64,000 bases of DNA from Allofustis seminis DSM 15817. Its GTDB lineage: Bacteria; Bacillota; Bacilli; Lactobacillales; Carnobacteriaceae_A. The stretch spans positions 1-64,000 of the forward strand of contig NZ_KB894084.1 of NCBI RefSeq assembly GCF_000374325.1, in the 5' to 3' direction. The translations under genes were made by a program, and so were the position numbers. This document shows, piece after piece, positions 1-64,000 of the stretch (position 1 is the stretch's first letter; each line of letters opens with the position of its first letter). The notes below the pieces were generated by a model. That model was given only the letters and a program-made list of their open reading frames with translations. It searched no databases and had not been told where the DNA came from.

Positions 1-77
1 AGGTAGATAGGTGGGAAGTGGAAGCATCGTAAGGTGTGGAGCGGACCCATACTAATCGGTCGAGGACTTAACCACTA
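1..77 (+). rRNA. 23S ribosomal RNA, 3' end (partial)
   Basis: The window opens inside a 23S rRNA gene. The sequence carries the very conserved 3'-terminal stretch, including CCCATACTAATCGGTCGAGG followed by ACTTAACC, which ends bacterial 23S rRNA. Only the last 77 or so bases are present, and the exact 3' end is estimated by analogy with Bacillus. The 5S gene follows after a short AT-rich spacer, so this is the tail of an ordinary rRNA operon. Confidence 0.93.
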
Positions 78-162
78 CGCGTAAGGGAAAGCGCGGTGTT
101 GACGAAGTCGTGTTGAAGCAACGCTCTAGTTTTGAAAGAACAACGTTCTTTTTAAAGAAAAG

Positions 163-278
163 TGTGGTGGTGATGGCCAGAAGGCACCACCTGTATCCAT
201 CCCGAACACAGCCGTTAAGCTTCTGAGCGCCGAGGATAGTGAGGGGTTTCCCCTTGTGAAAGCCGGACGCTGCCACGC
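163..278 (+). rRNA. rrf: 5S ribosomal RNA
   Basis: The roughly 116-nt sequence has the 5S hallmarks: terminal helix TGTGGTGG paired with CTGCCACG, the CCATCCCGAACACAG loop and the GCCGAGGATAGT segment. The size matches Firmicutes 5S RNA (115-117 nt). It follows the 23S tail by about 85 bases and precedes a tRNA gene by 18 bases, the usual order for a Gram-positive rRNA operon. Ends are set by the terminal helix and may be off by one or two bases. Confidence 0.95.
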
Positions 279-296
279 TTTGATTTTTTATAAGAT

Positions 297-369
297 TCCG
301 CAATAGCTCAGTCGGTAGAGCACGTGACTGTTAATCACGCTGTCGCAGGTTCGAGTCCTGCTTGCGGAG
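297..369 (+). tRNA. tRNA-Asn (anticodon GTT)
   Basis: A 73-nt cloverleaf. The acceptor strand TCCGCAA pairs with TTGCGGA and the discriminator base is G, as expected for Asn. The anticodon arm is GTGACTGTTAATCAC, with anticodon GTT; the T arm contains GGTTCGAGTCC. The CCA end is not encoded (GT follows the discriminator) and must be added after transcription. It is the last gene of the rRNA transcription unit, directly before an intrinsic terminator. Confidence 0.97.
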
Positions 370-385
370 TATTAGGATTTAGTAG

Positions 386-416
386 ACGTTAACTTTTTAG
401 TTAACGTTTATTTTTT
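386..416 (+). terminator. Rho-independent terminator of the rRNA/tRNA operon
   Basis: A 9-bp perfect stem (ACGTTAACT/AGTTAACGT) with a 4-base T loop, followed by a T-rich tract. It lies 16 bases after tRNA-Asn and closes the rRNA operon. Confidence 0.85.
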
Positions 417-507
417 ATTTAAAGCATTGAGAATATTTAAAATAGTTAATAATGGAAAAGTTTGGTAAACTAAGGGGTATAATATAATAAAAAGATAGAG
501 GGTTAAT

Positions 508-1038
508 ATGTCGAAAAAACTACGTGGATTTGAACGTGTCAGTCGCTATGGACAAGAAGTGGCAATTCCCAAACGTGCAACACATGCTTCGGCAGGTTAT
601 GATTTGGCTGCTGCAAAAACAGTAACGGTGCCATCTATTTGGCACCAAGTGTTACAATCTGGTTATTTGACAGAAATGTCAGATTCAAAGGCTGCTGGTA
701 GCGATAATTCTCCTGCTGCATCGACACTTGTACCAACAGGTGTGAAAGCATATATGCCAGAGGATGAAGTACTGCTTTTAGTGAATCGTTCAAGCAATGC
801 AATGAAAAATCAACTAGCTTTACCAAATGGGATAGGTGTGATTGATGCGGATTATTATAATAATCCGAAAAATGAAGGCGAGATTTTTGTACAGCTCATT
901 AATTATGGATTTTCTGATTATACGATTCAAAAAGGCGATCGCATCGCTCAGGGAATTTTTGTACCTTATTATACATCGGAAGCCGAAGAGGCGCCACTTG
1001 AAAAACGAACGGGTGGTTTTGGTTCATCTGGCATTTAA
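508..1038 (+). CDS. dut: dUTP diphosphatase (dUTPase)
   Basis: Hydrolyses dUTP to dUMP and pyrophosphate, keeping uracil out of DNA and supplying dUMP for thymidylate synthesis. All five trimeric dUTPase motifs are visible: AGYDL (motif 1, near residue 30), VNRSSNAMKN (2), GVIDADYYNN (3), KGDRIAQGIF (4) and the C-terminal glycine-rich KRTGGFGSSG (5). At 176 aa it is longer than the roughly 145-aa classic enzyme. The extra residues lie between motifs 1 and 2; as I recall the family, this is normal for the radA-linked dUTPases of lactic acid bacteria. The ATG follows an AGAGGG site by five bases. It stands about 160 bp before radA and may share its transcript. Confidence 0.95.
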   Translation: MSKKLRGFERVSRYGQEVAIPKRATHASAGYDLAAAKTVTVPSIWHQVLQSGYLTEMSDSKAAGSDNSPAASTLVPTGVKAYMPEDEVLLLVNRSSNAMKNQLALPNGIGVIDADYYNNPKNEGEIFVQLINYGFSDYTIQKGDRIAQGIFVPYYTSEAEEAPLEKRTGGFGSSGI

Positions 1039-1196
1039 TGAAGAAGCAGCAAAACTCTTATATAGTGCATGAGATAGAAGATGAGTTGCTATAATTTGTT
1101 AGTAAAATGGGTAATATAATGTATGCTAAGGCCCTGCACCGAATGCGGTAAAGATATGATATAATCAAGGTACGTGGCGAAAGGAGCATACAGAAA

Positions 1197-2573
1197 ATGG
1201 CTAAAAAAGGGAAGACGATTTTTGTTTGTAAAGAATGCGGCTATGAGTCGCCTAAATATTTAGGCAAATGCCCCAATTGCCATTCATGGGCAAGTTTTGA
1301 TGAGGTGCAAGATGCAGTCCATGAGGATCTTCGCAATCGAAATCGCTTAATAGATCGCCAGCAAGCAGAAGCATTGCCTTTGAAAGATGTCTCTTCAAAA
1401 ACGAGTCAACGCATTAAGACACAGATGGATGAATTTAATCGAGTGCTTGGAGGGGGCGTTGTGCCAGGTTCCCTTGTTTTAATTGGGGGCGATCCAGGAA
1501 TTGGAAAATCAACACTTCTTTTGCAAGTGTCAGCAGAGTTGAATAAGACGGGTGGCGTTGTTTTATATGTGACAGGTGAAGAAAGTCCACAACAAATTAA
1601 AATGCGAGCTGAGCGTTTAGACATATCAGATACTGATTTCTACTTATATGCAGAAACTGATCTAGGAAATGTTGAAACAACAATTCAAAAGTTGCAACCT
1701 GATTATGTCATTATCGATTCAATTCAGACAATGTATCGCCCAGAAGTAGATAGTGCTGCAGGGAGCATCAGCCAAGTGCGTGAGTCAACCAGTCTGTTGA
1801 TGCAATTAGCTAAGACCCTGAAGATTACGATATTTATTGTCGGGCACGTGACTAAAGAAGGAAATATTGCAGGACCGCGTATGTTGGAGCATATGGTCGA
1901 TACAGTACTTTATTTTGAAGGCGAACGGCATCAGTCATTTAGAATTTTGCGTGCGGTGAAAAATCGTTATGGTTCAACTAATGAGATTGGTGTTTTTGAG
2001 ATGCGAGAAGATGGTTTGGCTGAAGTGTTGAATCCATCGCAGCTGTTTTTAGAAGAACGCTTAGCAGGCGCAAGTGGTAGTGCTGTGGTGGCTTCCATTG
2101 AAGGTACACGTCCGATTCTTGCGGAAATTCAAGCACTCGTTTCCCCCACTGCTTTTGGCAATGCACGTCGCACAGCGAGTGGAATGGATTATAATCGGCT
2201 AACTTTAATTGTTGCCGTCCTTGAAAAACGGGCAGGACTTTTATTGCAAAATTATGATGCCTATTTAAAAGCGGCAGGTGGTGTGAAATTAGATGAGCCA
2301 GCGATTGATTTAGCGATTGCTGTTGCTCTTGCTTCAAGCTATTCTGATCGACCAACACATGCTACAGATTGTTTCATTGGAGAGATTGGACTAACAGGCG
2401 AAATTCGTCGCGTGTCCCGTATTGAACAACGTGTAAAAGAAGCTGCAAAATTGGGCTTTACACGTATTTTTATTCCAAAAAATAATTATCCAGGATGGAC
2501 GCATCCGCAAGATGTCGAGATTATTCCATGCGTCACATTGTCACAAGTTTTGGATCGAACGTTCAATGTTTAA
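1197..2573 (+). CDS. radA: DNA repair protein RadA (branch-migration helicase)
   Basis: RecA-like ATPase that promotes branch migration of recombination intermediates. The N-terminal zinc finger has cysteines at residues 11, 14, 25 and 28 (CxxC...CPNC). The Walker A motif [10 protein letters not shown] follows near residue 100, the RadA-specific KNRYG motif near 255, and a Lon-protease-like C-terminal domain ends with [12 protein letters not shown]. The 458-aa length is normal. The ATG is preceded by AAAGGAG. The dut-radA-yacL order is typical of Firmicutes. Confidence 0.97.
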
Positions 2574-2619
2574 CATATATTAATAACTAATATTTATAAT
2601 AGTAGAAAGAGGTGAGATT

Positions 2620-3711
2620 ATGGAAAAAGTCATTCTTTTAGTGTGGATGCTGATTGGTGGGAGTCTGGGACATTCATATTTCCCCGAGATGTTTAAGCAA
2701 TCATTCCCGTCTTGGACGTTGTTACATTCCCCAATTACGAGCATGATTCTGGGAGGAGTCCTCGGGTTACTCCTAGGAATGCTGACAGCTCCTATCATCA
2801 AGAAAAATATGGAAAAAATGAAGCAAATGTTAAGTGAGATTAATGCATCATATTTGCTTTTTGGTACAGCTGGCGCCATTGCTGGACTTGTCCTCGCATT
2901 GCTAATTAATTTTTCATTAATTGCTTTTAAGTTGCCTTTTATTAGTGATATTTTGCCGATTATCTTGACTATCATTCTTGCATATATCGGTTTTGAGTTA
3001 GGTTCGTCAAGGCGCGAGGAAGTTCGCCGTCTATTTTTGCAGCGCAATGAATCGCACGAAGATGGTGTACTTGAACGCAAGATTGGCGAGAATTTTCGTA
3101 AATATAAAGTGTTAGACACGAGTGTGATTATTGATGGTCGCATTTTGGATATTATTCAGACAGGCTTCTTGGAAGGGACACTCGTTGTGAGCACTTATGT
3201 ATTACAAGAGTTGCAACATATTGCAGATAGTTCGGACAGCTTAAAACGTGTACGCGGCCGCCGCGGGTTGGATATTTTAAATGCACTTCAAAAAATGCAT
3301 GGTGTTGATTTGCAAATGAATGAAGAAGAGATTCCAGAAGCGGAAGAAGTGGATATGAAGCTTGTCTATCTTGCGAAGAAATTAGATGGTGTCGTTGTTA
3401 CAAATGATTTCAATTTGAACAAAGTGGCCGAGTTCCAACATGTTCCTGTTCTTAACATTAATGAATTAGCCAATTCAGTCAAGCCAATCGTTATCCCAGG
3501 TGAAACGATGCGCGTATTAATTGTGAAAAAAGGAACAGAACGTGCACAAGGTGTGGCCTACTTGGATGATGGTACAATGGTCGTTGTTGAAGACGGAAAA
3601 GACCTAATTAATGAAGTTGTCGATGTCATCGTCACAAGTGCACTGCAAACAAATGCTGGGCGTATGATATTCGCAAAATTAAGCGAAGAACAGCCCGCAT
3701 TACCACAATAA
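2620..3711 (+). CDS. yacL: Membrane-anchored PIN/TRAM domain protein (YacL family)
   Basis: Probable membrane-bound ribonuclease or RNA-binding protein; the substrate is unknown. About four hydrophobic segments fill the first 125 residues. A PIN nuclease domain follows, with the acidic start [11 protein letters not shown] near 170, further acidic residues, and [19 protein letters not shown]-binding domain begins near residue 295 ([14 protein letters not shown]). The length of 363 aa is standard for YacL. The ATG follows AGAAAGAGG. It lies 46 bp after radA and 20 bp before gltX, so it is probably cotranscribed with both. Confidence 0.93.
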
Positions 3712-3731
3712 AAATAAAGGAGAAATGCGAA

Positions 3732-5207
3732 ATGTCAGATAGAATTCGCGTACGTTATGCCCCAAGTCCAACAGGTTTTTTACATATAGGGAATGCAAGA
3801 ACAGCACTATTCAACTATTTATTTGCTCGTCATTATGGCGGAGATTTTATTATCCGAATTGAAGATACGGATAAAGCTCGCCACGTTGAAACAGGTGAAG
3901 AGAGCCAGCTTGAAAACTTAAAATGGCTAGGACTAAGCTGGGATGAAGGACCAGATGTTGGTGGGGAATTTGGCCCTTATCGTCAAAGCGAACGCCAAGA
4001 AATTTATGAACCTTTAATTCAAAAACTTCTCGATGAAGACAAAGCATATTATTGCTACTGCACACCTGAAGAATTGGAAGCTGAGCGTGAAGCGCAACTG
4101 TCCCGCGGCGAAATGCCTCATTATGGGGGACGTTGTGCACATTTGACTGATGAACAACGCCAGGCTTTTGAAGCAGAAGGGCGTCAGCCAACTGTCCGCA
4201 TCCGCACGCCAAAACACCATACATATTGCTTTAATGATATGGTAAAAGGTGAGATTTCATTTGAAAGTGAATCTGTCGGAGGGGATTGGGTCATTGTAAA
4301 ACGTGATGGTACACCAACTTATAACTTTGCGGTTGCAGTGGATGATCACTATATGGAAGTAACACATGTGTTGCGTGGGGATGACCATATTTCTAATACG
4401 CCAAAACAGATGCTTGTATATGATTCATTTGGTTGGGAATATCCGCGATTTGGTCATATGACATTGATTACGAACCCTGAAACAGGTAAAAAACTTTCAA
4501 AACGTGATGTTACTATTTTGCAATTTATCGAAGATTATCGTGATATGGGGTATATGCCTGAAGCATTATTTAACTTTATTGCATTGCTTGGTTGGTCGCC
4601 AAAAGGTGAAGAAGAACTCTTCACTCCAGCAGAATTTATTGAGATATTTGACTATCATCGTTTAAGCACGAGTCCTGCTGCTTTTGATAATAAGAAATTG
4701 AATTGGATTGCCAACCAATATATGCAACATGCCGATCAACATGAGCTAACTGAGAAAGTAATTGCTGATTTGCAAGCGTCTAAGTTACTTCCTAATGTAT
4801 TAGAAGATGATCAAAAAGAAAAAATAAACAAATTGGTTGCACTCTATCAGGAACAAATGAGCTATGTTAAAGAATTCAAAACATTGGCAGAGCTATTTTT
4901 TGATGCAAAAATTCAGTGGACAGATGCTAGCCGCGAAGTGTTAGCGGGCGAGACAGTTCTACAAGTCTTGGAGAACTTCAAGGCCCAACTAGAGGCAATG
5001 GATGAACTGACAGCAGAGGCTGTTCAAAAAGCAATCAAAACTGTTCAAAAAGAAACAGGCGTGAAAGGGCGTAATTTATATATGCCAATTCGAGTGGCTA
5101 CAACAGGGCAGCAGCATGGCCCAGAATTACCACTAGCGATTGAACTTTTAGGAAAAGAAAAAGTGCTAGCCCATTTAGATGAGGCGATGGAGATAGCACA
5201 TGCTTAA
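3732..5207 (+). CDS. gltX: Glutamate--tRNA ligase
   Basis: Class I aminoacyl-tRNA synthetase that charges tRNA-Glu. In Gram-positives it usually also charges tRNA-Gln, which an amidotransferase then corrects; that part is family knowledge. The class I signature is HIGN near residue 18 and the KMSKS-type loop reads KLSKRD near 256. [17 protein letters not shown] is the typical N-terminus. The 491-aa length is normal. The start follows AAAGGAGA, 20 bp after yacL. A terminator follows, so transcription probably ends here before cysS. Confidence 0.98.
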
Positions 5208-5226
5208 TATTTAAATATCATTAATG

Positions 5227-5290
5227 AAAACCATTTGAAAATGAACTGCCAAAATAAGAAAGAGCGGTACATTCTTCAAATGGTTTTTTT
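5227..5290 (+). terminator. Terminator after gltX, with a long branched loop
   Basis: A 13-bp perfect stem (AAAACCATTTGAA/TTCAAATGGTTTT) ends in a run of seven T. The 35-base loop can itself pair (AATG/CATT, then GCC/GGT). A second small hairpin (ATTGGC/GCCAAT) follows at 5291-5307. It separates gltX from cysS. Confidence 0.75.
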
Positions 5291-5414
5291 ATTGGCTTTG
5301 TGCCAATGTGAAAAAATATAATCGTGCGAAGTGACGTGCTGACTGGAAGAAAATGAAAAAATCACAATATTAAATGAGATGATCAAAATGTTACAAAATG
5401 ATAAAATGCTTCGA

Positions 5415-5444
5415 CTGTTAGTAGGGGTTAAAATCAGGTATAAT
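5415..5444 (+). promoter_or_regulatory. Putative promoter of the cysS-mrnC-rlmB operon
   Basis: A perfect -10 box TATAAT at 5439-5444, with a weak -35 (CTGTTA) 18 bases upstream. Transcription would begin near 5451, which is after the upstream in-frame start codons of the cysS reading frame and just before its good ribosome site. Confidence 0.55.
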
Positions 5445-5474
5445 ATGCATATGTATGCAAAGGGAGTGACAAAA

Positions 5475-6908
5475 TTGATTCAATTATATAATACTTTGAC
5501 TCGAAAAAAAGAACCGTTCGTGCCACTTCAAGAAAACAAAGTGTCCATGTATGTTTGCGGTCCGACGGTTTATAATTATATTCATATTGGGAATGCGCGC
5601 AGTGTGGTCGCTTTTGATACAATTCGCCGCTATTTAGAGTTTCGAGGTTATGAAGTGCGCTATATTACGAATTTCACAGATGTTGACGATAAGATTATCA
5701 AAGCTGCACATGAACAAAATAAAACGCCGAAAGAGGTGGCTGATTTTTATATTGCGGCTTTTTTTGAAGATGTCGATGCACTAGGTGTCAAACGTTCAAC
5801 CGCTTATCCGCGTGTGATGGATACGATTGATGAGATCATTGCATTTATTCAGGAATTAATTGAAAAAGGGCATGCTTATGAATCTTTTGGTGATGTCTAT
5901 TTTCGCACTGATTCATTTAAGGACTATGGGAAATTGAGCCACTTAGATCTTGATCAATTACGTCAAGGTGCTAGTCAGCGTGTGGATGAAGAGGAATGGG
6001 AGAAGAAAGAATCACCGGTTGATTTTGCACTCTGGAAAAAAGCAAAACCAAATGAAATTTATTGGGAGTCACCTTGGGGTAAGGGACGCCCGGGGTGGCA
6101 TATTGAATGTTCGGTTATGGCGAACTTATATCTAGGAGATACCATTGATATTCATGCAGGAGGGCAAGATTTGACATTCCCCCATCATGAAAATGAAATT
6201 GCCCAGTCCGAAGCAAAAACAGGTCACACTTTTGCGAATTATTGGTTACATAATGGCTTTGTGACGATGGATAATGAGAAGATGAGTAAGTCATTGGGTA
6301 ACTTTAAATTGATGCGCGATTTACGTCAAACAATGGATCCTCAGGCAATTCGCCTCTTTTTAGCGTCAGCACATTATCGTCATCCGCTTTCATTTTCAGC
6401 GTCAGCGATTCATGAGGCAAAAGTACAGCTGGACCGCATTAAGACAGCACTGCGCAATGCGCATCATTTATTAGATCAGTCAGCTACTTTGCAAGAAGGC
6501 ATTGATGAAGCGAAAGTGCAAGAGTGGGAAATATATCGTACACGCTTTATTGATGCGATGGATGATGATTTTCAAGTTCAAAATGCAGTGGCCATTATTT
6601 ATGAAATGATTAATGCACTGAATCGCTATCTTGAACAACCTCGCCCAACAAAAGAAACAATTGAAATGATGATCAGCCAAATACAAACATTAGTAGGCAT
6701 TTTAGGGCTGACAGACCTGTATGAAGCACCAGAGTTGCTAGATGAAGAGATTGAGCAACTAATTGCCGAACGTCAGGCAGCACGCGATGCCAAAGATTTT
6801 GCGCGTGCAGATGAAATCCGCAATCAACTTGCAGCAGAAGGGATTCGTTTGGAAGATACAGCTAATGGTGTTCGCTATCATCGAGAAGGCGGCGTAAATA
6901 ATGAATGA
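5475..6908 (+). CDS. cysS: Cysteine--tRNA ligase
   Basis: Class I synthetase that charges tRNA-Cys. YVCGPTVYNYIHIGN holds the first zinc cysteine and the HIGH motif. IECSVMA and FPHHENEIAQSE supply the other zinc ligands, and KMSKSLGN is the KMSKS loop. I place the start at the TTG (M-I-Q-L-Y-N-T), eight bases after AAAGGGAG, giving 477 aa. The frame stays open upstream for 32 codons, but that region overlaps the -10 box and lacks family similarity. The stop overlaps mrnC by 8 bp. No cysE lies beside it, unlike in Bacillus and Enterococcus. Confidence 0.94.
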   Translation: MIQLYNTLTRKKEPFVPLQENKVSMYVCGPTVYNYIHIGNARSVVAFDTIRRYLEFRGYEVRYITNFTDVDDKIIKAAHEQNKTPKEVADFYIAAFFEDVDALGVKRSTAYPRVMDTIDEIIAFIQELIEKGHAYESFGDVYFRTDSFKDYGKLSHLDLDQLRQGASQRVDEEEWEKKESPVDFALWKKAKPNEIYWESPWGKGRPGWHIECSVMANLYLGDTIDIHAGGQDLTFPHHENEIAQSEAKTGHTFANYWLHNGFVTMDNEKMSKSLGNFKLMRDLRQTMDPQAIRLFLASAHYRHPLSFSASAIHEAKVQLDRIKTALRNAHHLLDQSATLQEGIDEAKVQEWEIYRTRFIDAMDDDFQVQNAVAIIYEMINALNRYLEQPRPTKETIEMMISQIQTLVGILGLTDLYEAPELLDEEIEQLIAERQAARDAKDFARADEIRNQLAAEGIRLEDTANGVRYHREGGVNNE

Positions 6909-7347
6909 ATTTGATGGGAAATTATTAAATGGTGCAGCACTGGCGTATATGGGTGATGCTATATATGAGGTGGCTGTGCGCCGTCATTTACTAGAGCAGG
7001 GACAGACGATTCCAAATAAATTGCACCAATTGGCGACACATTATGTTAGTGCTTTTGCACAAGCAGCGCTATGTCAACAGATGCAAGCAGAACATTTTTT
7101 GACAGAAGAAGAGATGACTTATTTCAAAAGGGGACGCAATAGCCATACATATTCCAAAGCTAAAAATGCTGACTATGCTACTTATAGTCAGTCGACAGGT
7201 TTTGAAGCGGTGATTGGTTATTTGGAATTGACAGGTCAACAGGAACGCTTAACAGAAGTGCTAGCGTGGTGTCTAACAAAAGTGGACCAAAAACTAATGG
7301 ATCCTTCTGGCTTACAAGGAGAAAAATCATGTCACGAAAAAAAATAA
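6901..7347 (+). CDS. mrnC: Mini-ribonuclease III
   Basis: Dimeric RNase III-like enzyme without a dsRNA-binding domain; in Firmicutes it matures 23S rRNA ends. The catalytic region LAYMGDAIYEVAVRRHL near residue 15 carries the conserved acidic residues. RNSHTYSKAKNADYATYSQSTGFEAVIGYL is split by the family's second conserved acidic patch (FEAVIGYL). At 148 aa the length is normal. It overlaps the ends of cysS (8 bp) and rlmB (19 bp), so the three are translationally linked. Confidence 0.95.
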   Translation: MNEFDGKLLNGAALAYMGDAIYEVAVRRHLLEQGQTIPNKLHQLATHYVSAFAQAALCQQMQAEHFLTEEEMTYFKRGRNSHTYSKAKNADYATYSQSTGFEAVIGYLELTGQQERLTEVLAWCLTKVDQKLMDPSGLQGEKSCHEKK

Positions 7348-8147
7348 CACATCCTAAAAAAACCACAAATGCTCCGAAGCAGATGCCCAAGATGACAAAT
7401 GATGCACTACATGAAAGGTTTGTCATCGGACGCCATCCCGTTGAATCGGCGCTTGAAATGCATCGCGATGCGAATAAATTATTTATTCAAGAAGATAGCC
7501 GTGGTGCAGTGATTGAACGCATTATAGCTTATGCAAAAGAAGCAAATGTTCCTTATACATTTGTTCCTAAAATGAAATTAGATCAAATGGCAGCGGGACA
7601 AAATCATCAAGGAGTTCTTCTGATGTCAAGTGCCGTTAAATATGCATCGCTCAATGATTTATTTCAAGTGGCACAAAGTCGTCAAGAAGATCCTTTCTTT
7701 ATCTTGCTTGATGGCATAGAAGATCCGCATAATTTAGGCAGTATTTTGCGGACAGCAGATGCAGCGGGTGCACATGGCGTAATTATTCTGAAGCATCGTG
7801 CCGTAGGATTGACAGCAACGGTGGCGAAGACGGCTGCTGGCTCATTGGAGCGTGTGAAAGTTGCGCGCGTGACGAATATGGTAGATACAATTGAAGAACT
7901 CAAGCAGCGTGGGCTTTGGATTTTTGGCTCCGATATGGACGGGGTCGATTATCGCCAGTGGCAAGCAACAGGACCAATTGGCGTCGTTATTGGCAATGAA
8001 GGTAAAGGGTTGTCCAAACGTGTTAGTGAACATGTGGATGAAAAAGTATGTTTGCCGATGATTGGCGGCACTGAAAGTTTAAATGCAAGCGTTGCTGCCA
8101 GTTTGCTTATTTATGAAGTCTTTCGTACACGTCATCCCCTCACTTAA
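7329..8147 (+). CDS. rlmB: 23S rRNA (guanosine-2'-O-)-methyltransferase RlmB (TrmH/SpoU family)
   Basis: SPOUT-class methyltransferase that 2'-O-methylates a guanosine in 23S rRNA. The N-terminal substrate-binding domain (FVIGRHPVESAL near residue 35) is followed by the knotted SAM domain: LDGIEDPHNLGSILRTADAAG, split here from VIGNEGKGLS and LPMIGGTESLNASVAASLL, the three SpoU motifs. I choose the ATG after AAGGAGAAAAATC (272 aa); the open frame extends 21 codons upstream but lacks a ribosome site there. The basic, lysine-rich N-terminus is common in this family. Confidence 0.95.
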   Translation: MSRKKITHPKKTTNAPKQMPKMTNDALHERFVIGRHPVESALEMHRDANKLFIQEDSRGAVIERIIAYAKEANVPYTFVPKMKLDQMAAGQNHQGVLLMSSAVKYASLNDLFQVAQSRQEDPFFILLDGIEDPHNLGSILRTADAAGAHGVIILKHRAVGLTATVAKTAAGSLERVKVARVTNMVDTIEELKQRGLWIFGSDMDGVDYRQWQATGPIGVVIGNEGKGLSKRVSEHVDEKVCLPMIGGTESLNASVAASLLIYEVFRTRHPLT

Positions 8148-8174
8148 AAAGAAAAAACAACAAAAAATAAATAT

Positions 8175-8209
8175 AAAAGTCCTTGACATGATGGTCAAGG
8201 ACTTTTTTT
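8175..8209 (+). terminator. Terminator of the cysS-mrnC-rlmB operon
   Basis: A 13-bp perfect stem (AAAAGTCCTTGAC/GTCAAGGACTTTT) with loop ATGATG, ending in a T7 run, 28 bases after rlmB. Confidence 0.93.
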
Positions 8210-8213
8210 AGGA

Positions 8214-8229
8214 GTGCCATTAATGGCAC
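8214..8229. repeat. 16-bp perfect palindrome upstream of the 3D-domain gene
   Basis: GTGCCATTAATGGCAC is a perfect inverted repeat just after the rlmB terminator and 194 bp before the next gene. It has no T tract, so it is not a terminator. It could be a repressor operator; no regulator is identified. The rest of 8230-8422 is AT-rich and shows no gene. Confidence 0.35.
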
Positions 8230-8422
8230 ACATTTATTCAGAGAAAAATACTCAAATATCAATAAAATAATACATAAATATTACGACTAACAGTGAAATT
8301 GTAATTAAAAGTAACGCTTATGATATATAAAAGGTTTTATTCTTCACTGAAAGTCTATAAGATTATAAAAGTCGAATACAACACGACAAATATTGAGTAA
8401 TAATAAAAAGTGAGGTTATATA

Positions 8423-9400
8423 ATGAAACAGTCAATGAAACGACTCGTGATTTTCGCAGTGGCACTTTTTTCCATTGCTTTCACTCAGACAGTTTCTGCG
8501 GATTCATTAGATAGTATCCAAAATAATAAAGAAGAAGTCGCTGCCCGCATTCGTTCACTTGAAAGTGATATGAACGAATTGCTAGATGAAATTGATACTG
8601 CCAACGCAGAAGTTAGCGCATTAGAAGAAAAAATCGAACAAAATACTAAAGATATCGAAAAAACTAAAAAACAAATTACAGCGCAGGAAGAGGTTGTTGA
8701 AAAAAGACTCGATCAAGCACGTACGCAGTTAAAAGCGTTGCAAACGAGTGAAGTGAATTACAATATTATTGTGAGCTTATTCCAAGCCAAAAGCTTGTCG
8801 GAATTTTTCCAACGGATATATGCTGTAACACTTCTCACGGATGCAAGTCAGGATCATTTAAGACGTGCAAAAGAAGATCATGAGAAATTAGAACAGTTGC
8901 AAGAACATTTAGACCAAACAGCAAAAGAGCTTGCGAGCCAAAAAGAAGAAGAAAAAGAAAAAGAAGCAGAACGTATCGAAAAAGTGGCGACCTTAAAAGA
9001 AAATTTAGCTGAAAATAAAGCATTGCTTGCCACTATACATGAAAAAGAAGCAGCAGAAATGTCTGCCACATCTGTTACAACAGCTAGTTCAGCAACATCA
9101 GCAGCTTCTGCATCTGGGGACTGGTTTGGTGTTCAAGCGACAGGGTATTCTACGCAAGAAGCAGGTATGGGAACATATACTGCAACAGGTATTAATTTGC
9201 GCAGCAATCCACGTGTTATTGCAGTTGATCCGAGTGTGATTCCTCTAGGTTCAGTAGTGGAAGTTGAAGGAATGGGAACTTATATTGCAGGTGATACAGG
9301 TGGAGCCATTCATGGCAATATTATCGATATTCACTTTGCAAGTGTTGGCGATGCACTGGCATGGGGACGCCGTTCGGTTCGCGTTCGTATTGTCGGCTAA
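8423..9400 (+). CDS. Secreted coiled-coil protein with C-terminal 3D domain, putative peptidoglycan lytic enzyme
   Basis: A predicted exported murein-active protein. The signal peptide occupies residues 1-26 (MKQSMKRLVIFAVALF..., cleavage after VSA). Residues about 30-210 are heptad-rich, highly charged coiled coil, like the N-terminal part of CwlO and PcsB. A short Ser/Thr/Ala linker follows. Residues about 235-325 form a 3D (Asp-Asp-Asp) domain: AVDPSVIPLG, AGDTGGAIHG and IDIHF contribute the aspartates, as in MltA-like lytic transglycosylases and YocH. Length 325 aa. It is a single gene between two terminators, followed by rodA and ftsW, which fits a wall-growth role. The exact bond cleaved cannot be told. 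Confidence 0.88.
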   Translation: MKQSMKRLVIFAVALFSIAFTQTVSADSLDSIQNNKEEVAARIRSLESDMNELLDEIDTANAEVSALEEKIEQNTKDIEKTKKQITAQEEVVEKRLDQARTQLKALQTSEVNYNIIVSLFQAKSLSEFFQRIYAVTLLTDASQDHLRRAKEDHEKLEQLQEHLDQTAKELASQKEEEKEKEAERIEKVATLKENLAENKALLATIHEKEAAEMSATSVTTASSATSAASASGDWFGVQATGYSTQEAGMGTYTATGINLRSNPRVIAVDPSVIPLGSVVEVEGMGTYIAGDTGGAIHGNIIDIHFASVGDALAWGRRSVRVRIVG

Positions 9401-9510
9401 AGAGTCATGTGCTTTTATAGCAGATGAAGCATATTTTTAAATCAATTGATATATAGGAAAAGTAGTATAATAATTGACAGTCCTGTAGATTTTATCCAAT
9501 TATGAAGAAT

Positions 9511-9557
9511 AAAAGGGGGTCGCTTTCGAAAATAAATCGAAAGCGATCTCTTTTTTA
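9511..9557 (+). terminator. Terminator after the 3D-domain protein gene
   Basis: A 10-bp perfect core stem (TCGCTTTCGA/TCGAAAGCGA) extended by GGGGG pairing with TCTCT, loop AATAAA, then T6. It lies 110 bp after the stop codon. The spacer also contains TATAAT at 9466-9471 and TTGACA at 9474-9479, which are not well paired with each other. Confidence 0.9.
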
Positions 9558-9652
9558 TTTGCCACGCTAAATCTTAAGGATTTGAACTTTAACCTAGCCC
9601 AAAATTAAGGTAAACTATAACTACAATGATTTTAAGATAGGAGTATATAAAA

Positions 9653-10834
9653 ATGAATGAAGAACAAGCTTCTCGAATTGATTATGGTATCGTTCTTTCA
9701 GTCATGTTACTGGCAATTATCGGACTCGGCTCGTTGCACTCAACGGTCGTGATGCAAGACTTACCTTTTCGCATGACCATTATGCAAGGCATCTGGTATG
9801 TGTTAGGAATTTCAGCGGCCAGTCTTATTATGCTATTTGACTCGGAACAGTTATGGAAAATTACGGAATATTTATATATTGCAGGCATTGTTATTATGTT
9901 TTTGACGCTCTTTTTATATGATCGTCAATTGGAAGCACAATGGGGGGGGCGCAGCTGGGTGCGTATTCCATTCATTAATTTTACGTTGCAACCCTCAGAA
10001 TTTGTAAAAATTTCATATATCCTAATGCTAGCAAAGATTACAACATTACATAATAGTACTTACATACATCGTACGACAGAATCAGATTGGCGTCTGCTCT
10101 TGCGGTTGATTGGCTATGCAGTGCCCATTGTTGCCTTGAACTTATTGCAAGGTGATTTAGGGACGACACTTGTATATTTCGCCATTTTAGGTGGTGTGAT
10201 CTTAATCTCTGGTATTCAATGGAAGATTTTGTTGCCAATTATTTTGCTAGTATTTGGGTTGGCGGCATTAGCCGTTGTTTTAGTTGTTTATAATCGCGAT
10301 ATTTTAAAAGTTTATTTTGGCATGAAAGATTATCAATTTTCGCGCATTGATACGTGGCTTGACCCATACCATGATGCAAGTGCTGCAAGTTATCAGTTGA
10401 TTCAGTCACTGAAAGCGATTGGAAGTGGTGGCGTCTTTGGTAAGGGGTTTGCGATTTCAGAAGTTTTTGTCCCAGTGCGTGAATCGGATATGATTTTTGC
10501 GACTATTGGCGAGAATTTCGGCTTTGCAGGCGGTTCTTTTTTAATCTTTGTTTATTTTGTTTTGATTTATAACATGATCAAAGTCGTCTATGACACGAAG
10601 AATGAATTCTATGCTTATATTGCGGTCGGTGTGATTATGATGATTGTCTTTCACGTGGTCGAAAATATCGGAATGAATATTGGCTTGCTGCCAGTTACAG
10701 GAATTCCGCTGCCTTTTATCTCTCAAGGAGGTTCTGCTCTTTTAGGAAATATGATGGGAATAGGGTTGATTATGTCCATGCGCTTCCATTATCGTTCCTA
10801 TATGTTCTCAGGTGATGGGGACAAATTCCACTAA
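9653..10834 (+). CDS. rodA: Peptidoglycan glycosyltransferase RodA (SEDS family)
   Basis: Polytopic SEDS polymerase that makes glycan strands from lipid II during side-wall or peripheral growth, paired with a class B PBP. About ten transmembrane segments are visible. Family motifs are QPSEFVKISYILMLAK, GDLGTTLV, the catalytic-aspartate motif PVRESDMIFATIGENFGF and PLPFISQGGSALLGN. It resembles pneumococcal RodA more than FtsW across the full length (393 aa). The start follows ATAGGAG. ftsW comes 39 bp later, so both division and elongation polymerases are encoded side by side and probably cotranscribed. Confidence 0.94.
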   Translation: MNEEQASRIDYGIVLSVMLLAIIGLGSLHSTVVMQDLPFRMTIMQGIWYVLGISAASLIMLFDSEQLWKITEYLYIAGIVIMFLTLFLYDRQLEAQWGGRSWVRIPFINFTLQPSEFVKISYILMLAKITTLHNSTYIHRTTESDWRLLLRLIGYAVPIVALNLLQGDLGTTLVYFAILGGVILISGIQWKILLPIILLVFGLAALAVVLVVYNRDILKVYFGMKDYQFSRIDTWLDPYHDASAASYQLIQSLKAIGSGGVFGKGFAISEVFVPVRESDMIFATIGENFGFAGGSFLIFVYFVLIYNMIKVVYDTKNEFYAYIAVGVIMMIVFHVVENIGMNIGLLPVTGIPLPFISQGGSALLGNMMGIGLIMSMRFHYRSYMFSGDGDKFH

Positions 10835-10873
10835 TAATCCAGCTGTCAATGGCGTAAAAAAGGAGGAAATAAA

Positions 10874-12079
10874 GTGCGTGATCTGATAATCGAACGCTTT
10901 AAATGGATGGATAGAGGCATACTTTTTTCTTATGTTTTTTTATTAATTTTTAGTGTGCTAGCCGTTTATAGTGCAAGTAGTTATGTAGCATTAAATGATT
11001 ATGGTAATCCTGGTTATTTTTTGTTGCGTCAAAGCGTTTTTGTGCTGATTGGGGCAGTTGCCTTTTTATTTGCTTTTATTTTTCCACTGAAGAAATTGCA
11101 ATATCCTAGATGGATTATGTGGGGTGCAGGGATTACGATTTTCTTGCTTGTGGCAGTTTATTTTACTCCACCTGTTTTAGGGGCACGTCGCTGGTTTAAT
11201 TTAAAGATTATTACAATTCAGCCCGCTGAATTTGCTAAGCTTTTTGTTGTGTGGTATTTAGCATATAGTTTTTCATTACGACAAGTTCGTTTACAAAAAG
11301 ATTTTATTCAAGCTATTTTACAGCCAGGTATTTTGGTGGCACTTATTGCTCTTTTAATGTTATTTGAACCAGATACTGGGACAGTATTCGTGATTGGTGT
11401 GACAGCAGTCTTTATGGCTGCTGCGAGTGGTGCTTCATTGAAATATGCTATCCGCATTGTTGCAGTGGGTGTTATTAGCTTTCTTTCAATTTTCTTGATT
11501 GTAAGCCTCTTCGGGGATAAACTTTCCCCACTGTTAGGATATCGTTATGAGCGTTTTGTTGGTTTCTTTAATCCCTTTAAATATGCAGATGATGCGGGGC
11601 ATCAGTTGGTCAACTCTTACTATGCGTTGCGCCGCGGTGGACTGTTTGGGGTAGGTATTGGCAAGAGCGTTCAAAAAACAGGGTATTTACCTTTTCCTTA
11701 TACGGATTTTATATTGCCTATTATTGGAGAAGAGATTGGCTTTATCGGTTTGAGTCTTGTGCTAGGCATCATATTTAGTCTTGTAAGCCGGATATTTTTA
11801 ATTGCAGCACGAACGGGACGCAATTTTGATAGCCTGCTCTGTATCGGAATTGGCTCTATGTTAATGGTTCAGATAATGGTTAATGCCTTTGGAGTAACAG
11901 GCTTTTTGCCAATTACAGGTATTACATTTCCATTTTTAAGTTATGGTGGATCAAGTCTGATTGTGGTCTCACTTGCGACGGGACTAGCGGCCAATGCGAG
12001 TGCCAATCTTGCCAAAGATCGTCAGATGCGAAAAAATAATAAAAAAGGAGCAAGTAATGACGGATCATTATTACACTAA
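10874..12079 (+). CDS. ftsW: Peptidoglycan glycosyltransferase FtsW (SEDS family)
   Basis: Septal SEDS polymerase acting with a class B PBP in the divisome. About ten transmembrane segments. The diagnostic pieces are IQPAEFAKL, DAGHQLVNSYYALRRGG, then LPFPYTDFILPIIGEEIGF, which carries the catalytic aspartate, and TFPFLSYGGSSL. These match FtsW better than RodA. The start codon is GTG, seven bases after AAAGGAGGAA. The lysine-rich C-terminal tail is cytoplasmic. The 3' end overlaps the next gene by 23 bp. Confidence 0.93.
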   Translation: MRDLIIERFKWMDRGILFSYVFLLIFSVLAVYSASSYVALNDYGNPGYFLLRQSVFVLIGAVAFLFAFIFPLKKLQYPRWIMWGAGITIFLLVAVYFTPPVLGARRWFNLKIITIQPAEFAKLFVVWYLAYSFSLRQVRLQKDFIQAILQPGILVALIALLMLFEPDTGTVFVIGVTAVFMAAASGASLKYAIRIVAVGVISFLSIFLIVSLFGDKLSPLLGYRYERFVGFFNPFKYADDAGHQLVNSYYALRRGGLFGVGIGKSVQKTGYLPFPYTDFILPIIGEEIGFIGLSLVLGIIFSLVSRIFLIAARTGRNFDSLLCIGIGSMLMVQIMVNAFGVTGFLPITGITFPFLSYGGSSLIVVSLATGLAANASANLAKDRQMRKNNKKGASNDGSLLH

Positions 12080-12672
12080 AATACCTACAACGGTGTCTGA
12101 TCGCCATACATGGCAAGCACGTATTGGCACTGAAAAATTGACTTTTACGACAGATGCGGGCGTTTTTTCCAAAATGCAAATCGACTATGGATCAGCACTC
12201 TTAGCAGAAACTGCTGCTGCAACTTGTGCAGACTTGCCACATGGTAATGTGTTGGATGTAGGATGTGGTTATGGACCTATTGGCATCTATTTGGCGAAGA
12301 AGATGCCTATGCGTGACGTGCATTTGGTTGATATTAATGAGCGTGCAGTAGAATTAGCACGCATAAATGCTGAAGCAAATCATGTTGCCTCTCAAGTATC
12401 CATCTACTCTTCTTATTTATATGAAGCGATTTCTGACCAATCTTTTGCTTTAATTGTCAGCAATCCGCCGATTCGTGCAGGAAAGAAAGTCGTCCACGAA
12501 ATTCTTGAAAAAAGTAAAGACTATCTAGTGCCAGGGGGACAATTACAAATTGTCATCCAAAAAAAAACAAGGGGCACCCAGTGCAAAAGCTAAAATGTTA
12601 GAAGTGTTTGGGAATGTTCAACGGATCGCCCTTTCAAAAGGTTATTGGGTGCTTCAATCTATAAAAGAATAA
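12057..12672 (+). pseudogene. RsmC-like class I SAM methyltransferase, frameshifted at an A9 tract
   Basis: Resembles small RsmC/YbxB-type methyltransferases that modify guanine N2 in 16S rRNA. The SAM-binding motif VLDVGCGYGPIG and the catalytic SNPPIRAGK motif are intact. After IQKK the frame hits a run of nine A and then stops at 12593, giving a 178-aa product. With eight A the frame continues QGAPSAKAKMLEVFGN... to the stop at 12672, giving a 204-aa protein of normal family length. About 25 wild-type residues at the C-terminus, including the last strand of the Rossmann sheet, are lost. The ATG lies inside ftsW after AAAAAAGGAG. It may be a real frameshift, slippage-rescued, or a sequencing error. 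Confidence 0.85.
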
Positions 12673-12724
12673 ATGAAGGACATCATGCCACTTATTGCAT
12701 TTAGTGGCTTATCCTATTGATGAG

Positions 12725-12756
12725 ACCATGCATCATATATGATGCATGGTTTTTAT
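12725..12756 (+). terminator. Terminator after the methyltransferase gene (end of rodA-ftsW unit)
   Basis: A perfect 26-bp palindrome (ACCATGCATCATA and its complement) followed by TTTTTATTTTA. A weaker hairpin, GCCACT/AGTGGC, precedes it at 12687-12708. Confidence 0.88.
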
Positions 12757-12774
12757 TTTATATAGGGAAAGCGT

Positions 12775-12803
12775 CTGACGTAGGGAATGATTTTTGGTAT
12801 GAT
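12775..12803 (+). promoter_or_regulatory. Putative promoter of the fructokinase gene
   Basis: CTGACG (-35, four of six consensus bases), a 17-base spacer and TATGAT (-10), 45 bp before the start codon and after the preceding terminator. Confidence 0.55.
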
Positions 12804-12848
12804 GTAAACTAAAGGTGAGAAATATTTTTGTGAAGGGGTTTGATTATA

Positions 12849-13721
12849 ATGTATGGAGCTATTGAAGCGGGAGGTACTAAGTTTGTATGCGCAGTATCGG
12901 CGGAGGATTTCAGCTCAATCGAAAAAGTGGTAATTGATACAGGGCAGCCACAGCAAACATTGCAGGCGGTGTTTGACTTTTTTGACCGTTATCCACTGAA
13001 AGCGATGGGCATTGGATCATTTGGACCAATTGATCTGGATCAAACATCAAAAACATATGGTTATATAATGGAAACGCCAAAATTAGAGTGGAAAAACTTT
13101 GATATGTTAGGAGCTTTTGTCAATCGATACAATATTCCCATTGGTTGGAATACAGATGTCAATATTGCAGCACTGGCAGAAGCAACGCTAGGGGTAGCTA
13201 AGCAATATCAGTCATGCCTTTATCTTACAGTTGGGACGGGTGTAGGTGGCGGTATCGTTGTTGATCACAAAATTTTTAATAAAAAAAGACATGGAGAGCT
13301 TGGACATATTCGAATGAAAAAATTACCAGGAGATCAATTCTGTGGAGTCTGTCCTTACCATGAGGACTGTCTAGAAGGCTTGGTTTCTGGTCCGGCCATT
13401 GAAAAAAGAAGTGGCAAAAAAGGAATATACCTTGCGGAAGATGATGAAATTTGGGGATTGGTCAGTTATTATATTGCGCAAGCCTTAGTTGATTATACTT
13501 ATACACTATCGCCAGATTGTATTATTTTAGGTGGCGGCGTTATGCACCAGAAACATTTGTTGCCGCGAATAAAAGCGTGGTATCAGAAGTTGAATAATCA
13601 TTATATGCCTGTCGATAACCTTGATGATTATATTGTTGAACCTGCATTGGGGGATGAAGCGGGGCTATATGGTGGATTAGTGTTAGCCAAGGAGCAGTAT
13701 AATATAGGGACTTCCCACTAA
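12849..13721 (+). CDS. scrK: Fructokinase (ROK family)
   Basis: Phosphorylates fructose with ATP to fructose-6-phosphate. The N-terminal ATP-binding loop is GAIEAGGTKF. The ROK signature region has VGTGVGGG near residue 130, and the zinc site GELGH...CGVCPYHEDCLEG supplies one His and three Cys. The CPYHEDCLEGLVSGPA wording is characteristic of fructokinase rather than glucokinase members. I choose the ATG ten bases after GAAGGGG (290 aa); a TTG nine bases earlier overlaps that site. No sugar transporter or sucrase is adjacent, so the gene stands alone between a promoter and a bidirectional terminator. Confidence 0.9.
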   Translation: MYGAIEAGGTKFVCAVSAEDFSSIEKVVIDTGQPQQTLQAVFDFFDRYPLKAMGIGSFGPIDLDQTSKTYGYIMETPKLEWKNFDMLGAFVNRYNIPIGWNTDVNIAALAEATLGVAKQYQSCLYLTVGTGVGGGIVVDHKIFNKKRHGELGHIRMKKLPGDQFCGVCPYHEDCLEGLVSGPAIEKRSGKKGIYLAEDDEIWGLVSYYIAQALVDYTYTLSPDCIILGGGVMHQKHLLPRIKAWYQKLNNHYMPVDNLDDYIVEPALGDEAGLYGGLVLAKEQYNIGTSH

Positions 13722-13724
13722 ATT

Positions 13725-13796
13725 AAAAGTCTGAGCCGTTACGCTATCCAGTAGACTTAGCTGCTGGAGGGAGGGTCGTATCGGTCAGACTTTTTT
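13725..13796. terminator. Bidirectional terminator with an internal folded arm, between convergent genes
   Basis: The outer stem AAAAGTCTGA/TCAGACTTTT has a T6 run on the + strand and a T4 run on the minus strand. Inside it CCG-T-TACG pairs with CGTA-T-CGG, and CCAGTAG with CTGCTGG, so nearly the whole 70-nt element folds into one long arm. It serves the fructokinase gene (+) and the deoxynucleoside kinase gene (-). Confidence 0.8.
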
Positions 13797-13798
13797 AG

Positions 13799-14449
13799 CT
13801 ATTTAAAAGGCAAATTATCAATGTGATGCAGTTTAGCACCGACTTGTTCAATCACGAATTGACGATCTTCTTCATGATCTAAGTTAATTTCATCAATATT
13901 AATGATGAGTGTTTCGCTTTTGTCATAAGATTTGAACCAATCATCATAACGACTGTGCAGTTTTGTATAATAAGCAAGCAATCCTTCATTTTGGTCAATT
14001 TGTTCAAAGGCGCGTCCACGGCGAGTAATGCGGTCCAGATGTGTTTGCAATGAGCCACGCAAATAAATTAATAAATCGGGTCCTTTTTTTGGCAATCCGT
14101 CCAACTCTTCCATCATATTATCCAAAAGCTCTAAGTATAAATCGAGCTCTTCACTGGAAAGGTTACCTTCTTCATAATTAATGCGCGTAAATAATGCATC
14201 TTCATAAATGCTGCGATCTAGCACATTATTTTTGTGGTAGAGTGCTTCTTTAATACTTTTAAATCGTTTATTCAAAAAGAAAATTTGCAAGGCAAAGGCA
14301 TAACGTTTTGGATCTTCATAATATTTCTCCAAGATGGGGTTATTGTCAACTGATTCATAAAAAGGTGTCGTTCCTAATGCATCTGCCAGCATGGTTGTAT
14401 ATGTTGTTTTTCCTGCACCAATCATTCCTGCTAATACTATCACTGCCAT
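13799..14449 (-). CDS. Deoxynucleoside kinase (dGK/dAK type)
   Basis: Salvage kinase that phosphorylates deoxyadenosine or deoxyguanosine to the monophosphate. The P-loop GMIGAGKTT starts at residue 8, the substrate-binding ES(V)DNNP follows near 34, and the DRSIYEDALF motif, typical of the dCK/dGK family, lies near 80; a lid arginine region (RRGRAFEQ) lies near 145. At 216 aa the length is standard. Lactic acid bacteria often carry a dGK/dAK pair, but only one copy is present here, so substrate preference is open. The minus-strand ATG has AAAGGAG upstream. Confidence 0.9.
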   Translation of the reverse strand: MAVIVLAGMIGAGKTTYTTMLADALGTTPFYESVDNNPILEKYYEDPKRYAFALQIFFLNKRFKSIKEALYHKNNVLDRSIYEDALFTRINYEEGNLSSEELDLYLELLDNMMEELDGLPKKGPDLLIYLRGSLQTHLDRITRRGRAFEQIDQNEGLLAYYTKLHSRYDDWFKSYDKSETLIINIDEINLDHEEDRQFVIEQVGAKLHHIDNLPFK

Positions 14450-14647
14450 AGAGTCTCCTTTGAAAAATATTTTATGACTTTATACTACCACAAGATATAG
14501 TGTTTTTGGAAGTTGTCTGTCACAAAAAATATTTATTTTTTCACGAGATATTCACATGCATAAGATCCCATGCTGAAAAATAATCATTATCCAGATAAGT
14601 TGTGTGCCGTCTTGTGTATAATAGAAAAGTAGAAAGGGATGAATACT

Positions 14648-15358
14648 ATGAATATTTATGCACATCGCGGATATTCCGGACGCTATCTAGAAAATACGAT
14701 GGAAGCTTTTATTGCGGCAGATTTGATGCAAGCGGACGGTATCGAATTAGATGTGAGATTGTCGCTTGATGGTGAAGTCATAGTTTTTCACGATGCTACC
14801 TTATCGCGAACGTTCCAGTGGCGTGGCTTTATCAGCAAAAAGCCGGCACATATCTTACAACAGATTTATACACGTAAAAATGGGCGCACATATCATATCC
14901 CGACATTAGATGATTTTTTATATTGGTTTGCACAGACGAATTTAATGGTGAATATTGAATTTAAAGCCGATTCCGCAAAGGACAATGGACTTGAAGCCAA
15001 AACGATTCAACTTTTGAAAGATTATGATGTATGTGACCGCGTCTTTTTCTCCAGCTTCGACGAAAAAGCGCTTAAACGTGCAAAACAACTTGCACCAGAA
15101 ATTGCAGCGGGTCTACTTGTAAAATCAGCCAGTGAAACAACGATTTTAAAGGCAGCAGATTTGGCCCTTGATTTCTATCATCCATCACATCGAAAATTGA
15201 CAAAAGAGTTGGTTGCCTTTGCACATCATCATTTGCTCAAAGTGAATGCATGGACCGTCAACAAACCGAAAAATATCTTACGCATGGCCGCTTTGGGAGT
15301 GGATGGGATTATTACAGATGATCCCGTACGTGCAAAGATGGTATTGCAGATGAATTGA
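14648..15358 (+). CDS. Glycerophosphodiester phosphodiesterase
   Basis: Hydrolyses glycerophosphodiesters to glycerol-3-phosphate and an alcohol. The GDPD TIM-barrel signature is present: AHRGYSGRYLENT with catalytic His, then GIELDVRLSLDGEVIVFHD with the metal-binding Glu-x-Asp and second catalytic His. NIEFKA and a C-terminal VDGIITDDP follow. No signal peptide is seen, so it is cytosolic. I use the second ATG (M-N-I-Y-A-H-R-G, 236 aa), ten bases after AGAAAGGG, because the ATG nine bases upstream abuts that site. TATAAT lies at 14617-14622. The stop is 14 bases before the pcp start. Confidence 0.92.
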   Translation: MNIYAHRGYSGRYLENTMEAFIAADLMQADGIELDVRLSLDGEVIVFHDATLSRTFQWRGFISKKPAHILQQIYTRKNGRTYHIPTLDDFLYWFAQTNLMVNIEFKADSAKDNGLEAKTIQLLKDYDVCDRVFFSSFDEKALKRAKQLAPEIAAGLLVKSASETTILKAADLALDFYHPSHRKLTKELVAFAHHHLLKVNAWTVNKPKNILRMAALGVDGIITDDPVRAKMVLQMN

Positions 15359-15372
15359 AAGGAATGAAATTG

Positions 15373-16023
15373 ATGAAAATATTAGTAACAGCCTTTGACC
15401 CTTTTGGAAATGATCAAGTTAATCCAGCGCTGGAGGCGGTGAAGCAGTTGCCGCAAGAAATTGCTGGTGCACAAATTATTACGCTTGAAGTGCCAACGAT
15501 TTTCAATACATCAGCAGCGGTCGTCAAGGAAGCAGTGGACAATTATCGCCCCGATGTCTTAGTGAATATTGGTCAGGCGGGTGGTCGAGCAGGTATTACA
15601 CCAGAAAGAGTCGCCATTAATATAGATGATGCTGCTATCTGTGATAATGCAGGACAACAACCCATTGATCAAATTATTCAACCTGATGGTGCTGCCGCCT
15701 ATTTTAGTACATTGCCTATCAAAGCAATTGTTGCTGCACTGAAAGCGGCGGATATTCCTGCAACAGTTTCTAATACGGCTGGAACATTTGTCTGCAATCA
15801 TCTGATGTATCAAAATTTATACTTAGCACAACATGAGTATCCTCAGATGAAGGCAGGATTCATTCATATTCCTTATATGGATGAACAACTTGGCACACAT
15901 CAACAACAAAAACCATCGCTACCACTTGCGACATTAGTCAAAGGACTATGTATTGCACTTGAAGCGATTGTTACATTTGATGGACGGCCTGATTTACAAA
16001 CAATTGAAGGAAAAATTTCGTAA
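15373..16023 (+). CDS. pcp: Pyroglutamyl-peptidase I
   Basis: Cysteine peptidase that removes N-terminal pyroglutamate from peptides. The C15-family catalytic residues are visible: Glu in ITPERVAIN, Cys in NTAGTFVCNHLMY and His in GFIHIPY. The N-terminus MKILVTAFDPFGNDQVNPA is canonical. With the ATG nine bases after GAAAGGA the protein is 216 aa, matching the family's usual 215; in-frame ATG and TTG codons upstream are spaced too close to the site. It follows the phosphodiesterase gene closely, so the two are probably one transcript. Confidence 0.95.
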   Translation: MKILVTAFDPFGNDQVNPALEAVKQLPQEIAGAQIITLEVPTIFNTSAAVVKEAVDNYRPDVLVNIGQAGGRAGITPERVAINIDDAAICDNAGQQPIDQIIQPDGAAAYFSTLPIKAIVAALKAADIPATVSNTAGTFVCNHLMYQNLYLAQHEYPQMKAGFIHIPYMDEQLGTHQQQKPSLPLATLVKGLCIALEAIVTFDGRPDLQTIEGKIS

Positions 16024-16098
16024 TTCAAAATAAAACACGAACTTTTTATGTTTTATTTGAAAAATATACGGGTTTATGATAGTCTACAAACAATTTAA

Positions 16099-17595
<1,497 letters not shown>

Positions 17596-17605
17596 TGATT
17601 GATTA

Positions 17606-17664
17606 AAAAAACTGTCACTTCCTAATATGCATAAAGGCATATCAAAAGAAGTGACAGCTTTTTT
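17606..17664. terminator. Bidirectional terminator between guaB and purC
   Basis: The stem CTGTCACTTC/GAAGTGACAG is perfect, with A6 before it and T6 after it, so it works in both directions. An inner hairpin ATATGC/GCATAT sits in the loop. Confidence 0.88.
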
Positions 17665-17670
17665 ATTTTA

Positions 17671-18351
17671 TTATGCTAAATAGCGATGAATATCAAGTGG
17701 ATGAACGGGCTCACCGCGGTGCGTTACGCGCATATTTCCGCCTGAGATCTCATCAATGAGTAGGATATCACCTGTTTTTTTGCTGCGGCCGAACTCTAAT
17801 TTAATATCAATGAGGTGCAGCTGATGATCCGCAAGCAATTGCTGAATGATATGGCTGATGTTTCTTGTTTTTTCAATGAGTGTATCATGCTCTTGAGCAG
17901 TCAGTAGACGGAGTGCAACAAGTGTTTCCTTTTCAATGAAAGGATCGCCACGTTGATCGTCTTTTAATGAGATTTCAATCAATTGTGGTAATGGATCGCC
18001 TTCTTTTACATAATTGCCGTAGCGTCGAACGAAGCTTCCTGCCGCTTCAAAACGGCAAATGACTTCCAACCCTTTTCCAAAAGGTTCGATGGGCAGCACT
18101 TCCATGGTCTGTTTGTCAAGATCTGCATTAACAAAGTGAGTTGCAATTCCTGCCGCTTCAATTGCAGTAAAGAAATATTGTGAAAGCATCAAACCTGCAC
18201 GCCCTGATCCTGGTACAGTTAAACCGACTTCATTGCTTCCGGGATCAAAGACTCCTGCTTTTCCTGTCATATCATCTTTGAATACGAGTTGGATATTTCC
18301 TGATGATAATTCATACACATCTTTTGTTTTACCTGTATAAATTTTCTTCAT
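17671..18351 (-). CDS. purC: Phosphoribosylaminoimidazole-succinocarboxamide synthase (SAICAR synthase)
   Basis: Joins CAIR and aspartate with ATP to form SAICAR, step seven of IMP synthesis. The sequence starts with the classic KKIYTGKTKDVYE. The ATP-binding region has LVFKDDMT, and IDIKLEFGRSK and LIDEISGGNMR match the PurC signatures. The length of 226 aa is slightly short but complete for the family. It is transcribed away from purS, with a 191-bp shared control region, instead of lying inside the operon as in Bacillus. The minus-strand ATG follows AAGGGGCAGT. Confidence 0.95.
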   Translation of the reverse strand: MKKIYTGKTKDVYELSSGNIQLVFKDDMTGKAGVFDPGSNEVGLTVPGSGRAGLMLSQYFFTAIEAAGIATHFVNADLDKQTMEVLPIEPFGKGLEVICRFEAAGSFVRRYGNYVKEGDPLPQLIEISLKDDQRGDPFIEKETLVALRLLTAQEHDTLIEKTRNISHIIQQLLADHQLHLIDIKLEFGRSKKTGDILLIDEISGGNMRVTHRGEPVHPLDIHRYLA

Positions 18352-18542
18352 ACTGCCCCTTCTTTCTTTTTAATACATTTATTTTACCGTAAAAGCGAAA
18401 TAAAAACGAACGAAAAATACAAAAAATAAATAAAATAGTTGAAAAAAACGAATAAAATGATATATTTAAGTAGAATATCCGTATAATATTCAAAACAAAT
18501 CATAAAACGTTCGGTTTTTTAAAAATAAAAGGGAGTGTCCAA
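18352..18542. promoter_or_regulatory. Divergent purC/purS control region with PurBox-like sites
   Basis: For purS, TTGAAA (18439-18444), a 16-base spacer and TATATT (18461-18466) form one promoter candidate; TATAAT at 18482-18487 is another. On the minus strand AAAACCGAACGTT (18506-18518) matches the PurR box AWWWCCGAACWWT at 12 of 13 positions. Weaker CGAA-centred copies lie on the + strand at 18402-18414 and 18444-18456. The region is very AT-rich. I see no purine riboswitch core. Confidence 0.45.
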
Positions 18543-18791
18543 ATGTATAAAGTGGAAGTTTTCATTTCAAAAAAAGAGTCCGTCATCGATCCAGTAGCGC
18601 AAGTCATTCAAGAAACGGCAGATAAATTGCAACCGGCAACATATTCTAATTTTCAAACAAAAAAATTGATTGTGTTTGAAGTCGCTGCACCAAGTCGTGC
18701 GGAAGCGGAATCTCTTGCTCATACAGTGGCGCAAAAGTTACTCGTCAATAGCGCGATGGAAGACTATCAGCTTACTGTGAAGGAGGCTTAA
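18543..18791 (+). CDS. purS: FGAM synthase subunit PurS
   Basis: Small dimeric subunit that bridges PurL and PurQ in the Gram-positive-type FGAM synthase complex. The 82-aa sequence begins MYKVEVFISKKESVIDP and contains the typical IQETADKLQ and ESLAHTVAQKLL helices. The start follows GGGAGTG. The stop is five bases before purQ, and the order S-Q-L is the standard one. PurS is essential for glutamine-dependent activity in the family, which makes its retention beside an altered PurQ notable. Confidence 0.95.
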   Translation: MYKVEVFISKKESVIDPVAQVIQETADKLQPATYSNFQTKKLIVFEVAAPSRAEAESLAHTVAQKLLVNSAMEDYQLTVKEA

Positions 18792-18796
18792 ATTCT

Positions 18797-19429
18797 ATGA
18801 AAGCAGCCATTATTAATTTTTCTGGCGCAAACGGTGCGCTTGAGCTAGCAGAAGCGCTCAACACACATACGGATTTCACTGTTGAACATCTTTCCGATCA
18901 GACAATAGACTTAAGTGATTATGGTGTCATTTTTTTACCAGGTGGAGCTTCTTATGGTGATTATCTACGTCCTGGTGCAGTGGCAGCGACCACGCCAGTG
19001 ATGAGTGCCTTAAAGCAAGTACGCCAATATGCAACGATTATCGGTATTGGTAACGGTTTTCAAATTCTATGTGAAGCAGGCCTACTGCCAGGCGGATTCG
19101 TCCAAAATGAATCCCTTAATTTTCATGAAGAATTAGTAACCATTCATTTCAATGACTTGAAACTTCAATTACTCGCCAGTGCGAAATTCGGCCAATATGT
19201 TCTGAACGATTCTATAAAAGATGACCAAGTTCTCATGACATATGAAAAAGGGTCGCCATTTGGTTCTCGCGCCAAAAATATCGCTGCCCTTTGCGATGAT
19301 ACTGGCCATGTGATGGGAGTTTTCCCTCATCCGGAACGCGTATGCCAAAGCTGGCAAGCAGCTACAGATGGAAAAGAAGTTTTCGAATGGATCGAAGAAG
19401 TAGCGTCTAGAAATGAGGGAAGAAAATGA
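18797..19429 (+). CDS. purQ: FGAM synthase subunit PurQ with the catalytic cysteine replaced by glycine
   Basis: PurQ is the class I glutaminase of FGAM synthase; it should release ammonia from glutamine for PurL. Family landmarks are clear: [19 protein letters not shown] (residues 46-64), [15 protein letters not shown] (86-100) and the His178/Glu180 pair in FPHPER. But the nucleophile-elbow position, Cys in GICNGFQ or GVCNGFQ relatives, is Gly85 (codon GGT at 19049). The Ala-His-Gly loop of relatives is Ser-Ala-Lys at 128-130. The frame is intact at 210 aa and overlaps purL by 4 bp. I infer a glutaminase-inactive but structurally retained subunit. Confidence 0.9.
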
Positions 19430-21630
19430 AGTGGGAATTAATGAATGCGGAAGAAGTTGCACAGACAAAAGTCTATCGTGAATGGGGAATGACCGACGAA
19501 GAATATGAGAAAGTGGTCGCCTTATTATCGCGCAAACCAGGTTATACGGAAATAGGGATTTATTCAGCAATGTGGAGTGAACATTGCTCCTACAAGAACT
19601 CCAAACCAATCTTAAGAAAATTTTATACTGAAGGACCGCAAGTTTTGCAAGGACCAGGAGAAGGGGCTGGAATTGTCGACATTGGCGATGGACAAGCAGT
19701 TGTTTTTAAAATCGAAAGTCATAACTCACCAAGTGCTGTCGAACCTTATGAAGGGGCAGCTACAGGGCTAGGGGGTATCTTGCGCGATGTATTCAGTATG
19801 GGAGCGACGCCAATTGCTGGCGTGAATTCTCTTCGCTTTGGCGAACTTACAGATGATCGTACGCGCTATCTCTTTAAAGAAGCAGTTCGTGGCATTAGTG
19901 ATTATGGTAGCAAGATGGGTGTTCCAACGATTGCTGGCGAAGTGAAATTTGATGAAGCATATCATGGTTCGCCACTAGTGAACGCGATGGTCGTAGGTTT
20001 ATTGAATCATGAGGACATAAAAAAAGGCGTTGCTTCAGGTATTGGCAATAAAATTATTTATCTTGGAGCAAAAACGGGTCGCGATGGAATTAATGGTGCA
20101 ACTTTTTCCAGTGATGCAGTACTCGGCGATAACTCCGATCAAGGTTCTGCCGTACAAGCAGGGAATCCTTATCTTGAAAAAAGAGTGATGGATGCATGCT
20201 TAGAATTAATTCATGAACATTCCGATATCATTATTGGAGTTCAAGATATGGGGGCAGCGGGACTTGTTTCTTCAAGTTCTGAGATGGCGTCCAGTGCAGA
20301 TGCAGGGGTTGTGCTATATACAGATCGCGTACCACAACGTGAAGAAGAAATGACACCTTATGAAATCTTACTCTCTGAATCACAAGAACGTATGCTTTTA
20401 TGTGTCAAAGCAGGTGGCGAGGAAGTGGTCGCTCAAATTGCTGAAAAATATCAACTTCCTGTTGCTGTGATTGGTGAAGTAACATCTGGCAATTTATATC
20501 AAGTCTATCATGAAGGAGAACTTGTCGTTGATGTTCCCGTCAGAACGCTAGCAGATGATGCACCTGTCTATGAGAAACCATGGGCAGAGCCAGAACGTAT
20601 GAAACATGCAGTCGCCTATGTACCAGAAGATTTCGATTTGACCGAGATGACAAAAGCACTTTTAAATACTGCCGATTTAGCAAGTCGTCAGCCAGTCATT
20701 GAACAATTCGATACGACCAGCTTAGGACAAACCGTTGTTCGCCCAGGAAGTGATGCGGGCATTGTGCATATTCCAAATAGTGACAAAGGCATCGCCATTA
20801 CAGTGGACTGCAATGGACGTTATGTTTATCTAGATCCAGAGATTGGCGGTCAGATGACTGTTGCAGAAGCTGCACGTAATATCGTTGCTTCTGGTGGTCA
20901 GCCACTAGCGATAACGGACGGACTTAACTTTGGTAATATTAAAGATTTGGAAGTATTTTATGAATTGAAATTTGCAGCACAAGGAATTTCAACGGCAGCT
21001 GAGCGTTTACAAACACCTGTTATTTCTGGAAATGTCTCTTTAAATAATGAAAATGAAGCGGGTAGCATTTATCCAACACCAATGGTTGGTATGGTGGGCC
21101 TTATTCCTAATATCCACCAAGTGACGCCAATGCATGTTCAACAAGCAGGAGATGCTCTTTATGTTGTAGGTAAGACGGGAGCAGACTATTCTGGAAGTGT
21201 GTTGCAAAAATATCAAACAGGAAAAATTTCAGGGCCTCTTCATTTTGACTTAGATGAAGAAGTTCGCCAACAACAACTCATTCAACAAATGAATGAAAAA
21301 CAATTGCTTCAATCGGCTCATGACCTGTCCGAGGGGGGTCTGCTTATGGGTCTTTTACAAAAAGTTTTCCAAACACCATATGGTTTACAAGTTACGATTA
21401 ACAAGTCAAAAGCCGAGCTATTTAGCGAAAGTGCATCGCGATTTGTCATATCTATCGCCGCAGATCATCGCACTGACTTTGAAGCATATGCTAAGGAAAT
21501 GGGCATAAATTGTGAATATCTAGGTGTTGTAACAGAAGAAGAGATGATTGCAGTCCAGTGCAATAATGATCAATTGCATTGTCCAAAAGAAGAATTAGAA
21601 GCGATATGGAAGGATGGACTTTCATGTTAG
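19426..21630 (+). CDS. purL: FGAM synthase subunit PurL (small type)
   Basis: Converts FGAR to FGAM using ATP and ammonia, step four of IMP synthesis. At 734 aa it is the small PurL that needs PurS and PurQ. The conserved [33 protein letters not shown] with GGILRD, and the second AIRS-like half starting near residue 410 are all present. The active-site region looks normal, so it should accept free ammonia even if PurQ is inert. The ATG overlaps purQ by 4 bp (ATGA) after AGGGAAGAAA. Confidence 0.96.
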
Positions 21631-23114
21631 AAAATGTCACCACAGAAAAAGAGTTGCATGAAGCATGCGGGCTTTTTGGCCTATGGAAAGGTGGCAAAGA
21701 AGCTGCTCACGTGGCTTATTTTGCACTTCATGCGCTGCAACATCGCGGCCAAGAAGGGGCAGGCATTGTAACATTAGATTCAAAGATGCAAGAAGTTAAA
21801 CAATTTCGCGGCTACGGTCTTTTGAGTGAAGTATTTCATGAACCACAACGTTTACAAAATTTAACGGGTGACTGTGCAATCGGCCACGTGAGTTATACAT
21901 TGAATAAACAAGCGAGCGGGTTTGCCGATGTGCAGCCACTCGTTTTCCATTTTTACGATCAGACCATTGCGATTGCGCATAATGGCAACCTAACAAATGC
22001 TAAAGTCTTAAGACGAGAGCTTGAAGCAGAAGGTGCTGTCTTTCAGTCTGGCACAGATGCAGAAATTCTCGTCCATTTAATTCGCCACAGTAAAAAAAGT
22101 ACCTTTCATGAGCGCTTAAAAGAATCGCTATGCAAACTCCAAGGTGGCTTTACTTTTATTGTGATGACCAATGATGAATTGATTGGAATTGTGGATGCGA
22201 ATAGCTTTAGACCGCTTGCGATCGGTCAGATGCCAAGTGGTGCTTATGTGCTAGCTAGTGAAACATGTGCGCTTCATTCAATCGGTGCGAAATTTGTGCG
22301 CAATATTCATGCAGGCAACTTTGCAAGTATTACCGATAAAGGACTAGAGATCTTTGAATATACAACAAAAACACAAATAGCACTTGACGCGATGGAATAT
22401 ATTTACTTTTCGCGTCCTGATAGTGAGATTGCCGGAATTAATGTGCACTCTGCGCGTAAGAAAATGGGTGAAATTCTTGCAAAAGAAGCACCAGCACCTC
22501 ATGCTGACATGGTCATTGGTGTCCCAAATTCTTCACTTTCGGCAGCGACAGGTTATGCGGAAGCGAGCGGCCTACCTTATGAAATGGGATTAATACGCAA
22601 CCAATATACGGCGCGAACATTTATTGAACCTACACAAGAATTACGCGAGCAAGGCGTACGCAAGAAATTATCTCCAGTCGTGGGTGTCGTTCAAGGGCGC
22701 TCTGTCGTGCTGGTAGATGATTCAATTGTACGTGGAACAACAGCTCGCCATATTGTGGAAATGTTAAAAAATGCTGGTGCAGCAGAAGTCCATTTGCGTA
22801 TTGCAAGCCCACCATTACGTTTTCCTAATTTTTATGGGATTGATGTATCTACGAGTGGCGAATTGTTAGCGGCGACCCATACAGTTTCAGAGATGTGTTC
22901 AGAAATTGGTGCTGATTCATTGGAATTTATGAGTGTTGAAGGCTTATTAGATGCGATTGGTACTCATTTTGATGCACCAAATCGTGGCCTTTGTTTAGAT
23001 GTCTTTACAGGGGAATATCCAGCACCTATTGTCGATTATGAGGCAACATTAAAAAAAGAATTGAGCCCATTACAAAAAAGAGTCTTAAAAGGGGAGGATG
23101 TCGATGGCAAATAA
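21624..23114 (+). CDS. purF: Amidophosphoribosyltransferase
   Basis: First committed step: makes phosphoribosylamine from PRPP and glutamine. The N-terminal nucleophile follows a 14-residue propeptide (HEACGLFG), so autoprocessing should expose Cys15. HRGQEGAG and the PRTase loop [13 protein letters not shown] are intact, so glutaminase and transferase both look functional. Of the four cysteines that bind a 4Fe-4S cluster in Bacillus PurF, the FPNFYGID position is Asn and the C-terminal cluster motif reduces to NRGLCLDVF, so a cluster is unlikely. I place the start at the ATG inside the purL stop region (496 aa), after GGAAGGATGG; a TTG further up is unsupported. Confidence 0.94.
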
Positions 23115-24174
23115 AAGCAATGCGCCTAAAAATGAACAAGGAAGTAGTGCCTATCAAAAAGCTGGTGTCGATTTAGTGAGTGGATATGAAGCTGTTTCAC
23201 GAATGAAAAAACATATTGCACGTACGCATCGCCCAGAAGTACTATCCGAATTAGGTGGCTTTGGCGGATTATTCTCGTTGGCGAATTTGCAGATGGACGA
23301 TCCCATTCTCGTGTCGGGAACTGACGGCGTTGGAACGAAAATTCTGCTTGCCCAACAATCTAAAAGATATCACACGATCGGCATTGATTGTGTTGCGATG
23401 TGTGTGAATGATGTATTAGCACAAGGAGCATTTCCTCTATTCTTCTTAGATTATCTTGCTGTCGGGAAAAATTCACCGCAAATGATTGAGGAAATTGTTG
23501 CTGGTGTTGCAGAAGGTTGTGTTCAAGCGCATTGTGCACTGATTGGCGGAGAGACGGCTGAGATGCCTGATTTATATCATGCTGAAGAATTTGATATTGC
23601 AGGCTTTACAGTTGGGGCAGTTGATCGCCAGCAGATGCTTTTGCCAGACAATGTACAAGAAGGCGATGTCCTAATGGGTCTTAAAAGTTCAGGCATTCAT
23701 TCCAATGGTTTTTCATTGGTGCGCAAACTATTTTTCAAAGATCATCAATGGACATTGCAAGATCAGCTCCCAAGCGGAAAGTTGCTAATTGATGAGCTAC
23801 TGGCACCTACCAAAATTTATGTTGAAGATATGATGCCACTGCTATCTAAGCAGCTTGTTCAAAGTGTTGCCCATATTACAGGAGGCGGTTTTTATGAGAA
23901 TTTACCGCGGATGCTACCGGCAGGATTATGTGCACAAGTAGAGCTTTCATCGTGGGAGATTCCTGAAATTTTCCGCATCATGCAATCGTTAGGGGCAATT
24001 TCAACACGTGAAATGTTTCATATATTCAATATGGGAATGGGACTTATATTTGCCATCCGTCCAGAAGATGAAGCGAAAGTCCTTGAAGAACTTCCTGCAG
24101 CAACACGCATCGGACAAGTTATTAAAGCATCAGATGAACACGTACAATTACTTAATAAAGGGGAATCCATATGA
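23104..24174 (+). CDS. purM: Phosphoribosylformylglycinamidine cyclo-ligase (AIR synthetase)
   Basis: Closes the imidazole ring: FGAM plus ATP gives AIR. The body starts YQKAGVDLVSGYEAV; the ATP/substrate motifs LVSGTDGVGTK and GGETAEMPDLY and the glycine-rich ITGGGFYENLPRML are canonical. I use the ATG seven bases after AGGGGAGG (356 aa); the ATG six bases upstream is too near. It overlaps purF by 11 bp and purN by 4 bp. The first 20 residues (lysine, asparagine, serine-rich) look like a non-conserved extension. Confidence 0.95.
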   Translation: MANKSNAPKNEQGSSAYQKAGVDLVSGYEAVSRMKKHIARTHRPEVLSELGGFGGLFSLANLQMDDPILVSGTDGVGTKILLAQQSKRYHTIGIDCVAMCVNDVLAQGAFPLFFLDYLAVGKNSPQMIEEIVAGVAEGCVQAHCALIGGETAEMPDLYHAEEFDIAGFTVGAVDRQQMLLPDNVQEGDVLMGLKSSGIHSNGFSLVRKLFFKDHQWTLQDQLPSGKLLIDELLAPTKIYVEDMMPLLSKQLVQSVAHITGGGFYENLPRMLPAGLCAQVELSSWEIPEIFRIMQSLGAISTREMFHIFNMGMGLIFAIRPEDEAKVLEELPAATRIGQVIKASDEHVQLLNKGESI

Positions 24175-24749
24175 AATTAGCTTTATTAGCTTCTGGAAAT
24201 GGTTCAAATGTTGCAGCAATTATGCAAGCGATTAATGATGGTACATTAGAAGCAGAAATTGTGGCCATCGTGTGTGATCAGCCAGATGCTTATGTGATTA
24301 CGCGTGCAAAATTAGCGCAGTTACCTATTTTTGTTGCGCCATTAAAAGCATATAAGACCCGTAAAGCATGGGAGTCTGCCATTGCGGACTACTTAAAAGA
24401 AAAAGGGGCAGAGTGGGTCGTGCTAGCAGGCTTTATGCGGATTGTCGGTGCACCTTTATTGGAGGCTTTTCCCCACAGAATTGTTAATATTCATCCTGCA
24501 CTTTTGCCTAACTTTCCTGGCCGAGATGGTATTGGAGATGCTTATGCAGCAGGAGTTACTGAGACAGGTGTAACAGTCCATTGGGTGGATGAAGGTATTG
24601 ATAGTGGACCGATTATTGCTCAAGAGAAGTTAACGGTGGATCCTACTTGGACGAGAGAAGAATTAGAAGAGAAGATTCATCATATTGAACATCAACTCTA
24701 TCCCAAAACGTTACAACGATTAGGAAAGGAAGAGGAGCATTTTTCATGA
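24171..24749 (+). CDS. purN: Phosphoribosylglycinamide formyltransferase (GART)
   Basis: Transfers formyl from 10-formyl-THF to GAR, step three. The N-terminal LASGNGSNVAAIM binds GAR phosphate, and the catalytic trio is visible in NIHPALLPNFPGRDG (Asn and His) and TVHWVDEGIDSGPII (Asp). The length of 192 aa is normal. It overlaps purM and purH by ATGA on both sides, so translation of the three is coupled. Confidence 0.97.
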   Translation: MKLALLASGNGSNVAAIMQAINDGTLEAEIVAIVCDQPDAYVITRAKLAQLPIFVAPLKAYKTRKAWESAIADYLKEKGAEWVVLAGFMRIVGAPLLEAFPHRIVNIHPALLPNFPGRDGIGDAYAAGVTETGVTVHWVDEGIDSGPIIAQEKLTVDPTWTREELEEKIHHIEHQLYPKTLQRLGKEEEHFS

Positions 24750-26335
24750 AAAAACGTTATGCACTTTTAAGCGTGTCGGATAAAAAAGGAATTGTCGAAG
24801 TAGCACAGGCCCTTCATGAAGCCGGCATTTATTTATTATCGACAGGTGGCACTTATCAAGCACTCAAAGAAGCACATATTCCCGTTGAGACTGTAGAATC
24901 GGTCACGCACTTTCCTGAAATGATGGACGGTCGTGTCAAAACGTTACATCCGCTGATTCATGGCGGACTATTAGCTAATCGAAATATTGAGCAACATCTT
25001 CAAGCTATGGCAGACCATAAGATTCCTTCGATTGAATTTGTGGTTGTTAATTTGTATCCTTTTGAGCAAACCATTCAAAATAAAGAAACAACACGCGCAG
25101 AAGCGATTGAGCAGATTGATATCGGAGGCCCAACAATGTTGCGTAGTGCAGCTAAAAACTACGAACATATCACTGTTGTAACAGATCCACGTGATTATGG
25201 CACATTGGTGGAACAGTTACAAGAAAAAGGAGAAACATCCACTGCATTTCGTGCTTATCTTGCACAAAAAGTATTCGCGCAGACGGCATACTATGATAGC
25301 TTGATTGCAGACTATCTTACGGTTCAAGCAGAAGATTTCAAAATGTATGACTGGCCATTTTTAACGCTTGGCTATACAGGAATGGAAGTGTTGCGTTACG
25401 GTGAAAATAGTCATCAACAAGCGAAAGTATATCGCCAATCCAGACCATCGAAGTATTCATTACTTGCTGCACAACAACTTCATGGCAAAGCAATGAGCTA
25501 CAACAATTATAATGATGCGGATGCTGCCATCAAAATAGCGTGCGAATTTGAAGAGCCTGTCGCCGTTGCTACGAAACATACCAATCCTTGTGGCGTTGCC
25601 ATTGGCGAAACGATTGAACAAGCATTTGATCGCTGTTATAGTGCGGATTCAATTTCGATTTTTGGCGGGATTGTCGTTGTTAATCGTCCAGTATCACTTG
25701 CCCTTGCCGAGAAATTACATAAAATCTTCTTAGAAATTATTATTGCTCCTGCTTATGATGTTGAAGCATTTCAACTTTTGGCACGCAAGAAAAATATTCG
25801 CTTATTGCAAATGGATTTCTCCGATCAAGCAGCAATTGACCAAAAAGAATATCGCAGCATTATCGGCGGACTCTTGGAACAGACACCTGATAATTCGACA
25901 GAATTGAACAGTCTTGGAGAAGCAGTAGCATTGCCAAAAGAATGGGAATTGATGACTGATTGTGCACCAACACCTGAACAATTAAAAGCATTTCAATTCG
26001 GCATGAAAGTATGCAAACATGTAAAAAGTAACGCCATCGTAATCAATAATGCCTATATGACATTAGGGATTGGCGCTGGTCAGATGAATCGTGTCGGTGC
26101 TGCCGAGATTGCACTTAAACAAGCTGCAGCACGCGATGATTTCAAACCGCATGAAGCCGTGATGGCAAGCGATGCTTTCTTCCCGATGCCTGATACAGTA
26201 GCGCTTGCACATACATATGAGGTGCCCGCTATTATTCAGCCAGGTGGTTCGATTCGTGATCAAGATTCGACAGACTTTTGTAATGCACATCAGATGACTA
26301 TGGTCAAGACGAATATTCGTCATTTCCGCCATTAA
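24746..26335 (+). CDS. purH: Bifunctional AICAR formyltransferase / IMP cyclohydrolase
   Basis: Does the last two steps to IMP. The N-terminal MGS-like cyclohydrolase has LLSTGGTYQAL and MMDGRVKTLHPLIHGG. The C-terminal formyltransferase has the Lys-His pair in TKHTNPCG (near residue 275) and GAGQMNRV. At 529 aa it is slightly longer than the 512 of Bacillus. It starts in an ATGA overlap with purN and has AGGAAGAGGAG upstream. The segment SADSISIFGG replaces the commoner DPVSIFGG, a conservative change outside the catalytic pair. Confidence 0.97.
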   Translation: MKKRYALLSVSDKKGIVEVAQALHEAGIYLLSTGGTYQALKEAHIPVETVESVTHFPEMMDGRVKTLHPLIHGGLLANRNIEQHLQAMADHKIPSIEFVVVNLYPFEQTIQNKETTRAEAIEQIDIGGPTMLRSAAKNYEHITVVTDPRDYGTLVEQLQEKGETSTAFRAYLAQKVFAQTAYYDSLIADYLTVQAEDFKMYDWPFLTLGYTGMEVLRYGENSHQQAKVYRQSRPSKYSLLAAQQLHGKAMSYNNYNDADAAIKIACEFEEPVAVATKHTNPCGVAIGETIEQAFDRCYSADSISIFGGIVVVNRPVSLALAEKLHKIFLEIIIAPAYDVEAFQLLARKKNIRLLQMDFSDQAAIDQKEYRSIIGGLLEQTPDNSTELNSLGEAVALPKEWELMTDCAPTPEQLKAFQFGMKVCKHVKSNAIVINNAYMTLGIGAGQMNRVGAAEIALKQAAARDDFKPHEAVMASDAFFPMPDTVALAHTYEVPAIIQPGGSIRDQDSTDFCNAHQMTMVKTNIRHFRH

Positions 26336-26350
26336 AGAAGGGAGATTTGT

Positions 26351-27637
26351 ATGAAAAAAGTACTTGTTATCGGGGGCGGCGGTCGCGAACATGCTCTTGC
26401 CCGCGGACTGAGCAAAAGCCAACACGTTGAAAAAGTATTCGTCTGCCCAGGCAATCCAGGGATGTGCTTAGGACAAGATGAGCAAGATGCGCCTATTGAA
26501 TGTGTGCCGATTTCTGGCACCGATATTCCCTCACTTGTGTCCTTTGCTCAATCTATGGCAATTGATTTGACGGTTGTAGGTCCTGAGCAATCTATTTGTG
26601 CAGGTGTTGTTGATGCTTTTTTGGAAAATGATTTGCCAATCTTAGGCCCTACAAAAAAAGCAGCGCAAATCGAATCATCAAAAAAATATGCAAAAGAACA
26701 AATGAAACAAGCAGGCGTACGTTGTGCGGACTATCAGTCTTTCTCTGGTAGAGCAGAGGATATGGAACAAGCGCTTGACTATATGAGAAAACAGTCGCTA
26801 CCTATTGTAATCAAGCAAGATGGTCTAGCAGCAGGAAAAGGTGTAATTATTGCCCAAAGTTATGAAGAAGCTGCACAGACCATTGAAGATTTTGTCGATC
26901 ATGGAGAACCTTTTATTATTGAGGAATTCTTAACAGGTGAAGAATTTTCTTTCTTTACTTTAGTCAATGGTAGTCAATGTATTCCACTAATGGCAGCTCG
27001 CGATTATAAGCGTGCATTTGATCAAGATCAAGGCAAGAACACAGGCGGTATGGGAGCATTCTCACCTGTTCCTTTTGTCGATGAATTATTAGCTCAGCGT
27101 GTACAAGACGAGATCGTCCAGCCATTGATGGATCATTTGGTTGCGATTGGCAATCCTTACACTGGCGTATTATATACGGGTGCGATGCTTAATGATAAAG
27201 GCATTTATGTCATTGAATTTAATGCGCGTTTTGGCGACCCTGAAACGCAAATCATGCTGCAACGAATTAAAAATGATTTGTATGAATTATTTGCAGCAAG
27301 TGTTCATGGACAAAAGGCCATAGCAGAAATGAATGATAATTACTGCTTAGGCGTTGTGGTGGCAGCAGAAGGATATCCGCAAAAAGCAGTAGTAGGTCAG
27401 CCGCTCCTATTTACTGAAGATTTTGCCTTTAATTCTGCCGACTTTGCGGGAGTTGCGCGCGATGAACAAGGGCAATTGATTGCTAATGGAGGCCGCTTAT
27501 TTATGGTCTTACATCAAGCGCCTACATTAGCGGAATGCCGCCGATATGTATATGAACAATTGAGTGCACAAAATCTGCCTTATACATTTTATCGCAAAGA
27601 TATTGGCGAGAAATTCGCAAAGGAGACTGACATATGA
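26351..27637 (+). CDS. purD: Phosphoribosylamine--glycine ligase (GAR synthetase)
   Basis: ATP-grasp enzyme for step two: phosphoribosylamine plus glycine gives GAR. The N-terminal [15 protein letters not shown] is the family start. The ATP-grasp centre shows [11 protein letters not shown] and [12 protein letters not shown], with the metal-binding [14 protein letters not shown] near residue 290. The length of 428 aa is normal. Start after AGAAGGGAG, 15 bp after purH. The stop overlaps purE by 4 bp. Confidence 0.97.
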
Positions 27638-28137
27638 GTGAAGCAAAAGTAGGTGTCATCATGGGAAGCAGTTCAGACTGGGAACAAATGAAAGAGGCGT
27701 GCCTAATTTTAGACCGCTTTGGGATTAAATATGAGAAAAAAGTTGTTTCTGCGCACCGCATGCCTTTTGACATGTTAGACTATGCCAAAAAAGCTGCTTC
27801 ACGTCATTTGCAAGTTATTATTGCGGGGGCAGGTGGTGCAGCACATTTGCCGGGGATGGTTGCCGCAGCAACATCACTTCCTGTCATTGGGGTTCCAATG
27901 AAATCAAGTGCACTTTCTGGTTATGACTCATTTCTGTCGATTGTTCAGATGCCTAAAGGAGTGCCTGTTGCTACCATGGCTATTGGTGCAAGTGGTGCTC
28001 AAAATGCTGGCCTTTATGCAGCTCGTGTTCTTGCGCTGTATGATGAAAAAGTCGCAGCCCATTATGAACAATTTGTAAAAGATCAATATGAGGCAGCCAT
28101 TTCGATGACGGAGGCGTTGCACCATGAAGAAAATTAA
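27634..28137 (+). CDS. purE: N5-carboxyaminoimidazole ribonucleotide mutase
   Basis: Converts N5-CAIR (the PurK product) to CAIR. The class I PurE signatures are [13 protein letters not shown] at the N-terminus, [10 protein letters not shown] with the catalytic His, and [15 protein letters not shown]. The length of 167 aa is normal. Placing purE-purK after purD at the end of the operon differs from the Bacillus order, where they lead it. Confidence 0.97.
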
Positions 28138-29257
28138 ACGTGGTCAGACCATTGGAATCATTGGTGCAGGACAACTAGGCAAAATGCTAGCACTCTCTGC
28201 TCAAGCAAAAGGTTATCGTATCGCGATGTATGATCCCAATCCACAAGCATGTGGTTTCAGTGTTGCAGATACTTATCAGGTGGGATCCTTTGACGACCGT
28301 ACGAAATTGTTACAATTCATTCAGCAAACAGATGTCGTAACTTATGAATTTGAGAATATTGATGGACCACTTCTGGAAGAAATTGCTGAAAAAAGTTATT
28401 TACCACAAGGGGCAACTTTCTTACAAACGACACAAGACCGTCTGATGGAAAAATCATGGCTGGCATCCTTAGATATTCCAGTGGTTGCCCATCATGCAGT
28501 ACGGACTCTTCAAGATTTACAACAAGCAGCATGTGCCTTGCAATATCCTTTTGTACTTAAGACAACGCGTTTTGGTTATGATGGTAAAGGACAAGAAGTG
28601 CTGAAGACACCACAAGATCTAGATAAGCCAGAAGTGCATGCTATTGTCGCTCAAGGAGCGGTAGCAGAAGCCTTTTGCCCATTCCAATATGAAGCATCGA
28701 TAATCGTGGCCCGTGATCTCTATGGAAATATTGAGTGTTTCCCAGCGGCACGCAATGAGCATCGTTCAGGTATATTATTTGCATCCATTGTTCCACTTGC
28801 AAATGAAAAAGTCATTCAAAAAATGCATGCTATCGCCTTTAAGATTGCTCAAAAGAGTGAGCTTGTTGGGGTGTGCGGTGTGGAATTCTTTGTGACAGAG
28901 CAAGGCGAGATCTATGTCAATGAACTTGCTCCGCGTCCACACAATAGTGGGCATTATACCATTGAAGCATGCTCTGTGTCGCAATTTGATCAGCATATTG
29001 ATGCCATTTGCGGTCAAGCACTCGCTCCTATCATATTGCACTCTGATGCATTGATGGTGAACATTCTCGGGCAACATGTTATCGATATCGAGACAGTAAG
29101 AGAACATTTTAAAGCGGCACATGTTCATTTTTATCGAAAAGGAGAGAGTCGCACTGGACGTAAAATGGGACATTGGACATGTCTTGCCCCAAATGCGGCT
29201 GCTATTACACAAATGCTAGCGACACCATTTTTAAGTAATTGGCGCGATAAATTTTAA
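28124..29257 (+). CDS. purK: N5-carboxyaminoimidazole ribonucleotide synthase
   Basis: ATP-grasp enzyme that carboxylates AIR with bicarbonate and ATP to N5-CAIR, feeding Pur[18 protein letters not shown] is the N-terminal nucleotide-fold start. [15 protein letters not shown] is the ATP-binding loop, and [26 protein letters not shown], here cited as two adjoining halves, is the metal/substrate site. The length of 377 aa is normal. It overlaps purE by 14 bp and is the last gene of the operon; purB is absent from the window. Confidence 0.96.
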
Positions 29258-29302
29258 GAAAATGATACAATAAATACATTTCTTACATGGTATAAATCAT
29301 TT

Positions 29303-29338
29303 AAAAGATCCTGTATTGTTATTATCAGGGTCTTTTTT
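29303..29338 (+). terminator. Terminator of the purine operon
   Basis: AAAAGATCCTG pairs with CAGGGTCTTTT (one T-G pair), loop TATTGTTATTAT, then T6. It lies 45 bp after purK. Confidence 0.88.
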
Positions 29339-29575
29339 ATCGCTCTAAAAAGATAAAACTTCCTATATATAGTGACTATAGATTTTGCGATTAAAAAAGT
29401 AATTTGTATAGATTAAAATAATTCATCATATTAATTTTAATGGTGCTATTGATTATTAATGAATGTGTCCGCATAATCTAGCGCATATCTTGACTTTCTT
29501 GAATAAAGAGTGTAAATTTATTAAAAATGCCCATTTTTAGTATGCGATGTAAGAAAAAAAGAAAAGGGTGGCAGT
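29339..29575. other. AT-rich spacer before the giant adhesin gene
   Basis: I see no gene here. It holds a promoter candidate at 29490-29518 and, just before the start codon, a purine-rich stretch with the ribosome site AAAAGGG. No repeats or insertion-element ends are apparent. Confidence 0.6.
29490..29518 (+). promoter_or_regulatory. Putative promoter of the giant adhesin gene
   Basis: TTGACT (five of six), a 17-base spacer, then TAAATT preceded by TG. It lies about 58 bp before the GTG start. Confidence 0.55.
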
Positions 29576-29904
29576 GTGAATAAGAAGATACAAAATATAT
29601 TGATACATTTACTCTTAGGGGTACTTTTCCTCGTGCATGTTGCACCAATTCATGCACTTGGCGAGACCTTGACACAAGACAATGGCACATTTCAATATCA
29701 ATTGAATGGTGACGGTGTGCGTGTGACAGGTTTTCCAAGGATCAAACGATTTCTAAATTAGAAATTCCTGATGACATTGAGGGTGTCCCCGTAACCGAGA
29801 TTGCGGATCAGGCATTTAGCCAGAAAAATATTGAAACACTTATCTTAGGTAGCCATGTCAAACGTATCGGGAATTATGCATTTGCCGCCAATAAGATCGA
29901 GCAT

Positions 29905-32900
29905 GTGGAGATTAATCAAGAATTGAAAGAAATTGGCGATTATGCTTTTCGCGACAATGCATTGAACCAGTTGGACTTAAAAAATGTGACAACTATTGGG
30001 ACTGAAGCATTTGCAAATAATAACTTGGACTCCATCGCCTGGCCAAATGTTCAAAAAGTGGGCGATCGTGCTTTTATTAACAATATTTTCTATGAAGTGA
30101 CAGCCCCTTCAACGATTGAAAGCTACGGTTCTGGTGTTTTTTCTAAAAATGAACGTTATGTTTTAATCAAAACTAGCAATCCACATATTCAAACAGAAGT
30201 TGTTAAAGATGCTTTTGGACAAGTTGTCAATCCTGTGACTGTAACGGTTGAATTTGTAGATCAAGCGACTGGCGAAAAGATTTTAGACGATCAGATAATT
30301 GGAAATGATTTCCAAAAAATTGATGGTTTAATCTTTTTGAATCAAAAAAACGCCTACACGCCAGACAAAATTACAGGATATCGTCCGATACAAGAGACGG
30401 TTGAATTTACCCCTGATACAACAGATTATAAATTAACTATAAAATATGAAAATCGTAGCATTAAACCTAAATTTAAAGTGGTCAAATCACCATTCATTGA
30501 AGCGGACGGTGACGGTTCAGAAGATGTCTTGAAATCTTTTGTAACGGCGACAGACTTGGATGGTAATGATCTTTCTGCTCAAATAAAAGTCAACCCGACG
30601 ACTGTTGACAGTTCTGTTCGAGGTCCAGTCGAGGTTACTTATCAAGTAACAGATGCAAATGGAAATACAGCGACTTTTGAACTAAAAGTGATGGTTGGAA
30701 CGAATTGGTTTGACTTTGAGCTTGGTAAGGGCTGGGTTCTGGGTGATTTTACTTATGATGGCGATAAAGTAACAGGACTTTCAGCGAGTGGTCAAGAAAA
30801 GATTAAGACCCAAAAAGAATTAATTTTACCACATTTGAATCCGCATGATGGTTCAACTACTATTCATACTGTAGCTATTAACATGGATGATGCAACTTCT
30901 TTCCGTAAGAAAGGACTAACAAGCGTAGCCGATTTTGCGGGCAATATTACAACCATTGAAGGGAAATATGATCGTTATAGCGGGTCCTACAATGCTGAAA
31001 CTGGCAGAGGAACGAGTCGGGGCGAATTTTCAAATAATAAATTAACGTCCATAGACTTAAAAGGTTTGGAATATGTCGGTAAAAGTGCATTCCAAAATAA
31101 CCAACTGGAAAAAATTACTTTTCCAAGCTTGAAAGTAATTGGTGCAAGTGCCTTTGCGGGGAACAATTTGAAAACTATTGAAGAAAATGACTTACCAAAT
31201 GTCGAAAAACTCATCGAAATTTGGAACTTCGGTAGCGGCAACAAGTTGACAAAAGTACATATGCCACGCTTGGTATCCATTGAATCGACAGGCTTTATCG
31301 ACAACCCAATTGCCGATGCCTATATGCCTAAGCTTGAAATGGTAGGACCTAATACCTTTGCTGGGAACAAGTTGACGGAAGTGACACCTAATAATTTTCC
31401 GTCCTTAAAAGTAATTGATGAAGGTGCTTTTCGCAATGGGGCTATCACGAAATTGGAATTGCCGCTGGTGGAAGATTTAGGCGATGGTTTTCGAAATAAC
31501 CCTATTACAGAAGTTGTGCCGAATTTTCCGAAGTTGAAAGTTATTCGTTCAAGTGCGCTTGCAAACAAAAATATCTCAGAAATTACTGCTCCCGTCCTAG
31601 AGAAAATCGAAAGCAATGCATTTTATAATAATCCAGGAAGTACATCTTATGCAGGAGATGTTGCAGTCTGGACAGACAATACGAATTTGACGAGTAAAGA
31701 GAATTATCTGATTAATCCAACTGAACGCGATGAAGAATTAGTATGGAAAGAGTCCGACTTCGTTTGGGATAGCAATAATCGCAATCGCGTGCTTGGGTTT
31801 TCCTCCGTTGGGAAACGAAAATTCCCTGAAATGGAACGCAAGCTGACTTTGCCTGCACGTGCACGTATTGTTGGCAAACTAGCCTTTAATAACCTCGGCT
31901 TAGTCTCTGTGATAGCACCTCATGTCGAAGAAGTAGAAGAAGGTGCATTTTTCGGGAATAACTTAACGAATATTGATGATGCCTTTTCATCTTTGAAAGT
32001 TGCTGGAGACTTATCCTTTGCGGTAAATGGCTTGACCGAGCTGTCGTTGCCAGCGCTTGAAACGACAAGTTATCGTACTTTTTTTGGTAACAAATTAACA
32101 AAATTAAACTTGCCAAATGCTTTATCTATTGGTGAAGAAGCTTTTGAGCGTAACCCGATAAAAGAGTTATATTTGCCAAAAGTAAAAGTGATTGAACAAG
32201 ATGCATTCACCTCTCACCAATTAAAAGAACTTTCTTTACCTTCTGTTGAAAGAATTGGTGTCGCAGCATTCTCTAAAGTTAACTCCCGCACGGCTGGAGC
32301 TAATCGTATGGATCCTCCTTATCCAGACCGAGTCGTTTCGGGATATGGGGCAAGTACGTTGGAAAAAGTTGACTTACCAAATGTAAAAGAAATTGGAGAT
32401 CTTGCATTTGCAGGAAACAAAATTGCAGAAATTAATATTACGCATGTTCAAACCATTCGCCGCAAAGCGTTTCATGAGAATAAAATTAGTGGTGATCTTG
32501 TACTTCCAGATGTTCAAATGATTGGTCCGAGCGCTTTTGCACGCAATGCATTAGATAATGTCCATGTAAAAGATACGCTTGCAACGTTAGATGCAACAGC
32601 ATTTGATAAAAATGTAAGTAATAACAAAGATCGCCGTCCAGTATTTGTCTTTATCGAAGGACGTGAAAATCCCCATCATTTAGAAGATGGCTACACGCAA
32701 AATGTTCGTCAACATATTATTAATCCGACCCAAGTGACGGTCAAACATGTGGACACAGAAGAAAATGAGTTGGCGGAAAGTGTTACAGAATATATCTTGA
32801 GCGAAAAAACATATTCTGCTTATCAGATTTTTAATTATGCAGCAGATAAAGAGTCAAAAGTTGCTCCAGATAATCGTCAAGAAAATGTCGTTAAATTTGT

Positions 32901-35900
32901 GTATACGAAGTTAGATTTAGATGAGAAACAGACACAAGGCATTGAGATCTGGCAAGATTACGAAACTGATTTAGATAGTGGTAACAAAAAAACACACTAC
33001 AAAATTGGAGAATTGATGACGATTCGACTATATATGGATTTGACTGGTTTCGATTCACAAATGAACAAAGGGAAACTCAAAGTCTATTTTGATCCGAAAT
33101 ATATCGATCCTGAAAGTATTAGTATGCCATCTTCTTTAAGTGTGGAACGCTATGACGTGAAAAACACTGGAATCGTTGAGATTTCATTGAAATCAATCAG
33201 TGGCGGTTTCCAATTGGAGCTACCAATTAACTGGCGCTTTAGAAAATATGTAACACCAATGAATTATCCATTTAAAGTGAATTCATTATTTGAAAATGAT
33301 GGTGAAGTCTTATCTGTTTCAAAACTGCTCACGCTTTCTGGTTATTATGATCTGCCCCGGATGGAAAAAGGCAGTCCAATCAATACCCCAAGTACAGAAA
33401 AAACAACACGCCGTCCAACAGATAATGGACCACGTATAATGGGTACGATTGAACAATTTGTAACCGATGAGAATACTTATGAATACAAAGTGGGAACGCC
33501 AAAACCAGTCCGTTATGATTTCACTATCAATGGCTTAGAACGTAATGTCGATCGTGCGATCATTACAGATACATTACCTACTTATATTGCTGTAAATAAA
33601 TCTGGCGCTTTGGAAGAAAGAGTTGCTACATTTGATCTAAAATTGAACCCAGCATGGGCATTGTCAAACGACGGAAAAACAGTATCGCAGACGGTAGATT
33701 TCCCAGCAACTGTCTATCCTAACCGATATTTTGCGCCGCTTTATTTATCATATCCTGATCTAAAAGCAGGTTACAACGTTGAAAACCACGCTCAAATTGA
33801 TTTAAGAGTTAATGATAAAGGAGCTGCTGAAAAAGATTTTACAGTTTCTGATAGCCTATCTATTTATACAGCATTTTATACAGATGTGGTGGATGCAGGC
33901 AGATTGAAATTTGAAAAGAATGCTTATGGTCGTCCACATGGCACACCATTTGATAGTTATTTCTATGATGTTCAATCAGATCGTGAAAAAACGATACCAT
34001 TTTTATTGAGAATAACATCATCTAGTTCACGCTCTGACTTAAAAGAAGTGACATTAACGGACTATAAGTTAGATGATCGACTTTATTATAGTGGTGTATC
34101 CTTCCCAAGAGATTCGCATACGGCAAATAATATTCCTGTGTCAATTGTCGCTTATCAACAGTTGGGCGATAAAATGAATCCAGCAAATGATAAGATCTTA
34201 CATGAGACCTCTGTTGAAATGTCCGAAAAGAATGAAGTGGTATTTGATGAGAGCTATGCAAAAGAGATTGATTATGTCCAAATTATTCTCCCTGAAAAAC
34301 ACAAAGTTTTTTCGGCACTTGAATTCTTGGTCAATACAAAATTAAAAGATCCAAATAAAAAACATTATATTCCAGGTGGATTAAAAAGCGATAATGTCTT
34401 CAAAAACCATGCGGTAATGTCAGGAAATCTCTATGAAGGTGGAACGGACACCGCAATCTCTAAACGTGGGGACGTGGTTGAAGAGCAATCAGGCGTATTG
34501 ATTAGTAAATATGATGAAGCATGGGATAATCTGGCAGGTAACCTTATATGGGGTGTTCGCGATCAGGTTAGCATTCGTGAATATCAGCAGCAAGCAAGTG
34601 TTCGCAAAACACAAACTTACTCTAGCTCGAAAATGTTATTCCCTGGAGATAAAGGCAGCTACAATTTATCGGTCGTTCCTCATGCAAAAAGTGTGAATGG
34701 TCATGGTGAAGTTATTGACCAATCAGGCGAAAATTATCATGATTTTGAAATGGTCGATTTATTGCCAAAAGGTATCATACCAACCAAAGTCACTTTAAAT
34801 AATGACTTTATACGTGCTGGCGGAAGTTGGACCTTAGAAGCTAATTATAATGGAACAGGACGTGAGGCTCTCGTCTTTAAAGGAGCAGAAATTCCAGGAA
34901 ACATTCGCAGTATCGCCACTATTGATACAGAAATTGATTATGATGTTGAAGAAGGCTACATTAAAAATGAAGTCTATTGGAATTACACGAATGATGCCAT
35001 TGAAAAAGTTGGCTATAAAAAAGCGTTGCCAGGAACTGACAACGAATGGCTCTATGATGATGCAACAATTCGCGTTCAAAAAGCGAGTGAAATGTCTGCA
35101 AGAAAATCAATTCGTAAAGCTGGCGAGTTAATGTGGATGTCAACGGGCATCCAAACGCAGTCCGAAGAGGCATTTGATTATCGCTTATCACTTTATAACA
35201 ATCGCAATACGCCTAGAAAAGAGATTGATGTCGTTGACGTATTGCCTTATGTAGGAGATCAAAGTATCCAAGAGCTTAATATTGGCACTGGTAAACGCGC
35301 ACCACGTGAAAGCGAATTTGAAAATAGCTTGGATTTAGACCGTACAATAGAAGTCCCTGATGGTTATGAAGTGCTTTATTGGAATAGTGATACGCCAATG
35401 AATTATCAAGGAAAAGCAGCTGATGAAACATTTGCTAATTTAAATTGGCCAACAACACCAGCGAAGAATACGCGTGCTATCCGCATTCGTGCAAAAGAAA
35501 ATATCGAACTTGCACCAAATAGCTCCTTACACGTGATTATTCCGATGAAAGCACCAAAAAATACGGTGGCTAATGATTTTGATCGCTCAGGACAGCGTGC
35601 TTATAACACCTTTGTTCGCAAGGATGCCCACACGGTGCGCTTTGTTGAACCAAACCGTGTTTACAATGAATTGGGCTATCCACGAGGCAGCATCAGCTTC
35701 AATAAATATGGACATGAAGGCAAACATATTGCTACACAAGACTTAGAAAAACTTGAGGGTGCAATATTTGAACTATATACGGAAGATGGCGAGCTTGTGG
35801 GTAGCGCTACATCAGATGCTAAGGGACATGTACGTTTTGACGATTTAGATATCAAAAAAACTTATACCTTGAAAGAAGCAAAAGCACCTGAAGGGTATCA

Positions 35901-37668
35901 ACTTTCTAAAAAAACATTTGAAATTACTTATGAAGATTTCAAGAAAACCTTTAAGCAAACGCAAACCTTCGATTATCACTTAACGGATGCACAAGAACAA
36001 GATGTGGTGAACATCAAGCCAATTTATGGCACCTTAAAACTTGAAAAAGTAAATGGGGAAAATAAACCGCTAGAAAATGTTCGCTTCCATCTTGTGGGTC
36101 GTGATGATGCGGATCGTGTAATTTATGATAAAGAGCATTTTACAGATCGCAAAGGTCAAGTTAGCGTTAATCAGTTACCAGAAGGAAAATATACCCTGAC
36201 AGAAGTAAAAGATGAGAATCGAACGGGATATGTACCAGCTGAGCCGAGAGAATTCGTTATTGATAAGACGCATCGTGCTATTGAATATCTTGGTGATCAA
36301 GCGATTGTCAACCGCAATGTTCAATTGATCATCAACAAAGTGGAAGTGGCAGCTGATTTCGATCTGACAACTTCATTAAAAGATTTTACGAATTTTGGAT
36401 TGAAGAAATTGGATGGCTATCGCTTCGTGATTACTGAAGTCGCAAATCCGACCCGTCAGATCACAACTGGACCGACTGTAAAAGGGGTCATAAAAGTTGA
36501 AGGCTTGAAAGTTAATACCTTATATGAGATTGAAGAACAAAAACAAACCGCCGATCCAATGCATGCACATAACCCAAATAAATATCGCTTTATGATTAAT
36601 GATCGTGGTGTGCTCTTAGCTGAGGATGGTAGCGAGTTTAGACAAAACATTGTCAATTTCCCGAATGCGAAGAAAGAGTTGAAAGGTCGTATTCAAGTCA
36701 TAAAAGTAGATAACGCGGATCGTCCACTTGAAGGTGCCGTCTTTGGACTCTACGATATGAATGATGAACTTCTTCGTGAGGCAACGACAACATTGAATGC
36801 TGATGGAAAAGCACAAGTCATCTTTGATGAATTGACAGCGGGTACCTATAAAGTGAAAGAAATACGTGCTCCGAAAGGATATGTCAAATCAGAGACCGTT
36901 CAAACCGTTGTTATTCCAAAATCAATTTATGATGAGATGATGTATGATCCAACGGTAGATACTTCGGGAGATACATTTATCAAAACGGTGGGATTCACCT
37001 ATCATAACCAACCATTTGAACTAGAGATCGTAAAAGGCGATACATTCAAAGAAAATGTTACGATAAGTTATGCAGAAGATTTTATTAAAGAAAATCCAGA
37101 ATATCGTTATCGCCGCAAAGGTAATGAATTTGTCGATATTTATCTTCCACTTGAAGGTGTTGAATTTGAACTTTATCAAGATGCAGGAAATCAAACGCTA
37201 CAATTCGTACAAACATTGACGACCGATGCAGAAGGACATCTTCCTGTAGCTGATGTTGAGTGGAATCAGAACACTAATTATATTCTTATCGAAACTAAAG
37301 CTAAATCAGGTTATAAATTAGATAAGACACCAATTGAGTTGAATTTAAGAAATCTCTCTAAGTTAGAAACTTTTGATGGAACAATTTATCGCTATAAAGA
37401 GAATACACCTGAACGTGGACGTATTATTATTTCTAAATATGATCAAGACAATCGTCAGATCTTATCAGGTGCCAAATTTGGTCTTTATGAAAAAGGCAAC
37501 TTAGAGCGTCCGCTTCAAGTTGCGACTACGAATCAATCGGGTTATATTGAATTCAAAGATTTGAAATTGAAATCCGATAATTATTCTGGTGAATATGTTG
37601 TCAAAGAAATCCAGTCACCTAAAGGATATCAACTGCTTAACCAATCATTTCAGTGTTGTACTGAATGA
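29905..37668 (+). CDS. Central fragment of the giant adhesin (open frame of 2587 codons)
   Basis: The uninterrupted middle of the adhesin, out of frame with both ends. The first ATG of this frame is given, but homology runs upstream to about 29735 (SKDQTISKLEIPDD...). It holds all LRR_5 repeats with the AFxxNxL pattern (for example GAFFGNNLT), the MucBP-like and Ig-like domains and the SpaA domains, recognisable by motifs such as LKEAKAPEGYQL and VKEIRAPKGY. On its own it lacks both signal peptide and LPXTG motif, so it would not reach the wall unless the frame is restored. The last nine residues are out-of-frame sequence. Confidence 0.75.
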   Translation: MEINQELKEIGDYAFRDNALNQLDLKNVTTIGTEAFANNNLDSIAWPNVQKVGDRAFINNIFYEVTAPSTIESYGSGVFSKNERYVLIKTSNPHIQTEVVKDAFGQVVNPVTVTVEFVDQATGEKILDDQIIGNDFQKIDGLIFLNQKNAYTPDKITGYRPIQETVEFTPDTTDYKLTIKYENRSIKPKFKVVKSPFIEADGDGSEDVLKSFVTATDLDGNDLSAQIKVNPTTVDSSVRGPVEVTYQVTDANGNTATFELKVMVGTNWFDFELGKGWVLGDFTYDGDKVTGLSASGQEKIKTQKELILPHLNPHDGSTTIHTVAINMDDATSFRKKGLTSVADFAGNITTIEGKYDRYSGSYNAETGRGTSRGEFSNNKLTSIDLKGLEYVGKSAFQNNQLEKITFPSLKVIGASAFAGNNLKTIEENDLPNVEKLIEIWNFGSGNKLTKVHMPRLVSIESTGFIDNPIADAYMPKLEMVGPNTFAGNKLTEVTPNNFPSLKVIDEGAFRNGAITKLELPLVEDLGDGFRNNPITEVVPNFPKLKVIRSSALANKNISEITAPVLEKIESNAFYNNPGSTSYAGDVAVWTDNTNLTSKENYLINPTERDEELVWKESDFVWDSNNRNRVLGFSSVGKRKFPEMERKLTLPARARIVGKLAFNNLGLVSVIAPHVEEVEEGAFFGNNLTNIDDAFSSLKVAGDLSFAVNGLTELSLPALETTSYRTFFGNKLTKLNLPNALSIGEEAFERNPIKELYLPKVKVIEQDAFTSHQLKELSLPSVERIGVAAFSKVNSRTAGANRMDPPYPDRVVSGYGASTLEKVDLPNVKEIGDLAFAGNKIAEINITHVQTIRRKAFHENKISGDLVLPDVQMIGPSAFARNALDNVHVKDTLATLDATAFDKNVSNNKDRRPVFVFIEGRENPHHLEDGYTQNVRQHIINPTQVTVKHVDTEENELAESVTEYILSEKTYSAYQIFNYAADKESKVAPDNRQENVVKFVYTKLDLDEKQTQGIEIWQDYETDLDSGNKKTHYKIGELMTIRLYMDLTGFDSQMNKGKLKVYFDPKYIDPESISMPSSLSVERYDVKNTGIVEISLKSISGGFQLELPINWRFRKYVTPMNYPFKVNSLFENDGEVLSVSKLLTLSGYYDLPRMEKGSPINTPSTEKTTRRPTDNGPRIMGTIEQFVTDENTYEYKVGTPKPVRYDFTINGLERNVDRAIITDTLPTYIAVNKSGALEERVATFDLKLNPAWALSNDGKTVSQTVDFPATVYPNRYFAPLYLSYPDLKAGYNVENHAQIDLRVNDKGAAEKDFTVSDSLSIYTAFYTDVVDAGRLKFEKNAYGRPHGTPFDSYFYDVQSDREKTIPFLLRITSSSSRSDLKEVTLTDYKLDDRLYYSGVSFPRDSHTANNIPVSIVAYQQLGDKMNPANDKILHETSVEMSEKNEVVFDESYAKEIDYVQIILPEKHKVFSALEFLVNTKLKDPNKKHYIPGGLKSDNVFKNHAVMSGNLYEGGTDTAISKRGDVVEEQSGVLISKYDEAWDNLAGNLIWGVRDQVSIREYQQQASVRKTQTYSSSKMLFPGDKGSYNLSVVPHAKSVNGHGEVIDQSGENYHDFEMVDLLPKGIIPTKVTLNNDFIRAGGSWTLEANYNGTGREALVFKGAEIPGNIRSIATIDTEIDYDVEEGYIKNEVYWNYTNDAIEKVGYKKALPGTDNEWLYDDATIRVQKASEMSARKSIRKAGELMWMSTGIQTQSEEAFDYRLSLYNNRNTPRKEIDVVDVLPYVGDQSIQELNIGTGKRAPRESEFENSLDLDRTIEVPDGYEVLYWNSDTPMNYQGKAADETFANLNWPTTPAKNTRAIRIRAKENIELAPNSSLHVIIPMKAPKNTVANDFDRSGQRAYNTFVRKDAHTVRFVEPNRVYNELGYPRGSISFNKYGHEGKHIATQDLEKLEGAIFELYTEDGELVGSATSDAKGHVRFDDLDIKKTYTLKEAKAPEGYQLSKKTFEITYEDFKKTFKQTQTFDYHLTDAQEQDVVNIKPIYGTLKLEKVNGENKPLENVRFHLVGRDDADRVIYDKEHFTDRKGQVSVNQLPEGKYTLTEVKDENRTGYVPAEPREFVIDKTHRAIEYLGDQAIVNRNVQLIINKVEVAADFDLTTSLKDFTNFGLKKLDGYRFVITEVANPTRQITTGPTVKGVIKVEGLKVNTLYEIEEQKQTADPMHAHNPNKYRFMINDRGVLLAEDGSEFRQNIVNFPNAKKELKGRIQVIKVDNADRPLEGAVFGLYDMNDELLREATTTLNADGKAQVIFDELTAGTYKVKEIRAPKGYVKSETVQTVVIPKSIYDEMMYDPTVDTSGDTFIKTVGFTYHNQPFELEIVKGDTFKENVTISYAEDFIKENPEYRYRRKGNEFVDIYLPLEGVEFELYQDAGNQTLQFVQTLTTDAEGHLPVADVEWNQNTNYILIETKAKSGYKLDKTPIELNLRNLSKLETFDGTIYRYKENTPERGRIIISKYDQDNRQILSGAKFGLYEKGNLERPLQVATTNQSGYIEFKDLKLKSDNYSGEYVVKEIQSPKGYQLLNQSFQCCTE

Positions 37669-38716
37669 AAATAAAGCAAGTCATACCTTTATTGTCAATA
37701 ATCCACACTTACGCAAAATAACAATTCAAAAAGAATGGATTGGAAAAACAGGACAATCAGCAAGCTTTAAATTACTAGCTGATGGACGACCAGCAATAGA
37801 TGCTGATGGAAAAGAAGTAGGTACCATTACTATAACGGCAGCCAATCGTTGGAAAGCAACAATTGATAACTTGCCGAAAGTAAATGACAGTGGAGAAGAA
37901 ATTGTCTATACTCTGGAAGAGCTACCAATTGCAGGCTTCCAAGCACAAGTGTCTGGAGATGCTGATACAGGCTTTATTGTACGAAATTATAGCACTGAAA
38001 AAGTAGCCATTAATGGAACTAAGACGTGGAACGATGCCGACAACCAAGACGGTATCCGTCCACAAGAGATTAGGGTCAAGCTACTTGCGGATGGAAAAGT
38101 TGTTAAAGAGCAGAAAGTAACGGCAGCTGATCATTGGGCCTATCAATTTGATAATTTACCAAAATTCAAAGATGGCAAAGTGATTACCTATTCGATCGAA
38201 GAAGTCGATGTTAAAGGTTATAAAGCGGAAGTTGATGGATTTAACATTACGAATACGCATCTTCCAGAAACAACGAAAGTTACTGGAACTAAGACATGGA
38301 ACGATGCCGACAACCAAGACGGTATCCGTCCACAAGAGATTATGGTCAAATTGCTTGCAGATGGAAAAGTTGTCAAAGAACAGAAAGTAACAGCTGAAAT
38401 GAAATGGGAATTTACATTCGATCACTTACCAAAATTCAATAATGGTAAACGGATTGAATATACAATTCAAGAAGAAGCTGTCGCTGGTTATACGACAACT
38501 GTTCATGGAAATATGACCGAAGGATTTGTTATTACAAACCACCACAAACCGCATACACCACCTACAACAGGTAAGCCACCAAAAGAACCTAAAGGTCACT
38601 TACCAAAAACAGGTGCAATAAGATCACATCTCTTAATGGCGATCTTAGCAGTTGGAATAGGTGTAGGATTAGTTGCTTCAGCATTTAAAAAAGAAGAGAC
38701 ACTTATTGTAGAATAA
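37589..38716 (+). CDS. C-terminal fragment of the giant adhesin (Cna-B repeats and LPXTG)
   Basis: This frame rejoins the adhesin after the downstream indel; genuine homology begins near 37645 with SFSVVLNENKASHTF. It holds three Cna-B domains, each with a K-x-W start (ITIQKEWIG, INGTKTWND, VTGTKTWND), a proline-rich wall-spanning stretch (HKPHTPPTTGKPPKEPKG), LPKTG at 38600-38614, a hydrophobic segment and a lysine-containing tail. The Lys near each domain start and the Glu in YTLEE, YSIEE and YTIQEE are candidates for intramolecular isopeptide bonds. No start codon here has a good ribosome site, so it probably depends on upstream translation. Confidence 0.7.
   Translation: MNMLSKKSSHLKDINCLTNHFSVVLNENKASHTFIVNNPHLRKITIQKEWIGKTGQSASFKLLADGRPAIDADGKEVGTITITAANRWKATIDNLPKVNDSGEEIVYTLEELPIAGFQAQVSGDADTGFIVRNYSTEKVAINGTKTWNDADNQDGIRPQEIRVKLLADGKVVKEQKVTAADHWAYQFDNLPKFKDGKVITYSIEEVDVKGYKAEVDGFNITNTHLPETTKVTGTKTWNDADNQDGIRPQEIMVKLLADGKVVKEQKVTAEMKWEFTFDHLPKFNNGKRIEYTIQEEAVAGYTTTVHGNMTEGFVITNHHKPHTPPTTGKPPKEPKGHLPKTGAIRSHLLMAILAVGIGVGLVASAFKKEETLIVE
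38014..38394 (+). repeat. Two near-identical Cna-B coding repeats, 270-bp period
   Basis: Copies begin at 38014 and 38284. The first roughly 108 bases of each copy (TGGAACTAAGAC...CAGAAAGTAAC) differ at only a handful of positions, whereas the rest of each 90-residue unit has diverged. The pattern fits a recent partial duplication or gene conversion within the adhesin. Confidence 0.85.
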
Positions 38717-38719
38717 TTT

Positions 38720-38753
38720 AAAAAGAGCTGTTGAATAAACAGCTCTTTTTTAT
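38720..38753 (+). terminator. Terminator after the adhesin gene
   Basis: The stem AAAAGAGCTGTT/AACAGCTCTTTT is perfect, with loop GAATA and a T6 run, a few bases after the stop codon. Confidence 0.93.
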
Positions 38754-38855
38754 TTTTGGATGATGAGAGACTTATATCTTCTCATAAGTTTGAGAAGTGT
38801 TAATCTATAAAAAAGCATTTGCCTAAAAAATAACATTTGAATCGGTGCTTAGGTC

Positions 38856-38884
38856 TTGACAGTGCATATAGAATTCACTATAAT
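38856..38884 (+). promoter_or_regulatory. Consensus sigma-A promoter of rpoB-rpoC
   Basis: TTGACA, exactly 17 bases, TATAAT: a perfect consensus promoter. Transcription would start near 38891, leaving a leader of about 255 nt before rpoB. Confidence 0.9.
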
Positions 38885-38890
38885 TAATAG

Positions 38891-39012
38891 ACGCTATGAA
38901 AGTACGTAGGTAAGGATTGACGCAAAGGCTATTGTTGCACTATTATCCAACAAGGCTCGTAGAGAAACAAAAGAAATGTGAACATGAATCACACGTCTTT
39001 TGTATTTTTTTT
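38891..39012 (+). promoter_or_regulatory. rpoB leader with intrinsic terminator (candidate Lacto-rpoB-type element)
   Basis: The leader has a hairpin, TTGTTG/CAACAA, near 38931-38956. A full intrinsic terminator follows: CAAAAGA/TCTTTTG outside and TGTGA/TCACA inside, ending in T8 at 39005-39012. Because it lies between the only visible promoter and rpoB, it should act as an attenuator. A conserved RNA called Lacto-rpoB is known upstream of rpoB in Lactobacillales; I suggest this is a member, from position rather than a motif search. Confidence 0.55.
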
Positions 39013-39035
39013 GCTTAAAATAGGGCGAAAATGTT

Positions 39036-39079
39036 CTTTGTTAGAAATTTGTAATGATGGTAATAAATTTGTAACAAAG
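39036..39079 (+). other. Second long hairpin in the rpoB leader
   Basis: CTTTGTTAGAAATTT pairs with AAATTTGTAACAAAG over 14 of 15 positions, with a 14-base loop. It lacks a T tract. It lies between the leader terminator and the rpoB ribosome site. Confidence 0.7.
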
Positions 39080-39146
39080 AGAGACCGTTAATTTTTCTTA
39101 TGATACTGCCAATTTTGTAGCTAAATTTCAACGAGAGGTGAATAGA

Positions 39147-42100
39147 TTGCCAACGAAAGAAGTAAACTATGGAAAACATCGAGTGCGCCGCAGTTTTTCA
39201 AGAATTAATGAAGTCTTGGAATTGCCGAACTTGGTAGAAATTCAACTAGATTCTTATCAGTGGTTCTTAGATGAAGGTCTACAAGAGTTATTAGATGATA
39301 TTTCGCCAATTGATGATTTTTCAGGTAATTTATCGTTAGAATTCTTAGGATATGAATTTGAAGATCCTAAATATACAGTCGATGAAGCGCGTGAGCATGA
39401 TGCTAATTATTCAACACCTGTATATGTTAAGTTGCGCCTAGTCAATAAAGAATCAGGGGAAGTGAAAGAACAATCCGTCTTTTTTGGAGACTTGCCTTTG
39501 ATGACAGATCAGGGAACATTTATCATTAATGGTGCTGAACGTGTCGTTGTTTCGCAGCTTGTTCGTTCACCAGGTGTATATTTTAGTCCGAAACCAGAAA
39601 AAAATGGGCGTGAAGGGTTTGGCGCAGTAGTCATTCCTAACCGTGGCGCGTGGCTTGAATATGAAACTGATACGCGCGGTTTGGCGAATGTGCGCATTGA
39701 CCGTACGCGCAAGTTACCACTGTCTACATTAGTTCGCGCACTGGGCTTCGGTTCAGATGACGAAATTGAAGAAATCTTTGGCCGCAGTGAATCGCTACTT
39801 GAAACGCTTGAAAAAGATATCCATAAAAATCTTGATGATTCACGTGTTGAAGAAGCGCTCAAAGATATCTATGACCGCCTACGACCAGGAGAACCAAAAA
39901 CTGCAGAATCCTCTCGTAACCTATTAATGACGCGCTTTTTTGATCCGCGCCGCTACGATTTGGCACGCGTTGGTCGTTATAAATTGAACAAAAAATTAGA
40001 CTTAAAAACCCGCTTGCTCGGATTGACGCTAGCGGAGACGTTAGCTGACCCAGAAACGGGAGAGGTTATCGTTGAAAAAGGAACGAAAGTCAATCGTGAA
40101 GTAATGGACCGCTTAGCCCCTGCACTTGATAATAATCTTGGCATGGTCACATTGCATCCATCTCCAGAAGCTGTCGTAGCAGAGCCGATTGATGTACAAA
40201 TGATCAAAGTCTATTCAGAAATGGATCCTGACCGAGTTGTCCACATGATTGGCAATGGTCAACCAGACCTCGATGTGAAATATATTTTGCCTGCAGATAT
40301 GATTGCAGCCATGTCTTATTTCTTCGGATTGATGGAAGGGTTTGGTGAAGTGGATGATATTGACCACTTAGGCAACCGTCGCATCCGCAGTGTTGGGGAA
40401 CTACTCCAAAATCAATATCGCATCGGTGTTAGCCGTATGGAACGTGTGGTACGTGAGCGGATGTCGATTCAAGATGCGGACACAACCACTCCGCAACAAT
40501 TAGTCAATATTCGTCCAGTTGTCGCGAGCGTAAAAGAATTCTTCGGCTCAAGCCAGTTGTCGCAATTTATGGATCAGGTGAACCCTTTAGGAGAATTGAC
40601 ACATAAACGTCGTCTCTCAGCACTAGGGCCTGGCGGATTGACACGTGAGCGCGCAGGCTATGAAGTCCGAGACGTTCACTACTCCCACTACGGTAGAATG
40701 TGCCCAATTGAAACGCCTGAAGGACCGAACATTGGTCTAATTAACTCTTTGGCAACCTTTGCTCGTGTTAATGAATTTGGATTTATTGAGACTCCTTATC
40801 GAAAAGTAGACCGTAAAAATGGTCACGTAACACAAGAGATTCACTATTTAACAGCTGATGAAGAAGATCAATATGTAATTGCTCAGGCAAATGCATTACT
40901 TGATGAAAATGATAACTTCGTTGAAGATCGCGTTCTAGCACGTGAGCGAGCAGATAATGAAGAAGTAGCCATTGAAGATGTGGACTACATGGATGTTTCA
41001 CCGAAACAAGTTGTCTCAGTGGCGACAGCAAGTATTCCATTTTTGGAAAATGATGACTCTAACCGCGCCTTAATGGGAGCAAATATGCAGCGCCAAGCAG
41101 TGCCACTTATGCAACCTGAAGCACCACTTGTTGGAACGGGAATTGAGTATCATGCAGCATTAGACTCCGGCTCGGCGATTATTGCCAAAGAATCAGGGGT
41201 CGTTGAATATGTTGACGGCGATACGATTAAAGTGACTGAAATTGATGGTAGCACACGTACTTATCACTTAGCAAAATTCCAACGTTCAAACTCAGGTACA
41301 AGCTATAACCAACGTCCAATTGTAAAAGTTGGTGACTCTATCGACAAAGGTGAATTAATTGCTGACGGCCCATCCATGGATAATGGTGAAATTGCCTTAG
41401 GTAAAAACCCGCTCATCGCTTTCACAACTTTTGACGGTTATAACTTTGAGGATGCGGTCATTATGAGTGAACGTCTTGTAAAAGATGATGTTTATACTTC
41501 GATTCATATCGAAGAATATGAAGCAGAAGCACGCGATACAAAATTAGGACCGGAAGAAATCACACGTGAAATTCCAAACGTTGGGGAATCGGCATTACGT
41601 AACCTTGATGAAGATGGAATCATTCGAATCGGCGCAGAAGTTCGCGATGGCGATATTCTCGTAGGAAAAGTAACACCAAAAGGAATTTCCGAATTGTCAG
41701 CTGAAGAAAAATTACTTCATGCAATCTTCGGTGAAAAAGCGCGCGAAGTTCGCGATACTTCCTTACGTGTGCCACATGGCGGTGGCGGAATTGTTAGCGA
41801 TGTAAAAATATTTACACGCGAAAAAGGTGATGAGCTTTCTGCTGGTGTCAATGATTTGGTTCGCGTCTATATTGCACAAAAACGTAAAATTAGAGTCGGC
41901 GATAAAATGGCAGGTCGCCATGGAAATAAAGGGGTTATTTCCCTTATTCTTCCAGAAGAAGATATGCCATTTATGCCAGATGGAACACCTGTCGATATTA
42001 TGCTGAACCCACTGGGAGTTCCTTCACGTATGAACATTGGTCAAGTGTTCGAACTTCACTTAGGAATGGCCGCACGTGAATTAGGCGTTCGTTATGCAAC

Positions 42101-42707
42101 ACCAGTATTTGATGGAGCAACTGAACAAGATGTATGGGATGAGATTGCAAAAGTCGATTTGGTGGATAATGATGGAAAAGTTACATTATTTGATGGACGA
42201 ACAGGAGAACCTTTTGACAAAAAAGTTGCAGTCGGCGTTATGTATTTCTTGAAACTCTCCCACATGGTCGATGATAAGATGCATGCACGTTCGACAGGTC
42301 CATATTCATTAGTAACGCAACAGCCGCTTGGAGGAAAAGCACAATTTGGAGGGCAACGATTTGGCGAGATGGAAGTGTGGGCGCTTGAAGCTTATGGTGC
42401 TGCTTATACACTTCAAGAAATCTTGACATATAAATCGGATGACGTTCAAGGTCGTGTTCGTGCATATGAAGCAATCGTAAAAGGCGATCCAATTCCAAAA
42501 CCAGGAGTTCCTGAATCCTTCCGCGTGCTTGTAAAAGAACTTCAATCATTAGGTTTAGATTTGAAAGTCTTGAATGAAGCAGGCGACGAGATCGAATTGA
42601 AACTTGAAGATGAACTTGACGACATTATTAATGTTGATTCACTTGAACAAATGAAAAAAGAACAAGAAAGACTGCGTGCGCAGCAAGAAGATGAAATCAA
42701 CAACTAA
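39147..42707 (+). CDS. rpoB: DNA-directed RNA polymerase subunit beta
   Basis: Catalytic subunit of RNA polymerase. All conserved beta regions are present, including the rifampicin-pocket segment [20 protein letters not shown] (split before [10 protein letters not shown]), [10 protein letters not shown] and the C-terminal [21 protein letters not shown] choose TTG as start ([11 protein letters not shown]), about seven bases after GAGAGGTG, giving 1186 aa; Bacillus rpoB also starts at TTG. An in-frame GTG nine bases earlier overlaps the ribosome site. rpoC follows after 69 bp. Confidence 0.97.
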
Positions 42708-42776
42708 TTCAATCATTAAACAACGTTAAAAAAGAGCTAGGGCAGCTCAAAAATATATAAAGGGAGGTTTGCCCCC

Positions 42777-45700
42777 TTGGCTGATGTAAATAAATTTGAA
42801 AGTATCCGTATTGGACTTGCTTCACCTGAAAAAATTCGCAGCTGGTCTTATGGAGAAGTAACCAAGCCGGAAACGATTAATTATCGCACATTGAAACCAG
42901 AAAAAGACGGACTTTTTGATGAACGCATTTTTGGGCCAACAAAAGATTATGAATGTGCCTGCGGAAAATATCGCCGTATTCACTACAAGGGTGTCGTTTG
43001 TGATCGTTGTGGTGTAGAAGTCACAAGCTCTAAAGTACGCCGCGAACGTATGGGACATTTGGAGCTAGCTACGCCTGTTACCCACATTTGGTACTTTAAA
43101 GGGATTCCAAGTCGCTTAGGGTTGATTTTAGATATGTCACCACGAAGTCTAGAAGAAATTATCTACTATGCTTCCTATGTTGTGATTGATCCAGGCGACA
43201 CTGACCTAGAGAAAAAACAATTATTAAATGAGTTCGAATATCATGACTATCGCATGCAATATGGCAATGCATTCTATGCTGAAATCGGTGCCGAAGCAAT
43301 TCGCCTTCTCTTAAAAGAAGTCGATTTAGAAAAAGAAGTTGAAGAATTAAAAGAATTCTTACAAACTGCAACGGGTCAACGCCGTACACGCGCGATTCGC
43401 CGCCTTGATATTTTAGATGCATTTATTGCGAGTGGTAATGAGCTTGACTGGATGGTCATGGATGTTATCCCAGTCATCCCACCAGATCTACGTCCAATGG
43501 TTCAACTGGACGGTGGTCGTTTTGCAACGAGCGATTTGAATGATTTATATCGTCGTGTAATTAACCGCAACAATCGTCTAAAACGATTGATTGATTTGAA
43601 TGCACCGCATATTATCGTTCAAAATGAAAAACGTATGTTACAAGAAGCAGTCGATGCTCTAATTGATAATGGGCGCCGTGGCCGTCCAGTAACAGGACCA
43701 GGAAATCGTCCGTTGAAATCACTTTCTCATATGCTGAAAGGAAAACAAGGACGCTTCCGTCAGAATTTGCTAGGAAAACGTGTAGATTATTCGGGACGAT
43801 CTGTTATCGTTGTCGGTCCGAACTTAAAAATGTATGAATGCGGTCTGCCAAAAGAGATGGCGATCGAGCTTTTCAAACCATTTGTTATGAAAGAATTAGT
43901 AGCACGCAATCTAGCGACTAACGTCAAAAATGCCAAACGCAAAATTGAACGCTTGGACAATGATATTTGGGAAGTGCTTGAAGATGTAATTCGTGAACAT
44001 CCTGTCCTTTTAAACCGCGCCCCAACCCTACACCGATTAGGAATCCAAGCATTTCAGCCAGTGCTCGTGGATGGCCGCGCTATTCGCTTGCACCCATTAG
44101 CATGTGAGGCATATAATGCGGACTTTGATGGGGACCAGATGGCAGTTCACGTTCCACTGAGCGAAGAAGCTAAAGCTGAAGCGCGCATCTTAATGCTCGG
44201 TGCTCAAAATATTTTGAACCCGAAAGATGGTCGCCCAGTTGTAACACCTTCACAGGACATGGTCTTAGGAAATTATTATTTAACAATTGAACAACCAGGA
44301 GCTAAAGGTGAAGGAATGGTCTTTTCAAGCAGTAATGAAGCTTACCAAGCATATAAGACAGGCTATGTTCATCTGCACTCACGTGTTGCAATTCGCCCAA
44401 CGGACCTTCCAGAGAAAACATTCTCAAAAGCTCAACGTGATCAATATATGATCACAACGGTCGGAAAAATTATCTTTAATGGTATTATGCCGAAAGAGTT
44501 CCCATATTTAAATGAACCATCCATTTATAATTTGGAAGAACAGACACCTGATAAATATTTCGTCCCTTATGGCGTAGATATCAAAGCAGCCATTCGAGAA
44601 ATGCCGATTGTTTCACCATTTAAGAAAAAAGATTTGGGAAATGTTATCGCCGAAGTATTCAAGCGTTTCAAAGTGACGGAAACAAGTCGCATGCTTGATG
44701 AGATGAAAGACCTTGGTTATTCTTATGCAACGAAATCAGGTATTACTGTCAGTGTTGCTGATGTTATTACATTAGAAGAAAAACCTGAAATTTTAGCACA
44801 ATCGACAGAAAAAGTCGAACGTATCAATGCTACTTATCGTCGCGGTTTGATTACAGAAGAAGAACGCTACCAAAATATTATCGATGTTTGGACACAAGCA
44901 CGTGATACTATTGAAGATCATCTTGTACATTCATTGGAACAAAATAATAATATCTTTATGATGAGTGATTCGGGTGCACGTGGTAACGTTTCGAACTTGA
45001 CACAGCTTGCGGGAATGCGCGGATTGATTGCTGGCCCTAATGGACAAATTATGGAATTGCCAATCACTTCAAACTTCCGCGAAGGTTTAAGCGTTTTGGA
45101 AATGTTCATTTCAACGCACGGTGCACGTAAAGGAATGACCGATACAGCGCTCAAGACAGCAGACTCTGGTTACTTAACCCGCCGCTTGGTCGATGTGGCG
45201 CAAGATGTGATTATTCGCGAAGAAGATTGTGGCACATCACGTGGACTTGTAGCTAGAGCACTTAAAAATGGCAAAGAAGAGATCGAGTCGCTTGAAGAAC
45301 GTATTACGGGTCGTTATAGTTTGCGCACGCTGCTTCATCCTGAAACAAGCGAAATACTTGTGAAGGCAAATGAAATGATTACAGAAGATATTGCTCGCAA
45401 AATTATTAAAGCGGGTTATGAAGAAGTGCCAATTCGTTCAGTATTCAACTGTAACACACGCCATGGCGTCTGCCGTAAATGTTATGGCCGCAACTTAGCG
45501 ACAGGACATGAAGTAGAAGTCGGCGAAGCAGTTGGAACAATTGCGGCACAATCTATCGGTGAACCAGGAACACAGCTAACAATGCGTACATTCCACACAG
45601 GTGGTGTTGCGGGCGATGATATTACGCAAGGGCTTCCACGTGTTCAAGAAATATTTGAAGCACGTCATCCAAAAGGACAAGCAACAATTAGTGAAGTCGA

Positions 45701-46400
45701 AGGTGAAGTTATCTCGATTGAAGAGAATGTTGCGGAACGTCTGAAAGAAGTTACGATTAAAGGCGCTACCGATACACGTGCTTATACTTTACCAATCAAT
45801 GCGCGTATGAAAGTTGAAATTGGTAATGTGATTGAACGTGGAGCACCAATAAATGAAGGGTCAATCGATCCAAAAGAACTGCTTGCAGTAAGCGATATTA
45901 TGACACTTCAAAGCTATATGCTCAAAGAAGTTCAATATGCATATCGTAGCCAAGGGGTTGAAATTGGCGATAAACACGTTGAAGTTATCGTGCGTCAGAT
46001 GCTTAGAAAAGTGCGCGTCCTTGATCCAGGCGATACAGATCTGTTGCCAGGAGCTTTAATGGACATCCATGACTTTAAAAATCAAATTACACAAACATTG
46101 AAATCTGGTGGACAACCAGCGACTGCACGTCCAGTCCTTTTAGGAATTACCAAAGCTGCCTTGGAAACTAATAGTTTCTTATCGGCTGCTTCATTCCAAG
46201 AAACGACACGCGTTTTAACAGATGCTGCCATTCGTGGAAAAGAAGATGAACTTATTGGACTGAAAGAAAATGTCATCATTGGAAAATCTATTCCAGCTGG
46301 AACGGGAATGAAAATTTATAACGCAATTGAGCCTTATTACACTGGCCCGAATGTTATCCCACAAGAAGATGGCGAAGATGTTATTGAAGAAGTAGAATAA
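42777..46400 (+). CDS. rpoC: DNA-directed RNA polymerase subunit beta'
   Basis: Holds the active-site magnesium: [13 protein letters not shown] is intact. Zinc site one is CACGKYRR...CDRCG near residue 60; zinc site two uses [22 protein letters not shown]. The length of 1207 aa is normal for lactic acid bacteria. The start is TTG, eight bases after AGGGAGGT. It is cotranscribed with rpoB and followed by a terminator. Confidence 0.98.
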
Positions 46401-46403
46401 AAA

Positions 46404-46438
46404 GAAAAAAGCTAACTCTTTAAAGGGTTAGCTTTTTT
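46404..46438 (+). terminator. Terminator of rpoB-rpoC
   Basis: AAAAAAGCTAAC pairs with GTTAGCTTTTTT around a CTTT/AAAG inner stem, just after the rpoC stop. Confidence 0.93.
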
Positions 46439-46440
46439 AT

Positions 46441-46632
46441 ATTACCCGACATTTATCTATGATATGCAACGAGAAATTTATGAAAGGCAGAAGCCTTCAT
46501 TTTTTAAAAATGAAGGCGAAAAAAAGAGGGACATTTTTGGCGATAGAAATAATATATAATGGTAGTTTTTGTTTTCATAAGAGGTAGAGTATAAATTGCC
46601 GAAAAAAGTAGATGATTTTTTTATTTTTTTAG
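46441..46632. other. Spacer between rpoC terminator and str-operon promoter
   Basis: I see no gene here. It contains a 25-bp palindrome at 46493-46517 (GCCTTCATTTTT/AAAAATGAAGGC) without a T tract on either strand, and a TATAAT at 46555-46560 lacking a good -35. Confidence 0.5.
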
Positions 46633-46661
46633 TTGACACGTTAAAAGGGGCATGTTATTCT
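46633..46661 (+). promoter_or_regulatory. Promoter of the str operon (rpsL-rpsG-fusA)
   Basis: TTGACA, a 17-base spacer, TATTCT. The transcript would start near 46668, leaving a leader of about 170 nt. Confidence 0.75.
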
Positions 46662-46667
46662 AATGAA

Positions 46668-46830
46668 GGTGCTTAAAGCGGGACCCTTATGCCTTAATGG
46701 CAAGGATCCCATTGAGTACAGACGATACATTCATCCAATCGCTTTATATTATAAGGCGATTTATAATTTTGATGAGTTGCAAACGCCTGGATGTGTGGTC
46801 TAAAAATTTTAAGTGAAACACTGTTGGAAG
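46668..46830 (+). promoter_or_regulatory. Structured leader of the str operon
   Basis: Two hairpins are visible. At 46680-46710, GGGA..CCTT..GCC pairs with GGCAAGGATCCC around loop TTAA. At 46738-46760, ATCGCTTTAT pairs with ATAAGGCGAT over 10 bp. A TATAAT at 46762-46767 follows. Such structures could bind a ribosomal protein for autogenous control, but I cannot match them to a named leader family. Confidence 0.45.
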
Positions 46831-46840
46831 GAGGATAAAT

Positions 46841-47254
46841 ATGCCAACAATTAACCAGTTAGTTCGCAGTCCTAGAAAAAGCAAAGTAGAAAAATCTGAA
46901 TCACCTGCTTTGAATAGAGGATTTAACACATTAAAACGTCGTCCAACGCGTGTCCTTTCCCCACAAAAACGTGGAGTATGTACGCGTGTCGGAACCATGA
47001 CCCCTAAAAAACCGAACTCTGCATTGCGTAAATATGCGCGTGTTCGTTTATCGAACCAAGTAGAAGTTACTGCATATATCCCGGGTGAAGGTCACAACTT
47101 ACAAGAACACAGCGTGGTCCTTATTCGCGGTGGTCGTGTAAAAGACTTACCAGGGGTACGTTACCATATCGTTCGTGGTGCACTTGACACTGCAGGCGTA
47201 ACGGATCGTAAACAAGGCCGTTCTAAATATGGAACAAAAAAACCTAAAGAATAA
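46841..47254 (+). CDS. rpsL: 30S ribosomal protein S12
   Basis: Decoding-centre protein of the small subunit. The conserved MPTINQLVR start, [11 protein letters not shown] loop and [14 protein letters not shown] loop are present; both loops carry the lysines of the streptomycin-sensitive form. The length of 137 aa is standard. Start after AAGGAGGA. First gene of the str operon. Confidence 0.98.
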
Positions 47255-47300
47255 AAAAGATTAACCATTTGGAATAGATTTTAAGAAAGGGGGAGGGGCT

Positions 47301-47771
47301 ATGTCTCGTAAAGGTCCAGCACCAAAAAGAGATGTTGCGCCAGATCCGATTTATCAATCAAAACTTGTAACTCGTTTGATTAATCAAGTCATGGTTGACG
47401 GAAAACGCGGAAAATCAATTACTATCTTATATGAAGCATTTGACATTATTAAAGATAAAACAGGAAATGATCCTTTAGAAGTTTTTGAGGCAGCAATGCA
47501 AAACATCATGCCTGTTTTAGAAACGAAATCTCGTCGTGTAGGAGGTTCTAACTATCAAGTGCCAATGGAAGTTCGTCCGGAACGTCGTACAACTTTAGCA
47601 TTGCGCTGGTTAGTGAACTATGCACGCCTTCGTGGAGAAAGAACCATGCAAGAACGTCTTGCTTACGAAATCATGGACGCTGCTAATAACACAGGCGCAG
47701 CTGTTCGCAAACGTGAAGATGTTCATAAGATGGCAGAAGCAAACAAAGCTTTCGCACATTATCGCTGGTAA
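47301..47771 (+). CDS. rpsG: 30S ribosomal protein S7
   Basis: Primary binder of the 16S rRNA 3' major domain and head organiser. The start [16 protein letters not shown] and the segment [20 protein letters not shown] are typical; 156 aa is normal. ATG after AGGGGGAGGGG. It sits 46 bp after rpsL and 90 bp before fusA. That second spacer has an AAGAAA-TTATCA/TGATAA-TTTCTT hairpin at 47794-47822. Confidence 0.98.
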
Positions 47772-47861
47772 GCATCATCCACGCTTAACATTAAAGAAAC
47801 TTATCATAATTGATAATTTCTTACAGAAATAAAAATAAAGAAAAAGAGGTGTAACGAAAAA

Positions 47862-49949
47862 GTGGCAAAAAGACAATTTACTCTTGAAAAAACACGTAAT
47901 ATTGGTATTATGGCGCACATTGATGCCGGAAAAACTACCACCACTGAACGTATTCTTTTCTATGCAGGTCGTACGCACAAAATTGGGGAAACTCATGACG
48001 GTGCAGCCGTAATGGACTGGATGGAAGAAGAAAAAGAACGTGGTATTACGATTACCTCTGCAGCGACTACTGCTCAGTGGAGAGAACATCGAGTAAACAT
48101 TATTGATACACCTGGACACGTGGACTTTACCGTAGAGGTTGAACGTTCACTTCGCGTTCTTGACGGAGCTGTTACCGTATTGGATGCACAGTCTGGGGTA
48201 GAACCACAAACTGAAACTGTGTGGCGCCAAGCGACCACTTATAATGTCCCACGTATTGTGTTCGTTAACAAAATGGACAAAATCGGAGCGGACTTCTTAA
48301 ATGCTACAAAAACAATTACCGATCGTTTACAAGCAGATGCATGCCCAATTCAATTACCAATTGGTGCAGAAAATGATTTTGAAGGAATTATTGACTTAGT
48401 AGATATGGATGCTGTGATCTATAACGATGATCTCGGAAAAGATATCTCTCATATCGAAATTCCAGAAGAATATCGTGCATTGGCTGAAGAATGGCGTGAA
48501 AACCTTCTTGAAAAACTTTCAGAATATGATGAAGACTTCATGATGAAATATCTTGAAGGAGAAGAAATTACAACCGATGAAATTAAAGCCGCTATCCGTA
48601 AAGCAACATTAACGGTTGAATTCTTCCCAGTACTTTGCGGATCCGCCTTCAAAAACCGCGGAGTCCAACCAGTACTAGATGCTGTTATTGATTATCTTCC
48701 ATCTCCACTGGATGTTCCTGCAATTGAAGGACATATTCCAGGAGAAGAAGACAAAATCGAAACACGCCCATCATCAGATGATGAACCATTTGCAGCATTA
48801 GCCTTTAAAGTGATGACAGATCCGTTCGTTGGTCGTCTAACATTCTTCCGCGTCTATTCTGGAACATTGGAAGCAGGAAGTTATGTATTGAATGCCTCAT
48901 CAGACACTCGCGAACGTGTTGGACGTATCTTGCAAATGCATGCTAACAACCGTAGCGAAATTGAAGAAGTATTCTCTGGTGATATCGCTGCTGCTGTTGG
49001 ACTTAAGAATACATCGACAGGGGATACACTATGTGCAGAAGATGCACCAATTATTCTCGAATCAATGGAATTCCCTGAGCCGGTAATTCAAGTTGCGATC
49101 GAACCTAAAACGAAAGCGGACCAAGATAAAATGGGTCTTGCCCTTCAAAAATTGGCAGAAGAAGATCCAACTTTCCGTGCTGAAACAGACCAAGAAACTG
49201 GCGAAACATTAATCTCTGGAATGGGTGAGCTTCACTTAGACGTTATCGTTGAGCGTTTACGCCGCGAATTCAAAGTGGAAGCGAACGTTGGAGCTCCTCA
49301 AGTTTCTTATCGTGAAACATTTACGAAAACAGTTGAAGCTGAAGGTAAATTCGTTCGTCAGTCTGGTGGTAAAGGTCAATATGGACATGTATGGATCGAA
49401 TTCTCACCGAACGAAGAAGGCGCAGGATTTGAATTTGAAGATGCAATCGTCGGTGGGGTCGTACCACGTGAATACATTCCATCAGTTGAAGATGGACTTA
49501 AAGCAGCAATGGAAAATGGTGTCTTAGCTGGTTTTCCACTTGTTGACGTTAAAGCCAAACTTTATGATGGTAGTTACCACGATGTTGACTCGAGTGAGAC
49601 AGCCTTTAAAGTGGCAGCAAGTCTTGCGCTTCGTGAGGCAGCTAAACGTGCAGGTGCCGTTATTCTTGAACCAATCATGGAAGTAGAGATTACAGCGCCT
49701 GAAGAATATCTTGGCGATTTGATGGGTCATATCTCAGCACGTCGCGGAAGCATCGAAGGTAGCGAACAACGTAAAAATGTTACAGTCGTTCGTGGACAAG
49801 TGCCACTATCTGAAATGTTCGGCTATGCGACAACATTACGTTCAGCTACACAAGGTCGTGGAACATTCGTAATGCAATTCTCACATTATGCACAAGTTCC
49901 ACAATCTATTGCAGATGAAATTATTGAAAGTCATGGTAGACAACAATAA
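47862..49949 (+). CDS. fusA: Elongation factor G
   Basis: GTPase that translocates tRNA and mRNA on the ribosome. The G motifs are [21 protein letters not shown] and NKMDK; five EF-G domains fill 695 aa, with [14 protein letters not shown] in domain V. The start is GTG (M-A-K-R-Q-F-T-L-E), about ten bases after AAAGAGGTG. tuf follows after a structured spacer. Confidence 0.98.
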
Positions 49950-49958
49950 TGCAGCATT

Positions 49959-50026
49959 CTGATTGAAGTTGAGTAAAAGGCGTTATCCGTTGCTTTTACT
50001 CCCTTCAATCAGTATAATGATTGAAG
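49959..50026 (+). promoter_or_regulatory. fusA-tuf spacer: overlapping alternative hairpins and an embedded promoter
   Basis: Hairpin A (49959-50012): CTGATTGAAG/CTTCAATCAG plus GAGTAAAAG/CTTTTACTC, 19 bp in all. Hairpin B (50003-50026): CTTCAATCA/TGATTGAAG, 9 bp, loop GTATAA. Both use the same central CTTCAATCA, so they exclude each other. TTGCTT (49990-49995), 17 bases and TATAAT (50013-50018) form a promoter candidate whose -10 lies in the loop of B. Confidence 0.6.
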
Positions 50027-50084
50027 ATAAGGGGATGCCCCTTTAAACCAAATAATCTAAAATCCTAAGGAGGAACTATTTAAA

Positions 50085-51272
50085 ATGGGTAAAGAAAAAT
50101 TTGATCGTACAAAACCACATATGAACATTGGTACCATTGGTCACGTTGACCACGGTAAAACCACTTTAACTGCAGCTATTACAACAGTGTTAGCAGAAAA
50201 AGGTCTTTCAGAGAAAAAAGACTATGCATCTATTGATGGTGCACCAGAAGAAAAAGAACGTGGAATTACTATTAACACTTCTCACGTAGAATATGAAACA
50301 GAAAAACGTCACTATGCACACATTGATGCACCTGGACACGCTGACTACGTTAAAAACATGATTACGGGTGCAGCACAAATGGACGGTGCAATCCTTGTTG
50401 TTTCTGCAGCTGATGGTCCTATGCCACAAACTCGTGAACATATCCTACTATCTCGTCAAGTTGGTGTTCCATACATCGTAGTATTCTTGAACAAACTTGA
50501 TATGGTAGATGATGAAGAGCTTGTAGAATTAGTTGAAATGGAAGTTCGTGATCTTCTAAATGAATATGACTTCCCTGGAGATGACACACCAGTTATCGCA
50601 GGTTCCGCATTGAAAGCTATCGAAGATCCTCATAGTAAATGGGGCGACAAAGTGATGGAACTTATGGATGCTGTTGATGAATATATCCCAGAACCAGAAC
50701 GTGACGCTAACAAACCATTCTTAATGCCTGTTGAAGACGTGTTCTCAATTTCTGGACGTGGTACTGTAGCAACCGGTCGTGTAGAACAAGGTCGTGTTGA
50801 AGTAGGTAATGAAGTAGAAATCGTTGGTTTACGCGATACCGCTAAAACAACTGTTACCGGAATCGAAATGTTCCGTAAACTTCTTGACTACGCAGAAGCT
50901 GGAGATAACATTGGAGCACTTCTACGTGGTGTAGGTCGTGATGAAGTAGAACGTGGACAAGTTTTAGCAACACCAGGTTCTATCACACCTCATACAACCT
51001 TTGAAGGTGAAGTATATGTCTTATCAAAAGAAGAAGGCGGACGTCATACCCCATTCTTCTCAAATTATCGCCCACAATTCTACTTCCGTACAACGGACGT
51101 TACAGGTGTTATCACATTACCAGAAGGAACCGAAATGGTTATGCCTGGTGACAACACAAACATGCATGTAGAATTGATTGCACCAATCGCTGTTGAAGAA
51201 GGAACACGTTTCACAATTCGTGAAGGTGGCCGTACAGTTGGTGCTGGTGTTGTAACAAAAATTGATAAATAA
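50085..51272 (+). CDS. tuf: Elongation factor Tu
   Basis: GTPase that brings aminoacyl-tRNA to the ribosome. The G motifs are [18 protein letters not shown] and NKLDMVD; domain II and III are complete with a C-terminal [15 protein letters not shown]. The length of 395 aa is standard. Start after AAGGAGGA. Codon use is highly biased, as expected. The spacer upstream offers both read-through from fusA and a separate promoter. Confidence 0.99.
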
Positions 51273-51279
51273 TTCATTA

Positions 51280-51312
51280 AAAAAAGCTGACGCCTAAGCG
51301 TCAGCTTTTTTA
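51280..51312 (+). terminator. Terminator after tuf
   Basis: AAAAAGCTGACGC/GCGTCAGCTTTTT, a 13-bp perfect stem with loop CTAA and T6. Confidence 0.95.
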
Positions 51313-51548
51313 TTTTCCAAAATAATAATAACTCTCTACAAAAAGATGAGCGTCAAATTATTGAAAATAGGATAACCAAATAGGGAAGTTGGAAAATTGT
51401 ATATAAATAATAGATGATATGATAGGATAATTTTAATAAATATTAGGATTGTAAAATAAGAAAGCAGCCAAAAAGAAAGCCGCTTCTAATGATGTGTGGC
51501 AATTGATGATTTTTTGAAGAATATAAAGTGTGCTTGAGGAGAAATAAA

Positions 51549-51956
51549 ATGGGAAAAATTATAATTAAGGAAGATATATTGCCAGTTTTAGATAGTGTGC
51601 TTAGACTATATGACGATGTCTCTTGGAGTGCTTATACATCTAATCCAGAGCAACTGGAAAAGGCCTTGAAGAATTCTTTAAAAGTTTGGACTGTATGGGA
51701 CGATGAGCAATTAATTGGCTTAGCCAGAGTTGTAGGCGATGGTTATACCATTATTTATATTCAAGATATTTTAATCTTACAAGCTTATCAAGGTAGAGGA
51801 TTAGGGAGTCAACTTTTAAAAATAATCCTTGAAGAGTATCAATATGTGCGACAAATTGTTTTATTAACTGAAAATAGTGAAAAAACAAAAAGATTTTATA
51901 AGAAAAATGCTCTTATGCCAGTGGATAATTATCAATGCATCGCTTTTATGAAATAA
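51549..51956 (+). CDS. GNAT-family N-acetyltransferase
   Basis: Acetyl-CoA-dependent acetyltransferase; the substrate is unknown. The fold is recognisable from EQLIGLARVVGDG (beta strands 2-4), IQDILILQAYQGRGLGSQLL carrying the Q/RxxGxG/A acetyl-CoA pyrophosphate loop, and a C-terminal FYKKNALMP. I use the ATG after GAGGAGA (135 aa); a GTG seven codons upstream has no ribosome site. It is more AT-rich than its ribosomal neighbours and stands alone between two terminators, in the gap between the str and S10 operons. Confidence 0.88.
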   Translation: MGKIIIKEDILPVLDSVLRLYDDVSWSAYTSNPEQLEKALKNSLKVWTVWDDEQLIGLARVVGDGYTIIYIQDILILQAYQGRGLGSQLLKIILEEYQYVRQIVLLTENSEKTKRFYKKNALMPVDNYQCIAFMK

Positions 51957-52049
51957 TGAAGTGGTGCTGATTATTTCATGCCACTAGATGCATATCATTT
52001 TCATATTTTGGTGCAGATTTTATTGTAAAAGTTAAGTATTAAAAAAAAT

Positions 52050-52083
52050 TGGAAATGCCCTTCAAGGGTATTTTCTTTTTTTA
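52050..52083 (+). terminator. Terminator after the acetyltransferase gene
   Basis: GGAAATGCCC pairs with GGGTATTTTC (one G-T pair and a small offset), loop TTCAA, followed by T7. Another hairpin (AGTGG/CCACT) lies just after the stop codon. Confidence 0.8.
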
Positions 52084-52136
52084 TTGAGCAAAAGATGCCA
52101 TCTTTTTAAAAGATAGCGAAAAATATAAAAGAAGCC

Positions 52137-52165
52137 TTGCACTCCATAGCCATTCATAGTATACT
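52137..52165 (+). promoter_or_regulatory. Promoter of the S10-spc operon
   Basis: TTGCAC, a 17-base spacer, TATACT. Transcription would start near 52172, giving a leader of about 168 nt before rpsJ. Confidence 0.7.
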
Positions 52166-52171
52166 ATTTGA

Positions 52172-52335
52172 TGTGCCTTGAGAAAGGGATAGGGATTAGT
52201 GCGCCCTTTTTTAAGGTAAAACAGCGATGAAGTGAGAGGTTGCGACACACTAGGGTGCGTTGGCACCGGCTAGCCATGAGAGTGTGCCGGAAATTTTCGC
52301 GGAGCTAGTTTATTATTTAAATAAGCGAGGAGGGT
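52172..52335 (+). promoter_or_regulatory. S10-operon ribosomal leader (putative)
   Basis: A GC-rich structured leader in an otherwise AT-rich spacer. GATGAAGTGAGAGGTTGCGA, a GGCAC...GTGCC hairpin enclosing GGCTAGCC, and CGCGGAGCTAGTTT before the ribosome site resemble, from memory, the leader ahead of rpsJ in Bacillus and Staphylococcus that gives feedback control by a ribosomal protein. There is no T tract, so control would be at translation or by an unseen termination site. Confidence 0.55.
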
Positions 52336-52339
52336 TATC

Positions 52340-52648
52340 ATGGCAAAACAAAAAATTCGTATTCGTTTGAAAGCTTACGAACACGGTGTACTTGATCAAT
52401 CAGCAGAGAAAATCGTTCAAACTGCAACACGTACAGGCGCAGAAGTAGCAGGACCTGTTCCACTACCAACAGAACGTCAATTGTTCACAATCATTCGTTC
52501 ACCACACGTCTATAAAGACTCACGTGAACAGTTTGAAATGAGAACTCATAAACGTTTGATCGACATCATCAATCCTACACCTAAAACGGTTGATGCTCTA
52601 ACTAAATTAGACTTGCCAAGCGGTGTAGATATTGAAATCAAGCTATAA
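52340..52648 (+). CDS. rpsJ: 30S ribosomal protein S10
   Basis: Head protein of the small subunit, also known as antitermination factor Nus[21 protein letters not shown] and [19 protein letters not shown] are canonical; 102 aa is normal. First gene of the S10-spc cluster, with GCGAGGAGGG before the ATG. Confidence 0.98.
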
Positions 52649-52675
52649 AAATAAAGAATAAATGGAGGTGTACTC

Positions 52676-53323
52676 ATGACCAAAGGAATCTTAGGGAAAA
52701 AAGTCGGAATGACTCAAGTTTTCACAGATAATGGTGAACTCGTTCCTGTAACAGTGATCGAAGTTCAACCAAACGTTGTTTTACAAGTGAAAACCAATGA
52801 AACAGACGGCTATGAATCCGTTCAGCTCGGCGCTTTCGATAAACGTGAAGTGCTTGCAACACAAGCTGAACAAGGTCATGCAAAAAAAACAGATACTGCT
52901 CCTAAGCGCTTCGTTAGAGAAATTCGCAACGCAGAGCTTGGAGAGGTATCCGTTGGCGATACAGTAGGCGTAGAATTATTTGAAGAAGGCGAATTAGTAG
53001 ACGTTACGGGTACAACCAAAGGGAAAGGTTTCCAAGGAGTCATCAAACGTCATGGTCAAAGTACTGGACCAATGGCTCATGGTTCTCGATTCCACCGTCG
53101 TCCGGGGGCTATGGAAGCTGCAACAGCACCAGCTCGCGTTCGTAAAGGCAAAAAATTGCCAGGACGCATGGGCGGCAAAACAGTAACGATTCAAAATCTT
53201 GAAATTGTTCGCGTAGATGCTGAACGAAACGTACTACTCATCAGAGGGAACGTTCCAGGATCTAAAAAATCTTACGTTGAAATTAAATCTGCCGTAAAAA
53301 TCGGCGATACACAATTAGACTAG
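52676..53323 (+). CDS. rplC: 50S ribosomal protein L3
   Basis: Large-subunit assembly initiator near the peptidyl transferase centre. The start [16 protein letters not shown] and the loop [13 protein letters not shown]...[12 protein letters not shown] are diagnostic. The length of 215 aa is normal. ATG after GGAGGTG, 27 bp from rpsJ. Confidence 0.98.
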
Positions 53324-53341
53324 GAAGGGAGGATTTGAATT

Positions 53342-53965
53342 ATGCCGACAGTTAAATTATTTGCACAAGACGGAACCAACCAAGGCGAAGTAAAACTAAA
53401 TGAAGCAGTCTTCGGTGTGGAACCAAATAATCAATTAATTTATGACGCAGTTGTTAGCCAACGCGCACGTCTACGTCAAGGAACTCACGCAACTAAAACG
53501 CGTGGTGAAGTACGTGGCGGAGGTAAAAAACCATGGCGTCAAAAAGGAACCGGTCGTGCACGACATGGCTCAATGCGCTCACCTATTTGGGTTGGCGGTG
53601 GAGTAGTATTCGGACCGACCCCACGTTCATATGGTAGTCGTCTACCTAAAAAATCACGTCGTTTAGCACTCAAATCTATTCTTTCTCAGAAAGTATTAGA
53701 CAATGAGCTAATCGTTGTTGATTCAATTCAATTAGAACAACCAAAAACAAAACAATTTAAAGCTGTTTTAGACCAATTACAAGTTACTGGTAAAGTGCTT
53801 GTTGTAGTCGATGAGTTAACTGAAAATATTGTCCGCGCATCCAATAATTTACAAAATGTTAAAGTAAGTCTTGCAGGTCGCATCTCAGTATTGGACATTA
53901 TCTCAGCAGACCAAGTCGTCTTCACAAAAGCAGCATTAAATGAAGTAGAGGAGGCTCTTCAATAA
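53342..53965 (+). CDS. rplD: 50S ribosomal protein L4
   Basis: Lines the peptide exit tunnel and often controls its own operon. The extended loop [18 protein letters not shown] is intact, without macrolide-resistance-type changes that I can recognise. The length of 207 aa is normal. It follows GGGAGG and overlaps rplW by one base. Confidence 0.98.
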
Positions 53966-54264
53966 TGGATGCACGTAACGTAATTTTGCGCCCAGTCATT
54001 ACAGAATCTTCTGTACATGCTATGGATGACAAGAAATATACATTCCTCGTTCACCCAAAAGCGAACAAAGTACAAGTTCGTCACGCAATAGAAGAAATCT
54101 TTGATGTAGAAGTTGAAAAAGTAAACATTATGAACATCAAACCAAAAGCAAAACGTTTCGGTCGTTATGAAGGGTTTACCGCAGGCCGTAAAAAAGCTAT
54201 CGTAACTCTAACTAATGCATCGAAAGATATTGAAATTTTTGGTAAAGAACTCGACGAAGAATAA
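53965..54264 (+). CDS. rplW: 50S ribosomal protein L23
   Basis: Sits at the tunnel exit and docks SRP and trigger factor. [17 protein letters not shown] and [20 protein letters not shown] are typical; 99 aa. The stop of rplD and this ATG share one base (TAATG), so translation is coupled. Confidence 0.98.
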
Positions 54265-54302
54265 AAGAAATACTTACAAGAAATCGATAGGAGGGAAAGA
54301 AC

Positions 54303-55145
54303 GTGGCAATTAAGCATTATAAACCGACTTCAAATGGTCGTCGTAATATGAGCGCATTAACAAATAGCGAAATTACGACAAAAAAACCTGAAAAAACATT
54401 GCTTGTACCAAATCCAAAACGTGCAGGACGTAACCATCAAGGTCGCATCACAACCCGTCATCATGGCGGAGGCCACAAACACCAATATCGTATTATTGAT
54501 TTCAAACGTCGTCAAGACGACATTCGCGGAATTGTTAAAACGATTGAATACGATCCAAACCGCTCCGCTAATATTTGTTTAATCCAATACGAAAATGGTG
54601 TAAAAACTTACATCATCGCACCAAAAGGAATTAAAGTTGGCGATGAAGTAATGTCAGGAGAAAGCGTAGATATTAAAGTAGGTAATGCATTACCTCTTAA
54701 AAACATTCCGGTAGGTACACTGGTTCATAACATCGAATTAAAACCAGGACGCGGCGGACAATTAGTTCGTTCTGCAGGTACAGGCGCTCAAGTTTTAGGT
54801 AAAGAAGGCAAATATGTCCTTGTACGTCTAAGCTCAACCGAAAACCGTCTTATCTTAGCAGAATGCCGTGCAACTATCGGTGTTGTTGGAAATGAACAAC
54901 ATGAACTTGTTCGCATTGGTAAAGCAGGGCGCAATCGCTGGTTAGGCAAACGTCCAGCTGTTCGCGGATCTGCTATGAACCCTAACGATCACCCACATGG
55001 TGGTGGGGAAGGAAAAACCGGTATCGGTATGCCTAGCCCAATGACTCCATGGGGTAAACCAACACTTGGTAAGAAAACACGTCGTCAAAAACAATCAGAT
55101 GCGTTAATCGTACGCCGTCGTCGTGCTAAAAAACGCAACAAATAA
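54303..55145 (+). CDS. rplB: 50S ribosomal protein L2
   Basis: Needed for subunit joining and peptidyl transfer. The conserved [18 protein letters not shown] and [18 protein letters not shown] with its functional histidine are present. 280 aa, a few more than the usual 276-277. The start is GTG after GGAGGGAAAG. Confidence 0.98.
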
Positions 55146-55162
55146 TTAACAGTGAATTTAAA

Positions 55163-55200
55163 AGGTGGTTTGATGCTCATTGTGAGCGTCAACCTCACCT
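55163..55200 (+). other. Hairpin in the rplB-rpsS spacer
   Basis: AGGTG-GTTTGA pairs with TCAACCTCACCT and GCTCA with TGAGC around loop TTG. There is no T tract. It is the largest structure inside the ribosomal operon and lies just before the rpsS ribosome site. Confidence 0.65.
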
Positions 55201-55236
55201 ATATCAAGAACTCATTCCAGTAAAGGAGGGCACTAG

Positions 55237-55515
55237 ATGGCTCGTAGTTTGAAAAAAGGACCTTTCGTGGATGACCATTTAATGAAAAAAGTAAAAGAAA
55301 TGGACGAAAATAACAAACGCGTAATCCGTACATGGTCACGTCGTTCAACTATTTTCCCTAACTTTGTGGGTCATACGATTGCAGTTTATGATGGAAGAAA
55401 ACACGTTCCAGTCTATATCCAAGAAGATATGGTTGGACATAAACTCGGTGAATTCGCACCAACAAGAACATTCCGCGGACACTCAAAAAGTGATCGCACG
55501 ACTAAAGTCTTTTAA
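55237..55515 (+). CDS. rpsS: 30S ribosomal protein S19
   Basis: Small-subunit head protein contacting S13 and t[22 protein letters not shown] and [12 protein letters not shown] are canonical; 92 aa. ATG after AAAGGAGGG. Confidence 0.98.
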
Positions 55516-55536
55516 TTGCGAAAGGAGGAAACAATA

Positions 55537-55893
55537 ATGGCAGAAACCATTACAGAAGCAAGAGCTGTTGCTAAAACGGTACGCATTGCACCACGCAAAG
55601 TTCGTTTAGTTGTTGATGCTATTCGAGGTAAAAATGTAGCAGATGCTATTTCTACCCTTCATTTCGCAAATAGAGGTGCAGCTGAAGCCGTAGAAAAAGT
55701 ATTGATGTCAGCGATCGCAAATGCTGAACACAACTTTGATTTATATGCAGAAGATTTATATGTAAAAGAAGCGTACGTTGATGAAGGACCAACATTAAAA
55801 CGGTTCCGCCCTCGCGCTCAAGGCGCAGCATCACGCATCAACAAACGCACAAGCCACATTACAATTGTGGTATCTGAACACGAGGAGGGGTAA
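55537..55893 (+). CDS. rplV: 50S ribosomal protein L22
   Basis: Extends a beta hairpin into the exit tunnel, where macrolides act. [19 protein letters not shown] and [20 protein letters not shown] are typical. I take the ATG after AAAGGAGGAA (118 aa); the frame runs seven codons further to a TTG without a ribosome site. Confidence 0.97.
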
Positions 55894-55899
55894 GATACA

Positions 55900-56559
55900 A
55901 TGGGTCAAAAAGTTAATCCACATGGTTTACGAGTAGGCGTTATCCAAGATTGGGATGCAAAATGGTTCGCAAATGACAAAGATTTTGGCGACATCTTGCA
56001 CGAAGACTTAGCCATCCGTAACCTTATTGATGAAAAACTGAGCGATGCTTCTGTATCACGTGTAGAAATTGAACGTGCCGCTAACCGTGTCAACGTATCA
56101 ATTCATACCGCTAAACCAGGAATGGTTATTGGAAAAGGCGGATCAGAAGTAGACGCATTGAGAAATGAACTCAATCATTTAACAGGTAAACGCGTTCATG
56201 TGAATGTTATTGAAATCAAAAAACCTGAACTTGACGCACAACTTGTTGCAGAAAACATTGCAGAACAATTAGAAAATCGTATCGCATTCCGTCGCGCACA
56301 AAAACAAGCGATCCAACGCACCATGCGTGCAGGAGCTGAAGGTATTCGCACCCAAGTTTCTGGACGTTTGAATGGCGCGGATATGGCGCGTACAGAAGGA
56401 TTTGCTGAAGGAACAGTTCCACTACATACCATTCGTGCGGATATTGACTATGCACACGTTGAAGCCGATACTACTTATGGTAAACTCGGCGTAAAAGTAT
56501 GGATTTCAAAAGGAGAAGTTCTTCCAGAAGTCGCAGATGATTCGGAAGGAGGAAAATAA
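55900..56559 (+). CDS. rpsC: 30S ribosomal protein S3
   Basis: KH-domain protein at the mRNA entry. [19 protein letters not shown] and the KH motif [14 protein letters not shown] are present; 219 aa is normal. ATG nine bases after GAGGAGGGG. Confidence 0.98.
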
Positions 56560-56562
56560 TCG

Positions 56563-56994
56563 ATGTTAGTACCTAAACGTGTTAAATACCGTCGCGAATT
56601 CCGCGGTCGCATGCGCGGGGAAGCTAAAGGCGGTAAAGAAATTGCATATGGCCAATATGGTCTACAAGCTGTCGATTCCAAATGGATTACGAGTCGTCAA
56701 ATTGAAGCTGCGCGTGTCGCAATGACTCGTTATATGAAACGTGGCGGGAAAGTATGGATTAAAATTTTCCCACACAAACCAGTGACTGCTAAAGCGATTG
56801 GGGTACGTATGGGGTCTGGTAAAGGTGCACCAGAAGGATGGGTCGCACCAGTAAAACGTGGAAAAATCATGTTTGAAGTTGCCGGAGTTCCAGAAGAAGT
56901 AGCTCGCGAAGCTTTACGCTTAGCATCACACAAATTACCAGTTAGAACGAGATTTGTTGCTCGTGAAGAAAGTGGTGACTCGGATGAAAGCTAA
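56563..56994 (+). CDS. rplP: 50S ribosomal protein L16
   Basis: Organises the A-site region of the large subunit. [20 protein letters not shown] and [18 protein letters not shown] are diagnostic; 143 aa. Start after GGAAGGAGGA and overlapping rpmC by 11 bp at the end. Confidence 0.98.
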
Positions 56995-57175
56995 AGAATT
57001 AAAAGAATTATCCACTGAAGAATTAGTGAAATTAGAAGCTGACTACCGTGATGAATTGTTCAACTTGCGTTTTCAGTTAGCAACTGGGCAGCTAGAGAAC
57101 ACTGCACGCATTAAACAAGTTCGCAAAAATATCGCACGTGTAAAAACCGTCTTACGCGCTGCAGAACTTGCTTAG
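56984..57175 (+). CDS. rpmC: 50S ribosomal protein L29
   Basis: Small tunnel-exit protein. [20 protein letters not shown] and [18 protein letters not shown] match the family. I take the internal ATG (63 aa, the usual length); the frame stays open ten codons upstream within rplP but that is not homologous. Translation is coupled to rplP. Confidence 0.97.
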
Positions 57176-57228
57176 GTAGACAGTCTGTCGGTTTGATCGA
57201 ATGAATCGAGAGAAGAAGGAGGCAGAAA

Positions 57229-57492
57229 ATGGCCGAACGTAACAATCGTAAGGAATATGTTGGACGTGTGGTATCCGATAAAATGGAAAAAACCATCGTT
57301 GTTGAAATTTCAACACGTAAACCACACCCTAAATATCGTAAAAGAATCAAATTTTCAACTAGACTAAAAGCTCATGATGAAAATAATCAAGCAAAAGAGG
57401 GCGACTTAGTTCGTATTATGGAAACTCGTCCCCTATCAAAAGATAAACGTTTCCGCTTAGTAGAGATTGTAGAGGAAGCAATCGTTTTATAA
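57229..57492 (+). CDS. rpsQ: 30S ribosomal protein S17
   Basis: Primary 16S rRNA-binding OB-fold protein. [19 protein letters not shown] and [20 protein letters not shown] are typical; 87 aa. ATG after AAGGAGG. Confidence 0.98.
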
Positions 57493-57527
57493 TCTCAGAC
57501 GGAACAGCTTGAAAGGAGGATACGAAC

Positions 57528-57896
57528 ATGCTTCAAGAAGAAAGTATTATGAAAGTGGCAGATAACTCCGGCGCTCGTCTTGTAAAAGTCATCCGCGTAC
57601 TCGGAGGTAGTGATGTAAAATATGGAAACATTGGTGATGAAGTTATTGTTTCTGTTAGACAAGCTACACCAGGCGGCGTTGTCAAAAAAGGTGAAGTGGT
57701 ACGCGCGGTTATTGTCCGCACAAAATCCGGCGCTCGTCGCTTAGATGGTTCATATATCAAGTTTGATGAAAATGCTTGTGTGATTATTAGAGAAGACAAA
57801 TCCCCACGCGGAACACGTATTTTTGGACCAGTCGCTCGTGAATTACGTGAAAATAACTTCATGCGCATCGTATCACTTGCGCCAGAAGTACTATAA
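57528..57896 (+). CDS. rplN: 50S ribosomal protein L14
   Basis: Subunit-interface protein. [19 protein letters not shown] and the C-terminal [20 protein letters not shown] are typical; 122 aa. ATG after AAAGGAGGA; the internal Met at codon 8 would cut the conserved start. Confidence 0.98.
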
Positions 57897-57921
57897 GTAA
57901 AGTATCAAGGAGGTGCGCAGT

Positions 57922-58227
57922 ATGTTTGTTAAAACAGGAGATCAAGTGAGAATCATCGCAGGAAAACATCGCGGTGAAGAAGGAAAAGTAATCCACACGA
58001 TTCCTAGTCAAAATAAAGTAGTTGTTGAAAATATCAACATCGTGAAAAAACACCAACGTCCAATGGGTATGGGTCAAGAAGGTGGCATTGTAGAAAAAGA
58101 AGCACCAATTGACGCATCAAACGTTCAATTAATTGATCCGGAAACAGGCGAAACAACGCGCGTTGGTTTCAGAGTAGAGGACGGTAAAAAAGTTCGCTAT
58201 TCCAAAAAAACAAATAACCCATTATAA
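57922..58227 (+). CDS. rplX: 50S ribosomal protein L24
   Basis: KOW-domain assembly initiator. KTGDQVRIIAGKHRGEEGKV is the KOW motif. I take the ATG after AAGGAGGTG (101 aa); a GTG nine bases earlier lies in the ribosome site. Confidence 0.97.
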   Translation: MFVKTGDQVRIIAGKHRGEEGKVIHTIPSQNKVVVENINIVKKHQRPMGMGQEGGIVEKEAPIDASNVQLIDPETGETTRVGFRVEDGKKVRYSKKTNNPL

Positions 58228-58254
58228 GAATTGTCGGAAGGAGGACTATAGAGC

Positions 58255-58794
58255 ATGAATCGTCTTAAAGAAAGATATGAAAACGAAATCCGCCCGAGTC
58301 TAGTAGATAAATTTGAATATTCATCTATTATGCAAGCACCAAAAGTTGAAAAAATTGTGTTGAACATGGGTGTTGGCGATGCAGTGAATAACTCAAAAAA
58401 TTTAGACAATGCAGTTAACGAATTAACCTTAATTTCAGGACAAAAACCTGTCGTAACTCGCGCAAGAAAATCCATTGCGGGCTTCCGCTTACGTGAAGGA
58501 ATGCCTATCGGAGCAAAAGTTACTTTGCGCGGTGAACGCATGTATGATTTCTTAGATAAATTAGTGTCCGTTTCACTTCCTCGTGTACGTGACTTCCGCG
58601 GTGTAAGCAAAAATTCATTTGACGGACGCGGCAACTACACATTAGGGGTGCGCGAACAATTAATTTTCCCAGAAATTAGTTACGATGATGTAGATAAAGT
58701 ACGTGGGTTAGATATCGTTATCGTCACAACGGCAGAAACTGATGAAGAAGCTAGAGAGTTACTTTCACAACTGGGCATGCCATTTCAACGATAA
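58255..58794 (+). CDS. rplE: 50S ribosomal protein L5
   Basis: Binds 5S rRNA and the P-site t[23 protein letters not shown] and [20 protein letters not shown] are canonical; 179 aa. ATG after GGAAGGAGGA. Confidence 0.98.
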
Positions 58795-58813
58795 GATAGG
58801 AGGAAACTAAAAC

Positions 58814-58999
58814 ATGGCTAGAAAAGCATTAATTAATAAAAATAACAAACCAGCCAAATTTTCCACTCAAGAATACACACGTTGTCAAAGATGTGGACGA
58901 CCACACTCTGTCTATCGTAAGTTTAAATTATGCCGTATTTGCTTACGCGAATTAGCATATAAAGGACAAATTCCTGGACTTAAAAAAGCAAGCTGGTAA
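58814..58999 (+). CDS. rpsN: 30S ribosomal protein S14, zinc-binding type
   Basis: Short (61 aa) S14 of the C+ type, with the zinc ribbon [20 protein letters not shown] giving four cysteines. Many Firmicutes carry a second, zinc-free S14 elsewhere for zinc limitation; that cannot be seen here. ATG after AGGAGGAAA. Confidence 0.98.
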
Positions 59000-59036
59000 G
59001 AAAAGTGTTCACTAGTTAGGAAAAGGAGGCATCGAG

Positions 59037-59435
59037 ATGGGAATGACAGATCCAATTGCAGACTTTTTAACTCGCATTCGTAATGCGAACGCTGCAAAAC
59101 ATAAACAAGTTTCAATCCCTGCATCAAACATCAAACGTGAGATGGCAGAGATTTTAAAAGAAGAAGGATTTATTCGCGACTGGAAGTTCGAAGAAGATGG
59201 ACACCAAGGTGTAATTACTATTACATTGAAATATGGTCCGAATAATGAACAAGTTATTACAGGACTTAAACGTATTTCCAAACCAGGTCTACGCATTTAT
59301 GCTGGCGCAACAGAAGTACCACGTGTACTTAACGGATTAGGAATTGCATTAGTTTCCACATCTGAAGGCGTCGTCACAGACAAAACCGCTCGTAACCGCA
59401 ATATCGGTGGAGAAGTGTTAGCATACGTTTGGTAA
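59037..59435 (+). CDS. rpsH: 30S ribosomal protein S8
   Basis: 16S rRNA binder; in some bacteria the autoregulator of the spc operon. [20 protein letters not shown] and [20 protein letters not shown] are typical; 132 aa. ATG after AAAAGGAGGC. Confidence 0.98.
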
Positions 59436-59465
59436 TCGTAAATTATTACAAGGAGGTGTAATCCG

Positions 59466-60005
59466 ATGAGCCGTATCGGTAAACAAATTATCGAGATCCC
59501 TGAAGGTGTAGAAGTAACTTTCACAGAGGATCATGTAGTCACCGTTAAAGGTAAAAAAGGTGAACTTACACGTCAATTAAGACCTGAAATCAATATTCAT
59601 CACGAAGGCAACACCATCGAATTTACGCGTGACAGTGAACAAAAAGAAGTACGTTCATTACATGGAACCACTCGTTCACTCGTTCAAAATATGATTGATG
59701 GCGTTACTGAAGGATTTTCAAAAACATTGGAATTGGTTGGGGTTGGTTATCGTGCCCAAATGCAAGGTAACAAATTAGTCTTGAACGTAGGACTTTCTCA
59801 CCCTGTTGAGTTTGAAGGCGATGAACTTACAACGATCGAAACGCCAAACCAAAACCAAATTATCGTTAAAGGAATTAGCAAAGAAGCAGTCGGAGAACTC
59901 GCAGCAAACATTCGTGCCGTGCGTATTCCAGAACCTTACAAAGGAAAAGGAATTCGTTACCAAGGCGAACAAGTGCGTCGTAAAGAAGGTAAAACCGGTA
60001 AATAA
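59466..60005 (+). CDS. rplF: 50S ribosomal protein L6
   Basis: Supports the factor-binding site of the large subunit. [17 protein letters not shown] and [20 protein letters not shown] are canonical; 179 aa. ATG after AAGGAGGTG. A 104-bp spacer, unusually long for this cluster, follows; it has a CAAATGT/ACATTTG hairpin and a TATAAT at 60057-60062, possibly a weak internal promoter. Confidence 0.98.
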
Positions 60006-60109
60006 TCCGTACCAAATGTTTTTGCTACATTTGAAACGATGGATTCAAGAATTAAATATAATATGCAATCAAATGATTGATTATAAATTAAAAATACGAG
60101 GTGACAATT

Positions 60110-60469
60110 GTGATTATAAAACCAGATAAAAACAAAACACGTCTAAATAGACATAAACGTATTCGTCGTAGACTTTCTGGTACTGCTGAGTGCCCACGTT
60201 TAAGCGTCTTCCGCTCAAACAAAAACATCTATGCTCAATTAATTGATGACGTAGAGGGTGTAACGCTCGCAAGTGCATCTACCTTAGATAGTGACGTAAG
60301 CGATGAACTTACAAAAGTTGAACAAGCTGCAAAAGTAGGCGAACTTATCGCAAAACGTGCAGTCGATAAAAACATTAAAGAAGTCGTATTTGACCGTAGC
60401 GGTTACAAATATCATGGACGCGTTCAAGCATTAGCAGATGGCGCACGTGAAAATGGACTAGACTTTTAA
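60110..60469 (+). CDS. rplR: 50S ribosomal protein L18
   Basis: Binds 5S rRNA with L5. [20 protein letters not shown] and [20 protein letters not shown] match the family. I choose GTG (M-I-I-K-P-D-K-N-K), six bases after ACGAGGTGA, for 119 aa; the GTG nine bases upstream is part of that site. Confidence 0.96.
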
Positions 60470-60488
60470 AGCGAGGAGGAGATTTTAG

Positions 60489-60992
60489 ATGGTATCACAT
60501 ATCGATGCTAAAACATTAGACTTAGAAGATCGTGTTGTTGAAATCAACCGCGTTACTAAAGTTGTTAAAGGTGGACGAAATCTTCGCTTTGCCGCTTTAG
60601 TTGTCGTCGGTGACCGCAATGGACACGTAGGAATTGGTACAGGAAAAGCGCTTGAAGTACCAGAAGCAATTCGTAAAGCAATTGAAGATGCTAAAAATAA
60701 CTTGATTGAAGTGCCAATCGTTGGAACAAGTATTCCACATGAAGTTTTAGGAGTACATAGTGGCGGACGCGTTATGCTACGTCCTGCAGTTGCTGGTTCT
60801 GGAGTTTCCGCTGGTGGACCTGTGCGTGCCGTTCTTGAATTAGCAGGTGTTGAAGATATTTCTTCAAAATCACTTGGTTCAAGTACTGCAGTGAACATGG
60901 TACGTGCGACAATTGATGGTATCAAACAATTGAAACGTGCTGAAGAAGTTGCAAAACTTCGCGGGAAATCTGTAGAAGAATTATTAGATTAA
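60489..60992 (+). CDS. rpsE: 30S ribosomal protein S5
   Basis: Needed for decoding accuracy. [20 protein letters not shown] and the [18 protein letters not shown] segment are canonical; 167 aa. No spectinomycin-type change is apparent in the loop. ATG after GAGGAGGAG. Confidence 0.98.
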
Positions 60993-61005
60993 GGAGGATG
61001 ACACA

Positions 61006-61194
61006 ATGGCAAACTTAAAAGTTACTCTAAAAAGAAGTTTGATTGGTCGTCCGCAAAAACAACACAATGCGATTCAATCATTAGGACTCACAAAAAAAAT
61101 CGGCTCTCATAATGTTGTTAAAGACAACGAATTAAGCCGTAAAACTATCGAAGTAGTCAAACACTTAGTAGAAGTAGAAGAAGTTAGCGAATAA
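61006..61194 (+). CDS. rpmD: 50S ribosomal protein L30
   Basis: Small large-subunit protein. [20 protein letters not shown] and [20 protein letters not shown] are diagnostic; 62 aa. ATG after AAGGAGGATG, 13 bp after rpsE. Confidence 0.97.
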
Positions 61195-61220
61195 TCTCAA
61201 TCAAAGGAGGTGCCAGTGTT

Positions 61221-61658
61221 ATGAAACTTCATGAACTAAAACCGAATGAAGGCGCTCGAAAAGCAAGAAAACGCATCGGTCGCGGATCATCGAGCGGTTG
61301 GGGTAAAACAAGTGGACGCGGACAAAAAGGACAACACGCTCGCGGTAAAGGACCACGTATTACTTTTGAAGGTGGGCAAACACCATTATTCCAAACCTTA
61401 CCAAAACGCGGATTTACTAACTTTACCCGTAAAGAATATGCAATCGTGAATTTGGATACCTTAAATTCATTCGAAGCCGATACAGTCGTAACACCGGAAA
61501 CATTAGTTGAAGCAGGAATTTTGAAAAACAACAAAAAAGAAGTTAAAGTGCTCGCTAAAGGTGAACTTGATCACAAATTAACAGTCAAAGCTCACAAATT
61601 TTCCGCTGCTGCAAAAGAAGCAATCGAATCAGCTGGTGGAACTGCTGAGGTGATCTAA
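61221..61658 (+). CDS. rplO: 50S ribosomal protein L15
   Basis: Late-assembly large-subunit protein. [40 protein letters not shown] and the C-terminal [17 protein letters not shown] are typical; 145 aa. Its stop is followed immediately by the secY ATG. Confidence 0.98.
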
Positions 61659-62948
61659 ATGATCAAACTATTAAAAGGTGCGTTCACAGAAAAAGATGTG
61701 CTGAAACGCATTTTGTTTACATTAGGCATTTTACTGGTGTTTCGTTTTGGAACACATCTTACCGTTCCCGGAGTAAATGCTAAAGCATTAAGAGACCTTG
61801 CTGACACAGGTCTTTTTGGCTTGTTAAACACTTTTGGTGGTGGAGCGCTGTCTAATTATTCTGTTTTTGCATTAGGGGTTTCCCCTTATATTACCAGCTC
61901 CATTATTATCGAGTTGATGCAAATGGATATTATTCCAGCGTTTAAAGAGTGGTCAGAGCAAGGAGAAGTTGGACGAAGAAAGTTAAATCAAGCAACGCGT
62001 TACTTAACGATTGCTGTCGCATTCTTACAAGCATTAGGAATTTCGATCGGATTTAACACGTTGACAGGTCTCGGACTTGTACATAATCCGGGCATGGCGA
62101 CTTATATTAAGATTGCGATTATTATTACAGCTGGATCAATGTTTGTTGTATGGTTAGGCGAGATGATTTCGGTTCATGGACTGGGCAATGGAACCAGTTT
62201 GGTGATCTTCAGTGGGATCGTTTCACGAATTCCTGACGATATTCACCGCTTTTACCAGACACAAATTGTGAATGCCGGCGATGAAAAAATTAAAGCGTGG
62301 TTATTTGCACTCGGGTTGGTTATTGCCATTGTGCTACTTGTACTTTTTGTCATTTATATGGAGAATGCACGTCGGAACATTCCAGTACGCTATTCAAAAC
62401 GTGCTGTCAGCAAAGAATCTGCAACGTTACCCCTTAAGTTAAACTCAGCGGGTGTGGTTCCAGTTATTTTTGCTAGCAGTTTTATGACGTTGCCTCAAAT
62501 TTTCTTAGGATTATTTGCTGCAAATTCAGCAGATACAGCATGGTACAAGACCATTAATACAATCTTTAACATTCAAGAACCGATTGGTGCCAGCATCTAT
62601 GTCGTATTAATTATTTTGTTTACGTTCTTCTATGCATTTATTCAGTTAAATCCTGAAAAAGCAGCAGAAAACTTACAAAAACAAAATGGTTATATTCCAA
62701 GCATACGCCCTGGTCAAGAGACGATTGATTATATTAGTTATATGATCAAACGCCTAAGTACAGTGGGTTCATTATATTTAGCGCTGATTGCGATTTTGCC
62801 GATTGCTGCGAGTGCCTTTTGGAATATCCCAGGATTAACATTAGGGGGAACAAGCTTACTTATTGTTGTAGGTGTTGGATTGGATGTAACTGCGCAATTA
62901 GAAGGACTCTTAAGCAAACATAGCTATCAAGGCTTCATTTATGAATAA
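61659..62948 (+). CDS. secY: Preprotein translocase subunit SecY
   Basis: Channel of the Sec translocon with ten transmembrane segments. LKRILFTLGILLVFRFGTHL is the first helix; the plug and pore regions (GLFGLLNTFGGGALSNYSVF, LGVSPYITSSI) and the RPGQETIDYI loop are intact. The length of 429 aa is normal. The ATG directly abuts the rplO stop (TAAATG). Confidence 0.98.
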   Translation: MIKLLKGAFTEKDVLKRILFTLGILLVFRFGTHLTVPGVNAKALRDLADTGLFGLLNTFGGGALSNYSVFALGVSPYITSSIIIELMQMDIIPAFKEWSEQGEVGRRKLNQATRYLTIAVAFLQALGISIGFNTLTGLGLVHNPGMATYIKIAIIITAGSMFVVWLGEMISVHGLGNGTSLVIFSGIVSRIPDDIHRFYQTQIVNAGDEKIKAWLFALGLVIAIVLLVLFVIYMENARRNIPVRYSKRAVSKESATLPLKLNSAGVVPVIFASSFMTLPQIFLGLFAANSADTAWYKTINTIFNIQEPIGASIYVVLIILFTFFYAFIQLNPEKAAENLQKQNGYIPSIRPGQETIDYISYMIKRLSTVGSLYLALIAILPIAASAFWNIPGLTLGGTSLLIVVGVGLDVTAQLEGLLSKHSYQGFIYE

Positions 62949-63020
62949 GTCATAGATGAGTGTACTATTCATTCTTTTTCACATCATCATAATAAATTAA
63001 CTTCCATAAGGAGGATACAA

Positions 63021-63662
63021 ATGAACGTTATTTTACTCGGGTTACCGGGAGCAGGGAAAGGGACACAAGCTAGTCGAATTATTGAGCAATATCAAATCCC
63101 ACATATTTCAACAGGGGATATGTTTCGTGCAGCAATTGCTGCAGGAACCGAGCTCGGTAAAAAAGCAAAATCATATATGGATGCAGGAGAATTAGTGCCG
63201 GATGAAGTTACAAACGGTATCGTAAAAGAAAGACTCCAAGAAGCGGATACCGCCCAAGGATTCCTATTGGATGGCTATCCAAGAACGATCAATCAAGCAG
63301 AAGCCTTAAAAGAGAATTTAAAATCACTTGGTAAAGCGATTGATAAAGTGATATATATTGAAGTGGCCTCAGAAGTTCTGCTCCAACGTTTGTCCGGACG
63401 CTACATTTGTGCAAATTGTGGAGAAACTTATCATAAGATTTTTAATCCAACGAAAGAAGAAGGCGTATGTGATCGTTGTGGTAGCACACAATTTTACCAA
63501 CGTGAAGATGATAAGCCAGAAACTGTTAAAAATCGTATTCGAGTGAACAAAGAAACAACGGACCAATTGGTGAACTTCTATAAAGATGAAGGTGTCCTTA
63601 TCGCGGTCAATGGTGATCAAAGTCCAGAAGCTGTCTTTACAGATATCAAAAACGCACTCTAA
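63021..63662 (+). CDS. adk: Adenylate kinase
   Basis: Interconverts ATP, AMP and ADP. P-loop [10 protein letters not shown] at residue 7, NMP-binding [21 protein letters not shown] and a zinc-binding LID with four cysteines (CANCGETYH and CDRCG), the Gram-positive form. 213 aa. ATG after AAGGAGGA. Confidence 0.98.
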
Positions 63663-63684
63663 AAGCAAGCAGTAGAGATGGTTA

Positions 63685-63714
63685 TTGCTTATAATAGCGA
63701 TTTTATGATATGAT
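63685..63714 (+). promoter_or_regulatory. Weak promoter candidate before infA
   Basis: TTGCTT, 18 bases, TATGAT, with an overlapping TATAAT at 63690-63695. The 109-bp adk-infA spacer is longer than most here, which allows an internal promoter, but support is weak. Confidence 0.3.
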
Positions 63715-63771
63715 TATTGGTAGCTTATTAATAAGTACAGCAGTCAAATATCACAAAAAGGAGGAAACCAA

Positions 63772-63990
63772 ATGGCCAAAGAAGATGTAATTGAAATTGA
63801 AGGTGTTGTGGTTGAAACATTACCAAATGCTATGTTTAATGTAGAACTTGAAAATGGGCATGAAATTCTCGCGCACATTTCCGGGAAAATGCGTATGAAT
63901 TATATTCGTATCCTACCAGGTGATAAAGTAACTGTTGAAATGTCACCTTATGATTTAACGCGTGGACGCATTACGTATCGATTTAAATAA
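63772..63990 (+). CDS. infA: Translation initiation factor IF-1
   Basis: S1-like OB-fold factor binding the A site of the 30S subunit. [20 protein letters not shown] and [20 protein letters not shown] are canonical; 72 aa is exact. ATG after AAAGGAGGAAA. The usual next genes (rpmJ, rpsM, rpsK) would lie beyond the window. Confidence 0.98.
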
Positions 63991-64000
63991 AAGTGAAAAG

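Follow-up and report, generated by a model that had tools for sequence, protein, structure and literature searches.

A stem-loop sharing its DNA with the predicted tuf promoter between fusA and tuf in Allofustis seminis and related bacteria

Few bacterial proteins are as abundant as EF-Tu, and cells need more of it than of EF-G, although the genes for both share one operon. In Bacillus stearothermophilus, an internal tuf promoter (tufp) was reportedly described in the fus-tuf intergenic region by Krasny et al. in 2000. RNA structures are also found between the genes of an operon. In Clostridium cellulolyticum, intergenic stem-loops without a U-run lie at the 3′ termini of operon transcripts that have been processed, and have been linked to transcript abundance; in the accessible part of that study, 28 of the 33 stem-loops that mark sites of intergenic processing have no U-run, and stem stability tracks the transcript ratio (PMC4423207). 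Here, we describe a fusA-tuf junction where a stem and a predicted tuf promoter occupy the same DNA. It was studied in a stretch of 64,000 nucleotides from Allofustis seminis DSM 15817 (the window) and in the corresponding regions of its relatives.

The fusA-tuf junction and its stem

The window belongs to a genome of 1.44 Mb in 14 contigs and contains rpoC, rpsL, rpsG, fusA, tuf, a small acetyltransferase-like gene and the S10 operon, all named by reading their translations. On the plus strand, the fusA open reading frame (EF-G; 47862..49949, stop codon TAA at 49947-49949), whose translation served as the query for FusA relatives, is followed by the intergenic region (49950-50084) and by the tuf open reading frame (EF-Tu; 50085..51272, with its ATG at 50085). 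Between both genes and on their strand lies the predicted tuf promoter TTGCTT-N17-TATAAT (49990-50018), with its -35 box at 49990-49995 and its -10 box at 50013-50018. This promoter is absent from the output of a consensus promoter scan of the window, because its -35 box has three of the six consensus letters. The call is a prediction, supported by its position, the perfect -10 box and promoters at the equivalent position in relatives. From the promoter spacing, transcription of tuf is expected to start near 50024-50026, and a leader hairpin, AAGGGG-ATG-CCCCTT (50029..50043, plus strand), stands at the expected 5′ end of the tuf mRNA; no Rfam family covers this hairpin.

The two-part stem called H1 (10 + 9 bp) spans positions 49959-50012 of the plus strand. 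Its outer helix, of 10 bp, pairs CTGATTGAAG (49959..49968) with CTTCAATCAG (50003..50012), the latter being the remainder of the 17-nt promoter spacer and abutting the -10 box. The inner helix, of 9 bp, pairs GAGTAAAAG (49971..49979) with CTTTTACTC (49993..50001), which begins within the -35 box and continues into the spacer. A second hairpin on the same strand, H2 (50003-50026), has as its 5′ arm a segment that doubles as part of the outer H1 arm (CTTCAATCA, 50003-50011); it pairs over 9 bp with TGATTGAAG (50018..50026) around the loop GTATAA. A first-pass annotation had described this 19-bp two-part stem, the 9-bp hairpin with its loop and the promoter, and all of them are present where it placed them.

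Taken alone, H1 has a folding energy of -23.5 kcal/mol. The fold of the whole intergenic RNA reaches -37.3 kcal/mol (z -3.9), which none of 200 shuffles equals, and the segment from the fusA stop to just beyond the -10 box has a folding z of -5.45. Thus, H1 is stronger than expected by chance. Among the 99 promoter-like sites that our own scorer found in the window, just one has a stronger local fold than the tuf site; it lies at 8175 on the minus strand, falls on an inverted repeat with a T-run behind it and was read as an ordinary terminator. By contrast with such a site, the sequence directly 3′ of H1 is that of the -10 box, UAUAAU, a U-run is absent, and the tuf intergenic region is not among the terminator-like sites from a scan of the window. 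An Rfam search of the window returned only 5S rRNA and one tRNA, with no match above the gathering score in the fusA-tuf region. Among 71-nt segments of the window, the one with the strongest fold is located elsewhere, before rpsJ, in the leader of the S10 operon (52231-52301, -30.0 kcal/mol), and likewise has no Rfam match.

Parts of the 3′ arm occur at other places in the genome. The 18-nt TTTACTCCCTTCAATCAG (49995-50012 of the window) recurs exactly at G000:C7:24378-24395 (L112), upstream of a flavoprotein gene that we take, from a motif, to be glutathione-reductase-like, and a 15-nt piece of it is found on the minus strand at G000:C3:57491-57506 (L115). A 16-mer from the region of the H1 3′ arm occurs at three places with zero or one mismatch, at none with two mismatches and at 18 with three. 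A repeat element was considered and rejected, as the fusA-tuf region is single-copy in the genome and only the 18-nt piece of the 3′ arm and one shorter piece recur.

Pairing of the promoter spacer in relatives

Of the 27 genomes (nine genera, including Alkalibacterium) of the window's family, f1, 25 provided a fusA-tuf region, G013 and G016 being without this junction. In f5, which includes Aerococcus, Trichococcus and Bavariicoccus, 64 of the 76 genomes were used; nine g36 genomes, the fragments G295 and G308, and G322, which had no match, were left out. Further regions were taken from f2 (10, including Isobaculum), f3 (14), f7 (6), f8 (10) and f6 (1). Second tuf copies (L122 and L129) and genomes without an adjacent fusA (L126, L128, L130 and L131) were excluded; L122 (G024:C32), from one Alkalibacterium-group (g3) genome, is a tuf copy located apart from fusA.

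For the segment between the fusA stop and the -10 box, folding z averages -3.6 in f1 (below -2 at 21 of 25 loci) and -3.3 in f5 (21 of 31). The same segment has a mean z of -0.2 in f2 (0 of 10) and -0.8 in f7 (1 of 6), while the values for f3 (-1.2; 4 of 14) and f8 (-2.3; 4 of 10) come from loci with doubtful promoter calls. The leader of tuf frequently bears a 5′-terminal hairpin of its own, variable in sequence, with a mean z of -2.9 in f1, -4.6 in f2 and -3.0 in f7 and a weak -1.0 in f5.

To separate pairing from folding in general, a chimera test was used, where each upstream arm was folded with the native promoter and, for comparison, with 102-114 promoters from other species, including the doubtful f3 and f8 calls. 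A locus was counted as positive if 95% or more of the chimeras paired less well than the native arms. The test comprised 24 of the 25 f1 loci (the upstream sequence of L025 was too short by the cut-off) and 61 of the 64 f5 loci (three near-identical segments were omitted). In total, 44 of 85 loci were positive, 40 of the 61 from f5 and 4 of the 24 from f1, covering 20 of 29 genera, while about 4 of 85 would be expected by chance. At one positive f1 locus, L024, we think that the promoter call is wrong; without it, the count is 43 of 85 loci and 19 of 29 genera. In the window, the native pairing surpasses 111 of 111 chimeras (z -7.5), and in its family mates L006 and L011 it surpasses 113 of 113 each (z -7.4 and -8.6). 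No positive locus was found among 10 from f2 and 3 from f7. The results for f3 and f8 (2 of 9 and 6 of 8) were set aside because the promoter positions that the scorer assigned in these families fall within or beyond the leader hairpin. As a control, the pairing of upstream with downstream sequence, tested likewise, was positive at 4 of 88 loci. Among these are L027 and L121, both from f1, whose repeats around the promoter were judged to be genuine; perfect 10-11 bp inverted repeats (CCATTTGGGG/CCCCAAATGG and TGCACATTTAT/ATAAATGTGCA) lie there on both sides of the whole tuf promoter.

Pairing between the spacer and an upstream arm recurs in f5 and in one further genus of f1, and the H1 sequence itself is not conserved among relatives. 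At the 44 positive loci, which were selected for pairing, every spacer position from -15 to -1, counted back from the -10 box, takes part in a pair in 32-41 loci, and 4-6 types of pair occur at each. The conservation in relatives that had been proposed as a check on the first-pass annotation is therefore seen for H1 through the chimera test, in that the pairing is kept while its letters change, and the embedding of the tuf promoter in a hairpin proves to be a maintained arrangement. Tests within narrower groups gave less. Compensatory changes were found in 2 of 20 pairs among three g28 sequences (a result reached by 53 of 500 shuffles) and in 1 of 12 pairs among five sequences of the Aerococcus group (98 of 500 shuffles equal this), neither being significant alone. 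In a weak test, where spacer pairs were counted against shuffled upstream sequence, p was below 0.05 at 2 of 25 f1 and 3 of 31 f5 loci; for the window, it was 0.005. MAFFT left the 5′ arms unaligned, and the alignment (A2) was not used for counts. Since many relatives retain such a hairpin with altered letters, it probably acts as a genuine RNA signal and contributes to setting the amount of each factor.

The position of the stem is less uniform than its presence. Topology was classified by our own cut-offs at 89 loci. In f1, the stem overlaps the promoter at 4 loci, lies upstream at 9 and flanks it at 2, with 10 having none; in f5, it overlaps at 40, lies upstream at 3 and pairs the promoter with downstream sequence at 6 (4 of these from genus g58), with 15 having none. 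The 25 of 89 loci without a stem class by these cut-offs include L162 and L222, which are near copies of positive loci. The recurrent feature is a stem located between the two genes; its 3′ arm is in most cases the spacer, and it usually ends at or just within the -10 box, before the expected tuf start. At 12 of 89 loci, the whole of the strong repeat is located upstream of the promoter, so that what counts may be the presence of an intergenic stem and not an exact geometry. In L006 and L011, the stem overlaps the promoter despite an intergenic region of 184 nt; thus, lack of room is not the whole reason for the overlap. In g58 of f5 (L148, L163, L206 and L212), a long stem is formed between the tuf promoter, as its 5′ arm, and the tuf leader, as its 3′ arm.

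Possible roles of the stem

Whether selection acts on DNA or on RNA can be approached through the mismatches of the repeats. With a strand-neutral finder applied to 89 loci (25 from f1 and 64 from f5), inverted-repeat scores of at least 20, 24 and 28 were reached at 58, 32 and 16 loci, compared with 289, 59 and 13 of 3560 mononucleotide shuffles. Among the 64 repeats with a score of 16 or more, there are 59 G-T, 15 A-C and 103 other mismatches, while shuffled repeats contain 769 G-T and 507 A-C (p of about 0.0005 for the difference, with relatedness ignored). By genus, 15 lean towards G-T and none towards A-C, with 7 ties. As G-T can pair only in the sense-strand RNA of fusA-tuf, this excess suggests that the sense read-through RNA is selected, pointing to RNA rather than to a DNA operator, as judged from sequence comparison. 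An operator or cruciform acting at the DNA level would fit an inverted repeat that spans -35 to -10, as well as the promoter-flanking repeats of L027 and L121, and the first-pass annotation had likened the repeat over the -10 box to an operator. This is contradicted by the turnover of sequence, arm length and loop length between genera, which share no half-site, and by the mismatch asymmetry, and it is very improbable. In particular, the operator of a dimeric repressor was rejected, as conserved half-sites at a fixed spacing are missing and the asymmetry opposes it. A mirror promoter on the opposite strand was also considered; no good one was seen by eye in a few loci. More generally, promoter-covering palindromes need not be operators, and the balance between G-T and A-C mismatches can distinguish the two.

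Other readings place the signal in RNA but give it a different task. The first-pass annotation had proposed a switch between two exclusive pairings. Since the inner H1 helix can coexist with H2, any competition is confined to the outer H1 helix and H2, whose populations in the computed fold of a 221-nt read-through RNA (49900-50120) are about 0.84 and 0.16. H2 alone has a folding energy of -9.8 kcal/mol, and a search for perfect inverted repeats of 9 bp around loops of 3-8 gives 16 hits in the 64 kb, grouped into 8 sites that include H2. The promoter-downstream pairing of the window is better than chimeras (p 0.011). Nevertheless, it is significant at 1 of 25 f1 loci, the window itself, in a comparison that runs across genera, as the window alone represents its genus in the f1 set. 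Some pairing of this sort occurs at 6 of 64 f5 loci, mostly in g58 (4 of the 6), where it substitutes for the upstream stem rather than competing with it. Furthermore, tuf RNA born at the promoter should lack both 5′ arms. The two alternative pairings are thus not both kept, and a two-state switch has very little probability. That the pairing arose by chance or as a functionless by-product of local duplication is just as hard to credit: sequence of the 3′ arm is found elsewhere in the genome, and the upstream arm could stem from an inverted duplication of the promoter, yet recurrence with other letters in 20 of 29 genera, against chimera controls, disfavors this for the class, although it could hold for the window alone.

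A partial terminator or a hairpin-assisted pause, which would reduce read-through into tuf and clear its promoter, is improbable to a lesser degree. Strong stems adjoin AT-rich DNA, T-rich stretches lie 3′ of the inner stem in L145 and L204, and the genome has a rho gene. However, the 8 nt past the stem hold on average 2.77 T over 64 loci compared with a background of 2.69, and the distance from stem to tuf start is not constant. As there is no U-run on average, the stem is not a typical terminator, and an intrinsic terminator or attenuator was rejected. Exceptions, with 5-6 T in those 8 nt, are L145, L204, L169, L222 and L024. Somewhat more credible, but still unlikely, is an RNA insulator, where the stem would bar upstream read-through RNA from pairing with the tuf leader or ribosome-binding site, so that both tuf mRNAs are translated alike. 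This would agree with stems that mostly end at or inside the -10 box, short of the expected tuf start, and with the second hairpin at the start of the leader; against it, the stem is far upstream of the promoter at several loci, and in g58 the leader itself is the pairing partner of the promoter.

The reading that we prefer, with middling confidence, is that H1 is an intercistronic stem-loop that defines or protects the 3′ end of the rpsL-rpsG-fusA mRNA, with tuf transcribed from a separate promoter. It is favored because H1 is an RNA structure without a U-run, located between operon genes of unequal expression, in a genome that has genes for RNase Y and RNase III. The stem would form in read-through transcripts from rpsL-rpsG-fusA, and the DNA of its 3′ arm, which is the promoter spacer and part of the -35 box, would carry a promoter code as DNA and a stem code as RNA. 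Cleavage in the AU-rich region of the -10 box and early leader, or trimming by an exonuclease, might then leave the stem to mark and protect the 3′ end of the rpsL-rpsG-fusA message. The bulk of tuf mRNA would come from the embedded promoter and carry its own leader hairpin, and the amounts of EF-G and EF-Tu mRNA would be uncoupled. Hence, of the switch or RNase processing point suggested in the first-pass annotation, an RNA-level role such as processing or 3′-end formation appears to stand, and the switch does not. More tentatively, the element may be doubly coded in many genera of the two related families: the tuf promoter would be kept complementary to a nearby arm, so that its sequence is folded into a stem in the read-through mRNA, with promoter and RNA structure co-evolving in the spacer and the stem setting the ratio of EF-G to EF-Tu mRNA. 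The 17-nt promoter spacer is commonly regarded as free to vary; if the stem is functional, RNA pairing constrains it, and these bacteria possess an RNA-level divider within their str operon.

Comparison with described systems

The tufp of B. stearothermophilus is said to be likewise a promoter between fusA and tuf, allowing more EF-Tu than EF-G. In our own reading of Bacillaceae regions, a promoter-like TTGATT..TATAAC comes directly past the fusA stop and is followed by a hairpin, with no upstream stem in the parts of the regions that were viewed; in the window, by contrast, the promoter is itself an arm of the stem. A promoter-overlapping stem before tuf was not recognised in the literature searched, which left most subscription journals outside, and its novelty is unproven.

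The stem-loops of C. cellulolyticum are similar in lying within operons, in mostly lacking a U-run and in being tied to 3′ ends and unequal expression. They differ in that processing is only inferred for the stem described here, which also serves as the downstream gene's promoter; promoter overlap is not mentioned in the available sections of that study (PMC4423207). Attenuators in rpsL leaders, as far as the consulted portion of their description extends, are likewise structured, belong to the str operon and vary in sequence by lineage, but they are based on terminators and precede rpsL or fusA, not tuf (PMC2965389). In Escherichia coli, extra promoters likewise uncouple tufA from its operon, although they are located inside fus, and an intercistronic stem goes unmentioned in the excerpt at hand (PMC10931766). 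Taken together, the internal tuf promoter is already known, and the stem that shares its DNA is the variant.
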